Below are positions 1-64,000 of a stretch of DNA of 64,000 nt, in pieces (the stretch's first letter is position 1; every line of letters begins with the position of its first letter). The stretch comes from an uncultured Flavobacteriales bacterium (GTDB taxonomy: Bacteria > Bacteroidota > Bacteroidia > CAIKAF01). The position numbers and the translations under genes are program-made. The stretch is from assembly GCA_903837495.1 (NCBI GenBank), contig CAILUT010000047.1, positions 1 to 64,000 on the forward strand. The letters run 5' to 3'. The notes beneath the pieces were generated by a model, which saw nothing but the letters and a program-made list of their open reading frames with translations, did no database searches and had not been told where the DNA came from.

Positions 1-110
1 AGCTCCCAAAATTGAAAGCTAAAAATTACATCTAACATAAACAGTTATGGCAATTGGTACTTTTGATTGAATTGGATTAAAAAATTTGACGACAGTATAA
101 TAGCACGACC

Positions 111-173
111 GCATAACAGCGCACAAGCGCAACCCGAAAAGGGTATGCGCCTGTGCGCAAAACGTTACCTGCA
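111..173 (+). repeat. attC-like structured site 1 (hairpin GCGCACAAGCGCAACCC-GAAAA-GGGTATGCGCCTGTGCGC, flanked by GCATAAC and GTTACCTGCA)
   Basis: Imperfect inverted repeat at 119-158 flanked by a TAAC (5') and GTTA (3') core. GTTACCTGCA at 164-173 is the exact reverse complement of TGCAGGTAAC at 1725-1734. Confidence 0.6.
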
Positions 174-197
174 AGCAAAAAATAAAAAACACCAACA

Positions 198-383
198 ATG
201 AGAGTAAATGAATATTACATTAAAGCAAGGCTAATGCCCGCTATCATTACATCAATTCCAATTTTGAGCTTTTACTATTTTGGACTTAGTAAAAAATTGG
301 GAGAATATATGTCTTTTTTGGAAGGTTACAGTATAAAAAATCAAATTAGAGAGAAAATTAAAATAGCTAGCACCTCAAAATAA
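198..383 (+). CDS. hypothetical small protein (61 aa), possible cassette cargo
   Basis: Short ORF in AT-rich DNA between the two attC-like sites; no recognised family. Confidence 0.35.
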   Translation: MRVNEYYIKARLMPAIITSIPILSFYYFGLSKKLGEYMSFLEGYSIKNQIREKIKIASTSK

Positions 384-450
384 GTTTTACCCAAGTTTTT
401 AATAAAGAAGGATTACCTTTACACAATTAGTATCTTCTAAACAAATAAAT

Positions 451-1720
451 ATGAAAATTTCACAAAGCAAATTGATCTGTTTGTCCATACTGGCTAAACC
501 TCTTTTATATAGTTCTCTTCCGTTTATTTTTACACTTTTTACTTTTTCATCTGTTTCAGCTCAACAAAGGCTTCTTTCTATAAAAAAATACGATTATAAT
601 TTACCAAATATTGGAGATTCAAGTGTGTTCATCTATGGAAATAACCCCGGAACTTTATCCTCAAATGAACCAGTTTTTGAATTTGATGGAACTTTTTTCA
701 ATTGGTTTTACATAAAACCATTAATTAAATGTGATATAGAATATAGATTTGGAGGTTCATCATCTACACCATTCGATACAATAAATTATCAGTTAACCGC
801 TGGCTTGGTTACATCCAACGAAAGCACTTTGAATCCCACGAAAAATTTATACGCCTACAATACAAACAACAACCTTGTTAGTAGCGAAAAACAAGTGCTT
901 TACAGTTTTAGTCCCAATTGGCAAACAGAATCTAAAGAAGAAAATGAATATTATTCAAATGGTCTCAAAAGTGAAACACGAAGATTTTAGTGACCAAATC
1001 TTACTGATATCTATCGATTCTATGTTCTACAATAATAACAATAAGTTGATAAAATTTAAAAAAACCGAATTTAATATATCCACCGGACAACCTACTACTA
1101 TTTTTGAATCAATTATCAGTTACAATGGAAATGAGGTAAGTAATGTGAAAACCTTTTTTGGCAACAGTTTTACTTTTTTCAACTTGCAATTAAATTGGGA
1201 TATAGATTATAACTATGTAGCAGGAAAGGTCAATCAAATAACAGGAACAGGTATAGGTGGAGAAATGGTATTGATTGATTATACCTATGATAATTTGAAT
1301 CAAAAAATTCGTTCTGTGATAGGTTATAAAAATGGTGCATTAGATAGAAAGGAAGAATATGAATATGACAACAATGGATTTATTACTAAAGAAAAGCTTC
1401 AAACAAGTTCTTCACCCGGTGTTTTGTATGTAACTAATGAAAACAAATTCTACTATGAACAAAGCACTACATCAACAGGTATTTATGAAAATTCAAATTC
1501 ATTTTTTTCTGTATTTCCAAATCCGGCATCTGACCAAATTACTATAGAGACCAATGAATATTTAATGGGTAATGAATTCGCTATTTATAATTCGATTGGA
1601 AAATCTGTTCGTAAAGGTTCGATTACAACTAAAGAAACTATTGTAAATTTAAATGACTTAGCGACCGGAATTTATATATTAAGCATAAATAATCAAATAT
1701 ATAAAGTAATTAAGCAATAA
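451..1720 (+). pseudogene. T9SS type A sorting-domain secreted protein, interrupted by a +1 frameshift near 985-988
   Basis: ORFs 451-990 and 875-1720 overlap. Removing one T from TTTT (985-988) joins ...KSETRRF to SDQILLISIDSMFYNNNN.... N-terminal signal peptide; C-terminal FPNPASDQITIE...GIYILSINNQIYKVIKQ is a Por-secretion CTD. Confidence 0.65.
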
Positions 1721-1724
1721 AGCC

Positions 1725-1860
1725 TGCAGGTAACAGCACCTACAAAAAATTGCCGGTTCAGTGGTTAAATGAAGCTTTGTGCTTCGTATCAAGTTCAGTG
1801 GTGGCAGACAGTTTTGTGCTCCGAAATCGCCAACTTCTTCTAGCTGCAAACCGTTAGCGG
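1725..1860 (+). repeat. attC-like structured site 2, with two internal 31-nt direct repeats
   Basis: Begins TGCAGGTAACAGC and ends CCGTTAGCGG. Internal repeats GTTCAGTGGT(8 nt)G(C/T)TTTGTGCT(T/C)CG at 1756-1786 and 1793-1823. Confidence 0.55.
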
Positions 1861-1896
1861 TAATTTTCCATACAGATCAATCAAGGAGTCAGGCTT

Positions 1897-1914
1897 TGCA
1901 CCCTAAAGGGTGTA
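1897..1914. promoter_or_regulatory. palindromic operator-like site O1 (TGCACCCTAAAGGGTGTA)
   Basis: 18-bp near-palindrome of the same family as the sites at 1938, 2121 and 2161. Confidence 0.6.
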
Positions 1915-1937
1915 AAAATAGACTCAAGCCCCGAATT

Positions 1938-1955
1938 TGTACCTGAAAGGGTATA
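1938..1955. promoter_or_regulatory. palindromic operator-like site O2 (TGTACCTGAAAGGGTATA)
   Basis: Same family, 41 bp downstream of O1. Confidence 0.5.
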
Positions 1956-2120
1956 CTATAAACGTGAGAAGGGCAAAAACAGCCCAAATTCAGCCGGAAT
2001 GCCCTTAGGTTGTCAAGCGCTGGTGATTCTTTAGAAGCTGAGGCCAGAGCGTCTAAACAGCGCGATTGCCGTTTGCTTTTGGATTTCCCGTTTCTGATGC
2101 GTGGTATGGTTTTCACTAAA

Positions 2121-2138
2121 TACACCCGAACGGGTGCA
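2121..2138. promoter_or_regulatory. palindromic operator-like site O3 (TACACCCGAACGGGTGCA), upstream part of hipB promoter
   Basis: Same palindrome family, about 17 bp upstream of the TACCTTTG -7 box. Confidence 0.65.
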
Positions 2139-2154
2139 AGTTAAAAAGAATCCT

Positions 2155-2162
2155 TACCTTTG
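2155..2162 (+). promoter_or_regulatory. Bacteroidetes-type -7 element TACCTTTG of the hipBST operon
   Basis: Matches TAnnTTTG consensus; 18 nt upstream of ATG 2181. Confidence 0.6.
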
Positions 2163-2178
2163 TACCCCAAAGGGTGTA
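2161..2178. promoter_or_regulatory. palindromic operator-like site O4 (TGTACCCCAAAGGGTGTA), overlapping the -7 box end / TSS
   Basis: Same palindrome family, 40 bp downstream of O3. Confidence 0.65.
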
Positions 2179-2180
2179 CT

Positions 2181-2390
2181 ATGAGTCTATCAGACTTTGT
2201 AAAAGACAAACGCAAAACGGTGAAGCTCACCCAGCCCGAGCTGGCCGAAAAGGCCGGGGTAGGCTTGCGTTTTATCCGTGAACTGGAACAAGGCAAGGAA
2301 ACCTTGCGGCTGGATAAGGTAAACCAGGTACTGCAACTTTTCGGCTACGAGGTAGGGGCCGTTCCCAAAACCGCCACAGCCGATTCCTGA
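2181..2390 (+). CDS. hipB: HipB-like XRE-family transcriptional regulator / antitoxin
   Basis: HTH_XRE: MSLSDFVKDKRKTVKLTQPELAEKAGVGLRFIRELEQGKETLRLDKVNQVLQLFGYEVG. ORF track starts at TTG 2160; ATG 2181 preferred. Confidence 0.85.
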   Translation: MSLSDFVKDKRKTVKLTQPELAEKAGVGLRFIRELEQGKETLRLDKVNQVLQLFGYEVGAVPKTATADS

Positions 2391-2413
2391 TTCAAAATTC
2401 CAGATTCAACCAA

Positions 2414-2746
2414 GTGCGTAAAGCTGCCATAAAAATAGAAGCTCAATTAGCCGGATGGCTCACTCAAGATGAGCAAGGGTATCATTTTATGTACGACCAG
2501 GCGTATGCAGCACAACCGGGAGCCCGACCGGCAAGTTTAACCTTGCCGCTGCGTGAAGCACCTTACACATCAAATGTATTGTTCCCTTTTTTTGATGGCC
2601 TGATACCGGAAGGTTGGTTGCTGGATATAGCAGAAAAAAACTGGAAACTGAATCCGAGAGATCGAATGGGATTATTGCTGGCATGCTGTAAAGATTGCAT
2701 CGGCGCAGTGAGTGTGGAGGAAGTTAAAGAGGAGGATACACCATGA
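2414..2746 (+). CDS. HipA N-terminal-domain protein (HipS-like, stand-alone N-terminal subdomain)
   Basis: IEAQLAGWLTQDEQGYHFMYDQAY...SLTLPLREAPYTSNVLFPFFDGLIPEGWLLDIAEKNWKLNPRDRMGLLL is typical of the HipA couple/N1 domain. GTG start. Confidence 0.85.
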   Translation: MRKAAIKIEAQLAGWLTQDEQGYHFMYDQAYAAQPGARPASLTLPLREAPYTSNVLFPFFDGLIPEGWLLDIAEKNWKLNPRDRMGLLLACCKDCIGAVSVEEVKEEDTP

Positions 2747-3684
2747 GCAACTGTCTGTTTTGTTATCAACCCCTGGCTGAGAACGAGCAGGATTTTCATA
2801 TTTCCTGCTCCAAGAAGATGTTCGGTCAGCCCACTCCGCCAGCGTTGCCCTATACTGATGAAGACCTAGAGCCATTGGCCAAAGAAGTGATACAGAGCCA
2901 AACAGCAGTAACAGGAGTGCAGGCCAAACTGTCCCTGCACATCACCGGCAATACTAAAGAAGTAACAGAACGAAGATTTACCATTGTGGGCTTATGGGGT
3001 GGGTATATTTTGAAACCGCCCACCGCTTTGTATCCGCAATTGCCTGAAGTGGAAGATGTAACCATGCATTTGGCTCAATTAGCCAAAATAAAAACTGCAC
3101 CACATAGTTTAATTCGTCTGCAATCGGGCAACCTGACGTATCTAACCAAGCGGATAGACCGAACCAAAAAGGGCAAATTGGCCATGGAAGACATGTGCCA
3201 ACTTACCGAACGGCTTACGGAGGACAAATACCAAGGCAGCTATGAGCAGATTGCTAAAGTCATTCAAAGGTATTCAGCAACTCCCGGATTGGATTTGGTG
3301 AACTTTTTTGAACTGCTGATCTTCTCTTTCCTAACGGGAAACGCCGATATGCATTTGAAGAATTTCTCCTTACTGGAGCAGCCGGGTTTGGGCATGACGT
3401 TGTCACCAGCTTACGATTTGGTGAATACCGTTTTGGTTAATCCGGCCGATAAAGAAGAAATGGCATTAACCCTAAATGGGCGAAAGAAAAAACTGAATAA
3501 ACAAGACTTTGTGGCGGCCATGAACACCTTAAAGATGGACGGAAAGCAACAGGATAACATCTTTACTAAGATGGCAAAGGCCCTACCTCAATGGCTGGAA
3601 TTGATCGACAGGAGTTTCATGACAGATGAATTCAAAGAAGGGTATAAAATCATTTTAACAGAACGAACTGGGCGCGTGCTGTAG
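2743..3684 (+). CDS. HipA C-terminal kinase-domain protein (HipT-like toxin)
   Basis: N-terminal CxxC...C motif; TGVQAKLSL P-loop-like; GNADMHLKNFSLL catalytic and AYDLVNT metal-binding motifs. ATGA overlap with upstream gene. Confidence 0.85.
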   Translation: MSNCLFCYQPLAENEQDFHISCSKKMFGQPTPPALPYTDEDLEPLAKEVIQSQTAVTGVQAKLSLHITGNTKEVTERRFTIVGLWGGYILKPPTALYPQLPEVEDVTMHLAQLAKIKTAPHSLIRLQSGNLTYLTKRIDRTKKGKLAMEDMCQLTERLTEDKYQGSYEQIAKVIQRYSATPGLDLVNFFELLIFSFLTGNADMHLKNFSLLEQPGLGMTLSPAYDLVNTVLVNPADKEEMALTLNGRKKKLNKQDFVAAMNTLKMDGKQQDNIFTKMAKALPQWLELIDRSFMTDEFKEGYKIILTERTGRVL

Positions 3685-3777
3685 ATGCTCGTTTTAGGGG
3701 CTTGATCCAAATTTATAAAATGCAATGCAGTCTTAGTAAAGGCTGACCAAGACTCAATCTTGTCTATTTCCCCCCAA

Positions 3778-3938
3778 GCCCCCCCGCCGCCCGCGGTGGG
3801 GATGGACCAGGGTTGCCCGCAAAGCCCGAACGGCGGGCTGCGCCAGGCGCAGGGGGCGACCTTGGGAGCCACCCGAAGCCGGCTGCAGCCCCCCGTTCGG
3901 GCTGCGGACTACCCAAGGACAGCCCCTAAACCGCCCTA
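3778..3938 (-). repeat. GC-rich long-hairpin element, copy A
   Basis: Reverse complement contains GGGTGGCTCCCAAGGTCGCCCCCTGCGCC core; arms CAGCCCGAACGGGGGGCTGCAGCC / GGCGCAGCCCGCCGTTCGGGCTTTG are complementary. Confidence 0.75.
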
Positions 3939-4067
3939 AAAATCCCCTTCCCCTTTTTTGCCCCGCTCTGCACTCAGTTCCTTGGGAAAATTCCCCACAA
4001 CTCTGCTTTTTAATCCCTATTTTTGCGCGGAACGAGGGCCCGCCCTCCGACCCATTTACTTTTGCTG

Positions 4068-7000
4068 ATGCCTATGGAAACCACGCCTTACAGCCCCAAA
4101 CATAAAATACGCATTGTTACTGCCGCCGCCCTGTTCGACGGACACGATGCGGCCATCAATATTATGCGCCGCATTATTCAAGCCAGCGGTGCTGAAGTGA
4201 TTCACCTGGGCCACGATCGCTCTGTGCAAGAAGTCGTGCAAACTGCCCTGCAAGAAGATGCCAATGCCATTGCCATGACTTCGTACCAAGGCGGGCACAT
4301 GGAGTATTTTACTTACATGTACGACCTGCTGAAGGAACACGGGGCCGAACACATTAAAATTTTTGGCGGGGGCGGGGGCGTGATTCTGCCCGAAGAAATT
4401 GAACAACTGCACGCCCACGGAATTGAACGCATTTACAGCCCCGACGACGGCCGATCCCTAGGCCTGCAAGGCATGATCAACGACCTGCTGCGCCGCTGCG
4501 ATTACGCCATAGGCGAATCCATTGCCCATGAATTGACCGAATGGAAACAGGGAAATCCCTCCTTTCGCTGCCTGGCCCGACTGATTTCGGCCGCTGAAAA
4601 TTTTGGCGATGCCCATGCCGAGGCCCTGAAACCCATTCTGAGCGCCGGCGAATCGGCCAAAGTTCCCGTGCTGGGAATTACTGGCACCGGCGGAGCCGGA
4701 AAAAGCTCGCTGGTGGATGAACTGGTGCGCCGATTCCTGCTCGATTTTCCCGATAAAACCATGGCCATTGTTTCGGTGGACCCCAGCAAACGCAAAACCG
4801 GCGGAGCCCTGCTGGGCGATCGGATCCGCATGAACGCCATTAACCATCCCCGCGTTTTTATGCGCTCCATGGCCACCCGGCAAAGCAACCTGGCCCTGAG
4901 CCGGTACGTGAAGGAGTCCATTTGCATTCTGAAAGCCGCCCGCTTCGATTTGATTGTGCTGGAAACCAGCGGAATTGGACAAAGCGATACCGAAATTACT
5001 GAGCATGCCGATTATTCCCTGTACGTGATGACGCCCGAATACGGAGCCGCCACCCAGCTGGAAAAAATCGATATGCTGGATTTTGCCGATGCCATTGCCC
5101 TGAATAAATTCGATAAGCGCGGAGCCCTGGACGCCCTGCGCGACGTGCGCAAGCAATACAAACGCAACCACCAACTTTGGGAAGCCGACGACGATTCTTT
5201 GCCCGTGCTGGGAACCATTGCCTCGCAGTTCAACGACCCCGGAATGAACGCCCTGTACCGCAAGGTCATGGACGGCCTCTCGGCCAAAACCGGAGCCCAG
5301 CTGAACAGCGGCTTGGAAATAAGCCGGGAAATGTCGGAGAAAATTTACATCATTCCCCCGCACCGCACCCGATACCTAAGCGAAATATCAGAGGCCAACC
5401 GGCAGTACAACCGCTGGGCAGAACAGCAAGCCGAGGCCGCCGAAAAAATATATGCCCTGGAGCAATCCTTGCAGATTTTGAGCGCCAAAGGCCAAGGCGA
5501 TTCGCCAACTTATGCCGCTTTAGCACAGGTGCGTGAGCAGCTGGAGCTCGATTTGGACGGACGCAACCGCAAACTCCTAGAGCAATTCCCCGAACTGGTG
5601 GAACGCTTTAAGCAAGATGAATTTGTGTTTCAGGTAAGGGGAAAAGACATACGCATGGCTACCCACAGCCTGAGCTTGTCGCAAACCCGCATTCCCAAAG
5701 TGTCTTCGCCCAGATTTCGAGGTTGGGGCGATCGGCTGCGTTGGATGCTGCAAGAAAACTTTCCCGGATATTTTCCTTACACCTCTGGGGTGTTTCCCTT
5801 TAAACGCGACGGAGAAGATCCCACGCGGATGTTTGCCGGGGAAGGCGGTCCTGAACGCACCAACCGCCGCTTTCACTACGTGTCGAAAGGGCTGCCCGCA
5901 GCTCGGCTTTCCACCGCCTTTGATTCGGTTACCCTGTACGGCAACGACCCCGGCTACCGCCCCGATATTTACGGGAAAATCGGGAATTCGGGCGTGTCCA
6001 TTTGCTGCTTAGACGATGCCAAGAAATTGTATTCCGGCTTTGATTTGAGCGCTCCCAGCACCTCGGTATCCATGACCATCAACGGTCCGGCGGCCATGCT
6101 TACGGCCTTCTTTATGAACGCCGCCGTGGACCAACAGTGCGAAAAATACATTCAAGAACAAGGTTTGGAGGAATCGGTTCGGGCAAAAATCGCCGAACTG
6201 TATGCGAAAAAAGGATTGACCTCCCCCAGCTACCACGGCGAACTGCCCGAAGGCAACGATGGACTGGGCTTGATGCTGCTGGGCGTAACCGGCGATGAGG
6301 TGCTGCCCGCCGAGGTGTACCAACGCATCCGCGAGCAAACGTTGGCGGCAGTGCGGGGAACGGTTCAGGCCGATATTTTGAAAGAGGACCAAGCCCAAAA
6401 CACCTGCATCTTTTCCACCGAATTTAGCCTGCGCCTGATGGGCGACATGCAGCAATTCTTTATTTGGAAAGGCATTCGCAATTTTTATTCGGTTTCCATT
6501 TCGGGTTACCACATAGCCGAAGCCGGGGCCAACCCCATTTCGCAATTGGCGTTTACCTTGGCCAATGGCTTTACTTATGTGGAGTACTACCGTTCTCGGG
6601 GCATGGAGATCGATGCCTTTGCGCCCAACCTAAGTTTCTTTTTCAGCAACGGCATGGATCCCGAGTACGCGGTGCTGGGCCGGGTGGCCCGCCGCATTTG
6701 GTCTAAAGCCATGAAAAACATGTACCAGGCTCAGGAACGCAGTCAAATGTTGAAGTACCACATTCAAACCTCGGGCCGTTCCTTGCATGCGCAAGAAATC
6801 GACTTCAACGACATACGCACCACCTTGCAAGCCTTGTATGCCATTTACGACAACTGCCAAAGCCTGCACACCAACGCATACGACGAAGCCATTACCACGC
6901 CCACCGAAGAATCGGTGCGCCGGGCCATGGCCATTCAGCTCATCATCAACAAAGAATTGGGCCTGGCCAAAAACGAAAATTCCCTGCAAGGTTCGTTCAT

Positions 7001-7454
7001 AATCGAGGAACTGACCGATTTGGTGGAAGAGGCCGTGTACTTAGAGTTTGACCGGATTACAGAACGCGGAGGGGTGCTGGGCGCCATGGAAACCATGTAT
7101 CAGCGCGGAAAAATTCAGGAAGAAAGCCTGTATTACGAGACCCTGAAGCATACGGGCGAATACCCCATTGTGGGCGTAAATACCTTTTTGAGTTCCAAGG
7201 GTTCGCCTACGGTTCGGCCGGGCGAGGTAATTCGTTCCACCACCGAGGAAAAAGAATGGCAAATTAAAACCTGCGAATTTCAGCAGGGCTTCCGTGTTGA
7301 ACAGGCCCAAAATGCCTTGTTGGCCTTGCAGGAAGCCGCCGTACAAAACCGAAACATGTTTGAAGTCTTAATGGAAACCGCCAAAGTATGTACCCTAGGT
7401 CAAATAACCCAGGCCTTATTTGAGGTGGGTGGGCAGTACCGACGCAACATGTAA
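4068..7454 (+). CDS. icmF: fused isobutyryl-CoA mutase / methylmalonyl-CoA mutase family (B12-binding + MeaB-like GTPase + mutase large subunit)
   Basis: B12-binding motif region ([13 protein letters not shown]...), G-protein chaperone P-loop ([13 protein letters not shown]), and mutase TIM-barrel ([24 protein letters not shown]) in one chain. A TACTTTTG box at 4057-4064 suggests start at 4068 or 4074, not 4023. Confidence 0.93.
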
Positions 7455-7503
7455 TGCAAAACCCCGTTCATTCTGTTACCTTTACCAAAATTTTAAAAAA
7501 AAC

Positions 7504-8262
7504 ATGAAATCATTCGCAATTCGGGCCGCAGCGGTCCTGCTTCTCGCCGGTTTCGGCGGAATCGCCTCGGCTCAGAAACTGAGCGGCGACACCAAAAAGG
7601 CTGTTGATGCGCTTACAAAAGGGCAGCAACCCACCTTGGTAACTTTAGATCAAAAGGTAAGCTATGCCGTGGGCATCGATGTGCTTCAGAATTTACGGCA
7701 GGCTGGCTTGCAGATCGATTTGCTTGCTTTTTTGCAGGGCGCCGTTGACGGATTCGACAGCAGCCGCACCAAATTGGTGAAAGAGGGCGAGACCGAAGAG
7801 ATTTTTGCTCAATTTCAAACGGCCATGATGGAGCGTCAAAAGAAGCAGGCCGATGCAGCCGCTTCGGTAAGCATTGAAGCCGGAAAGAAATTCATGGCTG
7901 ATGAGCGCGGCAAACCCGGGATGAACAGCACCGAATCGGGTTTGATGTACGAGGTGGTTAAGCTGGGCGAAGGCCCGCGCCCCACGGCCGAATCGACCGT
8001 AAAGGTGAACTACGAGGGAACCCTGATTGACGGCACCAAGTTTGACAGCAGCTACGACCGCGGAGAGCCGGCCCAATTCCCGCTGGGCGGAGTGATTCGC
8101 GGCTGGACCGAAGGCCTGCAATTGATGCCCGTCGGCTCCACCTTCCGCTTCATCATCCCCGCCGACTTGGCTTACGGCAACAACGCGCCTCCCGGTTCGC
8201 CCATCAAACCCGGCTCAACGCTGGTTTTCAAAGTAGAACTGCTGGAAATCGTCGAAAAATAA
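7504..8262 (+). CDS. FKBP-type peptidyl-prolyl cis-trans isomerase with Mip-like N-terminal dimerisation domain, secreted
   Basis: Signal peptide MKSFAIRAAAVLLLAGFGGIASAQ; FKBP core VKVNYEGTLIDGTKFDSSYDRGEPAQFPLGGVIRGWTEGLQLMPVGSTFRFIIPADLAYG. Confidence 0.93.
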   Translation: MKSFAIRAAAVLLLAGFGGIASAQKLSGDTKKAVDALTKGQQPTLVTLDQKVSYAVGIDVLQNLRQAGLQIDLLAFLQGAVDGFDSSRTKLVKEGETEEIFAQFQTAMMERQKKQADAAASVSIEAGKKFMADERGKPGMNSTESGLMYEVVKLGEGPRPTAESTVKVNYEGTLIDGTKFDSSYDRGEPAQFPLGGVIRGWTEGLQLMPVGSTFRFIIPADLAYGNNAPPGSPIKPGSTLVFKVELLEIVEK

Positions 8263-8282
8263 AGCCAGGCCAATCGGCTCGG

Positions 8283-8323
8283 AAGGCGAGAATGGAAGTA
8301 ATTCCGTTTTCGCCTTTTTTTTT
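8283..8323 (+). terminator. intrinsic terminator downstream of FKBP gene
   Basis: AAGGCGAGAATGGAA-gtaa-TTCCGTTTTCGCCTT followed by T run. Confidence 0.7.
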
Positions 8324-8343
8324 ATGGAGTTGGGTGATTTTTT

Positions 8344-8499
8344 GGGGGGCGCCTTTTCCCGCTTTCACCTGTAGGTCCACCCAGCCCAACCTGTGCAGGG
8401 GCAGCGGCTGCGGTGGCTCCCGGGGTCGCCTCCTCGCCACGCCTGCACCGGGTTGGGCTGGGCGTCCCTGCCGGTTCAATCGGGGGCGCGGGCCGCTCA
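8344..8499 (+). repeat. GC-rich long-hairpin element, copy B
   Basis: GGCGCCTTTTCCC...GGTGGCTCCCGGGGTCGCCTCCTCGCC...GGGGGCGCGGGCCGCTC; arms CCCAGCCCAACCTGTGCAGG / CCTGCACCGGGTTGGGCTGGG. Confidence 0.8.
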
Positions 8500-8561
8500 A
8501 ATAGAAAAACGTACTTTAAAAGGAAAGGACCTCCAATCGAATTCAGAACGAAAATCGAGGG

Positions 8562-8837
8562 CTAAAAGCGTTTGCTTACTTTGTTTCCGCTGATGCTGCG
8601 CTGCATGGCGCTTTTGTGCGGCCCTTCTACAAAGCCCCGCTTGGCCAGGTGCTTGGTGGCCCGGCCCTGCACCCTTGCCCTCCACATGCGAAAGCTGCTG
8701 CCCTTCATTTCGCGGCGCATTAAATCAATCACGTCGCGCTCTGAAAGGCCAAACTGCACTTGAATGGCTTCAAAGGGGGTGCGGTCTTCCCAGGCCATTT
8801 CTATAACTCGGTCAATCTCAACGGGGTTTAACTCCAT
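8562..8837 (-). CDS. TIGR03643 / DUF2805 family protein
   Basis: MELNPVEIDRVIEMAWEDRTPFEAIQVQFGLSERDVIDLMRREMKGSSFRMWRARVQGRATKH is characteristic of this family. Confidence 0.85.
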   Translation of the reverse strand: MELNPVEIDRVIEMAWEDRTPFEAIQVQFGLSERDVIDLMRREMKGSSFRMWRARVQGRATKHLAKRGFVEGPHKSAMQRSISGNKVSKRF

Positions 8838-8987
8838 GCTGTGTTAAGAACAAGCCTATTCAGGTTTTTGTTTGCCGCGAGGCCATTCTGCCCAAGGGCA
8901 TGGGGCCGAAACAGCAGAACTGCCCAAAGAGTAGAAGGGCTGTGTTGAACTGAAAAGCCGAAAATTCGTTTAAGCCAAAATGCCTAT

Positions 8988-10130
8988 TTATGCTGGAACA
9001 CCCTGAATCATTCCGGCCGTATGCACGGTAGCTTCTTTGGGAATTTCGGGCAGGCGGCCTAGGTTCTTCAAATGTCGGCTATGTGTTACAAGGGCCTGCC
9101 AAATGCTGGGGGTATTTTCGTAGGGCAATCCAAATTCTTTGGCGGTTTGCCGCACAATGGGCGAAATTTTTCGGTAATGGATGTGGCAAATGTGCGGGAA
9201 CAGGTGGTGTTCGATTTGAAAATTCAATCCGCCGCAATACCAAGAAAACCAGCGATTTGAATTGGCAAAATTCCGAGTGGTTCGAATTTGATGTTCGGCA
9301 AAAGAGTAGGGGAGTTCTCCGTTGACCGGCAGGCCAAAAAAGCTAATTTCGTCGCTAACATGAGCGGGTTGAAAGACCAGGGCCAACAAAAAACCGGCAA
9401 TCAAATGGGCGGTTAAAAAGCCCAGGATAATTTGTCCGAAGGAGAAATCGGTAAAAATCAAGGGCAGTCCAAAGGAAAACATCAATACCCAAACCTTGGT
9501 TAGGATTAGAATGATCAGTTCTTTTGGTTTTGATCCATTAACCTGTTTAATCAGACCTTCTTTGTCGTATTTAGCGAAGCGAAAAAAGTCTTTCATCAAA
9601 ATCCAAAACAAAGTCATCAGCGAGTAAAAAGGCCATACATACCAATGTTGGTAGCGGTGCAGGACTTTGAGGGGAGCGTAGGGGGTAAAACGAAACAGCC
9701 CTCGATTGTCAATGTCTTCGTCGTGTTCAATAACATTGGTATAGGAATGGTGCAGCACGTTGTGTTGAATTTTCCAGTTGAAGCTGCTGGCACCTAAAAA
9801 ATTTAGGGAATAGCCTATAAAATTATTTTCCTTCGGATTTGAAGAATAGGCACCGTGGCAGGCATCGTGCATGACCGAAAGGCCGATACCGGCTAAGCCA
9901 AGACCAATGGCTGCCGAGGCTAAGAGCGCCAGCCAGCCCGACTGAATCACCCCGGTTAACAGCAACACATACGGACCTAAATACAACAAAAACATAACCA
10001 TAGTTTTACCTCGCATGGCCCAACCGCCGTGTTTTGACAGGTTGTTTTCTTTAAAATACTGGTGAATGCGTTTGTTGAGCTCGCGCTGAAATCCCGCACC
10101 TTCCTTTGAAAATCGAAGGTTTGCCTCCAT
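8988..10130 (-). CDS. membrane fatty acid desaturase (acyl-lipid / linoleoyl-CoA desaturase-like)
   Basis: Three His boxes: HDACHG, HNVLHHSYTN, QIEHHLFP. Start set to ATG giving MEANLRFSKEG. Confidence 0.9.
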   Translation of the reverse strand: MEANLRFSKEGAGFQRELNKRIHQYFKENNLSKHGGWAMRGKTMVMFLLYLGPYVLLLTGVIQSGWLALLASAAIGLGLAGIGLSVMHDACHGAYSSNPKENNFIGYSLNFLGASSFNWKIQHNVLHHSYTNVIEHDEDIDNRGLFRFTPYAPLKVLHRYQHWYVWPFYSLMTLFWILMKDFFRFAKYDKEGLIKQVNGSKPKELIILILTKVWVLMFSFGLPLIFTDFSFGQIILGFLTAHLIAGFLLALVFQPAHVSDEISFFGLPVNGELPYSFAEHQIRTTRNFANSNRWFSWYCGGLNFQIEHHLFPHICHIHYRKISPIVRQTAKEFGLPYENTPSIWQALVTHSRHLKNLGRLPEIPKEATVHTAGMIQGVPA

Positions 10131-10239
10131 AATGCATCTGTAATTAGACTGCAAGGTACAACAAATGCAGCAGCCAAAGAAAGGGTATGGGGTTGGGTTG
10201 GGGTTTTGCAGCCTTAAGGCAGCCTGTTTGGCACTGTAA

Positions 10240-11901
<1,662 letters not shown>

Positions 11902-11953
11902 ATTTTAGTTTCGTCAAAAAACTGTAATTTCACTCCATAACATTGCAACCATT

Positions 11954-12352
11954 ATGGCACGTTTCTTCCTCTTTTTTGTGTTCTTTGCTTTGCCTTCTTT
12001 TTTAACGGCCCAGCATATTCCCCAAGACGTTGATGTGGTTACCGATACCATTGAGATTTTTATGGAAGGGCCTGTGGTTAAAAAGGTGGGAATCTTCAAC
12101 CACATCAAAATTGAGAATTGGGACGATTTGGCCAATTTGCCCCTGCTAAAAACAAGGATTGATTTGATGGTAAAAGCCTCAGAAGAGTGGGTAGTGGTGG
12201 GTAAGGCCGAAATTTATCGGTTTAAGGAAAAAGAAAAATTGGTGGAAATCAAATTGTTGGAAGATTTAAAACCACCCAAGGGCCTAAGCAATTGGTCCTT
12301 AGATTCAAAGTCGAAAGTCCGTTTGCGCTGGAAAGAAATTGCGGAGCAATGA
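11954..12352 (+). CDS. hypothetical secreted protein
   Basis: N-terminal signal peptide MARFFLFFVFFALPSFLTAQ; codon usage consistent with coding. Confidence 0.6.
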   Translation: MARFFLFFVFFALPSFLTAQHIPQDVDVVTDTIEIFMEGPVVKKVGIFNHIKIENWDDLANLPLLKTRIDLMVKASEEWVVVGKAEIYRFKEKEKLVEIKLLEDLKPPKGLSNWSLDSKSKVRLRWKEIAEQ

Positions 12353-12454
12353 ACCTTTCAGGGATTGAATTTGTTGCCTTTTAGGTTAGCAATCTTGCAG
12401 GTTTTTGATTAATTTCGCCCTGCTTTGAATCGTTGAACTTCGAACAATACACGT

Positions 12455-13156
12455 ATGTCAGGTAAGACAAAAACGGGCTTAATTAAGTCCTCTATTGGTA
12501 AGAAAGTGTTTATGGGCCTAACTGGTCTGTTTCTTTGTCTGTTTTTAGCGGGGCATTTGGCCGGAAACCTACAGTTGCTATTGCCGGCCGAGGTTGCCCG
12601 GGATCAATTTAATGCCTACGCCAAGTTTATGACTACGAATCCCGCGGTCAAATTGCTGTCGTACCTAACCTATTTCAGCATTTTATTTCATGCCGTTGAT
12701 GGATTGTATTTGGCTTGGCAAAACAAACAGGCTAGGCCGCAAGCCTATTATAAAAAAGACGATGCCGCCAACGCCGGTTGGGCTTCACGCAACATGGCGG
12801 TGTTGGGCACCTTGTTGTTGGTTTTTATTGTTATTCACATGAAGTCTTTTTGGTACGAAATGCACTTTGGAAACGTGCCTGTTTACGCTTCCATCGAGCA
12901 CGGCGAGTTAAAAGATTTATATACCCTAACCACCACCGCTTTTACAGAATGGTGGTATGTTCTAATCTATGTTTTGAGCATGGGTGCCGTGGGTTTCCAC
13001 TTGTGGCATGGATTTGGCAGCGGGTTTAAATCGTTGGGCATTAGCCATCCGGTGTACACCCCATTGTTGAACGGATTTGGAAAAGGCTTTGCGGTGGTTG
13101 TTTCGGTGTTGTTTGCCATTCTGCCTGTGTATCTTTTCCTGACCTCCCTAAATTAA
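12455..13156 (+). CDS. sdhC: succinate dehydrogenase / fumarate reductase cytochrome b subunit
   Basis: [28 protein letters not shown]...; five predicted TM segments; upstream of SdhA and SdhB. Confidence 0.92.
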
Positions 13157-13163
13157 TCTGAAT

Positions 13164-15143
13164 ATGTCAGTTTTGAATTCCAAGATTCCGGCGGGGCCAT
13201 TGGCCGATAAGTGGAAAAACCACAAGAATTCAATTCGCCTGGTAAACCCGGCGAACAAGCGCAGCATCGATGTGATTGTGGTAGGAACCGGCTTGGCCGG
13301 GGCCTCGGCAGCCGCTTCTTTGGCCGAAATGGGCTACAAAGTAAAGGCTTTCTGCTTTCAAGACAGCCCCCGCCGTGCCCACTCGATCGCCGCTCAAGGA
13401 GGCATCAACGCCGCTAAAAATTACCGGAACGATGGGGATTCGGTGCACCGCTTGTTTTACGATACCATCAAAGGGGGCGATTACCGCAGCCGGGAAGCCA
13501 ATGTGCATCGCCTGGCCGAGGTTTCGGTCAACATCATCGACCAATGTGTGGCTCAAGGTGTTCCTTTTGCCCGAGAATACGGGGGCTTGCTCGACAACCG
13601 CTCTTTTGGCGGGGTGCAGGTTTCAAGAACGTTCTACGCCAAAGGGCAAACCGGTCAGCAGTTGCTTTTGGGCGCCTATTCGGCCCTAAGCCGTCAGGTT
13701 TCGGCAGGTCAGGTTAAAATGTACCACCGCCACGAAATGTTGGACGTGGTAATGGTTGATGGGAAAGCCCGGGGAATTATTGCCCGCAATTTGGTTACCG
13801 GTGAACTGGAACGCCACAGTGCCCACGCTGTTTTGCTGTGCACCGGCGGTTATGGCAACGTGTTCTTCCTTTCTACCAACGCCATGGGGTCGAACGTGAC
13901 CGCCACTTGGAAGGCACACCGCAAAGGAGCCTATTTTGCAAATCCCTGTTTTACCCAAATTCACCCCACGTGCATTCCTGTGTCGGGCGATTACCAATCT
14001 AAGCTGACCTTAATGTCGGAATCCCTGCGGAACGATGGCCGCATTTGGGTGCCTCAAAAACAAAACGACCAACGCCGCCCCGTAGATATACCTGAAGAGG
14101 AACGCGATTATTACTTGGAGCGCCGGTATCCGGCTTTCGGAAACCTGGTTCCCAGAGATGTGGCCTCGCGGGCAGCAAAAGAACGCTGCGATGCCGGTTA
14201 CGGCGTAGGGCAGTCGAAAATGGCCGTTTACTTGGATTATGCTTCGGCCATTCAGCGGTACGGTACCTTGGAAGCCAACAAAATGGGCGAAAGCCAGCCC
14301 TCCGTGCAACGCATTACCGAACTGGGAACTCAAGTGGTGGCATCGAAGTACGGGAACTTGTTCGAGATGTATGCGAAAATCACGGGCGATAATCCATACG
14401 AAACCCCCATGCGCATCTATCCGGCGGTGCACTACACCATGGGTGGCCTTTGGGTGGATTACAATTTGATGAGCAATCTGCCCGGTTTGTTTGTGTTGGG
14501 CGAAGCCAATTTCTCGGACCATGGAGCCAACCGTTTGGGCGCTTCGGCCTTGATGCAGGGACTGGCCGATGGTTATTTTGTGGTTCCTTACACCTTAGGG
14601 GACTATTTGGCCGACGACATTCAAACAGGAAACATATCAACCCAACATCCTGCTTTTGATGAAGCAGAGGGGGCTGTTCAAGAGCAAATCAGCCGCATCA
14701 TGAACATCAAGGGCAGCAAATCGGTCGATTTCTTTCACAAGGCCCTTGGCAAAATTATGTGGGATAAATGCGGGATGGCCCGCAGCGAAGAAGGATTAAA
14801 GCAAGCTATTTCTGAAATTCAGGCGCTGCGCACGGAATTTTATGCTCAGGTGCGCGTGCCGGGCTCGGCCTCCGAAATGAATCCCGAATTGGAAAAAGCC
14901 ATTCGCGTAGCCGATTTCTTAGAATTGGGCGAATTGATGTGTTACGACGCTTTAAACCGCAACGAAAGCTGTGGTGGACACTTTCGGGAAGAGTATCAAA
15001 CCGAAGACGGAGAGGCTTTAAGGGACGATACGGACTTCGCCTATGTGGCAGCCTGGGAATATGGGCAGGGAAATTCCCCCATTCTGCACAAAGAAGACCT
15101 GAATTTTGAAAATGTAAAACCCAGTACCCGTTCTTATAAATAA
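13164..15143 (+). CDS. sdhA: succinate dehydrogenase / fumarate reductase flavoprotein subunit
   Basis: FAD-binding [48 protein letters not shown] motifs. Confidence 0.96.
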
Positions 15144-15150
15144 TACGCTT

Positions 15151-15912
15151 ATGTCGTCCAAAAACATGCGATTGAACCTTAAAATCTGGAGGCAGAAAGG
15201 CCCAAAGGCCAACGGTAAAATGGTGGATTATACCTTGAACGAGGTGAATCCGGAAATGTCATTCCTCGAAATGATGGATGTGTTAAACCAGCAATTGGTA
15301 GATGAAGGAGACGAACCTGTGGCCTTTGATCACGATTGCCGGGAAGGCATTTGTGGGATGTGCTCTATGTTCATTAACGGGCGAGCTCATGGGCCAATGA
15401 CAGGAACTACAACTTGCCAGTTGCACATGCGGCATTTTAACGACGGAGACACCATTGTGATTGAACCATGGAGGGCGTCTGCTTTCCCGGTGATTAAAGA
15501 TTTGATGGTAGATCGCTCTGCTTTTGACCGCGTTATTCAGGCCGGGGGTTATATTTCTGTGAATACAGGCTCTGCTCCCGACGCCAACTCCCTGCCGATT
15601 CCCAAACAAAATGCCGATATGGCCTTTGATGCCGCAACCTGCATTGGTTGTGGTGCTTGCGTAGCGACCTGTAAAAATGCTTCGGCCATGCTGTTTGTTG
15701 GGGCAAAAGTAAGCCAACTTTCTTTGCTGCCCCAAGGGCAGCCCGAACGCGAAGAGCGCGCCATTCGTATGGTTGAACAAATGGACAAAGAGGGGTTTGG
15801 CAATTGCACCAACACCGGAGCCTGTGAGGTGGAATGTCCGAAAGGGATTTCTATTGAGAATATTGCCCGATTGAATCGGGAGTACCTGCGCGCAAAAGTA
15901 GTACAGAAATAG
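15151..15912 (+). CDS. sdhB: succinate dehydrogenase / fumarate reductase iron-sulfur subunit
   Basis: 2Fe-2[12 protein letters not shown] and [11 protein letters not shown] / [15 protein letters not shown] clusters. Confidence 0.96.
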
Positions 15913-15933
15913 GCCCGCTTTTCGGGCATTTTT
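15913..15933. terminator. intrinsic terminator between convergent sdhB and rnc
   Basis: GCCCG-cttttt-type loop-CGGGC followed by ATTTTTG. Confidence 0.6.
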
Positions 15934-15934
15934 G

Positions 15935-16693
15935 TTAAACGGGCGAGTTGGCCTTCACTCCCAAGTGGTGGCAGGCCATTTTTGCTGAAACCTGTTGTGC
16001 CTTCCTTTTTGAGCTGGCTCTGCCTTTTCCAACCAGGGTTCCATCGACCCGAACTCCCATTGTATATTCGTTGCCGCTGGAAGAAAGGTGTTCTTCAAGC
16101 AGTTCAAATGCCATTGAAACCCGTTCGCGTTGGCAATGAATCAGCAGGGCGCTTTTGTAATCAAAAATCTCTGAACCCGGTACCGAGCCAAACATGTGCC
16201 CTTTTATTAAGCGTTTTCGGATGAATTTTCGCGTTTTGCTGAAGCCTCTATCCAAAAAAATGGCTCCCAGCAGGGCTTCTAGGGTGTTGCCTTTCACATC
16301 TTCGGGAAGGCGGTTAAAGTTGAACTTTCCGATGACCAAGTTGGACAGGCCGAGTTGATCCGAAATTCGGTTTAGGGTAGCTCGGTTTACCATGGCCGAG
16401 CGCATTCGGGTCATTTCGCCTTCCATTTTATTGGGGTGGTGTTCAAACAAATACTCGGCCATCACCAAATCCAACACCGAATCGCCTAAAAACTCTAAGC
16501 GTTCGTTGTGAACAAGGTGCTCAGAGCCTTTCATGTAAATGGCAGAACTGTGGGTTAAGGCTTGGGCGTAATGCGCGTAGGTTCGGGGTTTGAAGCCTAA
16601 AATGGAAATCAGTTTTTGTTTTGAGGCGGGGCTCAGATTAGGGGTAGAAACGGCAGAGGGGCGCCTCCGAAAAATAAACCAAGGCCACTCCAT
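15935..16693 (-). CDS. rnc: ribonuclease III
   Basis: NERLEFLGDSVLDLV signature plus C-terminal dsRBD. Confidence 0.95.
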   Translation of the reverse strand: MEWPWFIFRRRPSAVSTPNLSPASKQKLISILGFKPRTYAHYAQALTHSSAIYMKGSEHLVHNERLEFLGDSVLDLVMAEYLFEHHPNKMEGEMTRMRSAMVNRATLNRISDQLGLSNLVIGKFNFNRLPEDVKGNTLEALLGAIFLDRGFSKTRKFIRKRLIKGHMFGSVPGSEIFDYKSALLIHCQRERVSMAFELLEEHLSSSGNEYTMGVRVDGTLVGKGRASSKRKAQQVSAKMACHHLGVKANSPV

Positions 16694-16705
16694 AATCGAA
16701 GAGGG

Positions 16706-17959
16706 TCAGACAAATTTTTTGACAATGACCGAGGCATTATGTCCGCCAAAACCAAAGGTGTTGCATAAGGCGGCTCCAATGCTTCTTTCCTGAGCTGTAT
16801 GAAAGGTCAGGTTAAGATTGGGGTCAATTTCCGGGTCATCGGTAAAATGATTGATGGTGGGGGGCACCTTTCCATTTTTAACGGCCAATACGCAAGCGAT
16901 GGTTTCTATGGCACCGGCGGCACCGAGTAGGTGTCCGGTCATGGATTTGGTGGAGCTAATATTGAGTTTATAGGCGTGGTTGCCGAACACCTTTTTTATG
17001 GCGAGCACCTCGGCAATGTCTCCCAATGGAGTCGAAGTTCCGTGCACATTGATGTAATCTATTTGGTCGGAATTCATTCCGGCGTCTTCCAATGCCAGTT
17101 TCATAACACCGCTGGCGCCCAACCCTTCGGGGTGTGGGGCGGTGATGTGGTGGGCATCGGCCGAAAAAGCTCCGCCGGCCAGTTCTGCGTAAATGTGTGC
17201 GCCTCGGGCCTTTGCATGTTCCAATTCTTCTAAAACCAAAGCTCCGGCTCCTTCGCCCAACACAAAACCATCTCGGTCTTTGTCGAAGGGCCTTGAGGCG
17301 GAACTGGGGTCATCGTTTCGGGTAGAAAGAGCGTGCATGGCGTTAAAGCCTCCGATGCCGGCTACGTTTACTGCGGCTTCAGAGCCACCGGTAACAATGA
17401 CATCGGCTTTGCCGTCGCGGATGCAATGGAAAGCGTCGATCATGGAATGGGTGCTGGAGGCACAGGCTGAAACCGTTGCAAAATTAGGGCCTCGAAATCC
17501 AAATTTAATCGAGATGTGCCCTGCGGCAATATCGATAATGACCTTTGGGATAAAGAATGGGTTGAATCGGGGCGTACCATCGCCAAGGGCAAATTCAGAA
17601 ATCTCCTGAATTAGGGTATCAAGGCCACCAATTCCGGAGGCCCAAATTACCCCTGCCCTGTCGGGATCGACAGCACCCAATTCGGCAAGGCCTGCATCTT
17701 CAACGGCCTCGGTTGCACAAACCATGGCGTATTGAACAAAAGGATCCAGCTTGCGGGCTTCTTTGCGGTCAAGAAACTGCAAGGCATCGAATCCTTTAAG
17801 TTCGCAGGCGAACCGGGTTTTAAATTTTGAGGCATCGAACCGAGTTATGGGGGCCGCACCGCTTCGACCGGATGTCAATCCTTCCCAATATTCCCCTAAA
17901 TTATTTCCAATAGGGGTTAAGGCTCCTAAACCCGTAACAACGACTCTCCGTCCTGCCAT
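16706..17959 (-). CDS. fabF: beta-ketoacyl-ACP synthase II
   Basis: RRVVVTGLGALTPIGNN, VSACASSTHSM, INVHGTSTPLGD, KSMTGHLLGAAGAIE motifs. Confidence 0.95.
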   Translation of the reverse strand: MAGRRVVVTGLGALTPIGNNLGEYWEGLTSGRSGAAPITRFDASKFKTRFACELKGFDALQFLDRKEARKLDPFVQYAMVCATEAVEDAGLAELGAVDPDRAGVIWASGIGGLDTLIQEISEFALGDGTPRFNPFFIPKVIIDIAAGHISIKFGFRGPNFATVSACASSTHSMIDAFHCIRDGKADVIVTGGSEAAVNVAGIGGFNAMHALSTRNDDPSSASRPFDKDRDGFVLGEGAGALVLEELEHAKARGAHIYAELAGGAFSADAHHITAPHPEGLGASGVMKLALEDAGMNSDQIDYINVHGTSTPLGDIAEVLAIKKVFGNHAYKLNISSTKSMTGHLLGAAGAIETIACVLAVKNGKVPPTINHFTDDPEIDPNLNLTFHTAQERSIGAALCNTFGFGGHNASVIVKKFV

Positions 17960-17970
17960 ACGCAATAATT

Positions 17971-18207
17971 TTAGTTGGCGTTGCTTTCGATATACGAAAT
18001 GGCCTCTCCAACTGTGCTGATTTTTTCAGCTTGCTCGTCAGGAATAGTGATGTTGAATTCTTTCTCGAATTCCATGATTAGCTCCACTGTATCTAGGCTA
18101 TCGGCACCCAAATCGTCGGTGAATTTAGCCTCGGTTTTTACTTCAGCTTCTTCCACACCGAGTTTGTCAACGATGATGGCTTTAACTCTTGCAGCAATTT
18201 CGGACAT
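17971..18207 (-). CDS. acpP: acyl carrier protein
   Basis: [18 protein letters not shown] phosphopantetheine site. Confidence 0.97.
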
Positions 18208-18365
18208 AAGAATAGATTTTAGTTTTTCGACTGCAAAGTAAACAAAATTACCCCAATAAACACAGCTTGAATAAAAAAGCTGTTTTATTCTTTATTGGCT
18301 TAAGTTGTATTTAATCAGTGGATTAGCTTGATTTCGGGTAAAATGCCAAAGGGAGTAGCCTCCCT

Positions 18366-19166
18366 TTAGCTGTATTTGAATCCGCATTTTAGTACCTGAT
18401 TTGCTTCGAAAATGTAATATGTAATGCCGGTTGATGGCTTTTGAATGTGAAGGCCGGTCAGGCTGCCAAAGGCTGGCAATACAAGTTGGTTTTTTGAAAG
18501 CATACCGCAGGCTACCCGAGCTCTTTGTTTGGCTCCCAATGGCAGGTAGATTCCCGGGTGAATGTGTCCGCAGATGTACGGAGCATCCGTGCATTCTTGG
18601 GGTTCGTGGCACAGGAGTATGCCGTTCCAATTTAGGTTTTTAGCCTGTTTAAAATGGGCGATATCTTGTCCAAACCTATGGGCAGAATGGGCATCGTGGT
18701 TGCCCAATATCCAATGAAAATGGATGTGGTTTAGGGACTGAAGCAGCGATAAGAAATGCTGGGTTTCTAAGGTGGTGGGGCCATGCAGCAGGTCGCCCAG
18801 AATGAAGACTTCTTTAATTTTCTTTTCTTGCAACAATGCGAAAAATCCATCGATTTGGCCTTGGCTTTTTTTTTGGGGTAAGTTGATGCCTGCCCGTTGA
18901 AACGCCTCGGCCTTGCCCAGGTGAAAGTCCGATAAAAAAAGGCTGCCCGAATCGGGATGCCACAGGCTTCGGTTGGGTAGCCATTCCCAGTGTTGGTCTT
19001 GCCACGAAAATTGGGGCGAATCGCTCTCAAACTGCGGAATAATCACTGGCTTGTTTATCTTCGGGGTACTAAGGGTAAGTAGAATGCACTCAAAGATAAC
19101 AATGCCTTTTCTGTTCTTGTTTTTTTTCGCAGTCCTATTGCTTTCTTGTGGGGATTCGGGTCCCAA
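18366..19166 (-). CDS. pdeM: ligase-associated DNA damage response endonuclease PdeM-like metallophosphoesterase
   Basis: LFLSDFHLGKAEAFQRAGINLP, GDLLHG, GNHD, CGHIHPG motifs; exact start uncertain. Confidence 0.8.
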   Translation of the reverse strand: MGPESPQESNRTAKKNKNRKGIVIFECILLTLSTPKINKPVIIPQFESDSPQFSWQDQHWEWLPNRSLWHPDSGSLFLSDFHLGKAEAFQRAGINLPQKKSQGQIDGFFALLQEKKIKEVFILGDLLHGPTTLETQHFLSLLQSLNHIHFHWILGNHDAHSAHRFGQDIAHFKQAKNLNWNGILLCHEPQECTDAPYICGHIHPGIYLPLGAKQRARVACGMLSKNQLVLPAFGSLTGLHIQKPSTGITYYIFEANQVLKCGFKYS

Positions 19167-19653
19167 TACGGCGAAGGCTCCGATTGTTCAGGCGCGTCAG
19201 CAAATCAAGGAGCAACGTACCTCACCGTTGACCTATGTTCGAGGCAAAGTTTCGGGTGCAACGGTGTCGGTGCAGTACGGTGCTCCTTCCGTAAAAGGGC
19301 GCCGCATTTGGGGCGATTTGGTGCCTTATGGAGAAGTGTGGCGTATGGGGGCGAACGAGGCTACTTGGATTGAGCTGGATAAAGGGTTGCGGCTTGCAGG
19401 CAAGGTTTTGCCGGCCGGGAAATACGGGTTGTTTTGCATTCCGGGCGCATCGGTTTGGACCTTAATTTTGAATCGGGAATGGGATCAGTGGGGTGCCTAT
19501 TACTATTCTGAATCGGCAGATGTAGTTCGGATTGAAATTCCGGTCAAGGCCGAGGAGGTGTTTAGCGAGGTGATGTATTTTGGTGTTGAGGCTGGGCAAT
19601 TGCGTTTTGGCTGGGCTGGATTGGCATGGGCAGTTCCAATGGAACCCGTTTAA
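19084..19653 (+). CDS. DUF2911 family lipoprotein
   Basis: Lipobox LLLSCGDSG; VRGKVSGATVSVQYGAPSVKGRRIWGDLVPYGEVWRMGANEATWIEL is typical DUF2911. Confidence 0.85.
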   Translation: MHSKITMPFLFLFFFAVLLLSCGDSGPNTAKAPIVQARQQIKEQRTSPLTYVRGKVSGATVSVQYGAPSVKGRRIWGDLVPYGEVWRMGANEATWIELDKGLRLAGKVLPAGKYGLFCIPGASVWTLILNREWDQWGAYYYSESADVVRIEIPVKAEEVFSEVMYFGVEAGQLRFGWAGLAWAVPMEPV

Positions 19654-19690
19654 AGGTCTATTTTTTAGAGTGAGGCTTTTTAATTGGGAG

Positions 19691-19845
19691 GATTGCGGCA
19701 GGGATTGAACAAGGTAGCCCGCAAAGGCCATGCTGGCTGCCGGGCTGGGAGCAAAAGAGCGACGCGAGGAGCTACTTTTGCCCCTGGCCCGGCCCAGCAT
19801 GGACTGCGGACTACCTGTGAAAGCCCGGCTGCCGCCCCAATCTAA
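19691..19845 (-). repeat. GC-rich long-hairpin element, copy C (most diverged)
   Basis: Reverse complement GGGGCGGCAGCCGGGCTTTCACAGGTAGTCC...GTAGCTCCTCGCGTCGCTC...; long complementary arms with CATGCTGG and GGGC/AAAAG blocks. Confidence 0.7.
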
Positions 19846-21125
19846 TCCCTGTTTTTGCCTAGAAAAACCACGGCATTTACATCGCCAAATCCGAATCCCG
19901 CTTTGCCAGCAACCCGCAGTTCTCCGCCGAATTCTATGGTTTTAGAGGGTATGCAGCTTTGGTCGATGAGGTTTAAAATGCTGGGATGTATGCTTTCGGT
20001 GTTGAGCGAGGGGTGGGCAAACTGCCCATCAATTTCGAGAACAAGGGCGACCAATTCGATGGAACCTGCTGCGCCCAGGCAATGCCCGATCATTGATTTG
20101 GTGCTGTTGATTGTGGGGAAATTGCTGCCGCTGCGGTTCAGTGCGCGGGTCCAGTTTTGAATTTCTAAAACGTCGCCTTTGGTGGCGGTTAGGTGGCCTG
20201 AAATAAGATTTACTTGGTTTGCCTGCACCTGTGCGTCAGCCAGGGCTTGTTGTATGCAAAGCACCACGGCATTTGGGTTTGGTGCTGTCATGCTGCCGCC
20301 TTGCCTTTGCCCACCGGCATTTACCGCCCCGCCAAGGTATTCGGCATAAATATGCGCCCCGCGGGCCTTGGCATGTTCGTATTCTTCAAGCACCAGGGCC
20401 GCGGCGCCAGCTCCGGGGACGAAACCGGCGGCGTTTGCCGACATGGGACTTGAAGCTTTGTGCGGCTCGTGGTTGCTGCTTCGGTTTAGCACCTTCATCG
20501 AGTCAAATCCGCCCCACATATAAGGGCCTTCCGCGTCGCAGCTGCCGGCAATCATAATGCTTGCCTTGCCGTATTGAATGCGCTCGGCGGCCAGATACAG
20601 CGCCTCGGTGCCTGTGGCACAGGCCGAAGAATTGGTGTAGCAGTGGTTTCCTAATCCCAATAAACCAGCCACCCAAGCGCTTATTCCCGAGGCCATGGTT
20701 TGCTCCACCACTCGGCTTCCGAGCCGGCGCACTTCGCCTTGGTCAAGCTTATAAATGGCATCGCGCAGGGGTTCAACTCCTGCAAGTCCTGTTCCGAACA
20801 CGGTTCCTGCATGGGCTAAGGGGGCTGCATCTTGCCGGGAATTAACCTGAAAACCTGCGTCTTGCCAGGCTTCTAAAGCCGACAATGCCCCGTACAGCAT
20901 TCCTGAGCTTTTCATAAAGCGCAAGGTCAGCTCGTCAAACCGATTTTGCAGCACATCCGAAGCTACTTGTGGCCGTCCGGAAACTTGGCAATTGAATCCT
21001 TTTTCGGCCAATTCGGGGTCGAATCGAAGGCCAGAACGGCCGGAACGGATGGCCTGTTTAAAGTCGGGAACGCCCACTGCGTTGGGAGCTACTACGCCCA
21101 AACCAGTTATGGCTACCCGTTTCAT
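19842..21125 (-). CDS. beta-ketoacyl-ACP synthase family protein (T3PKS cluster)
   Basis: MKRVAITGLGVVAPNAVGV, SSACATGTEAL, ISGHLTATKGD, KSMIGHCLGAAGSIE; KAS II fold motifs. Confidence 0.9.
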   Translation of the reverse strand: MKRVAITGLGVVAPNAVGVPDFKQAIRSGRSGLRFDPELAEKGFNCQVSGRPQVASDVLQNRFDELTLRFMKSSGMLYGALSALEAWQDAGFQVNSRQDAAPLAHAGTVFGTGLAGVEPLRDAIYKLDQGEVRRLGSRVVEQTMASGISAWVAGLLGLGNHCYTNSSACATGTEALYLAAERIQYGKASIMIAGSCDAEGPYMWGGFDSMKVLNRSSNHEPHKASSPMSANAAGFVPGAGAAALVLEEYEHAKARGAHIYAEYLGGAVNAGGQRQGGSMTAPNPNAVVLCIQQALADAQVQANQVNLISGHLTATKGDVLEIQNWTRALNRSGSNFPTINSTKSMIGHCLGAAGSIELVALVLEIDGQFAHPSLNTESIHPSILNLIDQSCIPSKTIEFGGELRVAGKAGFGFGDVNAVVFLGKNRD

Positions 21126-21622
21126 GCTGTTTGGTCGGGAACCATCATGCCTGAAAGGGTGCCCGAGCAAACCACCTGGCCTTCTTGATTTTTCATGGTT
21201 ACCTCGCACTGCAATTTTCGGAGCCGAAAGAACAGCTTTTTAGATTCAACCCAAACCAAGTCGCCCGGCAGCACCATTTTTTGAAATTTCACCTCGGACG
21301 AAGTAAAGAAGATTTTAACCGGGGGATTTTCGCCTTTGTGCATGCCCAGGCAAAAAATGCCGAGGGTAACCAGTCCGATTTGGGCCATGGTTTCGGTTAA
21401 AATGACTCCGGGGGTTACGGGGAATCCTGGAAAATGCCCTTGGTAAAACAATTCATTTTCTTTGAATCGGTAGTAACCACGCACAAAATCTTCTGAAATA
21501 TCCGTTAGCCCATCGATAAACCGAAAGGGGGGTTTTTGGGGGACCTTGTCCAAGATGGCATGCACCAACTCCTTGGGTAAGGTATCTGAACTGGGTTGAT
21601 TATATGAGCGATTCTCCTCCAT
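21122..21622 (-). CDS. 3-hydroxyacyl-ACP dehydratase (FabZ/FabA-like hotdog)
   Basis: PQKPPFRFIDGLTDIS...FYQGHFPGFPVTPGVILTETMAQIG. Confidence 0.88.
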   Translation of the reverse strand: MEENRSYNQPSSDTLPKELVHAILDKVPQKPPFRFIDGLTDISEDFVRGYYRFKENELFYQGHFPGFPVTPGVILTETMAQIGLVTLGIFCLGMHKGENPPVKIFFTSSEVKFQKMVLPGDLVWVESKKLFFRLRKLQCEVTMKNQEGQVVCSGTLSGMMVPDQTA

Positions 21623-22388
21623 CTACAGGAATAACGGCACCGTTGATCCAACGGGCTTCTGGTTGGCACATCAAATATACAACATTTGCGGCGTCTTCGG
21701 CTTGGGTGCCTCGGCCAAGGGGGTGGTTTTGAGCTACATGTTCAAGAAGGATTTTGCTGTTGGGCAAGACGCTTAGGGCTGGGGTGTCGGTGATTCCGAT
21801 TTCCAAAACATTGGTTCTGATGCCTGAGGCTGCAAATTCTACAGCCATGTATTTTCCAAGGGTTTCCAATGCCGATTTGGCCATTCCGATGGCTGCGTAA
21901 CCGGGCAGCACCCGATGTCCGCCGCGGCTGCTAAAGGCCAAATTGCACATGTTTTTTGCGGGCAGCTTGTTTTGAATTAATTCTTGGAGCACATAAAACC
22001 AATTTAGGGCCATTGCGTCGTAAGTCAGGTTGAAGTCTAGGGCGGTCAGCGGCTTTTGGTGGGTATTGGGATTCAGGGTTCCGGGGCTTCCGCGGGCAAT
22101 GCTGTGCAGCAGAACATGAAATTGAATGCCGGCAGCTTGGCAGCTGTTCCATACTTGATTCCGGACTTCGGCTTTGGTGATGTCGCCATTGAAGGGCAGG
22201 ATCAAGCTTGGGTACTGGGATTGAAATTCGGCCAACAGGGTTTCTTCTCGTGCGCGCCGCTCCCGAAACCAAGCAAGCACAGGAATGCCGTGGCTGGCCA
22301 GTTTTTTTACGCTGGCCAATCCCAATCCGCTGGAGCCGCCCAAAACCAAGGCCATGCTTTGGCCTGTAAACTGCGAACCTATTTCCAT
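21600..22388 (-). CDS. SDR oxidoreductase, enoyl-ACP reductase (FabI/FabL)-like
   Basis: ALVLGGSSGLGLASVKKLASHGIPVL; Y-x6-K region GYAAIGMAKSALETLGKYMAVE; WINGAVIPVDGGESL C-terminus. Confidence 0.85.
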   Translation of the reverse strand: MEIGSQFTGQSMALVLGGSSGLGLASVKKLASHGIPVLAWFRERRAREETLLAEFQSQYPSLILPFNGDITKAEVRNQVWNSCQAAGIQFHVLLHSIARGSPGTLNPNTHQKPLTALDFNLTYDAMALNWFYVLQELIQNKLPAKNMCNLAFSSRGGHRVLPGYAAIGMAKSALETLGKYMAVEFAASGIRTNVLEIGITDTPALSVLPNSKILLEHVAQNHPLGRGTQAEDAANVVYLMCQPEARWINGAVIPVDGGESLI

Positions 22389-23449
22389 TCTAAAGCCAGT
22401 TGCTGGGCCGAAAAGCCCGGTCCAAAACTCAACATTATTCCTTTTTGCCCAGAACGGCAACCTTGGTCCAGGCAAGCCTTAAGGACAAACATGACCGTTG
22501 CCGACGACATGTTTCCGATGCTGCTGAGTACATGTCGGGTGTGCCTAAGGTCTTTGCCCATGGGCTGAACCAAAGATTCGACCATTTCAATGATTTTTTT
22601 GCCGCCCGGATGAAACACAAAATGGTCAATCTCTTGCAAAGTCCAGCCAAGGTCCGCCAAAAAGGGGGGAATAATGTGGGGGAAATGCGCTTCAATTTTT
22701 AAAGGTACGCCAGGATCCAGCACAATATGCAGGCCGTTTTCGCGCAGGTCAAATCCCATCATGCGTTCTTCATCAAAAAAATGGTACATGCGGGCATCGG
22801 CAATTTCGGCTTGATTTTCTTGAACATCTTCGGGGGCAGAGCTGAGTAGGGTGCAGGCCAATCCGTCGCCAAAAATGGCTGCCGATACAATGTTGGTAAA
22901 GCTAAAATCGTGAGGTTGGAAGGTGGAGGTGGGCGATTCGAACGAAAGCACGGCCGCTCGTTTTCCGGGCTTGGACTTCATCAATTCGTAGGCGTAGCTA
23001 AGCCCCGAGGTTCCACCGGCACATCCCATTTCTGTAACGGGCAGCCGAAGAACGTCGCCCCTCATTTTTAAACGGTTTACCAGATAGGCGTCCAGCGATG
23101 GAATCATAATCCCCGTACAAGAGGTAGTGATGAGGTAATCCACCTGAGTGGGCAGCCATGCCGCCGCTTCCAAAGCCTTTTTCAGGACTTTTTCGGCCAA
23201 GGGAATCATTTCGCGGATAAAAACATCGTTGCGTTGGGCAAACGATTTCAAGGAAAATACCTCTTCAATAGGAATAATGGAGTGCCGAGCTTGAACCCCC
23301 GAATTTCGAAAAATACGCCTGGCTTTTTCTTTGTCGCGTTCCGATTGCCCCTGCATCCATTGTTCAAGGTAAGTCAATATGGTAGAAGCCTCTTCGCGGT
23401 GAGCGGGAAGTTCTGTGGCAACCTGAACAATTCGAACGGCTTCAGTCAT
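22379..23449 (-). CDS. type III polyketide synthase (chalcone/stilbene synthase family)
   Basis: VDYLITTSCTGIMIPSLDAYLVNRL with active-site Cys; FVFHPGGKKIIEMVE (His) and LSSIGNMSSATVMFVL (Asn). Confidence 0.93.
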   Translation of the reverse strand: MTEAVRIVQVATELPAHREEASTILTYLEQWMQGQSERDKEKARRIFRNSGVQARHSIIPIEEVFSLKSFAQRNDVFIREMIPLAEKVLKKALEAAAWLPTQVDYLITTSCTGIMIPSLDAYLVNRLKMRGDVLRLPVTEMGCAGGTSGLSYAYELMKSKPGKRAAVLSFESPTSTFQPHDFSFTNIVSAAIFGDGLACTLLSSAPEDVQENQAEIADARMYHFFDEERMMGFDLRENGLHIVLDPGVPLKIEAHFPHIIPPFLADLGWTLQEIDHFVFHPGGKKIIEMVESLVQPMGKDLRHTRHVLSSIGNMSSATVMFVLKACLDQGCRSGQKGIMLSFGPGFSAQQLALEWK

Positions 23450-24131
23450 GGTAGGCGCAAATGAAAAAACGGCCAGGAAAGGAGGAATAAAATGCGACTT
23501 TGCCCCAACCGGCCTGCAAAAATACAGATTCCAATTCCCTTTTGCGAAAGGAACGCAAAACAGACAAGGCACCGTCGTGCTTCGACATGGCCGATAAGCC
23601 TAAGAGCTTCGACAAAATGCGGAATCCATAATACGAAAAAGGGCTCCGTTCTAAATCCTCGAAAATCAATCCTCGATGCACCACGGGTTTAAGTTGAGCT
23701 AAAAAGTTGGGCAAAGCCTGGGCATCTATGTGATGCAAAAAAAGGGTTCCTATGGCCCAATCTACGGGCTTGTCTAAATCCCTTAATACCTGCAATGCAT
23801 CGCCTTCCATCCAGGCAATTCCCGATTCTTGGCTTTGCGAGGCTTGGTTTATCGGTTTTGAATTCCAATCGATGCCCAGCCATTCCAGTTGCCGATCTTT
23901 GAACATCTGCTTCAGTTCTATCAATCCTAAACCACGTCCGCAGCCCAATTCTGCAATGCGTTTTCCTCCTTTTGATTCCAGCTGTTTGTTCAGCAGTTTG
24001 GCCCAGCGCTTGTAAATCCCCATTCCTTTATTTAAGCGGTGGATTTCATTTAGGTTTTGAAGCAGCGCCTGTTCCTCTACGGGGCCGTCCATCCATTCGG
24101 CTTCGGTGCTGCGTCTTGAAAAATCAGGCAT
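23442..24131 (-). CDS. SAM-dependent methyltransferase (T3PKS cluster)
   Basis: IAELGCGRGLGLIELKQMF motif I; start chosen at MPDFSRRSTEAEWMDG. Confidence 0.85.
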   Translation of the reverse strand: MPDFSRRSTEAEWMDGPVEEQALLQNLNEIHRLNKGMGIYKRWAKLLNKQLESKGGKRIAELGCGRGLGLIELKQMFKDRQLEWLGIDWNSKPINQASQSQESGIAWMEGDALQVLRDLDKPVDWAIGTLFLHHIDAQALPNFLAQLKPVVHRGLIFEDLERSPFSYYGFRILSKLLGLSAMSKHDGALSVLRSFRKRELESVFLQAGWGKVAFYSSFPGRFFICAYHD

Positions 24132-25260
24132 GGGGCAAAATGGGTTTTCCGTGTGATTGAGCCAATACATAGCGCAGGGCAAAGGGCAGAGCCTGGGCAC
24201 CCAATAAAGCCAGGTCTGAAATTCCCTGTCGGCCAAACATGTTTTGAACAAAGCGGCTCAAGCTCAACCTTCCCTTAACCTCGATGTTCCAGGCTGCTTG
24301 GTAAGCGTTCAAGGCTTGGTTTTTATTTTCGTATTTAAAATCAACGCTGCGCATGGCCCCATGCAGCAAATGGGCAGTGCGCACAGCCAAGGCCATGCCA
24401 TTTCCAAATAAGGGCGCCACCAGTCCGCTGGCATCGCCCACAAAGGGAATGGAATCTTGAACCGGCTGTTTTTTTCCAAACCGAATTCCACTTATGGCCA
24501 AGGGCTGTTCAAATACGGGTTTGTGGGTTTTAAAAAAGGACAGCAAAGCCTGGTTTTTGTGCATGACCTTTTCTTGAAAAGGCTGCAGCCCCCCGGCGGC
24601 CTGCAATTCCGGAGTTTTTACCAAATAGCATACGTTGATGCGGCCGCCCTCTACTGCCGAAATTCCAGCGTAGCCCCCCTTAAAATTATGCAGGGCCACG
24701 GTATTCTGTGCCCAATTTCCTTCAAAATGCATTTTAATGCCGCTGTACAACTGGGTGTCGGCCAAAAACGGTCGATTAAAATGCGTGTCAAGCCTAGACC
24801 GTTTCCCATGGGCCGAAACAAACCATGGGGCACTGTATTCCTGCCCCGATTTATCCACAATAAGGTTGAGTTGATCTTCCGAATGCTGCCGCAAAACCTC
24901 CGCATTTTCGATGATCTTTGCCCCCTTTTTTTCGGCCTGTTCTTTTAAAAACAGGTCTAAGGCGAAGCGGCTAATGCCCAAGGCCTCCATGTCTAGGCCT
25001 GTTTTAAGGTGGCGGTTTCCCGTACTGCTCAATTCAAAGGTGTTGATGCGCACCGGACTCAGACGGTCTATGGGCAAATCTAGGGAATGCAAATACGGCA
25101 GAACCTCGGTGCTGATAAATTCGCCGCAAACCCGGTGGCGCGGATATTCAGAGGCCTCCAGCACAACCACTTTCAAGCCTTCTTGCTGCAGGGCATTGGC
25201 CAAGACCAACCCTGCAATTCCACCCCCCGAAATCAAAACATCTGACCGTATTCTTGCCAT
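24124..25260 (-). CDS. FAD-dependent oxidoreductase / hydroxylase (geranylgeranyl reductase-like, T3PKS cluster)
   Basis: DVLISGGGIAGLVLANALQQEGLKVVVLEAS; GDASGLVAPLFGNGMALA. Confidence 0.9.
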   Translation of the reverse strand: MARIRSDVLISGGGIAGLVLANALQQEGLKVVVLEASEYPRHRVCGEFISTEVLPYLHSLDLPIDRLSPVRINTFELSSTGNRHLKTGLDMEALGISRFALDLFLKEQAEKKGAKIIENAEVLRQHSEDQLNLIVDKSGQEYSAPWFVSAHGKRSRLDTHFNRPFLADTQLYSGIKMHFEGNWAQNTVALHNFKGGYAGISAVEGGRINVCYLVKTPELQAAGGLQPFQEKVMHKNQALLSFFKTHKPVFEQPLAISGIRFGKKQPVQDSIPFVGDASGLVAPLFGNGMALAVRTAHLLHGAMRSVDFKYENKNQALNAYQAAWNIEVKGRLSLSRFVQNMFGRQGISDLALLGAQALPFALRYVLAQSHGKPILPHA

Positions 25261-25403
25261 GCGGGTTAAAATTACAAAAGCAAAGCCCTTGATGGCTCGA
25301 TTTATGGATTTTTAGGCTAAAGGGGTGCATCTTATCCCTTTCATTTTAGTTTCAAAAGGTCGGTTATTATTCTGTTATATTTAATTTAATGCAAACAATG
25401 CGG

Positions 25404-25411
25404 TACATTTG
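25404..25411 (+). promoter_or_regulatory. Bacteroidetes-type -7 element TACATTTG
   Basis: Consensus match 32 nt upstream of ATG 25444. Confidence 0.5.
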
Positions 25412-25443
25412 TTTTTACCTTTCCTCTTCAAAAACCAAGCCGC

Positions 25444-27918
25444 ATGAATTCCTTTAAATTAAGCCTTAGCCTTTTGTGTTTGACCTTGAGCCTGATGCAT
25501 GCCCAAACAAATCCAGCTCCCCGAACTTTGCCGTACTCAGAAAGTTTCAATTCCATGCTGGCACCTACCTATCCTACGGGCTGGGTGGGCTGGAGCCAAG
25601 GCACCTTGAGTGGAGCTTTCCAAACTGCGGCGCCTACTGGCGACCGCGTTCTTGCAGGCAGTGGAACGGCAGCAAGTATAACCAACAACGTGTACGATTT
25701 TTCTCAAAAATTAGGCTTTTTGAACAGCGGGAGCACCAACCATGGTTTGGCAACGGCTTTGGTAACCACCGGCTTTGCCAGCATCAACGTGGGGTATTCT
25801 ATTATGACCATCCGCGACAACAATGAACGCACTTTGGTGGTTGGTTTGCAATATCGAGTAGGTACATCCGGCCCCTTTACCAACATTTCCGGAACTTCTT
25901 ACCACAATAATTTAACGGTTCAAGTTGCAGGCAATTCAGGAGTCAATGTACAAACCAGAAGCATTACCCTGCCCGCAGTCTGCAACAACCAATCGGTGGT
26001 TCAGCTTCGTTTTATTGCCAAAGATTCCATCGGTGCCGGTGCCCGCCCAAGTTTTGCCATTGACAATTTCTCGGCTTCCGGAACCAGCTGTTCAGGCTTC
26101 TCGATTTCGGCTTCGGCCCAATCTGCCACTACTTTTTGCCAAGGCGGTTCTGTAGTCCTAAAAGCCACCGGAGCCAACAGCTACCTATGGAACAACAATC
26201 AAAGCGGAGATTCCATCGTGGCAACCCAATCTGGTTCTTACACGGTTGTTGGTACCGACCCGTTTGGTTGTACTGCCAGCGCCGGCCCGATTGTGGTTGC
26301 CGTAAACCCTTCCCCTACATTAACTCTAAGCCCCAACGGGCCAACGGTTTTTTGTCAAGGCGGTTCAGTAAGCTTAGTGGCCTCAGGGGCCAACACCTAC
26401 AGCTGGAATACCGGTCAAAACATGGATTCCATTGCAGTGTCAACTGCCGGAACGTATCAGGTTGTTGGCACAGACCAAAACGGATGTTTAGATTCGACCT
26501 CGGTTCAGGTTGGGGTGAATCCGCTGCCTTCCATCAGTATTTCTTCAAACGGGCCTTTAACCTTTTGCCAAGGAGCTCAGGTTACTCTGTTGGCGTTTGG
26601 TGCCCAAACCTACCTCTGGTCTTCCAATGTGCTGGGTGACTCCCTCGATGTTCAGCAATCGGGCGGATACTATGTTGTAGGAACCGACCAAAATGGGTGC
26701 TTTGATACCTCGCAAACCCTGCAAGTTATTGTAAACCCATTGCCTGTGGTTACCATTACTCCAAACGGACCTACCAGCATTTGCCAAGGCGCCTCTGTTC
26801 CATTTACCGCTCAAGGCGGCAGCACTTATGTGTGGCCATGTGGTTGCCCAGGCCAAACCCAAAACATCAACCTTGCTGGGCCGGTAACCGTTTGGGGGAC
26901 CGACCAAAATGGCTGCAGCGATTCTTCCAATACCGTTATGGTTGCCATCAATCCAAACCCAACGGCTCAAATAATTCCCGGCGGGCCCACCGTATTTTGC
27001 CAAGGCGGTTCGGTGAGCCTAAATGGGGCAATCGGCCTTATCAATTCATGGAGCAACGGGCAAACCGCCGATTCAATCACCGTGAACCAGTCGGGATTGT
27101 ACAGCTTAACCGTAACCGACGGCAATGGCTGCACCGACAGTACTTTTATTCAGGTTACGGCCAATCCGCTGCCAACCATTTCTGTTGCTGCCTTAGGAAA
27201 TACGACCTTATGTCAAGGCGATAGCGTTGAAATTGCTGCCACCGGGGGCATTCTTTACCAATGGAACAATGGCTTCAGTTCGGCCAACATTTGGGCCAGC
27301 ACTTCCGGGAATTATTCCGTGTTTGGAACCGATCAGAATGGCTGTTCCGACAGCTCGAATGCAATTGCAATTTCTGTTTTAAATCCCCCCGTTGTTCTGC
27401 AACAACCCGGCAATGTTCAGGAGTCGGTTGGCAACACAGCCACGTTCTCTGTGAGCGCTCAAGACCCCAACGATGCCTTCCAATGGCAGGGCAATACCGG
27501 CTCTGGATTTCAGAATCTAAGCAACGGAGGTCAATACGCGGGAACAACAACAAATCAACTGAGCATCAGTAATTTAACTTTGGCAAATTCGGGCTACACC
27601 TTCCGTTGCCAAATCAGCAATGTGGCTTGCTCTACCAACAGCCAACAGGCTTCCCTAACGGTTGTTCCGAATTCGAGTTTTGCGAACCAGGGAAGTTCAG
27701 ATTTGAGGGTTTTCCCAAATCCTGCCCAAGATTTCATTGCGGTTTGGCAAAGTGGCAAAGGGAGTTCCGTGCCCTACACGCTCAGCAATGTGCAGGGCCA
27801 AATTCTAGGTCAGGGCATGCTGAATTCCAGTTCTACTCCGCTAAACATTGGATTTTTACCCCCCGGCAGCTACCAAATTTCTGTGGGCGGAAGTTCAATT
27901 CGCTTCATCAAAGAGTAA
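25444..27918 (+). CDS. large secreted T9SS type A sorting-domain protein with six ~80-aa Ig/PKD-like Cys-pair repeats
   Basis: Signal peptide; repeats of GP..FCQGG..L.A.GA.SY.W..GQ..DSI.V..SG.Y.V.GTDQNGC; C-terminal NPAQDFIAV...PPGSYQISVGGSSIRFIKE. Confidence 0.85.
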   Translation: MNSFKLSLSLLCLTLSLMHAQTNPAPRTLPYSESFNSMLAPTYPTGWVGWSQGTLSGAFQTAAPTGDRVLAGSGTAASITNNVYDFSQKLGFLNSGSTNHGLATALVTTGFASINVGYSIMTIRDNNERTLVVGLQYRVGTSGPFTNISGTSYHNNLTVQVAGNSGVNVQTRSITLPAVCNNQSVVQLRFIAKDSIGAGARPSFAIDNFSASGTSCSGFSISASAQSATTFCQGGSVVLKATGANSYLWNNNQSGDSIVATQSGSYTVVGTDPFGCTASAGPIVVAVNPSPTLTLSPNGPTVFCQGGSVSLVASGANTYSWNTGQNMDSIAVSTAGTYQVVGTDQNGCLDSTSVQVGVNPLPSISISSNGPLTFCQGAQVTLLAFGAQTYLWSSNVLGDSLDVQQSGGYYVVGTDQNGCFDTSQTLQVIVNPLPVVTITPNGPTSICQGASVPFTAQGGSTYVWPCGCPGQTQNINLAGPVTVWGTDQNGCSDSSNTVMVAINPNPTAQIIPGGPTVFCQGGSVSLNGAIGLINSWSNGQTADSITVNQSGLYSLTVTDGNGCTDSTFIQVTANPLPTISVAALGNTTLCQGDSVEIAATGGILYQWNNGFSSANIWASTSGNYSVFGTDQNGCSDSSNAIAISVLNPPVVLQQPGNVQESVGNTATFSVSAQDPNDAFQWQGNTGSGFQNLSNGGQYAGTTTNQLSISNLTLANSGYTFRCQISNVACSTNSQQASLTVVPNSSFANQGSSDLRVFPNPAQDFIAVWQSGKGSSVPYTLSNVQGQILGQGMLNSSSTPLNIGFLPPGSYQISVGGSSIRFIKE

Positions 27919-27936
27919 TTTCTTTAAGGAATTTTT

Positions 27937-28090
27937 TGGGCGCTTTTTCCGGCTGTCGCTCCAAGTCCTCGCCCTGCCACGCTGCCGGCTGCGCGCTGCG
28001 GTGGCTCCTCGCGTCGCCTCCTCGCTGCGGCCGGCAGCCGCGGCAGGGCTGTGGGCTTTCCGACTCCATCCGGAGCGCGGCCCCCTCAAA
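27937..28090 (+). repeat. GC-rich long-hairpin element, copy D
   Basis: GGGCGCTTTTTCCGGCTGTC...GGTGGCTCCTCGCGTCGCCTCCTCGC...GGGCTTTCCGACTCCATCCGGAGCGCGGCCCCCTC; arms GCCCTGCCACGCTGCCGGC / GCCGGCAGCCGCGGCAGGGC. Confidence 0.8.
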
Positions 28091-28225
28091 ACAAGGCCCC
28101 CATTGCGCTGGCATTTCGCCCTTGGCTCTAAACCAATTTGCCTTTAATTCGTTTATAATGCAGTTTTAAAACCTGTATTTCCCCTTTTCCTCTTTGGCGT
28201 ATAGCTCACCTTAGGTCCTAAATTT

Positions 28226-31200
28226 ATGAAGCATTTCCCTTTTATATTAGGCGGTTTTTTCGCTTTTTTCCTTTTGTTTTTTGCGCAACGCATCCATGCT
28301 CAAGTTCCCGCCTATGTAAATCCCGCCGGTTTGGTAGGATGGTGGGGCTTCAATGGAAATGCTCAAGACGCCAGCGGAAACGGTTTTAATGGCTCTGTGA
28401 ACGGTGCCACCTTAAGCAACAACCGATTTGGCAATGCGTTTTCGGCGTATTCTTACGACGGCAACAACGACCGAATCACGGTTTCCAATGCCCAAGCCTT
28501 AAACCCCGGTCAAATGACCATGAGCATTTGGGTGCGCCCCCAGTCCTTTGGCCCCAGTGAACAGTATATTGTAAATAAATCTTTTGACCCCAACCCTAGG
28601 CATTGGTCCATCCGAGTAAATGCTACCGGGCAATTGCAAGTAGAAACCCGCATCAACAATACGTATTATTCGTATTCCGCCACTGGTCCTGCCGCCAATT
28701 TAGCCTTAAATCAATGGGCGTTTTTATGCCTGATTTACGATGGAAATAGAACGCTTCTGTTGCACAACCAAGATACGGTTATAAATGCGGCCCAAAGCGG
28801 AAGCCTTAGCTCTTCTACCCACACCCTAAATTTCGGCTTTTTCCCACACAGCAATATGCCTCCTTTTGGGTATTTTTTCAACGGTCAGCTGGACGATGCT
28901 GGAATGTGGAATCGCCCCCTGAATTCCTGCGAGGTCAAACGCCTGTACAATGCAACCGTTTTAAGCAACAATACCATCCTTTCTTCTACGCCCTATACTC
29001 CAATTACCCGCGTGGTAAACAGCGCTGGTTTGGTGTACAATCCCGATTCCATCAGCATTATTCAAGGAGACCCCGTGCAGTTTCAAATTGGGGGAAGCCA
29101 TGACGCAAGAGAGGTCTCTCAAGCTACCTACACCGCCAACGGAAATGCCTGGAACGGCGGATTCCAAACTGCCTTTGGGGGCGGATTGGTTAATCTTCCC
29201 AACTTAGGTATTTACTATTATGTCTGTACCCCGCACGCCAGTTTTGGCATGAAGGGCCGCATTTTTGTTCAACCCTACACCGGAAACCAATCTCCCATTT
29301 CCATTTGCCAGGGCGATAGTTCTCAGCTGCTGGCAACTGGCTCGCAATCGTACGTGTGGAGCAACGGAAAAACGGGCAGCAATACCTACGTTAAAAATAC
29401 AGGGGTTTATTATGTGGTTGGATTTGACCAGCATGGCTGCCCCGATACTTCGGCAACCATCAATGTAACAGTAAACCCTAGGCCAACGGCAACGGTTTCT
29501 GCTTCTGGCCCCCTTCAATTTTGTCCCGGCGGTTCGGTAACCCTAACGGCTTCGGGGGGTACTTCCTACCTTTGGAATACAGGATCCACCTCGGCAGCCA
29601 TTCAGGTTCAAACGTCTAGCGCGTTTTCGGTCATTGCTACCAATGCCAATGGCTGCAAAGATACCTCGGCAGTTTTTACCACTCAGGTGTTCCCCAATCC
29701 CATTGCTCAAGTTCAAAATCTAGGGCCTACCTCTTTTTGTTCTGGCGGTTCGGTTCAATTGTTGGCCCTAGGTGGCCCCATTGTATTGTGGTCAAATGCT
29801 TCAACCAACGATACGCTCACGGTTTCTCAAAGTGGCTTTTTCCAGGCCACCGTAACCGATACGAACGGATGTTCTGCCCTAAGCCCTTCCGTTCAGGTAA
29901 CCGTTTTCCCGCTTCCAAACGCTCAAATTTCTGCATCGGGACCCACCATGTTCTGCCAAGGTGCCTCGGTACAGCTTTCGGCCACAGGTGGTAGTTCTTA
30001 TTTGTGGAGTACGGGTCAAACAGGGGCATCCATTTCGGTGAATACCGCGGGAACGTATTTTGCAGTGGCTTCTTCCAACCAAGGTTGTCAAGATTCAAGC
30101 AACGTTGTTTCCATCACGGTCAATCCTTTGCCCCAGGTTTCCATCCAAGCACTGGGGCCTTTGGCTTTTTGTCCGGGGCAGTCGGTGGGCATGAATGCCC
30201 AAGGCGCTCAAACCTATTTGTGGAGCAATGGACAAACGGGCAGCAACATACTGGTTTCTCAAGCAGGAACCTTAAGTGCAACGGGCACCGATGCTCAAGG
30301 CTGTCAATCGGTTTCCAACCCATTGACAGCAACCTTGCATCCTGTTCCGGTGGCTCAAATTCAAGTTCAAGGCTCTTTGCAGTTTTGCCCGAGCGACAGT
30401 GTGATTTTGCTGGCCCAAGGCGGCGATGCTTACCTATGGAACAACGGGAGCATTTCGGCTCAACAGGTGGTTCAACAAACCGGGGTCTTTTCGGTTATTG
30501 CCAGCAATAGCTTTGGCTGTTCAGACACTTCAACCACGGTTTCAACCCAGTTGGTTGCGGCTCCTACCGCTCAAATAGTTCCGTCTGGGCCCTTGGCTTT
30601 TTGCCAAGGTGATTCGGTGGTATTGCAGGCTTCGGGTGGAACCACCTACCTATGGAACAACGGCAGCACCAACAGCAGCATTTCGGTTTCTCAAGCAGGA
30701 ACTTGGTCGGTTCAAGCCGCCCTAGGAACGGGTTGCGTAGATACATCTCAAAGTGTAATTACCCAAGTGTTTAACTTGCCGTCTCCGCAGATTTCGGCCT
30801 CAGGGCCCACCGCATTTTGCTCGGGCGGTCAAGTGGTTTTGTTGGCTTCGGGGGCAAATTCATATTTGTGGAGTTCTGGTCTCATTGGCGACTCGATTGT
30901 GGTTTCAAGCTCCGGAACGTTTACCCTTCAAGGTACAGACGCCAATGGCTGCAGCGGTACTTCGGGAGCTTTAACCATCGCTGTTTTTCCTTTGCCAGTG
31001 TTGACCTTGAGTCCAAGTGGTCCTGTTTCTATATGTTTGGGCGACAGCCTAGAACTTAGCCTTCAAGGCGGCATAAATTATGTTTGGAACGATGGCCTTC
31101 AGGCTTTCAGCCGGTACGTGCAATCGCCTGCCGCTTATTGGGCTTCTGGCACCGATGCCAATGGCTGCTCGAACCTTAGCGATACGGCAACGCTTTCTGT

Positions 31201-31747
31201 TTTTCCTTTGCCTCAATGGGTTGTTCAGCCACAAGATAGCTTGGTGCTTGTAGGAACTTCGGTTGGATTTACAGCCCAAGTTCAGGGAAGCAATGCGGTG
31301 TATCAATGGCAAATAAACCGGGGCAACCTCTGGGAAATGCTCTTGGATACGGGAACTGTTGGCGGTTCCAATACATCCAACCTTAGCTTGGCTTCGGTAG
31401 ATTCAGCCTGGAACGGATACCGCTTCCGTTGTATTGCGAGCCTCGATGGTTGTTCCGACACTTCTGATCTGTCAACATTAACCGTTGAAATTCCCGTCAA
31501 TGGCTTTGGGTCGGCCAAAGAATTGGCTTGGTCGATTGTCCGGAATCCTTCGGGTTCCAATTTGCAAATTTCAGGCCCAGAGGCGGAGGTAAGGTACCGC
31601 ATTTTCGATTTTTCCGGACGGTTGCTCTTGCAAGGAAAGGAGTCGGGTAAAGGCCTAACCATTGATGTAGGCAGTTTGCCTTTGGGCTGCTATTTGCTGG
31701 AGCTGAATTCAGAAAATCAGCGTTGGAATGCCCGGTTTTGCCCTTGA
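28226..31747 (+). CDS. very large secreted protein: LamG-like (concanavalin) domain, cupredoxin-like domain, nine Ig/PKD-like repeats, Ig domain, T9SS-type C-terminus
   Basis: LVGWWGFNGNAQDASGNGFNGSVNGA LamG; SHDAREV...YYYVCTPHASFGMKGRIFVQ cupredoxin signature; repeated FC.GG...NGC units; RNPSGSNLQISG...CYLLELNSENQRWNARF. Confidence 0.85.
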   Translation: MKHFPFILGGFFAFFLLFFAQRIHAQVPAYVNPAGLVGWWGFNGNAQDASGNGFNGSVNGATLSNNRFGNAFSAYSYDGNNDRITVSNAQALNPGQMTMSIWVRPQSFGPSEQYIVNKSFDPNPRHWSIRVNATGQLQVETRINNTYYSYSATGPAANLALNQWAFLCLIYDGNRTLLLHNQDTVINAAQSGSLSSSTHTLNFGFFPHSNMPPFGYFFNGQLDDAGMWNRPLNSCEVKRLYNATVLSNNTILSSTPYTPITRVVNSAGLVYNPDSISIIQGDPVQFQIGGSHDAREVSQATYTANGNAWNGGFQTAFGGGLVNLPNLGIYYYVCTPHASFGMKGRIFVQPYTGNQSPISICQGDSSQLLATGSQSYVWSNGKTGSNTYVKNTGVYYVVGFDQHGCPDTSATINVTVNPRPTATVSASGPLQFCPGGSVTLTASGGTSYLWNTGSTSAAIQVQTSSAFSVIATNANGCKDTSAVFTTQVFPNPIAQVQNLGPTSFCSGGSVQLLALGGPIVLWSNASTNDTLTVSQSGFFQATVTDTNGCSALSPSVQVTVFPLPNAQISASGPTMFCQGASVQLSATGGSSYLWSTGQTGASISVNTAGTYFAVASSNQGCQDSSNVVSITVNPLPQVSIQALGPLAFCPGQSVGMNAQGAQTYLWSNGQTGSNILVSQAGTLSATGTDAQGCQSVSNPLTATLHPVPVAQIQVQGSLQFCPSDSVILLAQGGDAYLWNNGSISAQQVVQQTGVFSVIASNSFGCSDTSTTVSTQLVAAPTAQIVPSGPLAFCQGDSVVLQASGGTTYLWNNGSTNSSISVSQAGTWSVQAALGTGCVDTSQSVITQVFNLPSPQISASGPTAFCSGGQVVLLASGANSYLWSSGLIGDSIVVSSSGTFTLQGTDANGCSGTSGALTIAVFPLPVLTLSPSGPVSICLGDSLELSLQGGINYVWNDGLQAFSRYVQSPAAYWASGTDANGCSNLSDTATLSVFPLPQWVVQPQDSLVLVGTSVGFTAQVQGSNAVYQWQINRGNLWEMLLDTGTVGGSNTSNLSLASVDSAWNGYRFRCIASLDGCSDTSDLSTLTVEIPVNGFGSAKELAWSIVRNPSGSNLQISGPEAEVRYRIFDFSGRLLLQGKESGKGLTIDVGSLPLGCYLLELNSENQRWNARFCP

Positions 31748-31850
31748 TTTTTGAACTTCGGGTGCCGGCCACAAAAGGCATGTTTTTTACCCAGTTGAAT
31801 TTTTGCAGGCATTCTAAGTCCTTATGTGAGCTGTAAAGGTTTTTAATTGC

Positions 31851-31868
31851 AGTCTCTTGCAAGAGACT
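31851..31868. repeat. perfect 18-bp palindrome AGTCTCTTGCAAGAGACT
   Basis: AGTCTCTTG is the exact reverse complement of CAAGAGACT. Confidence 0.7.
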
Positions 31869-31957
31869 CCCCACTTTGCTTAGCCAGGGTTAAATTTGGA
31901 GTTCTTTCCGCAATCTACCGAAAGTTGGCTTAATTTTATCCCATATAACTTTACGCT

Positions 31958-33175
31958 ATGCGCTTGCTTTTTTCCCTAATTCTGTTTTTATCGGTTCAAG
32001 CGATTTGGGCTCAAGGTGTTCGAATTGGAAGTAATCCTGGAATGCCGGATTCCTCGGCTATTTTAGATGTGGACGATACCACCAAGGGGTTTTTGCCACC
32101 GCGGTTAACAACGAGCCAGCGGAATTCGATTCAGAATCCCGCCGATGGATTGATTGTGTTTAACATTACAACCAATTGCTTGCAAATGGCTACAACGGGT
32201 ATTTGGTTCGATATTCGGTGCCAATGTACAGCTTTGCCCGACCCCAGCTTTTCTGGCCCAAACCAAGGAATATCCAACCAATCCATTTCCTTTACGCCGG
32301 TAGTTACCCAAGGCCTAACCTATTCATGGACTTTTCAAAGCGGCAGCCCCTCCACCAGCAATAGTTCCAACCCTTCAGTAAGCTGGACACAAACAGGAAG
32401 TTTTAATGTAAGTTTGGTGGTAACCGATGCAAATGGTTGTGTTGATTCCAGTACGCAACAGGTCAGCATTAGCAACCAATCTCCGCAGAGCTGTTGGCAT
32501 ATCAAGCAGAACAATCCCAATGCGACAAGTGGATTGTATTTGTTGGACCCAGATGGTCAAGGAGGAGCGAGCGCAGACCAGTTCTATTGCGATATGACCA
32601 CAAGTGGGGGCGGCTGGACGCTTATTGTTCTCACCAATGGCAACGTTTCAGGGCATCCTAATGTAGGATTATCGGTTGCTAAAAACACCTTAATAAGTGC
32701 CAATGGAGGGCTGGTCTCTGCCAACTTAGATGCTTTCGACCAATGGACGGGAACCAATTTTTGGAATTTACTTGGCAGTCAAGGGCAAATGCTTTGGAAA
32801 GTCGGTTCTTCAAGCGGCAGTATTCTGGATGTGGTTCGAAACAATTTCAATATATACAATGGGGGCGATAGGGTTAGTTTCAGTACCTATCAGGCCTTGC
32901 AAGGCGGGATTCCCAACATCGATTACAACAGCAATGGGTATCTTCAGGCTTCAGGGAGCAGTACGGGAGGAAGCAGCTGTACGGTTGAATCAAGCCCCAG
33001 CGTAGGGTTGCACGGTCCGTGGTTTTACCACAGCTGCAGCAACGTTAGTCCATGGTGTACAGGCCATTCGGATTGCGGTGGCTTGCCCGTGCGTATGCAA
33101 TGGCGAAATCAAGGCAACTATACTTCTGCCACTTCGCCGAGCTGTTCAAACCACGGTGAAATTTATGTGCGATAA
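31958..33175 (+). CDS. secreted PKD + fibrinogen-like C-terminal domain protein
   Basis: Signal peptide; conserved DSSAILDVDDTTKGFLPPRLTTSQRNSIQNPADGLIVFN module; PKD; QFYCDMTTSGGGWTLIV fibrinogen-like motif. Confidence 0.82.
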   Translation: MRLLFSLILFLSVQAIWAQGVRIGSNPGMPDSSAILDVDDTTKGFLPPRLTTSQRNSIQNPADGLIVFNITTNCLQMATTGIWFDIRCQCTALPDPSFSGPNQGISNQSISFTPVVTQGLTYSWTFQSGSPSTSNSSNPSVSWTQTGSFNVSLVVTDANGCVDSSTQQVSISNQSPQSCWHIKQNNPNATSGLYLLDPDGQGGASADQFYCDMTTSGGGWTLIVLTNGNVSGHPNVGLSVAKNTLISANGGLVSANLDAFDQWTGTNFWNLLGSQGQMLWKVGSSSGSILDVVRNNFNIYNGGDRVSFSTYQALQGGIPNIDYNSNGYLQASGSSTGGSSCTVESSPSVGLHGPWFYHSCSNVSPWCTGHSDCGGLPVRMQWRNQGNYTSATSPSCSNHGEIYVR

Positions 33176-33285
33176 AAATTAAGGGGTGCCAATCGTTAGC
33201 ACAGTGGATTTTTTCCTCTAGGGGAAAACGGACACGCCCTACCAAATATGGAAGGGTTTGGGATTGTGCTTGGGAGCCTTAAACC

Positions 33286-33699
33286 TCAACAAAAATGGTT
33301 GTACACCGCCTTCAAATGTTCAGCCAACATGCTTTCGTTGCTGCCTTCTATTTGGTGGCGCTCTACAAAATGCACCAACTCACCGTTTTTAAAAAGGGCA
33401 ATGCTGGGCGAGGATGGAGGGTAGGGAAGAAAGTATTCGCGGGCCGTCTGAACCGCCTCGGAATCGACTCCGGCAAATACGGTACTCATCGCCGAAGGGC
33501 GTTTTTCGTTTTGCAAACTATGTATAACGCCGGGGCGGGCACCTCTGGCGGCACATCCACAAACGGAATTAACAATCACGACATGAACTCCCTCGGTTTT
33601 TTCTATCGCTTCTCGAACCTGCTCGGCGGTTTCTAAAGAGGCAAACCCATGGTTCACCAATTCTGCCCGACAAGGGGCAACTATTTCTTCTGGATACAT
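33286..33699 (-). CDS. BrxA/BrxB family bacilliredoxin
   Basis: MYPEEIVAPCRAELVNHGF...VVIVNSVCGCAARGARPGV (CGC motif). Confidence 0.92.
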   Translation of the reverse strand: MYPEEIVAPCRAELVNHGFASLETAEQVREAIEKTEGVHVVIVNSVCGCAARGARPGVIHSLQNEKRPSAMSTVFAGVDSEAVQTAREYFLPYPPSSPSIALFKNGELVHFVERHQIEGSNESMLAEHLKAVYNHFC

Positions 33700-33842
33700 G
33701 GTTTCTATTCTTTATTTTGATTTCAAATTTACAGGAAATTCGGGGTTTGGACAGAAAATAGGCGGAATTTCGCTCACATTTTAGGGATTTTAAACCTTTG
33801 AATCCGAAAATTTAGGGTTTAAAAACAGAGCGCAATGCCTTT

Positions 33843-35177
33843 TTAAACCCGGTCAAATTCCATGCGCATTCCTGGCCGAACGTCCATCAACTGCCCTTGA
33901 TCCCATACCTTCTCCCCATTCACCCATGTTGTTTCAATGCGGTGTTGAAAGGTTTGTCCTTCCATCGGACTCCAACCGCATTTGTACAGCAACGTTTCTT
34001 TTTTTACCGTTTCAGGGTGGTTGGGGTCAACCAAAATTAAGTCGGCCTGATATCCAGTTTCAATAAACCCCCTGTTTTTGATTTTAAACAATCGGGCCAC
34101 CTGGTGGGCCATTTTATCCACAACCTGTTCTGGACTAATCCAACCCTGCAAGCTCAATTCCAACATAGCCTGAACGCTGTGCTGCACCAACGGCCCACCG
34201 CTGGGGCAATCAAAATAGGCCTGCTGTTTTTCTTCCAGGGTATGCGGTGCGTGGTCGGTGGCTATTACGTCAATTCGACCGTCCAGCAATGCCTGCCGAA
34301 TGGCTGCTCTGTCTTGAATAGTTTTTACCGCAGGATTCCACTTTATAAAGCTGCCTTTTTCTTTGTAATCTTCTTGACTAAACCACAGGTGGTGGATGCA
34401 GGCTTCGGAGGTGATTCTTTTGTTTTCCAACGGACCTGGACGAAACAGGCCGAGTTCTTTTTCTGTAGAAATATGCAAAATGTGGATGCGCGTATTGTAC
34501 TGGGTGGCCAAATCTACAGCTCTGGACGAAGACGCATAACAGGCCTCTGCGTCCCGTATGACGGCATGGTATTCCATGGGCACGTGTTCGCCAAAGCGTT
34601 GCCTTGCAAGTTCTGTGTTCCTGCGAATGTGGCCTTCCGATTCGCAATGCAACGCAATAATTCCCGGAAACTGCCGAAACACCTCTCTCAAAATACTGTC
34701 TTTATCTACCAACATTCCTCCGGTCGAGGAGCCCATGAATATTTTCAGTCCACATACCTGGCTTAAATCTGTTTTAAGGATTTCATCAAGGTTGTCGTTG
34801 CTGGTACCCATGAAAAACGAATAGTTGGCGGGCAAGCGTCCTTCGGCCAAAGCGTACTTGTCGGCCAATAAGGCTTGGGTAGTGGCTGCCGGCTTTGTGT
34901 TTGGCATTTCCATGAACGAGGTGATTCCCCCCGCTACCGCCGCACGGCTTTCTGAAAGCAAATCGGCTTTGTGGGTTAAGCCCGGTTCTCTAAAATGCAC
35001 CTGATCGTCAATGGCTCCGGGCATCAGCCATTTCCCCTTTGCATGAATTACTTCTTCTCCTGGTTCTGCTTGGCTTTTGCCCCAAGCTACTATGGAATGA
35101 ATCTTTCCGCCAAGGATTCGAACATCGGCCTTTTCTCGGCCATGAACTCGAAATACTTCAGCACCGATTATCCACAT
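33843..35177 (-). CDS. pyrC: dihydroorotase
   Basis: MPGAIDDQVHFREPGLTHKADL...ATDHAPHTLEEK motifs. Confidence 0.93.
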   Translation of the reverse strand: MWIIGAEVFRVHGREKADVRILGGKIHSIVAWGKSQAEPGEEVIHAKGKWLMPGAIDDQVHFREPGLTHKADLLSESRAAVAGGITSFMEMPNTKPAATTQALLADKYALAEGRLPANYSFFMGTSNDNLDEILKTDLSQVCGLKIFMGSSTGGMLVDKDSILREVFRQFPGIIALHCESEGHIRRNTELARQRFGEHVPMEYHAVIRDAEACYASSSRAVDLATQYNTRIHILHISTEKELGLFRPGPLENKRITSEACIHHLWFSQEDYKEKGSFIKWNPAVKTIQDRAAIRQALLDGRIDVIATDHAPHTLEEKQQAYFDCPSGGPLVQHSVQAMLELSLQGWISPEQVVDKMAHQVARLFKIKNRGFIETGYQADLILVDPNHPETVKKETLLYKCGWSPMEGQTFQHRIETTWVNGEKVWDQGQLMDVRPGMRMEFDRV

Positions 35178-35181
35178 GGGT

Positions 35182-35910
35182 TTATTTTTTTAAATAGCGC
35201 TTTACGCCCGTTAACCGCAAAGATATAACGCCCCAAATGGCTTCTTTGATTATTTTTTTTGAAATTTTCGAGGTGCCCTCCTGCCTATCTGTAAAAATAA
35301 TTGGGACCTCTTTTACTGTAAAGCCTAATCTGAAGGCGATGTATTTCATTTCAATTTGAAAAGCATATCCTTTGAACCGAATCTTATCCAAGTTCAATGC
35401 CTGCAAAAATTCGCGTCGGTAGCATACAAAGCCTGCTGTCGCATCGCGCACCGACATTCCAGTGATGGCCCGTACATAGGCCGAAGCATAGTACGACAAC
35501 ATCACCCGCCCCATCGGCCAATTGACCACATTCACTCCCGTTACATACCTTGACCCGATGGCGATGTGGGCACCTGCTTGGGCAGCAACAAGCAATCTTT
35601 CTAAGTCGGCTGGGTTGTGCGAAAAGTCGCAATCCATTTCGAAAAGGAACTCATAATCTCTGCTTAAGCCCCATTCAAAGGCGGCCAAATAAGCCTTGCC
35701 TAGGCCCTCCTTTTTGCTGCGGTTTAGCAAATGCAGGCGTCCAGCATAGCTGGATTTAAGCCCCTCAACCACCTGTGCTGTTCCGTCCGGCGAACCATCG
35801 TCAACAATCAGTACGTCAAAATTCGAGGGCAGAGCCATAACGGTATGAACCATACGCTCAATGTTCTCAATTTCATTGTAAGTGGGTATGATTACCAGAT
35901 AGGGGCTCAA
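35182..35910 (-). CDS. polyprenol monophosphomannose synthase (GT2)
   Basis: LVIIPTYNEIENIERMV...DVLIVDDGSPDGTA...EMDCDFSHNP...DATAGFVCYRREFL. Confidence 0.92.
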   Translation of the reverse strand: MSPYLVIIPTYNEIENIERMVHTVMALPSNFDVLIVDDGSPDGTAQVVEGLKSSYAGRLHLLNRSKKEGLGKAYLAAFEWGLSRDYEFLFEMDCDFSHNPADLERLLVAAQAGAHIAIGSRYVTGVNVVNWPMGRVMLSYYASAYVRAITGMSVRDATAGFVCYRREFLQALNLDKIRFKGYAFQIEMKYIAFRLGFTVKEVPIIFTDRQEGTSKISKKIIKEAIWGVISLRLTGVKRYLKK

Positions 35911-35997
35911 GGGATGCTGTTTTTTACAAAGATAGAAAGACTTATTCCAGTTTTAATCTATTTGATGATTGAAAATGGAAGCAAAGGGCGGTGGGCA

Positions 35998-38055
35998 TTA
36001 GGTTGATTTTCCATACATCAATCGTTTCAACAAGGGGTTTAGCGATGCCACCAAAATTCCAGCCGCAACAGGAACAAGGGTGAAAATCAAAAAGAAGGTG
36101 CTTAAGCTGTAATTGGCCGATATGTGTTCGATTTGTCCGCCCAGCGTAGCTGCCAATTTGTTGCCTATCGCAATGGCCAAATACCACATTCCAAACATAA
36201 AGGCAATCATGCGCGGTGGAACCAGTTTTGAAACATTGCTTAGGCCCACTGGCGAAACACACAGCTCACCCAATGTATGGAACAAGTATGCAACCACCAG
36301 CCAAACCATGCTCACCTTTACAAAGCCCGGTGCGGCTCCTTGGGGTATAACTGCCGACCCAATGGCCAAACAGCCAAAGCCCAATCCCATGACGATAAGC
36401 CCCAATCCATATTTTTGAGCCACACTCGGATTGTATTTGCTGTCCCACCATTTGGTAAACAACGAGGCAAAAGCAATAATGAAAAAGGAGTTTAAAATGG
36501 AAAACCAACTTGTGGTGATCTCCACCAAATTTGAAACGGGTTCTATCACCCTGGCAGGAATTAAGGCACTTTCTTTCCCTCTTTGCTGGTATGCTTCCCT
36601 CACCTTTGATTCGGTTTTGGAATCCATTAAGACCCAATTCCCTTTTTCCTTGTGCAAATAAACAACCTGGCTGGCCATCAGCTCCTCCGAAGATTTTAGC
36701 ATGATTGAGGTGTCTCGGCTTAACCCAAACTGGGTTTGGCTTTCGGTTCTTGGTAGCCATTCAACCTCACCCTCTTTGTTGCTTTGTTCCATCAAGGGCA
36801 TAGATATTCGATAAGCCAACTGTTGGCTGTCGTTGTACACCATCCAGCCTACAATACCCCAAACGACGACAAAACTAAAACCCATGATTAGGTTGGCCTT
36901 GGGGATGCTGTTTCGGGTTTCTCGCATCAATTTAATCAATACCCAAGTGATGATTCCAAGTGGAACGGTGGTCAATAGGGCGTTTACAATTCGGTAGGCC
37001 ACCGCAGCAGAATCGGTCAAGGTGCGCTGGGTGAAATCGCGCGCAAAAAGCACCAGCGACGTGGCGCCTTGCTCAAAGGACATCCAGAAGAATACCGTGA
37101 AAAAGGCAAAAATAACCACGGCAATCATCCGGTTTCGAACGGGGGTGCTGTAGCGAATCAACCGGCTCACCACTACCGTTAAAAGGGCCGCCAAACCCAT
37201 TAAGGCAAGTACAACCGGGCCACTCAATGGTCCAATCGATAGAGCCTCTGGAATTAAATTCACCTTGGCAATAGAGCTCAAAGGGTCATTCAGAAGGTAG
37301 GTTAAACCAATGCTGGCAGCGATAAAAATCAAAATTCCATCTACCACGGTAAATGGATTCCGGGGCTCCGAGTCTATCGGTTCTGAATTTTGGATGTTGG
37401 ATTGTTCCGTTTCCTTTTTGGGGCGGTCGCCCAAGGTCCCAAACAAGGGCTTGGCCAACCAAAACTGCAAGGAACCCAGCAACATGAAAATACCTGCCAA
37501 TCCAAATCCCCAACTCCATCCTACATTTTCGGCCAAATAGCCGCAGATTAGCATCCCGAAAAAAGCCCCCGCATTTACACCCATGTAAAATATGGTGTAA
37601 GCCCCGTCTTTCTTTTCCGGCAAATCTTTGTACATCTGCGATATAAAACTAATCATGTTGGGTTTGAAAAAACCCGTTCCCATCACCAACAACCCAAGCC
37701 CGATGTACAACGATGCTTCTGTTTCTAAGGCCATGCTCGCATGACCTACCGTCATTATAAGCGCCCCAATTAAAACCGCCAATCGGTAGCCCAATATGCG
37801 GTCTGCCAAAATTCCACCTACAATCGGACTTAAATACAACAGGCCTGCATACGTGCCAAATAAGGCCCCCGCCTGTTTGCTGGACCACTCCCAGCCAGGA
37901 TTCGAGCCAATGGCCGCCATGGTCAAAAAATTAATGAGCAGAACCCGCATTCCATAAAAGGAAAACCGTTCCCACATTTCGGTAAAAAACAACACAAACA
38001 ATCCCGCAGGATGCCCCAATACGCGGCTCTTAAAAAAATCTGGACTTGCACTCAT
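35998..38055 (-). CDS. POT/PTR family peptide MFS transporter
   Basis: FVLFFTEMWERFSFYGMRVLL; GGILADRILGYR; FYMGVNAGAFFGMLICGYLAE motifs. Confidence 0.92.
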   Translation of the reverse strand: MSASPDFFKSRVLGHPAGLFVLFFTEMWERFSFYGMRVLLINFLTMAAIGSNPGWEWSSKQAGALFGTYAGLLYLSPIVGGILADRILGYRLAVLIGALIMTVGHASMALETEASLYIGLGLLVMGTGFFKPNMISFISQMYKDLPEKKDGAYTIFYMGVNAGAFFGMLICGYLAENVGWSWGFGLAGIFMLLGSLQFWLAKPLFGTLGDRPKKETEQSNIQNSEPIDSEPRNPFTVVDGILIFIAASIGLTYLLNDPLSSIAKVNLIPEALSIGPLSGPVVLALMGLAALLTVVVSRLIRYSTPVRNRMIAVVIFAFFTVFFWMSFEQGATSLVLFARDFTQRTLTDSAAVAYRIVNALLTTVPLGIITWVLIKLMRETRNSIPKANLIMGFSFVVVWGIVGWMVYNDSQQLAYRISMPLMEQSNKEGEVEWLPRTESQTQFGLSRDTSIMLKSSEELMASQVVYLHKEKGNWVLMDSKTESKVREAYQQRGKESALIPARVIEPVSNLVEITTSWFSILNSFFIIAFASLFTKWWDSKYNPSVAQKYGLGLIVMGLGFGCLAIGSAVIPQGAAPGFVKVSMVWLVVAYLFHTLGELCVSPVGLSNVSKLVPPRMIAFMFGMWYLAIAIGNKLAATLGGQIEHISANYSLSTFFLIFTLVPVAAGILVASLNPLLKRLMYGKST

Positions 38056-38144
38056 AAGGCGAAGATAGAAATTTAGGGAAAGGCTTGAACCTCCGTTTGA
38101 TTTACAAGAACTAAGAACCGGATTCAGTGAATCTCTTTCGGGGT

Positions 38145-39275
38145 TTAATCAATCCCCATAGCTTGAATCAATATACGAGCAGATTCGCGGTTTGAATACC
38201 GAGCTTTAAAATTCGCCAAATCCATTTTGCTGCCGGTCTTTAAGCGGTCTTTTATTTCAGAAGCCTTCGAGTAAACATGTATCCAAGGCTCCAATCCCGT
38301 TCCAACAGCCAATTCCCTATTTACCCAAACGGGCTTGCCACTGGCCAAGGCATTTAAAATCCGCAAGGGTACGCCACCCATGTATTCGCCACACAATACA
38401 TGCGCCTCAGCACCTATGTTTAATTCTGTGAGCAACCCTTCGCTGGGATTGAAAATGCATTTTATGGATTTCCCTTCCGTTTGCGCTATGTGCTCCAATC
38501 CTTGACCTGCTGCAATCAGTTCATATTCAAAACCAGAAAAATCCGCTAAAAAATCCTGTAGCTTTCTAGCTTGGTTCGGCTGAGTAAAATTGCCTTGCAT
38601 AAGAACATAGGGCTTATTTTCTGTCGCATTTTTCGGAATTTCTTGAAGTTGCTCCGAATCCCGAAAAAAGGGCATAACCAACTGTACATTTTCTGACCGT
38701 TGTTGAAAATAGGGAAGCTCTTTTTCTGACAGCGGAAATAAAGCGCTAGCAAAACCTAGCTCTTTTTCTTGTTTTTTCAATCGCTGGGCTTCTAGCTTAA
38801 AATAAATGGCTTTCCACCCAGAACTGGCCTTGGCGATTCGATGGTAATAGGCGTACTCTATGTTATGGCATCGAACGAACAATCCCCGCTTTGGCCATGC
38901 TTTCCTCAATTCTTTTAACCAGGCAGTACAATGCTGACCTTCAAATAAAATAGGGGCATTGTCTTTGTTTAATGCCTCCCACAAGGCCTTGGTTTTTCGG
39001 CTTTGTACGATGTAAGGGCTAAAGCTCAGTTGGCTTTTCCATCCAATTTCTCTTTTGTACCGAATTGCTTCAACTCGATCCCATGGGTTTGCTGCTTCCG
39101 ATTGCTTGCCGTAATCAAAATAATGCAAGCGAATTTGCACTCCCCGCTTTTCAAGGGCAGCTATTTTCCAGAAAACATCTACAATTCCTCCGTAGCTTGG
39201 AGGCCAAGGCCGGTCAAACGATACCACATGCAAATCAGGCATACCAAAGCAATGAATCGGCTCTAAAGTAGTCAA
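38145..39275 (-). CDS. glycosyltransferase (GT4-like)
   Basis: DLHVVSFDRPWPPSYGGIVDVFWKIAALEKRGVQIRLH...GGVPLRILNALASGKPVWVN. Confidence 0.75.
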   Translation of the reverse strand: MTTLEPIHCFGMPDLHVVSFDRPWPPSYGGIVDVFWKIAALEKRGVQIRLHYFDYGKQSEAANPWDRVEAIRYKREIGWKSQLSFSPYIVQSRKTKALWEALNKDNAPILFEGQHCTAWLKELRKAWPKRGLFVRCHNIEYAYYHRIAKASSGWKAIYFKLEAQRLKKQEKELGFASALFPLSEKELPYFQQRSENVQLVMPFFRDSEQLQEIPKNATENKPYVLMQGNFTQPNQARKLQDFLADFSGFEYELIAAGQGLEHIAQTEGKSIKCIFNPSEGLLTELNIGAEAHVLCGEYMGGVPLRILNALASGKPVWVNRELAVGTGLEPWIHVYSKASEIKDRLKTGSKMDLANFKARYSNRESARILIQAMGID

Positions 39276-39367
39276 TCTTGTGCGGCTTTATGTACATTTT
39301 CTGGCCCTAAGCCATTGCCTTGGTTTGATTTTAGGTCGGTTTGCCCCTCTTTATTTACCTTCGACCC

Positions 39368-40492
39368 ATGAAACCCCTTCGGATTTCGGTAGCCGTTATT
39401 ACCGATTTAGAAACCGACCAACGCGTAAGAAAGGTCTGTACCTGGATGCAACAGCAAGGGTATGACCTTGTTGTAACCGGTCTTAAAAGACCTTTTTCTA
39501 CTCAATTGCAAGAGCGGCCCTACACCCAGAATCGCTTAATAACAAGGCAACAAAAGGGCGTTTTGTTTTATGCCGAATGGCAATGGAAGTTGTTTTGGGC
39601 CCTTCGTAAATTGCCTTCCGATGTAATTTATGCCAATGACTTAGATACCTTGTTCCCTGCCTGGTTGGCGGCAAAAATACATGGAGCTGCATTGGTGTAC
39701 GACAGCCACGAATGGTTTACCGAAGTCCCTGAATTGCTTAATCAGCCATTTAAAAAATGGATTTGGAAGAAACTCGAGGCTTTTTTGGTTCCAAAAACGG
39801 CCGGCAGATTGACCGTTAATGCTTCCATAGCTCAGAAACTGAAGGAAGCGCACGGTTTTCCTTTTATGGTTTTACGAAATGTCCCCAATCTAGTTTCAAT
39901 TCAGGCCAATCCCTCTCTATTGCCGGCAGCAGCTCAAGCTAAATTCTGCATCGTTTTGCAAGGAAACGGAATTAACATCGATCGGGGTGCCGAAGAGGCC
40001 ATTCGGGCTCTACATTTTTTACCCGATCAGGTTCATTTGATTCTTGTTGGTGCCGGCGATGTGTTCCCCCTTTTACCCAAGTTCATTGAATCTGAAGGGC
40101 TGCAAAATAGAGTAAGTCTTTTTCACCGCATGCCGTACGAGCAAATGATGCAATTGGCCGCCTCATGCCAACTTGGTCTTTCTCTGGATAAAAACAGAAG
40201 TGGAAACTACCTGTTTTCTCTCCCCAATAAGGTGTTCGACTATTGGATGGCAGGAATTCCGGTCTTGGCTTCAAACCTGCCCGAACTCCAAGCCCTAATT
40301 CATGAAACCGGAGCTGGCGTTTTATGCGAGGCCGTAGAGCCAAAGCTGATCGCCCAAGCCATTCTCCCCGTTTTGGAATCAACAACCCTGCACACGGATT
40401 TGTGCTTCAAGGCCAAAAAGGCCGCCGCCCTTCATTGTTGGGACCACGAGCAGCAGACCTTACAGCAGTTGTTTCAAAACATGGTCTTGTAA
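39368..40492 (+). CDS. glycosyltransferase family 4-like
   Basis: MKPLRISVAVITDLETDQRVRKVCTWMQQQGYDLVVTG...LPNKVFDYWMAGIPVLASNLPEL. Confidence 0.8.
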   Translation: MKPLRISVAVITDLETDQRVRKVCTWMQQQGYDLVVTGLKRPFSTQLQERPYTQNRLITRQQKGVLFYAEWQWKLFWALRKLPSDVIYANDLDTLFPAWLAAKIHGAALVYDSHEWFTEVPELLNQPFKKWIWKKLEAFLVPKTAGRLTVNASIAQKLKEAHGFPFMVLRNVPNLVSIQANPSLLPAAAQAKFCIVLQGNGINIDRGAEEAIRALHFLPDQVHLILVGAGDVFPLLPKFIESEGLQNRVSLFHRMPYEQMMQLAASCQLGLSLDKNRSGNYLFSLPNKVFDYWMAGIPVLASNLPELQALIHETGAGVLCEAVEPKLIAQAILPVLESTTLHTDLCFKAKKAAALHCWDHEQQTLQQLFQNMVL

Positions 40493-40535
40493 TTTTCAAC
40501 CTCCTGTCCCCCCTTGAAGATTTCCAAGCCACAGG

Positions 40536-42107
40536 CTATTTAATCCAAACCTGATGAATGGTGTGGTTCCCTGGTCCGCTCGGAAAATCATCAACCTCCC
40601 ATCGGTTGCCTTGGCCTTGAATTCCCCAATGGTTTTGGCCGCTTCTGTAAAATGGGAATTCCGTCGCTGCTAAGTTTCCTTGATCGTTAAAATACGCATC
40701 GTTCTGGGCAGGTATATTCGCAGTATGTCCGCTTAAAGGCGTAAACGAGGCATTCAAGCCCGTAAATGAACCATTTCCAGATTTCATGTACGAGCCAACG
40801 GAGTTCAAGGTTGTTTTGAAATGTACAATTCGTCCATGTCCAGATGTGCGGCCATAAAATCGAACCGACGAAAACGAAAGCAGATTCGCCAAACTGTTTG
40901 AAACATGCCCCCAAGCCGTTGGATGGGTGCTCTCATTGCTGCCAAGCGAGGTTGCATTTTGAATCGGCAATCGATTGCTCAATACCAACAAGCTCGGATT
41001 GCTTCCGGCGCTGTGAAAATAATTCAATACCAAGGTCCAGCCCCCTCCATCGGTTGTCATGTCGCAATAACACTGAAAGGGCAGCATCGGCCCAGTCGTG
41101 TCTGGATCCAACCAATAAATCCCCGTCCCAACGCTCTGACCTTGAGAAATGATTTGCTGGCAATTCAAGGCCGGGCTGTTGCTCGCTTCTCCCAATTTCT
41201 TGGTGGTAAACGTGATTTCCGAACCATAGCTTGTTCCTGCTGTATTGCTGGCGTATGCCCGAATATAATAGGTGGTATTGTTTTGTAGATTTTGTAGGGT
41301 CGATGTATATTGTCCCGTTCCTGAACCGGATAGCACGGTTGAATTTAAGGTTGTAGGATTCGCTGAGGTTGAATAACAAATGCCCCGAGCCAAAACCGGA
41401 GCCCCGCCGTCTTGGCTAACATTCCCCCCCGATACTGCTGAATTTCCCCCAATGTTTGTTGCACTGTCTGTGCCAACGGTGGGGGGATTGGGAGTGGTAA
41501 AACTAAGTTCGTTTCCATATCCCGTTCCCTCTGAATTTGTTGCATAGGCCCGAACAAAGTAGTTGCTGCCATTTTGCAGCGGACCCAGGGTGCTGCTGAA
41601 TCCCCCCATGCCAACTCCATCTACCGTAAAGGAATCGCTTAAGGTTGGGCTGGCTGTCGTATCCCAACAAACTCCCCTAGCTGTAACCAAAGTGCCCCCA
41701 TCGTCGGTAACCGTTCCTCCCGACTGAGCCTGAGTTCCTGTAACTCCACTCACCAAGGACGTTAAAACCAAAGGTGGCTTTGGACACATTGAATACCATC
41801 CTGAAGGGCGGTAGTACTGCATGCAATTTACATCCGTATTGAAAACCATTAGGCCAAATGCAGGATTTTGAATCGAATCGCGTTGCCCTGTGTTTAATCT
41901 GGGAGGCAAAAAACCTTTTGAGTTGCTCTCTACATCTAGCATGGCAGCAGGGTGAGGAGGGTTTCCCGTTTGGTTAATACCCACCTGGGCTTGAATTAAA
42001 TTCAAGGCGAACCAAAAGCAAACAACACAAGAAAAACGAAACAGGGTATGCAATAATAATTTTCTGAAAGGCCGTTTAAAAGTAGTGGGTCGGATTTTAA
42101 TGACCAA
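40536..42107 (-). CDS. secreted FnIII-like repeat + fibrinogen-like C-terminal domain protein
   Basis: Shares N-terminal MLDVESNSKGFLPPRLNTGQRDSIQNPAFGLMVFN module with 31958-33175; two GNELSFTT-type repeats; CYCDMTTDGGGWTLVLNYF. Confidence 0.8.
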   Translation of the reverse strand: MVIKIRPTTFKRPFRKLLLHTLFRFSCVVCFWFALNLIQAQVGINQTGNPPHPAAMLDVESNSKGFLPPRLNTGQRDSIQNPAFGLMVFNTDVNCMQYYRPSGWYSMCPKPPLVLTSLVSGVTGTQAQSGGTVTDDGGTLVTARGVCWDTTASPTLSDSFTVDGVGMGGFSSTLGPLQNGSNYFVRAYATNSEGTGYGNELSFTTPNPPTVGTDSATNIGGNSAVSGGNVSQDGGAPVLARGICYSTSANPTTLNSTVLSGSGTGQYTSTLQNLQNNTTYYIRAYASNTAGTSYGSEITFTTKKLGEASNSPALNCQQIISQGQSVGTGIYWLDPDTTGPMLPFQCYCDMTTDGGGWTLVLNYFHSAGSNPSLLVLSNRLPIQNATSLGSNESTHPTAWGHVSNSLANLLSFSSVRFYGRTSGHGRIVHFKTTLNSVGSYMKSGNGSFTGLNASFTPLSGHTANIPAQNDAYFNDQGNLAATEFPFYRSGQNHWGIQGQGNRWEVDDFPSGPGNHTIHQVWIK

Positions 42108-42255
42108 GCCCTACCGCAAAATTTCACGTCGATTTCTGCCATTTATTTCCATATACGCTCATTAAACTTGGAATGCGCTGCGGATTTGCCTTTTAAAAGC
42201 AAAACAGCCCCCAATTCAAGGCCTATTGTTCCGCGTAATTCTAATCCCCAAAAAT

Positions 42256-43017
42256 CTATTGCAAGGCCGAATACTGAGGATCCCGAAGCAATCGAACTTC
42301 AATGTCTTTCGGAAGATATTGACGGATGACCATTCGGAGTTTTTCCGTGTACAGCTCACGCCGCTCTGACCATCGAATCAAGCCCTGAGCTAGTTGTTCC
42401 GCATCCGGTTTTTGCCCTTTCCTTCGCATGTCGGCCCGCATCAGTCTGAATTTCTTGTAAGAGGGGAAGGTGTTTATGGTTCGCATATAGTCTTTAATCC
42501 CATCGTACAGGGAGGCATACGATTTTAAATAATAGGTGGTTGTTTCAGATTGGGTTACCACCAATCCGTTTGGCCGCCTTTGCGTTAATCCAAAATAATT
42601 GTTGGTTTTGCGTGCCGCAGCTGATTTTCCCCAACCGCTTTCCACAATGGCTTGGGCCAATACCAATTTCTCGGGTACAATGTCGCAGCGTTCTAGGGCA
42701 AGCACAATGCGGTCCATCACCGTTTGCCTAAAATCAGCCATTGCCGGCGTATCCGCCGGCAGCTTATACCTCTGGGCCATTTTGGCAAGAAAATCAATCT
42801 CATGGATGTACAAACCAGCTCCTTTGCTCAGTTTTTTTTGAATGTTCAACAAATGTGCCCGCTGAAATAAAACATCGAGATTTACCCGGCGCACATGCGG
42901 CAAAAAATAGGATACGAATTCTTTTCCTGTCGCAGTAAACGGTACCGCAGCAACTACGGCATGGTTCGCCCAAGCCAGCACCAAACAAAATAGAATCCGA
43001 AACAGGATTGACCTCAT
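42256..43017 (-). CDS. glucosaminidase-domain protein (Bax/FlgJ-like)
   Basis: KLVLAQAIVESGWGKSAAARKTNNYFGLTQ. Confidence 0.88.
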   Translation of the reverse strand: MRSILFRILFCLVLAWANHAVVAAVPFTATGKEFVSYFLPHVRRVNLDVLFQRAHLLNIQKKLSKGAGLYIHEIDFLAKMAQRYKLPADTPAMADFRQTVMDRIVLALERCDIVPEKLVLAQAIVESGWGKSAAARKTNNYFGLTQRRPNGLVVTQSETTTYYLKSYASLYDGIKDYMRTINTFPSYKKFRLMRADMRRKGQKPDAEQLAQGLIRWSERRELYTEKLRMVIRQYLPKDIEVRLLRDPQYSALQ

Positions 43018-43106
43018 GCAACAAAATTCGGCATTGAGATTCAGCTCTCGCCTGCAACACCTTACAACTTATCTACATTAACCTGTTCACAATCTGTATT
43101 TTCCAC

Positions 43107-44531
43107 TCAGGGCTCTCCCTTTTTTGGGAATTTCCGAAGCCGTAAATAGGTGGCTGCGTGGCCAATACCTAAACCTATTAAGGGCAAATGAAGGACGGCC
43201 ATGTAGCGTGAAATATTGCCTAAAACGGGCATTAAAATGCCCATCAAAAAACCAAGACTAAGCGTCCATATCAGCATTCCACCCAAAAGAACCTCGGGTT
43301 GCTTTGCTCGAATAAATACCCACAGCAGCAAAACCCAAGCCCCCAAAAAGCAAATACGTTCCAAACCCCAAATCCAATATTTCCAATTTAAGCCAAACCA
43401 CTCATATCCGGTCATGCCTCGAAAAATATAGCAAGGACTGTGTACCATCAAATCTGTTAAACTCCCTTCAAAAGGAATTAGAGGAACTCCCGTAGCCGGT
43501 TTTTTTTGCCCGGCCTCTACCTCCAAATCCAACCGTTTAAATTTTAATTTTTCAAGGATGTTTAACCCTGTCTGCTGCACCTGACGGGCGTACGATTCCC
43601 CGTTCTTTCGTTCGTATTCCGCTTGAGTCTGATAGCTTGACCTCAATACCGATGGCTGATGTTTCCATGCCCATATCTGCAGCAGAAAAAGGGCAATCAA
43701 TGGAATTCCAATACCAAGGAAGACCGAAACTCCCACCGACTTTTTAGGCCAAATTCGAACGGCGGTAAAAAATCCCAGCACAGGGAGGGCGCACAGCAAT
43801 AGAAATACACGAAATTCAAAAAGCAAGTATATTCCAAGCAAAACCCCAGCTAAGGCCAACCCCTTTTGGCTTTTCGCCTTTGAAATTCCCCAAAAAATAC
43901 TCCCTATCCCAAACAGCAAAATGCTTTCTTTCCCCGGCAATGCGGTCCATAGTAGGGTAGAGGGCGACAACAACAGCGCCAGCCATATCAGGTTTATTCC
44001 CGCATTTCCGAATGCAACCCTTAAGGCAATTGCCACCCCTTGAATGCCCATCCAAGAAAGGAAGGCAAAAATCCAAAAAACAAAGAAATAACTTCTGCCA
44101 CTTGCCCAAAGCAATAGGGCGGCAGCCCTGACCATGCGCTGTTTTTCATTTCCCAACCCGTAGTGGTTGCTCTTGCTCCATATTTTCATGTGCATCACCG
44201 CCAGTTCTCCCACAGTTGTCTTGGGTTTTCCGGTACCTATCAGCCACCAAAAATCAACCGGACTTTTGCTCTTTACATCCAACAATTTGCTGGCATTTAA
44301 AAACAAGGCCGCAGCATCACCGCCCTCTGAATCTGCGTATTTTTTTGTCTGATACCAATACGTCCCCAAGCCTAAACTCAACTGAATAAAAAACAAGGAA
44401 ATCCAAGCAACTCTTTTTGAAAAGGAGATCCGTTTCAGGTTGAAATACCACCAAATCCCCAAGCACAAAAAAAGGGCCGCTAAGCCCTTTACTAAATCTA
44501 AAAGTAGTATGTCTTCTAAACGCACCAACAT
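43107..44531 (-). CDS. hypothetical polytopic membrane protein
   Basis: Many hydrophobic segments; no family recognised. Confidence 0.6.
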   Translation of the reverse strand: MLVRLEDILLLDLVKGLAALFLCLGIWWYFNLKRISFSKRVAWISLFFIQLSLGLGTYWYQTKKYADSEGGDAAALFLNASKLLDVKSKSPVDFWWLIGTGKPKTTVGELAVMHMKIWSKSNHYGLGNEKQRMVRAAALLLWASGRSYFFVFWIFAFLSWMGIQGVAIALRVAFGNAGINLIWLALLLSPSTLLWTALPGKESILLFGIGSIFWGISKAKSQKGLALAGVLLGIYLLFEFRVFLLLCALPVLGFFTAVRIWPKKSVGVSVFLGIGIPLIALFLLQIWAWKHQPSVLRSSYQTQAEYERKNGESYARQVQQTGLNILEKLKFKRLDLEVEAGQKKPATGVPLIPFEGSLTDLMVHSPCYIFRGMTGYEWFGLNWKYWIWGLERICFLGAWVLLLWVFIRAKQPEVLLGGMLIWTLSLGFLMGILMPVLGNISRYMAVLHLPLIGLGIGHAATYLRLRKFPKKGEP

Positions 44532-45187
44532 TACCCGTTGGCTTTTCGGTAGTCAGCCAAAAATTTCTCTAAACCTAAATCCGTCAACGGATGGTTCAAC
44601 AAAGCTGTTATGGCATTCAAGGGGCAAGTAACTACATCGGCGCCCAATTCGGCGCACTTCACAATATGCAGCGGATGCCGAATGCTGGCCGCCAATACCA
44701 TGGTTGGAAACCCAAAAATGGAATAAATGGATACTATTTGTTCTATCAATTGAATGCCATCGATCGATATGTCATCCAATCTACCTAAAAAAGGAGATAC
44801 ATAGGTGGCGCCGGCTTTGGCTGCCAACAAGGCTTGGCCCGCCGAAAACACCAAGGTGCAATTCGTTTTTACCCCTTTGTTGCTAAAATACCGAATGGCT
44901 TTAATGCCCTCTTTGGTCATAGGAACTTTCACCACAATTTGAGGATGCAAGGCCGCTAAAGCCTCTCCCTCCCTTATCATGCCTTCTACATCCGTTGAAA
45001 TCACTTCGGCACTCACATCCCCATCTACAATTTCGCAAATGGCTTTATAATGAGCAACCACCGCCGCTTCCCCCGTAATCCCCTCCTTGGCCATCAACGA
45101 TGGATTGGTGGTTACTCCATCCAATATGCCCATGTCTTGAGCTTCGCGAATTTGTGCCAGGTTGGCCGTGTCAATAAAAAATTTCAT
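44531..45187 (-). CDS. fsa: fructose-6-phosphate aldolase / transaldolase-like
   Basis: [36 protein letters not shown]...[13 protein letters not shown]. Confidence 0.93.
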
Positions 45188-45200
45188 ATCGAAGAATTAA

Positions 45201-45301
45201 AAAAGGGCAAGTTACTTGCATCGCACCGCTACAACCTTCTACCCTTGCTTCATTCCTGACCTAGGGGAGTTCAAAGGGAGCTGGTCGTACAAGACTTGCC
45301 C
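45201..45301 (-). ncRNA. ffs: signal recognition particle RNA (small bacterial type)
   Basis: Minus strand GGGCAAGTCTTGTACGACCAGCTCCCTTTGAACTCCCCTAGGTCAGGAATGAAGCAAGGGTAGAAGGTTGTAGCGGTGCGATGCAAGTAACTTGCCC then T6. Contains SRP core GGTCAGGAATGAAGCAAGGGTA; ends pair; TATCTTTG promoter box immediately upstream. Confidence 0.85.
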
Positions 45302-45305
45302 GTGC

Positions 45306-45313
45306 CAAAGATA
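45306..45313 (-). promoter_or_regulatory. -7 element TATCTTTG of the SRP RNA gene
   Basis: TAnnTTTG consensus just upstream of the RNA 5' end. Confidence 0.6.
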
Positions 45314-45439
45314 GAGAAAAGTTTAGTTCACCTAAAAGGGAATAGCCACAGAAATTGCCCCAGATATTACAGCATTCCTCTTCTAAACCTAGGCATGCAT
45401 TGCTCCGCCTTCTGAACATCCAATCTGTTCAAATCAAAT

Positions 45440-45880
45440 TCAGGCTCCAATCCATTCATATACACCTACTTCCCGCTTTGAAAATCCCAATTTCTCAACC
45501 ATTCGGCATGAGGCTATATTTTCTGGCTTTATCAATGCTATGCATCGAGCGGTCTCTCCCGCCAAGCCTAACCTCAACAAAATCGTTCCATACCCCTTGC
45601 CTCGGTGCTCGGGCGCAATCATCCACGACAGTTCTATTTCCCCTGTCTCCAATTCATCTTTTCTTAAACTTCCCAAGCCTTCGCCCAATTCATTCTCTAA
45701 GATGTAGGTGCGCCGCTTCAGATTCGCCAACGAAGCTGCCCACCAAACCAAATGCGGCTCCAACGGAATGGGGTCCGAATTGAACGAATATTGCCGACTT
45801 AAGGGGTCGTTCCTCCAGCGCCAAATATCTGGACCATCTTCCGGCCTTGCCAACCTTAATCGAATTTGAATGGAATCCAT
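45440..45880 (-). CDS. GNAT family N-acetyltransferase
   Basis: LRLARPEDGPDIWRWRNDPLSRQYSFNS...ELSWMIAPEHRGKGYGTILLR. Confidence 0.85.
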   Translation of the reverse strand: MDSIQIRLRLARPEDGPDIWRWRNDPLSRQYSFNSDPIPLEPHLVWWAASLANLKRRTYILENELGEGLGSLRKDELETGEIELSWMIAPEHRGKGYGTILLRLGLAGETARCIALIKPENIASCRMVEKLGFSKREVGVYEWIGA

Positions 45881-45941
45881 CTGATTTTCTGCTGTTCAGG
45901 CATTGCTTAGAAACCTCGCTTATCGCTACCGCATGAAACCT

Positions 45942-46952
45942 TTACAGGACCCTGCACGCATAAATACGCTCAATAATATCCACCACCTTCAACCCCTCCA
46001 AGGCATTCGTTGTTGCCATGGTGCGCCCTTCTAAGGTGTCCAATACGTTTTGTATTACAAAATGGTGGTTGGCAGCACTCCCTTTGTAGTGCCCATAATC
46101 GTTGGGCGGACTGCTTGGCGGCAACTCGGGCATGCTGTAGTCTTTTACATGGCAATATTCTACTTTGTCCATGTATTGCCCGCCTACCTTTACCGCCCCA
46201 TGCTCCGCAACTATGGTTAAGCTGCTTTCCATATTCGAATTCCAAACCGCCGTTGAATAGTTGATGCTGCCCATCCCGCCCTTCAAAAACGAGAAGTTTA
46301 CAAAACCAGAATCCTCAAAATCGGTTAAATCTGCATGGTTAAAATCGTTGAATCGAGCTTGAATATCAGTGATATCTCCAAAAAGCCAAAACATGATGTC
46401 AATAAAGTGACTAAACTGGGTGAACAAGGTGCCTCCATCCAATTCTTGCTTTCCCTTCCATGTTTTTCCGGTATAATAACGCTCATCTCGGTTCCAATAG
46501 CAATTGATTTGAACCATGTAAATCTTCCCCAATTTCCCCGATTGAACCAATTCTTTTAACCAAGCACTGGGGGGACTATAGCGGTTTTGCATTACACAGA
46601 ATACCAGCCGCTGCGATTGGAGCGATTGAAACAAGACCTCTTCGCATTCGGCTTTGGTTAGCCCCATGGGTTTCTCGCAAACCACGTGGCATTGACGCTG
46701 CAAGGCTTTTAAACTTTGCTCAGCATGCAAGCCATTGGGAGTGCAAATGTTCACTACATCTATTTCAATCCCCGAGGCATACAGGGCTTCCTCCGATTCA
46801 TAAAAGGGAACCTTAAATTCGGCCTCCAAACTTTCCTTAAGCTCTGTCCTTACATCTACCAAGGCAACCAATTCAGCTCCGGCCGTTGACCGAATCATGT
46901 GTGCATGGCGCTGACCTATATGCCCACAACCTACTATAGCAAATTTTTTCAT
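45942..46952 (-). CDS. Gfo/Idh/MocA family oxidoreductase (WlbA-like)
   Basis: FAIVGCGHIGQRHAHMI...VVCEKPMGLTKAECEEVL. Confidence 0.9.
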   Translation of the reverse strand: MKKFAIVGCGHIGQRHAHMIRSTAGAELVALVDVRTELKESLEAEFKVPFYESEEALYASGIEIDVVNICTPNGLHAEQSLKALQRQCHVVCEKPMGLTKAECEEVLFQSLQSQRLVFCVMQNRYSPPSAWLKELVQSGKLGKIYMVQINCYWNRDERYYTGKTWKGKQELDGGTLFTQFSHFIDIMFWLFGDITDIQARFNDFNHADLTDFEDSGFVNFSFLKGGMGSINYSTAVWNSNMESSLTIVAEHGAVKVGGQYMDKVEYCHVKDYSMPELPPSSPPNDYGHYKGSAANHHFVIQNVLDTLEGRTMATTNALEGLKVVDIIERIYACRVL

Positions 46953-47073
46953 GCAAAAATTGTTGCATCAAAGGTAGAAATTTGCTTGCATTGAGGGCCT
47001 CCTTTGTTTTTCAATCGACAGAGGCACTTTTCGCGCAATTCGATGATGCCCTTCGTGAGTGGACGCCCTCTTT

Positions 47074-48210
47074 TTAATTTTCAACCATTAGGTCAGCTCC
47101 CATTTTCCCAGCCAATGTGCCTAAGGCTATTCCCATTCCGCCCATCCGAATCGCTGTCCACACGCCTGGCTTCCATAAACCTATTCTTGGCTTTTTGCTG
47201 ATACCAATTCCCATGGTGCCTGCCCAGCTTTCTACCATTTTTGGTGGATTGTTTCTAAACAACTTGGGCAACAATTCCCCCATCAGGTACTGTTTAATTT
47301 GTTCTGAATTTTCCGTGGAAAATGTGGTTTCTTCTTCAAGGGCTATATGCCTTCCGCCACCCAAAATCAAGCGCCCTGCATGGCCTCGAAAATAATTGTA
47401 CCCCTCCTTATGATGAAAGGTTCCCTCTGCAAAGGGCCTAGCCAACACCTCTGAAACCCAAACCTGAGCCCGAGCCGCTTTTACCTGCTCCGGCAACCAA
47501 GCATGGGCAAAGGCATTGTTCGCCACCAATATCTTTCTGCATGGCAATTCAAAGTCTAAACCCAGCAAACGCCCCGATTCGACCTGTTTTACCTCAACTC
47601 CGCTTCGATACTCAACCCCTAATCCCAAGCATTTAACCAACAATGAGTTCCATAGTTTTTGGGGCTGCAATCCACCTTCAAACTTGTTTTTTATCGCCAT
47701 GTGTAGGTCTTTAAAGCCCAGAGCCTCTGTTTCATGCCGCTCTAGTTCCGAAAACACCACACCATCAATCTCCCCGCGCTCATTCAGCTGCCGGTTTACG
47801 TGTTCCAGTTGATCCCGAATTTCTTCTGCTTTCCCTTTTTCATCTCCAAAAAACACCTCAAACCCTCCGCATGCCTCATATTCTAAGGCCATGTCTCCAT
47901 GGATCTCCCTTAACATCTGCAAGCCCCGGTAGCGCTGCCCCGCCAAGCCAAAGGCCTCATCCGCTCCCATTGATTCCACATCCAACAAAAGTTCACTGGC
48001 CGAACCAAAACAGGCAAACCCCGCACTTCGAACCGTAGCTCCTTCGGGCCTTGCACCCTTTTCTAAAACCAAAACTCGGGCCTTAGGATTATGCAGTTTA
48101 AGAAAATAGGCTGCCGAAAGTCCCGTAATTCCCGCCCCCACCACTGCAAAATCGGCAGGGCGGTTCAATCCCTCTTTCTCCCACCAACTAAATTTGGGCT
48201 GTACATTCAT
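47074..48210 (-). CDS. FAD-dependent oxidoreductase (DadA/DAO family)
   Basis: DFAVVGAGITGLSAAYFLKLHNPKARVLVLEKG. Confidence 0.88.
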   Translation of the reverse strand: MNVQPKFSWWEKEGLNRPADFAVVGAGITGLSAAYFLKLHNPKARVLVLEKGARPEGATVRSAGFACFGSASELLLDVESMGADEAFGLAGQRYRGLQMLREIHGDMALEYEACGGFEVFFGDEKGKAEEIRDQLEHVNRQLNERGEIDGVVFSELERHETEALGFKDLHMAIKNKFEGGLQPQKLWNSLLVKCLGLGVEYRSGVEVKQVESGRLLGLDFELPCRKILVANNAFAHAWLPEQVKAARAQVWVSEVLARPFAEGTFHHKEGYNYFRGHAGRLILGGGRHIALEEETTFSTENSEQIKQYLMGELLPKLFRNNPPKMVESWAGTMGIGISKKPRIGLWKPGVWTAIRMGGMGIALGTLAGKMGADLMVEN

Positions 48211-48259
48211 CTTTATTTTGAATAAAAGGACCTAAGCAATAAGCCCCAAGCCATCAAAA

Positions 48260-48850
48260 TCAGGCAAAATAGGGAACCCAACGGCGGGCGGCCGACCAAG
48301 CCCCAAACAATGCCCCGGAGTACAACAAATCACCAACCACCTGATTCAAGAAAAACGAGCTGCTCAAATCTCCTGCCTGATAGAAGGGAATGCCGGCAGT
48401 CAATGCCAATCCCCAACCAGCCAAATTCATCGGATAAAATCCCGAACTCAACCATACCAAGCTGTTTGAAATTACATAAAAACCAAGCGAAGAGGCCAAA
48501 CTAAAGCCAAAAACCCGCATGCCAGATACCTTCGAGCCTGCTAAAGTGCTGCCCATCCACAACATCCAAGCTAAACCCAAATACACACCCAGGGCCGTTC
48601 CGCCCCAAAAATAGGACAGGCCCTCAGCATAACTAGGTTGGATAAATACATTAACCAGCAAATCACTCATAAACCAAGCTGCAACCGCCACTCCAACGGC
48701 TGCCATTCGGTTGCCGAATGCAACCATGCCAAACAAGGCAATGCCGGCCATCGGCGATACATTCCAGGGGTGAGGAAGCAATCGGCTTACTACCGCCAAT
48801 ACAATCAATGAAACAGCCAATTGCTGTGAAGGTGTCATTTGAATACGCAT
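48260..48850 (-). CDS. DUF6580-like putative transport membrane protein
   Basis: RLLPHPWNVSPMAGIALFGMVAFGNRMAAVGVAVAAWFMSDLLVNV; multiple TMs; located in the riboswitch operon. Confidence 0.7.
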   Translation of the reverse strand: MRIQMTPSQQLAVSLIVLAVVSRLLPHPWNVSPMAGIALFGMVAFGNRMAAVGVAVAAWFMSDLLVNVFIQPSYAEGLSYFWGGTALGVYLGLAWMLWMGSTLAGSKVSGMRVFGFSLASSLGFYVISNSLVWLSSGFYPMNLAGWGLALTAGIPFYQAGDLSSSFFLNQVVGDLLYSGALFGAWSAARRWVPYFA

Positions 48851-48928
48851 AGCGTTTTTTTAATTGGTTCAAAGGTAAGAAAAGTACGTTTATCCTTTAG
48901 CATGCTTTTAGGTAGGATTCCTATGGCT

Positions 48929-50032
48929 TTAGGGATTTACTGCAAAACTGCTGGGGGCAATCCCTGCCTTAAAGCGGTTTTGCAGCTGACCCTGGGCATT
49001 GTAAATGGCCACATCCGATGCACTCGAAAAATCACCGGATTCCCCAACCAATACATCTCCATTCCGGCTATCTACTCCCAATCCATAGGCGTTGGCCCCC
49101 GAAATCAAAACCCCTACGGTTTCCAAATAGGCGTCTAAAAACCAAACATCTCCTCCAAAAATAAAATAGGCAAACCGTCCATCGGGCGAAGCAACAACTC
49201 GGTTCGGATTTACTTGAGCTTGGTTTAAACTTATTTCGGTTACCACCTGCCCCTGTTCATCCAATTTCATCCAACTGCCATAACTAAAGGCGCCTGTCCA
49301 GTCAGGTTTGCCTCCGTTCAAAACCCAAACCGACCCGTTTAAAGCCAAGCAGGCCTGAGGATAGTCCCCAACAATGTAGTCGGCTGCCTTTGCAAAGGGA
49401 ACCTCTGTTAATACCGAAACCGTATTTTCATACGAATTCGGCACGTATATTTTCCCTTGGTAGGCCAATAGGTGTTCGGGCAAGGCTCCCACCTCTACGC
49501 TGCCTTCCAATTGAGCCGTTTCTGAATTGATTTTGTGCACCCTTCCATTCACCGAAAAGTTCACCCATTCGCTCAAATACAAAGCCTGCTGCCCCTGCAC
49601 CAGATACCTGGGCAAAGCCAAATTGCCAATCTCTCCCTTGTACTCCATTCGGTACCGGTCCAACAGCAGAATCCGATTTGAATTGTTTAGTACGGCAAAC
49701 AAGAGGCTGTCGTTTGCAAATAAACTTTGCAGTACATCCCCGGTAATTAAGCCCTGATTTACGGCGCCCACCACATCTGCTTGGTAGATGCCGCCCGTCA
49801 GAGAACGAAAACCAATGCTCGCATTTGAACTGCCAAAGGCCCCCTCGTTGCCTATCACGTAGCCCTGTTCGTAAGGCAGATTTTCTAAATCCGGATTCTC
49901 GCCGGCAATACAGCCCCAAAAGCCCGAAAGTAGTACAGCCATCCATAGCCCGCTTTGCAGTGCCTTCCATTTTGTTCTAGTGTTCATGGTTTTGATGTTC
50001 ATGGTTTTGATGTTCATGGTTTTGATGTTCAT
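48929..50032 (-). CDS. YncE/DUF5074-like beta-propeller lipoprotein (BtuG-like position)
   Basis: Lipobox LLSGFWGC; repeated propeller-like segments (YVPNSYENTVSVL, VASPDGRFAYFIFGGDVWFLD); ATGA overlap with the TonB receptor gene. Confidence 0.75.
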   Translation of the reverse strand: MNIKTMNIKTMNIKTMNTRTKWKALQSGLWMAVLLSGFWGCIAGENPDLENLPYEQGYVIGNEGAFGSSNASIGFRSLTGGIYQADVVGAVNQGLITGDVLQSLFANDSLLFAVLNNSNRILLLDRYRMEYKGEIGNLALPRYLVQGQQALYLSEWVNFSVNGRVHKINSETAQLEGSVEVGALPEHLLAYQGKIYVPNSYENTVSVLTEVPFAKAADYIVGDYPQACLALNGSVWVLNGGKPDWTGAFSYGSWMKLDEQGQVVTEISLNQAQVNPNRVVASPDGRFAYFIFGGDVWFLDAYLETVGVLISGANAYGLGVDSRNGDVLVGESGDFSSASDVAIYNAQGQLQNRFKAGIAPSSFAVNP

Positions 50033-50043
50033 GGTTTTGATTG
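49985..50043 (-). repeat. 15-bp tandem repeat (ATCAAAACCATGAAC)n at the btuB-like / lipoprotein gene junction
   Basis: Encodes MNIKT MNIKT MNIKT MNTRT; four in-frame ATGs. Confidence 0.9.
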
Positions 50044-51957
50044 AAGAGTAAAAGTGAGGTTCAAAGAAAAGTGCCGTCCCGGTTGCGGACGGCGAAATAC
50101 GGTTTCATAGCGCTCATCAAATAGGTTGTGGCAGCTCAGGCCAAACTTAAATTCATTTCCCTCTGCAAGCTTTATCCGGGCTTGAATTCCCAAATCCACC
50201 AATACATATTCCCCTAAGGCTTGTACTTGATCTTCGCTGGTAAACCGTTCTGAGGTGTATTGCCCCATCAACATTCCCCCCATTCGAAACCGGGCAGATG
50301 GCCCCTTGCCCAGTCCACTTTCCATTTGCATTCCCCCCTGAGCCTGATGGGCTGGAACATAAGCCCAGCGATTCGCCCCAGCCCCTTCGCCTGCATACTG
50401 CCAGTTGTGCTGAAGCCATCCATTAAACTCGGCCATGCCTCCAATTCCTTTCCATTCTACCCGGTTCGATACCCCATGCTGAACGGCTTCAGGCCGCTGG
50501 CTGGCTTGCCATACATTTCCCATGGGCAGCCAAAGCAGGTAGTTTTTCAATGCGCCCATATAGGCTTTGCTTGTCCATGAAATCTGCTGGTTCTCTCTTT
50601 TCCAAACCATTTCCAACTGGGCATCTAGGGTGTATCCGGTCTCTGGCTTTAGCTGGGCATTCCCCCCCGGATTCCAATACAAATCGTTCAGGCTAGGCCA
50701 ACGGTAGTGCTCTCGGTAGGCAATCCCCGGTTGAATGCGCCAATGTTTTTTTGCAAAGCCATAACCCACATACAAACTGCCCACGGGCTTCAATACCTGC
50801 TCGACCGACATCGGTAGCCGAAGGCTGTAGTGTATCTTCCATTTACCCGGATTCATCTCAAGCAGGGCGTAGGGCGAAAAAAAATGCTGGGGGGCCAATC
50901 CCGCGGGATAATTTGTTTGGCTGGCCCAGGCTGCGCTTTGTTCATAACCCAGCAGGGCATTCATCCACCTCAATGCTCTCCATCTCGCTTCCAAACGAAG
51001 GTGGCCAGCCAGCGATCTAAATTCCGATTCCAGCCCCTGTTGCCGGTACACCAATGAATCTGTTACCAAGCCCAAATTCGCCATGATTCTTACATTCGCT
51101 ACCGGTTCCCAATCCAGCCGCTGAACCAGCCTTATTGATAAATCGCTTTGCCGCGCTTCTTGGTGCTGACTTCCCATGGCCGCTGGAATTTCACGCTGTG
51201 CCTGACTTATCCAGGCATGCCAGGCAGCCACCATTTTTCTCACCTTTAGAGCATAACCAGCTACCACATCGTTCTTAAAATACCGGTTGTTGCGCTGCTC
51301 CACAGCCGGAAATCCAACCACCGAAAAGTCCTGAAATTCAAAGTTGTTCTGCGCCCATTGTTGCGAAAAATACACATAACCGCGGCTTTTCCTTCCTTCC
51401 CGATGAAACCCCCAACGCCCAGCTATCCCACCAAAACTTCGGGCCTGCAATCCCCACTCAACCGCCCAGCTCGATTCCCTTAAAAAGGCGGCCGAGGTTT
51501 CAACCAATACCAAACCCCCGATGCCTCCACTGCCCCAACGCCCGGCCTCGCCCCCTTCCAAAACCTGCATGTTTTGCAATGCAGCGCTCGGAAGTATCGA
51601 AAAGTCTGCCTGCCCGGCCGATAAATAATTTAAGGGCATCCCCTCCCAAATCAATGCGGTTCGCCCAGCACCTAAACCCCGAAAAGAAACACTGCTCAAA
51701 CTCCCCGGGCCATAACTCCGCACCTGTGCACCCGTCTGGAAACTCAGCACCGATGCCGCATCCCAATGCCCTAAAGACCGCATGCGCTCTGAATCAATAC
51801 GCTGAGCCCCAGGCATTCCAAGTGCAAAACCTATGGCTTCCGAGAACTCATAGCGTCCCAGCAATATGACATATTTCTTACTGCTGTCGCTCTGCGCGCT
51901 CAGGCTAAAAAAGGAAAGTACATAAAGCCAAACCAATGGCCTTACCCATGTTTGCAT
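50029..51957 (-). CDS. TonB-dependent outer-membrane receptor, probable cobalamin receptor (BtuB-like)
   Basis: Plug domain VLSFQTGAQVRSYGPGSLSSVSFRGLGAGRTALIWEGMPLN; C-terminal FKFGLSCHNLFDERYETVFRRPQPGRHFSLNLTFTL; preceded by a cobalamin riboswitch. Confidence 0.88.
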   Translation of the reverse strand: MQTWVRPLVWLYVLSFFSLSAQSDSSKKYVILLGRYEFSEAIGFALGMPGAQRIDSERMRSLGHWDAASVLSFQTGAQVRSYGPGSLSSVSFRGLGAGRTALIWEGMPLNYLSAGQADFSILPSAALQNMQVLEGGEAGRWGSGGIGGLVLVETSAAFLRESSWAVEWGLQARSFGGIAGRWGFHREGRKSRGYVYFSQQWAQNNFEFQDFSVVGFPAVEQRNNRYFKNDVVAGYALKVRKMVAAWHAWISQAQREIPAAMGSQHQEARQSDLSIRLVQRLDWEPVANVRIMANLGLVTDSLVYRQQGLESEFRSLAGHLRLEARWRALRWMNALLGYEQSAAWASQTNYPAGLAPQHFFSPYALLEMNPGKWKIHYSLRLPMSVEQVLKPVGSLYVGYGFAKKHWRIQPGIAYREHYRWPSLNDLYWNPGGNAQLKPETGYTLDAQLEMVWKRENQQISWTSKAYMGALKNYLLWLPMGNVWQASQRPEAVQHGVSNRVEWKGIGGMAEFNGWLQHNWQYAGEGAGANRWAYVPAHQAQGGMQMESGLGKGPSARFRMGGMLMGQYTSERFTSEDQVQALGEYVLVDLGIQARIKLAEGNEFKFGLSCHNLFDERYETVFRRPQPGRHFSLNLTFTLQSKP

Positions 51958-51994
51958 ACGTAAAAGTCCTTAAATGCACACCCCCCGGCGCACG

Positions 51995-52165
51995 ATCGGT
52001 TAGGCTGGCAGGTCTCCTGGCTCTTTCCCTGTCGGCGGCCTTCCCATTTCATCGAAACAGTGGCTCAGCATACCGACGCTTATCGGAAATTACAGTTGCG
52101 GGGACAGCTTGTGCTTTTACACAATTCCCTTTTCATTTTGCCCGTAAGCAAAACACCAGCGTGCA
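51995..52165 (-). promoter_or_regulatory. cobalamin (AdoCbl) riboswitch
   Basis: Minus strand: ...AAAAGGGAATTGTGTAAAAGCACAAGCTGTCCCCGCAACTGTAA...GAGCCACTG...GGGAAGGCCGCCGACAGGGAAAGAGCCAGGAGACCTGCC, the canonical conserved boxes. Confidence 0.93.
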
Positions 52166-52190
52166 AAGGTGCGTATATTTTTTGATTTTT

Positions 52191-52345
52191 TTTGGCGCCT
52201 TTTCCTGCCGTCCCTTCAAGTCCTCGGCCCAGGGCTGTGCCGGCTGCGGGCTGCGGTGGCTCCCCCTGGTCGCCTCCTCGCTCCGGCCGGCACTAAGCCC
52301 TGCGCCTGTGGGCTTTCCGTGCCCGTCAGGGGCGCGGGCCCCTCG
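52191..52345 (+). repeat. GC-rich long-hairpin element, copy E
   Basis: GGCGCCTTTTCCTGCCGTCCCTTCAAGTCC...GGTGGCTCCCCCTGGTCGCCTCCTCGC...GGGCTTTCCGTGCCCGTCAGGGGCGCGGGCCCCTC; arms GGCCCAGGGCTGTGCCGGC / GCCGGCACTAAGCCCTGCGCC. Confidence 0.8.
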
Positions 52346-52412
52346 TTCTTTTTAAGCCCTGCATGTTGCCCTTTGCTTCAGTCCCTTTTTTATTCTCTAT
52401 TTTTGGCCCACT

Positions 52413-52874
52413 ATGGCTAGCATTGAAGAAGAAATTAAACAAAAAGCCTTTGTTAGCGAACAAGCCAAGGCAACCATTAACCTGCTCTTTACAGCCAATT
52501 GGTTGCAAAGTCAAATAAGTGCGGTTTTAAGGCCCTATGGCTTGTCGCCCGAACAATTTAATGTTCTACGCATCCTCAATGGCAGCCATCCCAATGCCAT
52601 GAGCCAAAAAGACATTCTAAGCCGCATGATTGCCCCAAAATCCAATCTAACTTTAATTGTTGGCCGACTTAAAGAAAAGAAATTCGTAAACGTCAATAGA
52701 ACCCTCCACGACAAAAGAGAATACAGCATATCCATTACCAACTCGGCTCAATCTATGCTTCAAGACCTCAATCAGGGTATGAATCAACTTCTTCGTGCTA
52801 CCCTTCCTTTAAATGCAATCGAAGCTCAAACACTGAATGCTTTGCTTGATAAAATCCGAACCCCAAATCTTTAA
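52413..52874 (+). CDS. MarR family transcriptional regulator
   Basis: LSPEQFNVLRILNGSHPNAMSQKDILSRMIAPKSNLTLIVGRLKEKKFVN winged HTH. Confidence 0.88.
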   Translation: MASIEEEIKQKAFVSEQAKATINLLFTANWLQSQISAVLRPYGLSPEQFNVLRILNGSHPNAMSQKDILSRMIAPKSNLTLIVGRLKEKKFVNVNRTLHDKREYSISITNSAQSMLQDLNQGMNQLLRATLPLNAIEAQTLNALLDKIRTPNL

Positions 52875-53920
52875 GGGGCCGAAAAGGCAGGATTGCTTAA
52901 AAACTCGGTATCGGTTAAGGCCAATAAAAAGGCAATCAAGGCTTCTTTTTCTTGGGCACTCAAATTGAGCCCTGTGCCAACATGCTTCATCAAAGGGTCT
53001 ATGGTCGCTGAAGGCTGCCCCCCCATATCATAGTGGTCAATCACTTCCTGCAAGGTAGCAAAGCGGCCGTCGTGCATATAAGGAGCCGTTTGGGCAATAT
53101 TTCGCAAGGTTGGAACCTTAAATGCCCCAATTAAATTGGGGTTCGCCACAATGCCGCCCAAACCTGAGTCTTGAAATTCTCCTTCTTTATCCAAGCCATT
53201 GTTCATAAAACTAAAGGTGGTAAACTGAAACCGCTCCTCAAAAGGGTGGCAATGAAAGCAATCGGCCGCTTCGGTGGTGTACAAATTCATGCCATGCAAT
53301 TCTTTGGGGGTCAAGGCTGCCTGACCAAGTATGTATTGGTCAAACCGCGAATTGCCTGAAATCAAAGTCCGTAAAAATTGAGCCAAGGCTTTGGTTACCT
53401 GCGTTGAATCAATATGCTCAGAACCAAACGCTTGTTTAAAAAGGCTAGGATAATCAGCGTGTTGATTTAATCTGTCCATGGCCACTATCCAAGGCAAGTT
53501 CATCTCGATGGCGTTGGGAACCGGTTCCAACAGCTGTTCCTCCAACGAAAAAGCCCTGCCGTCCCAAAACAACCGATTGTGGTAAGCCAAATTGATTAAT
53601 GGCATGGCATTTCTATTGCCTTGAGCCCCCGTAATTCCTGTACTAACCGCCGTTGCTTCAGCAAAGGAAAGCGACTGCTGATGGCAACTGGAACAGGATT
53701 GGGTAAAATCGCCCGATAAAATGGGGTCGTAAAACAACTTGCGGCCCAAAGCAACACCCTCTACGGTCAACGGATTGTCAAACGGTATTTTGGGTTCAGA
53801 AAAATGCGAAGGCAAATCTAAAGCATAGGGCGTTGGGGTATATTGCTCTTCTGCACACGAATACAAGCCCAATATGAGCAGAGGCAACAACAGCAAATAC
53901 CTTCTGTTTTTTTTCATCAA
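52871..53920 (-). CDS. di-heme cytochrome-c peroxidase (CcpA/MauG family)
   Basis: Two CxxCH motifs: CSSCHQ and CFHCHP; GVALGRKLFYDPILSGD. Confidence 0.92.
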   Translation of the reverse strand: MMKKNRRYLLLLPLLILGLYSCAEEQYTPTPYALDLPSHFSEPKIPFDNPLTVEGVALGRKLFYDPILSGDFTQSCSSCHQQSLSFAEATAVSTGITGAQGNRNAMPLINLAYHNRLFWDGRAFSLEEQLLEPVPNAIEMNLPWIVAMDRLNQHADYPSLFKQAFGSEHIDSTQVTKALAQFLRTLISGNSRFDQYILGQAALTPKELHGMNLYTTEAADCFHCHPFEERFQFTTFSFMNNGLDKEGEFQDSGLGGIVANPNLIGAFKVPTLRNIAQTAPYMHDGRFATLQEVIDHYDMGGQPSATIDPLMKHVGTGLNLSAQEKEALIAFLLALTDTEFLSNPAFSAP

Positions 53921-54447
53921 TACAAGGTACGGCTTTCTCGTTTAATAGCGTCAATGGCAGCTTGGGCAGGAATATGCTCAAATTCCATCACTACTTCCAA
54001 TATTTTTCGAACCAAATCTATGGAGGGCGATTGAGGTGAAACCTGCGATGCCGCAACATTAACCATTTTAATGCTCTCCTCTTTCGCTTTTTTTATGGCT
54101 TCCCACAAGCCCCTCGAAACATAAATTTGTTGGGTAAGGTTGTGGTCGTATTCTTGTTTTATCGATCCAATTAAATCCAAATGCAGCTCCCCAGCCGTAG
54201 CCTTGCTGCCATTCAAGCGCATCGCCAAATGCGCAGGGTGAACCCGCTCCATCAACAGCACCAAACGCTCATAGGCTTGCAAGCGCAACGGGGTTAAAGT
54301 CTGTTGGTTCAACCGCCGAATATCCATGCTTTCTTTCCGGAGCTGATGCTCTAAAAACTGCTTCATTATCATATATATGGTTATAAAAGCAACAATGGCG
54401 GGCATTGAATACTTGACAATTTCTATAAATAAATCGGCTGCTTCCAT
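53917..54447 (-). CDS. hypothetical protein, DUF7935-like
   Basis: N-terminal TM helix then ...LTPLRLQAYERLVLLMERVHPAHLAMRL; recalled family, not searched. Confidence 0.6.
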   Translation of the reverse strand: MEAADLFIEIVKYSMPAIVAFITIYMIMKQFLEHQLRKESMDIRRLNQQTLTPLRLQAYERLVLLMERVHPAHLAMRLNGSKATAGELHLDLIGSIKQEYDHNLTQQIYVSRGLWEAIKKAKEESIKMVNVAASQVSPQSPSIDLVRKILEVVMEFEHIPAQAAIDAIKRESRTLY

Positions 54448-54614
54448 ATGGCTTTCTATGCGTTGCGTAACAAAGTATGATGCAAAGGTAATACAGGTAA
54501 ACCAAAGTTTAACCCCAGTTTCCGTTGTTCCGCTTTATTCTACCCAAGAAACAATAAAACCATATCCAATGTTTTTTATAACCTTTGCTCTAACCAAAAT
54601 AACAATCAACATAC

Positions 54615-55823
54615 ATGGATAGGAACTTTGTGGCAAAGCGGGTGGAAACCATGAATGAATCAGAAACCTTGGCCATGGCCCGTAAAAGCCGTGAGCTAAA
54701 GGCTCAAGGGAAAGACATTATTAGTCTTTCGCTGGGGGAACCTGATTTTGACACGCCCGATTTTATAAAAGAAGCCGGAATTTCTGCCATTCAAGACAAC
54801 CATTCCCATTACACGCCCGTTCAAGGGTACGCCGATTTGCTGGATGCCATTGCCCTGAAGCTTAAGCGCGACCAAGGTCTCGACTACAGCCCCAAACAAA
54901 TCATCGCCTCGAACGGCGCCAAGCAAAGCATTGCAAACTTGTGCCTGGCTGTTCTAAATCCCGGCGATGAAGTTTTAGTGCCCGCACCTTATTGGGTAAG
55001 CTACCGAGAAATTATTCGCTTGGCAGGGGGCATCGCCGTAGAACTTAAAGCCGGACACGAACAAGATTTCAAGGTTTCCGCAGCCCAACTCGAACAGGCC
55101 ATTGGGCCCAAAACTAAAATGCTTATTTTCAGCTCTCCTTGCAATCCTACAGGGGCTATGATGTGCAGCTCAGAACTGTTGGAATGGACAGCCGTATTGT
55201 CAAAGCATCCGTCTATTCTTGTAGTTTCAGATGAAATTTATGAGCATATTGCCTTTGACCAACCCCACCTCAGCATCGCAACTTTTCCAGGTATGTTCCA
55301 CCGCACGGTGATCGTAAACGGAATGTCTAAGGGCTTTGCTATGACAGGTTGGCGTTTGGGCTACCTGGCAGGCCCCGTTGATGTTGTGGATGCCTGCCTG
55401 AAAATTCAGGGCCAACTAACATCGGCACCGTCCTCCATCGCTCAAAAAGCTGCCATTGCTGGCTTGTTGGCCAACCCCGCCTCCATTCAATACATGGTAG
55501 ATGCGTTTAAAATCCGCCGAGATAAAATGGCAGCAGCCGTTAAAGACATTCCCGGTTTTGTGTTGACCGTTCCCCCCGGGGCATTTTATTTGTTCCCCGA
55601 TATTTCTGAATGCCTGACCTGGAACTGGGCGGGTAAATCGGTAAAAGATGCCCAAGATTTTTGCAGCCTGATGCTCGAAGAGGCTGGAGTGGCTATGGTG
55701 CCCGGCGATGCATTCGGTGCCCCAGGTTGCGTTCGACTTTCCTATGCCGCCGATTGGTCCATTTTAGAAGACGCAGTTCAGCGAATTAAACGGGTAATTG
55801 AACACCATTATGCCCTTGGCTAA
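54615..55823 (+). CDS. pyridoxal-phosphate-dependent aminotransferase (aspartate aminotransferase, class I)
   Basis: LSLGEPDFDTPDFI; SNGAKQSIANL; SPCNPTGAM; VNGMSKGFAMTGWRLGYLAGP. Confidence 0.94.
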   Translation: MDRNFVAKRVETMNESETLAMARKSRELKAQGKDIISLSLGEPDFDTPDFIKEAGISAIQDNHSHYTPVQGYADLLDAIALKLKRDQGLDYSPKQIIASNGAKQSIANLCLAVLNPGDEVLVPAPYWVSYREIIRLAGGIAVELKAGHEQDFKVSAAQLEQAIGPKTKMLIFSSPCNPTGAMMCSSELLEWTAVLSKHPSILVVSDEIYEHIAFDQPHLSIATFPGMFHRTVIVNGMSKGFAMTGWRLGYLAGPVDVVDACLKIQGQLTSAPSSIAQKAAIAGLLANPASIQYMVDAFKIRRDKMAAAVKDIPGFVLTVPPGAFYLFPDISECLTWNWAGKSVKDAQDFCSLMLEEAGVAMVPGDAFGAPGCVRLSYAADWSILEDAVQRIKRVIEHHYALG

Positions 55824-57654
55824 GTTAATTCGCTCCATCCGCGAACGCATCAATGTTCGCATTTACTCCTCAAAAGGCAAAGCAACCGCTGTTCTTCGCT
55901 TTCTTCGGGTTACGGTCGCCTTTGCTATGGCTGCCATGCTAATTTGGGTGCACGGTTTCCCTCAAACCCTAATCGATTTGCCTTCTTATCAGTACTGGAT
56001 TCGAGCAGCCCTCTTGTTTTTTGTTGTTAGCTTTTTGGTTCGGTGGTTTTTTGACTTCGAACCTTCAAAATACCTTAAATCAAACGCGTTCGAAGCAGGA
56101 ATTCTAAGCGTAATTTTAATAGATGTTTTTTTGCGGGCCAGCTTGGGTATGCCAATGGTCGCATTCCTGTTGCCCGATTTGTCGCCAATCGATATCGCAC
56201 ATTGGAGGTTTGCTATAAGTCAATTTTTGCTCTTTCTGATAATCTTGGTCGAATTGGGCAGGCTCTCTCAACGCTTAGGTCAATTGAAAATCAATCCCTC
56301 TCATTTATTTATATCGAGTTTTATCTTGTTGATGGGCATCGGAACCCTGTTTCTGATGCTGCCCAACATGACCACCGGTCCAGGTTCCATGCCTTTTATG
56401 GACGCCCTTTTTACTTCGGTAAGCGCATCCTGCGTTACAGGTCTTATCGTTGTCGATACCGCCACCTATTTCACATGGAAAGGCCAACTGGTTATTCTGG
56501 TTTTGATTCAACTTGGAGGACTCAACATCATTTCGTTTGCTAGTTTTTTTGGAGCTTTCTTAAAAGGCGGAATCGGATTGAAGCACAACCTCATGATTCG
56601 AGATGTGATGAGTTTTGATACCCTGAGCGATTCCCGAAGCCTGATTAAACGCATCTTTCTGTTCACCTTTCTGCTGGAAGCCGCAGGTGCCCTGTATATT
56701 TATATGACCTGGGACAGTTCTGTGGTGTTTTCAAGTACCGGTTCTCGGATTTTCCATTCTGTTTTCCATTCTGTTTCGGCCTTTAACAATGCCGGATTTA
56801 GCACCTTTACCAACGGCCTGTTTGAGCAGGGTGTACGCAACAGCTATGTGATGCATTTTGGTATTGCAGGACTCATTTTTTTTGGTGGAATTGGCGTTAC
56901 AGTGCTCAACGATTTGTTTGCTCCTGAGGCCCTGCGCATGCGCATGCGTACCCCCTGGCGCCGCCTCGAAACCAGTACCCGCCTTTCTTTGTACACTTCT
57001 TTAATTTTATTGGGTGTTGGTGCCATCGGTTTTGCTGCCCTTGAATCTTTTAATCCAGCCCAACATTCCGAAGGGGGATTTCTTCAAATGAATTGGTTTG
57101 AACAAACCATTGCTTCTATCTTTCAAAGCATGAGCACCCGCACCGCCGGATTCAACAGCATTGATGTTTCCATTCTTGGCGTTCCAACCTTGCTGATGTT
57201 TATGGTTTTGATGTTTATCGGAGCATCCAGTGGAGGTACCGGTGGCGGCATTAAAACCAGTACGTTTGCCGTTGTTTTTTTATCGGCCCTGGCTACCATT
57301 CGCGGAAAAAAATACGTTCAAATTTACCGCAGAACCATTGGCTATGATTTGGTGAACAAAGCATCTTCCATTTTTTTGTTTTCCGTTTCAGTCATTTTCG
57401 TCGGCGTGTTCGCCCTTAGCATACTTGAACCCCATGTCCCTTTTGTGCAGTTGCTGTTTGAGCAAATTTCTGCGGTTGCCACCGTTGGGCTAAGTACTGG
57501 AATTACGGGTGACCTGAGCTCGGGCAGCCGCATTGTAATTATCTTAAGCATGTTTATTGGCAGGGTAGGGGTGCTCACCGTTGCCGTAGCTGTAAGCCGA
57601 AGGGTCGATACGAACAACTACAAATACCGAGAAGCGCACATTATGCTGGGCTAA
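55810..57654 (+). CDS. TrkH/KtrB family potassium uptake protein
   Basis: SVSASCVTGLIVVDTATYFTWKGQ, SVFHSVSAFNNAGFSTF, STRTAGFNSID selectivity-loop-like repeats. Confidence 0.92.
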   Translation: MPLAKLIRSIRERINVRIYSSKGKATAVLRFLRVTVAFAMAAMLIWVHGFPQTLIDLPSYQYWIRAALLFFVVSFLVRWFFDFEPSKYLKSNAFEAGILSVILIDVFLRASLGMPMVAFLLPDLSPIDIAHWRFAISQFLLFLIILVELGRLSQRLGQLKINPSHLFISSFILLMGIGTLFLMLPNMTTGPGSMPFMDALFTSVSASCVTGLIVVDTATYFTWKGQLVILVLIQLGGLNIISFASFFGAFLKGGIGLKHNLMIRDVMSFDTLSDSRSLIKRIFLFTFLLEAAGALYIYMTWDSSVVFSSTGSRIFHSVFHSVSAFNNAGFSTFTNGLFEQGVRNSYVMHFGIAGLIFFGGIGVTVLNDLFAPEALRMRMRTPWRRLETSTRLSLYTSLILLGVGAIGFAALESFNPAQHSEGGFLQMNWFEQTIASIFQSMSTRTAGFNSIDVSILGVPTLLMFMVLMFIGASSGGTGGGIKTSTFAVVFLSALATIRGKKYVQIYRRTIGYDLVNKASSIFLFSVSVIFVGVFALSILEPHVPFVQLLFEQISAVATVGLSTGITGDLSSGSRIVIILSMFIGRVGVLTVAVAVSRRVDTNNYKYREAHIMLG

Positions 57655-57712
57655 TTCCAGTTCATCCGTTCAATCTACCATTATTGCCTACCTTTGCAAG
57701 CAAAAGCAAGGC

Positions 57713-58432
57713 ATGAGCGTTACGCCATATACCTCAAGTAAGAGCAAAAAGGAACAGGTAACTCAGATGTTCGATTCCATTTCAGGGAAGTACGATCTGC
57801 TGAACCGCACCCTGAGCATGGGAATAGACCGCATTTGGAGGGCTAGAGTCGTTCGCGAAATACAGCGTCAAAGTCCCGAATCCCTGCTTGATGTAGCAAC
57901 CGGTACCGGCGATTTGATTCTGGCCGCCGCCCCGGCAGTTCAAAAAAGTTTGGTAGGCTTGGATATTTCGCCCGGCATGTTGGAATTAGGAAAACAAAAG
58001 GTCGAAAAAAGCGCTTTTCATAGCCGCATTCAAATGCAGGTTGGTGATGCCGAAAACCTACCCTTTAACGAAGGCTCTTTTCAAGCCATTACTTGCGCCT
58101 TTGGAGTGCGTAATTTTGAAAACCTACAGGCTGGACTGTCTGAATTTTACCGTACGCTAAGCCCGAATGGAAAAACCTATGTTTTGGAGTTTAGCCGCCC
58201 CACTCAGGGGGTATTGGCCGCCCTTTTTCTTTTCTATTTTCGCCATATATTGCCTAAAATAGGACGATTGGTTAGCAAAGACCCGACAGCTTATACGTAT
58301 TTGCCCCAAAGTGTCGCCGCTTTTCCCGACGGAGAAGATTTTTTGAATGAACTGCGGCAGGTTGGCTTTAAAAATGTCCGACAACACCGCATGACTTTGG
58401 GCGTAGCTACCCTGTATATTGCCGAAAAATAA
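57713..58432 (+). CDS. ubiE: bifunctional demethylmenaquinone / ubiquinone methyltransferase
   Basis: VTQMFDSISGKYDLLNRTLSMGIDRIWR; DVATGTGDLILAA; VRNFENLQAGLSEFYRTLSP. Confidence 0.94.
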   Translation: MSVTPYTSSKSKKEQVTQMFDSISGKYDLLNRTLSMGIDRIWRARVVREIQRQSPESLLDVATGTGDLILAAAPAVQKSLVGLDISPGMLELGKQKVEKSAFHSRIQMQVGDAENLPFNEGSFQAITCAFGVRNFENLQAGLSEFYRTLSPNGKTYVLEFSRPTQGVLAALFLFYFRHILPKIGRLVSKDPTAYTYLPQSVAAFPDGEDFLNELRQVGFKNVRQHRMTLGVATLYIAEK

Positions 58433-58463
58433 TTCAGCCTTGAGGCCGTTTCCCTTCCATATT

Positions 58464-59180
58464 ATGGTTCAAAGAGGCTTTTTTATGCTCATGGTATTGC
58501 TGCTTGCAGGTCAAGCTCAGGCACAACAACGCCGACGAAGCCAGAAAGCCGTGAAAACAGAAAATATGCCCAAATACGACCGCCGGAAATTTCATTTTGG
58601 CATTAATTTAGGTATCTCGCATGCAGGCTTGGCCATTAGGCCAAGAGGCGATTTGCGGGAGCTGCTTCCCGATACCGTTTATGGGGTACGTTCGGTTTGG
58701 CAGCCTGGTTTCTCGATGGGTATAGAATCCAACATGCGTCTTACCGAGCTTTTAGATCTGAGGTTTACGCCTACCTTGACTCTAGCAAGTCGGTATCTTG
58801 AATTTGACCGACCCAGCGGCATCGATGTGTTCCAGTTTGAATCTACCCTCGCTGAATTCCCCGTTTATATAAAATTCAAGTCGGTGCGGCTTACCAATTT
58901 CAGAATGTATTTAATTGGTGGATTTAAATACACCTTCGATATGGCTAGCAAGGTTGGTGCCGAAGACGGTGCCTCCTATCCCATAAAATTAAGGCCCCAC
59001 GATTTGATTACCGAGGCAGGCATTGGCATGGACTTTTATACGCCCTTTTTTAAGTTTTCACCTCAATTAAAAGTGTCTTGGGGTTTGTTGGATTTGAATT
59101 ACCCAGAATCTAATTTTTACAACCAAAGCATTGATGCCATGCGCACCCGCGCGGTGTACATTAGCTTTTTGTTCGAGTAA
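58464..59180 (+). CDS. porT: PorT family outer membrane protein of the type IX secretion system
   Basis: Signal peptide; KFHFGINLGISHAGLAIRP...SVWQPGFSMGIESNMRLTELLDLRFTPTLTLASRYLEF; typical position downstream of ubiE. Confidence 0.85.
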   Translation: MVQRGFFMLMVLLLAGQAQAQQRRRSQKAVKTENMPKYDRRKFHFGINLGISHAGLAIRPRGDLRELLPDTVYGVRSVWQPGFSMGIESNMRLTELLDLRFTPTLTLASRYLEFDRPSGIDVFQFESTLAEFPVYIKFKSVRLTNFRMYLIGGFKYTFDMASKVGAEDGASYPIKLRPHDLITEAGIGMDFYTPFFKFSPQLKVSWGLLDLNYPESNFYNQSIDAMRTRAVYISFLFE

Positions 59181-60721
59181 TGAGCCTTCGGAATCTAGAA
59201 TGGATTTGTTCGCCCGACCGCATGGAGCATGCCGCCTTGCGTCGGGATTTGGAGCGCGAACTGGGGCATGCCGATTTTGATTATCGGGTGCTGCACCAAA
59301 CCTTAGATGCCCGGCATGGCCGAGTGCGGTATCGCCTTCAAATTCAACTCTCGGAACGCGAAAGGCTGCCCCCAGCTGAACGGCAACAGCCCCAACACAA
59401 ATTGGTGCGGGAATGCCCAGAGGTGGCTGTAATCGGAGCAGGGCCTGCCGGTTATTTTGCAGCCCTACGCTTAATTGAACTGGGCTTTAAACCCATTGTT
59501 TTAGAACGGGGAACCGACGTGCGTGCCCGCCGCCGCGACCTGGTTGATATTACCCGGCATGGGCGGGTTAATCCCGAATCCAATTATTGCTTTGGTGAAG
59601 GGGGAGCCGGAACCTATTCCGATGGCAAATTGTACACCCGCAGCAGCAAACGTGGCAGCGTTAACCGGATTTTAGACTGGCTTATTTATTTCGGAGCACC
59701 AGAATCCATCGCCATCGACAGCCGACCCCACATTGGAACCAATAAGCTGCCCAGCATCATTGCAGATATTCGAGCTTTTATTTTGGATTGCGGCGGAGAA
59801 GTACGCTTTAACAGCCAAGTAACCGACATCCGCGTTGAAGCCGGTAATATGAAAGGTCTTCAACTGAATTATACCGATTCCCTTTCGATTTCAAAGGTGA
59901 TTTTAGCTACCGGGCATTCGGCCTCAGATGTGTTCCGCTTGCTGGTTCAAAGCGGGTTGACTCTTGAATCCAAGCCTTTTGCATTGGGCCTTCGGGTAGA
60001 ACATCCACAAAGCTACATTGACCAACTTCAATACCACGGTTGCCAACTTCAGTATGCCTTGCCCCCCGCCAGCTATCAATTGGTGAGTCAGGTGAAAGGC
60101 CGAGGGGTGTACAGCTTTTGCATGTGCCCCGGGGGAATTATAGCGCCCTGTTCCACCCAACAAGATTTGGTGGTTACCAACGGCTGGTCGCCCAGCAAAC
60201 GCAACAACCCCTTTGCCAATTCGGGCATGGTAACCGAAATTCAGCTGGCGGATGTTGCTCAAACCGATCCGGACGGACTGCACACCTTGGCCTTTCAAAC
60301 TCAGGTTGAACGCCAAGCAGCCCAAGCAGGAGGCGGAAATCAGGTGGCACCGGCGCAACGCCTGCAGGATTTTATAGACCGGAAAACCAGCCAGGGAGAA
60401 TTGATTACTTCCTACCGTCCGGGCGTTCAGTCCGTCGATTTGAATGAGGCCTTGCCTCGATTTGTGGCCGAACGGCTTAGATTGGGATTTCAAGATTTTC
60501 ACCGAAAAATGAAGGGCTTTTTGCATCCCGATGCCGTTTTGGTAGGAGTAGAAAGCCGCACCTCCAGCCCCGTTCGAATTCCCCGCGACCCCATTACCTT
60601 GCAACACCCAGAAGCGCTGGGTCTGTTTCCCTGTGGAGAAGGCGGAGGTTATGCCGGCGGAATTGTTTCCGCAGCCATTGATGGGATTCGCTGCGCAGAA
60701 GCCCTGGCCCTTGGCAGGTAA
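59180..60721 (+). CDS. FAD-dependent dehydrogenase (COG2509-like)
   Basis: VAVIGAGPAGYFAALRLIELGFKPIVLERG; GEGGAGTYSDGKLYTRS; GVESRTSSPVRIPRD; GEGGGYAGGIVSAAIDG. Confidence 0.9.
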   Translation: MSLRNLEWICSPDRMEHAALRRDLERELGHADFDYRVLHQTLDARHGRVRYRLQIQLSERERLPPAERQQPQHKLVRECPEVAVIGAGPAGYFAALRLIELGFKPIVLERGTDVRARRRDLVDITRHGRVNPESNYCFGEGGAGTYSDGKLYTRSSKRGSVNRILDWLIYFGAPESIAIDSRPHIGTNKLPSIIADIRAFILDCGGEVRFNSQVTDIRVEAGNMKGLQLNYTDSLSISKVILATGHSASDVFRLLVQSGLTLESKPFALGLRVEHPQSYIDQLQYHGCQLQYALPPASYQLVSQVKGRGVYSFCMCPGGIIAPCSTQQDLVVTNGWSPSKRNNPFANSGMVTEIQLADVAQTDPDGLHTLAFQTQVERQAAQAGGGNQVAPAQRLQDFIDRKTSQGELITSYRPGVQSVDLNEALPRFVAERLRLGFQDFHRKMKGFLHPDAVLVGVESRTSSPVRIPRDPITLQHPEALGLFPCGEGGGYAGGIVSAAIDGIRCAEALALGR

Positions 60722-60822
60722 AACGCCGCTTGTTTGGCTCATTCATTTCGATTTTCCATGCGTTTATCCATTTGTGGAATCGGACCACTTAGATTTGCTT
60801 AATTTTGAACAGTACATATTTA

Positions 60823-61007
60823 TGCCAGCCATACGCCAACTTTTTCTGTTCATTGCCAACCTGTTGGGGTTGTTTGTGTGTGCTCAACCCTTTCACCTTA
60901 GCCACCTTGATGTGGAACAAGGTCTTCCTGCTCCCAGCATTCGAGCCATACGGCAAGACCGAATGAGGATTCAAACGCAATTATTGACATTATACATGAC
61001 CACTTAA
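60823..61007 (+). pseudogene. truncated N-terminus of a two-component-regulator-propeller sensor protein
   Basis: MPAIRQLFLFIANLLGLFVCAQPFHLSHLDVEQGLPAPSIRAIRQDR resembles signal peptide plus the first reg_prop repeat (DGLPS..VRAI.QD), then the ORF ends within 20 codons. Confidence 0.55.
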
Positions 61008-61046
61008 ACGAGTAGGGATTGGAGTTTGGTTATTTATGTAATTTTG

Positions 61047-61078
61047 AAAGGAGGCTTTGGCCTCCTTTCTTTTTTTAG
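61047..61078 (+). terminator. intrinsic terminator
   Basis: AAAGGAGGC-ttt(g)-GCCTCCTTT followed by CTTTTTTT. Confidence 0.8.
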
Positions 61079-61130
61079 GGCCTCTGCAAATTTAATTGAG
61101 TTGCTTTAGGTATTGTAAATCAGTGCATGC

Positions 61131-61281
61131 AACGAGAGCGCCCCGGATGGCAGCGGCAGGCGGAGCAGACCGGCCGGCAGCTGGCCCAAGGCCGCGGAGG
61201 CGACCTTGGGAGCCCACGCAGGCCCAGGGCCAGCCCGGCTGGGCAAGCCGACTACAGCGGACAGCCGGAAATGGCGCCCAA
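61131..61281 (-). repeat. GC-rich long-hairpin element, copy F
   Basis: Reverse complement GGGCGCCATTTCCGGCTGTCCGCTGTAGTC...GTGGGCTCCCAAGGTCGCCTCCGCGGCC...CCATCCGGGGCGCTCTC. Confidence 0.8.
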
Positions 61282-61352
61282 ATTCCCCTTTTCTCGTGCT
61301 TGCTGAATTGAATTTCAGGGAATACTTGCGGAGCAATCAGTACCTTTGAGCC

Positions 61353-61547
61353 ATGTGCAGTTCTTCGCCCAACGAATGGGGCAAAACCCCGCTGGAACCC
61401 GGTGATTTTTACAAAAGCCCGGAAGGGTATTTGGTCTTTACCGAACAATACCACCTGAAACGCGGTTATTGTTGCAAAAGCGGCTGCAAACATTGCCCCT
61501 ACGGATTCAATGTGAAAACAGGAAAAATCAAAAAATCTGAGCCATGA
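61353..61547 (+). CDS. DUF5522-like small cysteine-rich protein
   Basis: [31 protein letters not shown]. Confidence 0.8.
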
Positions 61548-63226
61548 ACCCTACCGATGCCCAGCAAAAATTAGATATGGCCTTGTGGCCTACTCCCACC
61601 GGAACTACCCTGAGCTGCAAGGGTTGGGTGCAAGAAGCGGCCTTGCGCATGCTGCTGAACAACCTGAATCCAGACGTAGCCGAGCGCCCCGAAGATTTGA
61701 TTGTGTACGGCGGCCGAGGCAAAGCCGCTCGAAATGTGGAGGCCTTTTACGCTATTGTGAAGTCCCTGAAAGAGTTGGGCGATACAGAAACCCTGCTGAT
61801 TCAAAGCGGCAAGCCCATTGGAATTTTGCCAACCCATGCCGATGCGCCCCGTGTTTTGATTTCGAACTCGATGCTGGTGCCCAACTGGGCCAACTGGAAG
61901 CATTTTGATGAACTGGAGAAAAAAGGCCTGATGATGTATGGGCAAATGACCGCAGGAAGTTGGATTTACATCGGCTCGCAAGGCATTGTTCAAGGCACCT
62001 ACGAAACCTATGCCGAGTGCGCTCGGCAGCATTTTGGGGGTTCGTTAAAAGGCACATTGAATGTAACCGCCGGTTTGGGGGGCATGGGCGGAGCTCAACC
62101 CCTAGCCATTACCATGAACGAAGGGGTGTGCCTGGCTGCCGAAATGGAAGAGTGGAGAATCGATAAACGCTTGGAAACCCGCTACCTAGATGAGAAATAT
62201 TTGGACGTGGACCAAGCCATTGATCGAGCGCTGGAATGCAAGCGGCAAGGTTTGGCCCTAAGCATTGGAGTGCTGTGCAATGCCATAGAATTGCTGCAAC
62301 GCCTGGTGGACCGAAACATTGTGCCCGATACCCTGACCGACCAGACCTCGGCCCACGATCCATTGGTGGGATATTTTCCAGAGGACATGAGTACCTCCGA
62401 GGCCAATGCACTAAGGGAACTGAATCCGGACGCCTATGTAGAAAAGAGTTTGGACAGCATAGCCCACCATGTACAGTTGATGTTGGAGTTGCAAGCCAGG
62501 GGCAGTGTAACCTTTGATTATGGAAACAATTTGCGGGGTCAGGCCTATGACCGCAGGGGCGTAAAAAATGCCTTTGCTTTCCCAGGTTTTGTACCAGCCT
62601 TTATTCGGCCCTTGTTTTGCGAGGGGAAAGGTCCTTTCCGTTTTGTAGCCTTGAGCGGCGATCCGGCCGATATTCATGCGTTGGACCAAGCCTTGTTGCG
62701 GTTGTTCCCCGAGAATGCCTCTTTGCACCGGTGGCTGCAGATGGCCAAAGAACGCATCGCTTTTCAGGGATTGCCCGCCCGCATTTGTTGGTTGGGGCAG
62801 GGAGAACGGCAGCGTGCGGGCTTGGAATTCAACCGAATGGTACGGGAAGGATTGGTTTCGGCGCCCATTGTGATTGGCCGGGACCATTTGGATACAGGTT
62901 CGGTGGCCTCGCCCAACCGCGAAACCGAAGGCATGCTGGACGGTTCAGATGCCGTGGCCGATTGGCCGATATTGAATGCCTTGGTGAATACCGCCGGCGG
63001 GGCATCTTGGGTGAGTTTGCATCACGGGGGTGGAGTAGGAATGGGTTATTCCATTCATTCGGGCATGGTGATTGTGGCCGATGGAACCGAAGCGGCCGAA
63101 GCACGATTAAAGCGGGTGTTGCACAACGATCCGGGAATGGGGGTGATTCGGCATGCAGATGCCGGTTATGTTTTGGCCCAAGAAACGGCAGAAAAACACG
63201 GATTAACCTTGAACCAACGAATCTAA
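61544..63226 (+). CDS. hutU: urocanate hydratase
   Basis: [80 protein letters not shown]. Confidence 0.96.
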
Positions 63227-63227
63227 G

Positions 63228-63917
63228 GTGCAAGAGTTGTTTCTGGTTACGGGAGCCACGCGAGGAATAGGCCTAGAAATTCGGAAGGCCTTACTGGCTC
63301 AAAACAAGGCGGTATTGAGCTTGTCGCGTTCGGCCGAGACAGGCATGCAGGCTTTTGGGGAATTGGATTTTCGAATGGGTTTTGACTTGACTTCGACGGC
63401 TGACAATCCCGGGCGGGTTTTGGAATGGTTGCAGGGAAAAAACTTTTCTATTAAAGGGCTGGTGAACAATGCAGGTTTGTTGCTGAACCGACCGGCAGAT
63501 CAGATTTCTGTGGAAGAGATGCAGCAAATGTGGTTGGTAAATGTGCTGGGTGCCATGCGTTTGACCCAGGGGATACTGCCTTTTTTGGCTGCCGGATCGC
63601 ATGTGCTGAACATTGGCAGCATGGGCGGATTTCAGGGCAGTCGAAAATATCAGGGTTTGTCGGGGTACAGTGCAAGCAAAGCGGCTCTGGCCAATTTGAC
63701 GGAATGTTGGGCAGAAGAATGGGCTGAGCGGGGTGTTCGGGTGAATTGCTTGGCCTTGGGAGCAGTGGGGACCGATATGCTATCGACCGCGTTTCCCGGT
63801 TATACAGCCCCCCTTAGTTCGACAGAAATGGGTGGGTACATTGCCCGCTTTTTGTTGGAGGGGCATCGGTTTTACAATGGGCAAATATTGCCGGTAACCT
63901 TGTACAATCCAGATTGA
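63228..63917 (+). CDS. SDR family oxidoreductase
   Basis: LVTGATRGIGLEIRKALL; NNAGLL; YSASKAALANLTE; GTG start. Confidence 0.9.
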   Translation: MQELFLVTGATRGIGLEIRKALLAQNKAVLSLSRSAETGMQAFGELDFRMGFDLTSTADNPGRVLEWLQGKNFSIKGLVNNAGLLLNRPADQISVEEMQQMWLVNVLGAMRLTQGILPFLAAGSHVLNIGSMGGFQGSRKYQGLSGYSASKAALANLTECWAEEWAERGVRVNCLALGAVGTDMLSTAFPGYTAPLSSTEMGGYIARFLLEGHRFYNGQILPVTLYNPD

Positions 63918-64000
63918 AACGGGGCAAAGACGGGTGCTTTTATTTATCTTGCTGAAAAATCCGTTATGGGCATACAGCGACCTTTTCCATTGCAAGCTTG

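Follow-up and report, generated by a model that had tools for sequence, protein, structure and literature searches.

Cassette arrays point to an integron type, widespread in Bacteroidota, whose putative recombinase lacks the additional domain of IntI

An additional domain is taken as the defining mark of the integron integrase, IntI (PMC9668308; PMC2426708). According to the accepted account (eLife 2020 PMC7790495; Nat Commun 2016 PMC4792948), it was acquisition of the I2 helix that enabled integrases to recombine single strands. Surveys of Bacteroidetes have yielded little: the IntegronFinder 2.0 paper (PMC9024848) cites an earlier survey in which Bacteroidetes had only integrases lacking cassettes and a later one with a single complete case, Salinibacter. 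The taxon-specific attC models of 2021 cover 11 taxa, and Bacteroidetes go unmentioned in the text of that paper (PMC8352920). A search confined to the open-access literature returned no description of a Bacteroidota system combining a recombinase, attI and attC sites of the kind reported here.

This system resembles the classical integrons of IntI in many respects: a cassette array, an attI beside the recombinase gene, structured attC sites with conserved AAC/GTT, an apparent G/TT cut, cassette ends complementary to their own attC, and genes mostly in one orientation. It departs from them in its recombinase, which has no additional domain and does not reach the IntI cut-off score, in a site core of GTTRNNN rather than the classical GTTRRRY, in unpaired spacers of 1 and 5 nt, and in a recombinase gene that is transcribed toward attI. 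Transcription of intI toward attI is also known from Treponema (PMC3607928); however, the enzymes of the Treponema chromosomal integrons are treated as IntI (PMC3607928), to whose definition the additional domain belongs, whereas the Bacteroidota enzyme is without it. The state of the genome described below is like that of CALINs, clusters of attC sites without an integrase (PMC9024848), but differs in that attI and 3′ fragments of the recombinase are kept as solo platforms, and in that the enzyme family apparently responsible is not IntI. Finally, XerA and other Xer proteins are the closest solved structures by sequence and fold; unlike them, the Bacteroidota recombinase is tied to attI/attC arrays and usually has an extra N-terminal domain of ~90 aa.

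Two sites and a cassette at the edge of contig 47

The DNA analysed (hereafter the window) is a stretch of 64,000 nucleotides from an uncultured Flavobacteriales bacterium (assembly GCA_903837495.1, contig CAILUT010000047.1). Base 1 of the window is the first base of contig 47 in a genome of 67 contigs and 2.5 Mb, and the array at its left edge (Table 1) therefore continues off-contig, where the preceding cassette is predicted to begin (G)TTATGC. We consider it highly probable, judging from sequence comparisons among many loci, that positions 111–1859 are part of a Bacteroidota integron cassette array.

Table 1. Features of the cassette array at the left edge of the window.
Feature	Position	Strand	Remarks
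Tail of preceding cassette	1..110	+	cut by contig start
attC-type site 1	111..170	+	R″ GCATAAC 111–117, R′ GTTACCT 164–170; 60 nt; bottom-strand hairpin
Gene cassette	165..1853	+	crossover G^TTACC to G^TTAGC; 10-nt complementary ends
Small ORF inside cassette	198..383	+	61 aa
Secreted protein with type IX secretion C-terminal sorting domain	451..1720	+	PF18962 8e-12
attC-type site 2	1728..1859	+	R″ AGGTAAC 1728–1734, R′ GTTAGCG 1853–1859; 132-nt class
Further cassette start (TTAGCGGTAATTTT)	1854..1868	+	fits cassette-start consensus; no matching attC in window

An initial, sequence-only reading of the window had proposed that the cassette bears perfect 10-nt complementary ends in the manner of integrons, and this is borne out: GTTACCTGCA (164–173) is the exact reverse complement of TGCAGGTAAC (1725–1734). 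The site lengths given in the same reading, ~62 and 136 bp, needed adjustment, site 1 measuring 60 nt and site 2 measuring 132 nt, not 136. The region encoding the secreted protein consists of two ORFs (451–990 and 875–1720), which are probably one gene with a frameshift near 960–990.

The bottom strand of site 1 forms a single long hairpin in which TAAC pairs with GTTA (−21.8 kcal/mol; z −6.2; equalled by 0 of 200 shuffles). The covariance model R1, whose training set does not contain site 1, finds it in a whole-genome search at E=1e-5, and it is the sole window site above the threshold of 10 (score 15.1) in a scanner that considers core and stem only. Site 2 is a member of the R1 training set, and its score of 121 bits is to be read as such. 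Taken alone it folds no better than its shuffles (z about +0.7); by alignment it belongs to a homologous family of 132-nt sites, with a slightly eroded stem, and a nearly identical site at another locus (L144) has the stem intact. The next cassette that had been expected after site 2 has a typical start (GTTAGCGGTAAT at 1853), yet the rest of the window offers it no complement of more than 7 nt: either the cassette has been truncated, or the array ends with site 2. The plain TAAC..GTTA pattern is not rare (0.5 occurrences expected per window), simple motif counts within the window were uninformative, and a strict pattern search of the same genome gave no matches.

Just past the array (2160–3684) lie an HTH regulator, a separate HipA N-terminal domain protein and a HipA kinase, which make up a tripartite HipBST-like toxin–antitoxin locus. 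The window also holds a cobalamin riboswitch (51990–52175, minus strand) and a Bacteroidales-type small SRP RNA (45201–45308, minus strand).

Elsewhere in the genome R1 finds further sites, giving 12 matches, 11 of which lie no more than ~4 kb from the end of a contig – the pattern to be expected where the assembly breaks at repeated arrays; a few weaker matches lack an intact core. A search with TIGR02249 did not find an intact recombinase in the assembly, its matches being XerC, XerD and short C-terminal fragments only. The matches to the IntI model on contigs C21 and C6 are an ordinary XerD and XerC respectively, and were rejected as integron integrases. Fragments of a recombinase 3′-end were examined at five places (on contigs C32, C5, C22 and C27, with a second on C32 at 12128), and all five have the same composition: what is left of the …SPFDDL end is separated by ~90 bp of related sequence from a start like that of a cassette. 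The cassette at the end of contig 32 begins TTAGCGTT and finishes with a 131-nt site that starts AACGCTAAC.

With at least two attC sites and no intact integron integrase found in an assembly in which gaps remain, the genome falls under the definition of a CALIN. Since only 3′ fragments with attI are assembled, the array is either a relict or is recombined in trans by an unassembled enzyme. The former – an eroded cassette relic in a genome where the system is dead – has, in our estimation, somewhat less than an even chance: the lone 3′ fragments, the eroded stem of site 2 and the apparently frameshifted cassette gene are what it would leave, but the clustering of sites at contig ends shows the assembly broken at arrays, so that an intact copy may be missing from it, and one genome of the same genus does have an intact recombinase.

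A GC-rich intergenic repeat of ~150 bp is scattered through this genus. It occurs upstream of a recombinase at one locus (L057, ~646–795), with shorter matches in the window near 3846–3893, 8409–8442, 19810–19842 and 61193–61236. Repeats of this kind upstream of recombinase copies were considered as an element boundary, and rejected because the repeat is genome-wide.

The complete system and its hairpin sites in relatives

Among Bacteroidota relatives the system is found complete: a tyrosine recombinase of 345–400 aa, an attI, and then up to 12 cassettes. Intact recombinases of 366–380 aa are present in the same genus and family. A scan of named Bacteroidota genomes gave 80 recombinase loci, in Flavobacteriales, Sphingobacteriales, Chitinophaga-like bacteria, Saprospiraceae and Cyclobacteriaceae-like bacteria, including isolates of Belliella pelovolcani, Schleiferia thermophila, Pedobacter psychrophilus and Flavobacterium species. 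When fragments are included, 75 of 94 platforms have the attI core TATAANNAGTTR ~100 bp past the recombinase stop codon; the remaining 19, on truncated contigs or diverged, have no recognisable core.

Complementary ends are a recurrent property of these loci. The nine starting bases of the first cassette recur downstream as a reverse complement in 37 of 58 loci, whereas mismatched starts do so in 1.2% of cases; in Belliella as many as seven successive cassettes can be traced end to end, and one sampled genome has 12 consecutive sites whose end complementarity is mostly 9–10 of 10. The longest cassette ORFs share one orientation in 46 of 51 cases. Pairs of attI regions, both between genomes and within one (L064/L065), are 90–99% identical through GTTR and drop to background identity directly after it, a pattern that argues for past exchange of cassettes at attI with the breakpoint at G/TT. 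The sites are thus not fixed at their loci, identical copies of attI carrying different cassettes, and the earlier suspicion of a non-canonical Bacteroidetes cassette system proved right, with a recombinase family of its own in relatives.

Sites are also strongly oriented with respect to the recombinase. Downstream of the recombinase the scanner recorded 75 sites, all of them on one strand, whereas 646 kb of upstream sequence yielded two; counted over independent genomes on shared contigs, 42 sites are downstream on the strand of the recombinase and six are placed otherwise. Three genomes among these six exceptions represent a variant of divergent orientation. This second variant, seen at three loci (L223, L224 and L225), has recombinases of ~290–320 aa with neither the additional nor the N-terminal domain; as in classical integrons, they diverge from their attC arrays, which are of similar type.

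Site lengths fall mostly near 78, 132 and 180 nt. In an alignment of 31 sites of 132 nt, 90.6% of cells are paired and 180 compensatory double changes are found; neither value is reached in any of 500 shuffles, and slid controls are 31–37% paired, a one-base shift of the partner giving 36–37%. An unpaired spacer of 1 base on one side and 5 on the other is kept in 43 of 55 sites, and 45 of 55 fold more stably as the bottom strand. Comparative evidence of this kind indicates that the attC hairpins are under selection. It also bears on the simplest alternative, that the window holds chance palindromes and a chance 10-nt match. The TAAC..GTTA pattern alone would allow this, but covariation, orientation and complementary ends contradict it across many loci, and its probability is close to nil.

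A second alternative accepts the sites but has them recombined as double-stranded DNA in a conventional Xer-type reaction, with the hairpins incidental – for example, as terminators. This would suit an enzyme whose closest solved relatives are XerA proteins and which is without the helix credited with single-strand recombination (PMC7790495). Yet the stem is conserved by compensatory changes and not in sequence, the asymmetrical spacer is retained and the bottom strand is favoured; we regard double-stranded recombination as improbable, and prefer recombination of a folded single strand.

Several genomes contain more than one solo platform, each composed of a recombinase 3′-end, a promoter-like box, attI and cassettes (L053, L055, L051, L054, L052, L061–L069 and L058). 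One of these (L058) sits inside a cassette of another platform, an arrangement reminiscent of the delta-attI cassettes in class 1 integrons. A TTTG within the final recombinase codons, paired with TAnnTTT[GA] just past the stop codon, is present in 50 of 79 loci as compared with 0.9% of random stretches, and is probably a cassette promoter. A promoter at this position, if correctly predicted, would account for the survival of solo platforms once most of the recombinase gene has gone. A conserved end, GTCAGACTGTCTAATAACC, followed by a transposase-like remnant, lies exactly in an attC R′ core in at least three genomes (L214, L216, L064 and L170); the element resembles an insertion sequence with attC as its target.

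A recombinase family apart from IntI and Xer

The Bacteroidota recombinases match TIGR02249 in two pieces and with 197–218 bits, below the IntI cut-off of 265. From the conserved arginine to the HxLRH motif there are 59–60 residues in 38 of 38 recombinases; the same interval is 101 in 22 of 22 true IntI, 61–62 in XerA and 66–69 in XerC/XerD. Alignment to the Vibrio integrase VchIntIA (PDB 2A3V) places the same gap at the additional domain. With that domain (patch III / I2 helix) absent and the score below the cut-off, identification as IntI was rejected. The family forms one clade (support 99) apart from both IntI and Xer; a sister relationship to IntI is weakly supported (SH-aLRT 81). The catalytic residues R, K, H, R, H and Y are invariant in an alignment from which one stop-containing locus is left out. 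XerA and VchIntIA are the closest solved folds and XerA the closest by sequence; the structure model has good local confidence with a pTM of 0.53, which leaves the placement of domains unsure. An Xer recombinase acting on chromosome dimers, the product of a single conserved housekeeping gene with dif as its site, was also considered and rejected: the genome has its own XerC and XerD, the family is a separate clade, and it is associated with arrays. NCBI already has a family, NF040815, named ‘site-specific tyrosine recombinase/integron integrase’.

Of 395 Bacteroidota genomes sampled, 188 contain R1 matches, 104 contain a match to the recombinase profile at E<=1e-75 (some lower-scoring relatives among them) and 110 contain a true IntI above the cut-off. 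Three genomes (G113, G173 and G303) have both a true IntI and the system with the Xer-like recombinase. R1 gave three weak matches in the flanks of 30 true IntI genes, and since it scarcely matches such flanks, it is not a general attC model.

These distributions raise the possibility that the cassettes are moved by a true IntI from other bacteria, the Xer-like recombinase beside them being a bystander. True IntI is common enough, at times sharing a genome with the Xer-like system, and the blaVEB cassette described below lies also in an array of IntI1 type (class 1), from which IntI1 can evidently use such sites. Against a bystander role, most loci have their attI immediately behind the recombinase gene, and in the class to which the window belongs true IntI above the cut-off is confined to one sampled genome (G052) while attC sites and the Xer-like recombinase are common. 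We hold movement by IntI to be very unlikely, and take the Xer-like recombinase as the candidate enzyme.

Resistance genes and a proposed mechanism

On an IncC plasmid of Klebsiella michiganensis (NZ_CP084417; L229:6700–7754) blaVEB-3 is the first cassette and lies directly behind a fragment of the Bacteroidota recombinase and its attI, which reads GGATATTAGGGAGTTAGCGGTAATTT; the gene starts ~110 bp after the truncated recombinase. The blaVEB cassette also occurs on an E. coli plasmid (NZ_MK388209; L233:4002–5078), in an array of blaVEB-1, aadB, arr-2, cmlA5, blaOXA-10 and aadA1 that we take, from its cassette content, to be a class 1 integron; the stretch examined holds the cassette array without intI1. 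Here the cassette has the same starting base as on the IncC plasmid, and finishes in a 133-nt site with a 10-nt complementary end (R1 5e-9). One cassette is therefore found in both types of platform, and its position suggests that the blaVEB ESBL cassette may be of Bacteroidota origin.

A comparable arrangement precedes tet(X3) in Acinetobacter (NZ_CP054138; L232:4929–6950): a relative of the recombinase, then TATATTTG, and then GTTATGTGCC, which resembles the start of a cassette. The neighbouring ‘xerD’ of this ISCR2-type module is a 51% relative of the recombinase family, and a TAnnTTTG box stands before tet(X3). An attC belonging to tet(X3) was not found in the Acinetobacter stretch, and the case for tet(X3) as a cassette of such a platform is suggestive only. 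In contrast to the Bacteroidota system, the plasmid recombinases are truncated and the modules were moved by other elements.

The mechanism that we propose begins with a tyrosine recombinase, Xer/XerA-like and without the additional domain of IntI, whose gene points toward an attI of its own, ~100 bp beyond the stop codon. Circular cassettes would enter at attI, at an A^GTTR boundary, with the cut between G and TT. Insertion would join attI to an attC folded as a single strand, most probably the bottom one. The cassettes would then be expressed from a Bacteroidetes-type promoter, with a −33 TTTG inside the final recombinase codons and a −7 TAnnTTTG directly behind the stop codon. That the Xer-like recombinase is the catalyst, that its substrate is single-stranded and that the promoter is active are all things we infer from sequence.

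Together these analyses indicate that an integron type is widespread in Bacteroidota and that its candidate recombinase is without the domain on which integrons were believed to depend. We lean slightly towards the view that this recombinase never had the I2 helix or additional domain, that single-strand recombination of attC evolved without it or evolved twice, that the system spread as solo platforms of promoter and attI, and that it gave cassettes, blaVEB among them, to clinical class 1 integrons. Because the system is common, its attC hairpins covary and its recombinase has no additional domain, the accepted account of the I2 helix becomes directly testable. The finding would extend integrons to a phylum in which surveys saw almost only integrases without cassettes and one complete case, and offers a possible source of resistance cassettes, exemplified by blaVEB, which has the same start at this type of attI and in a class 1 array.
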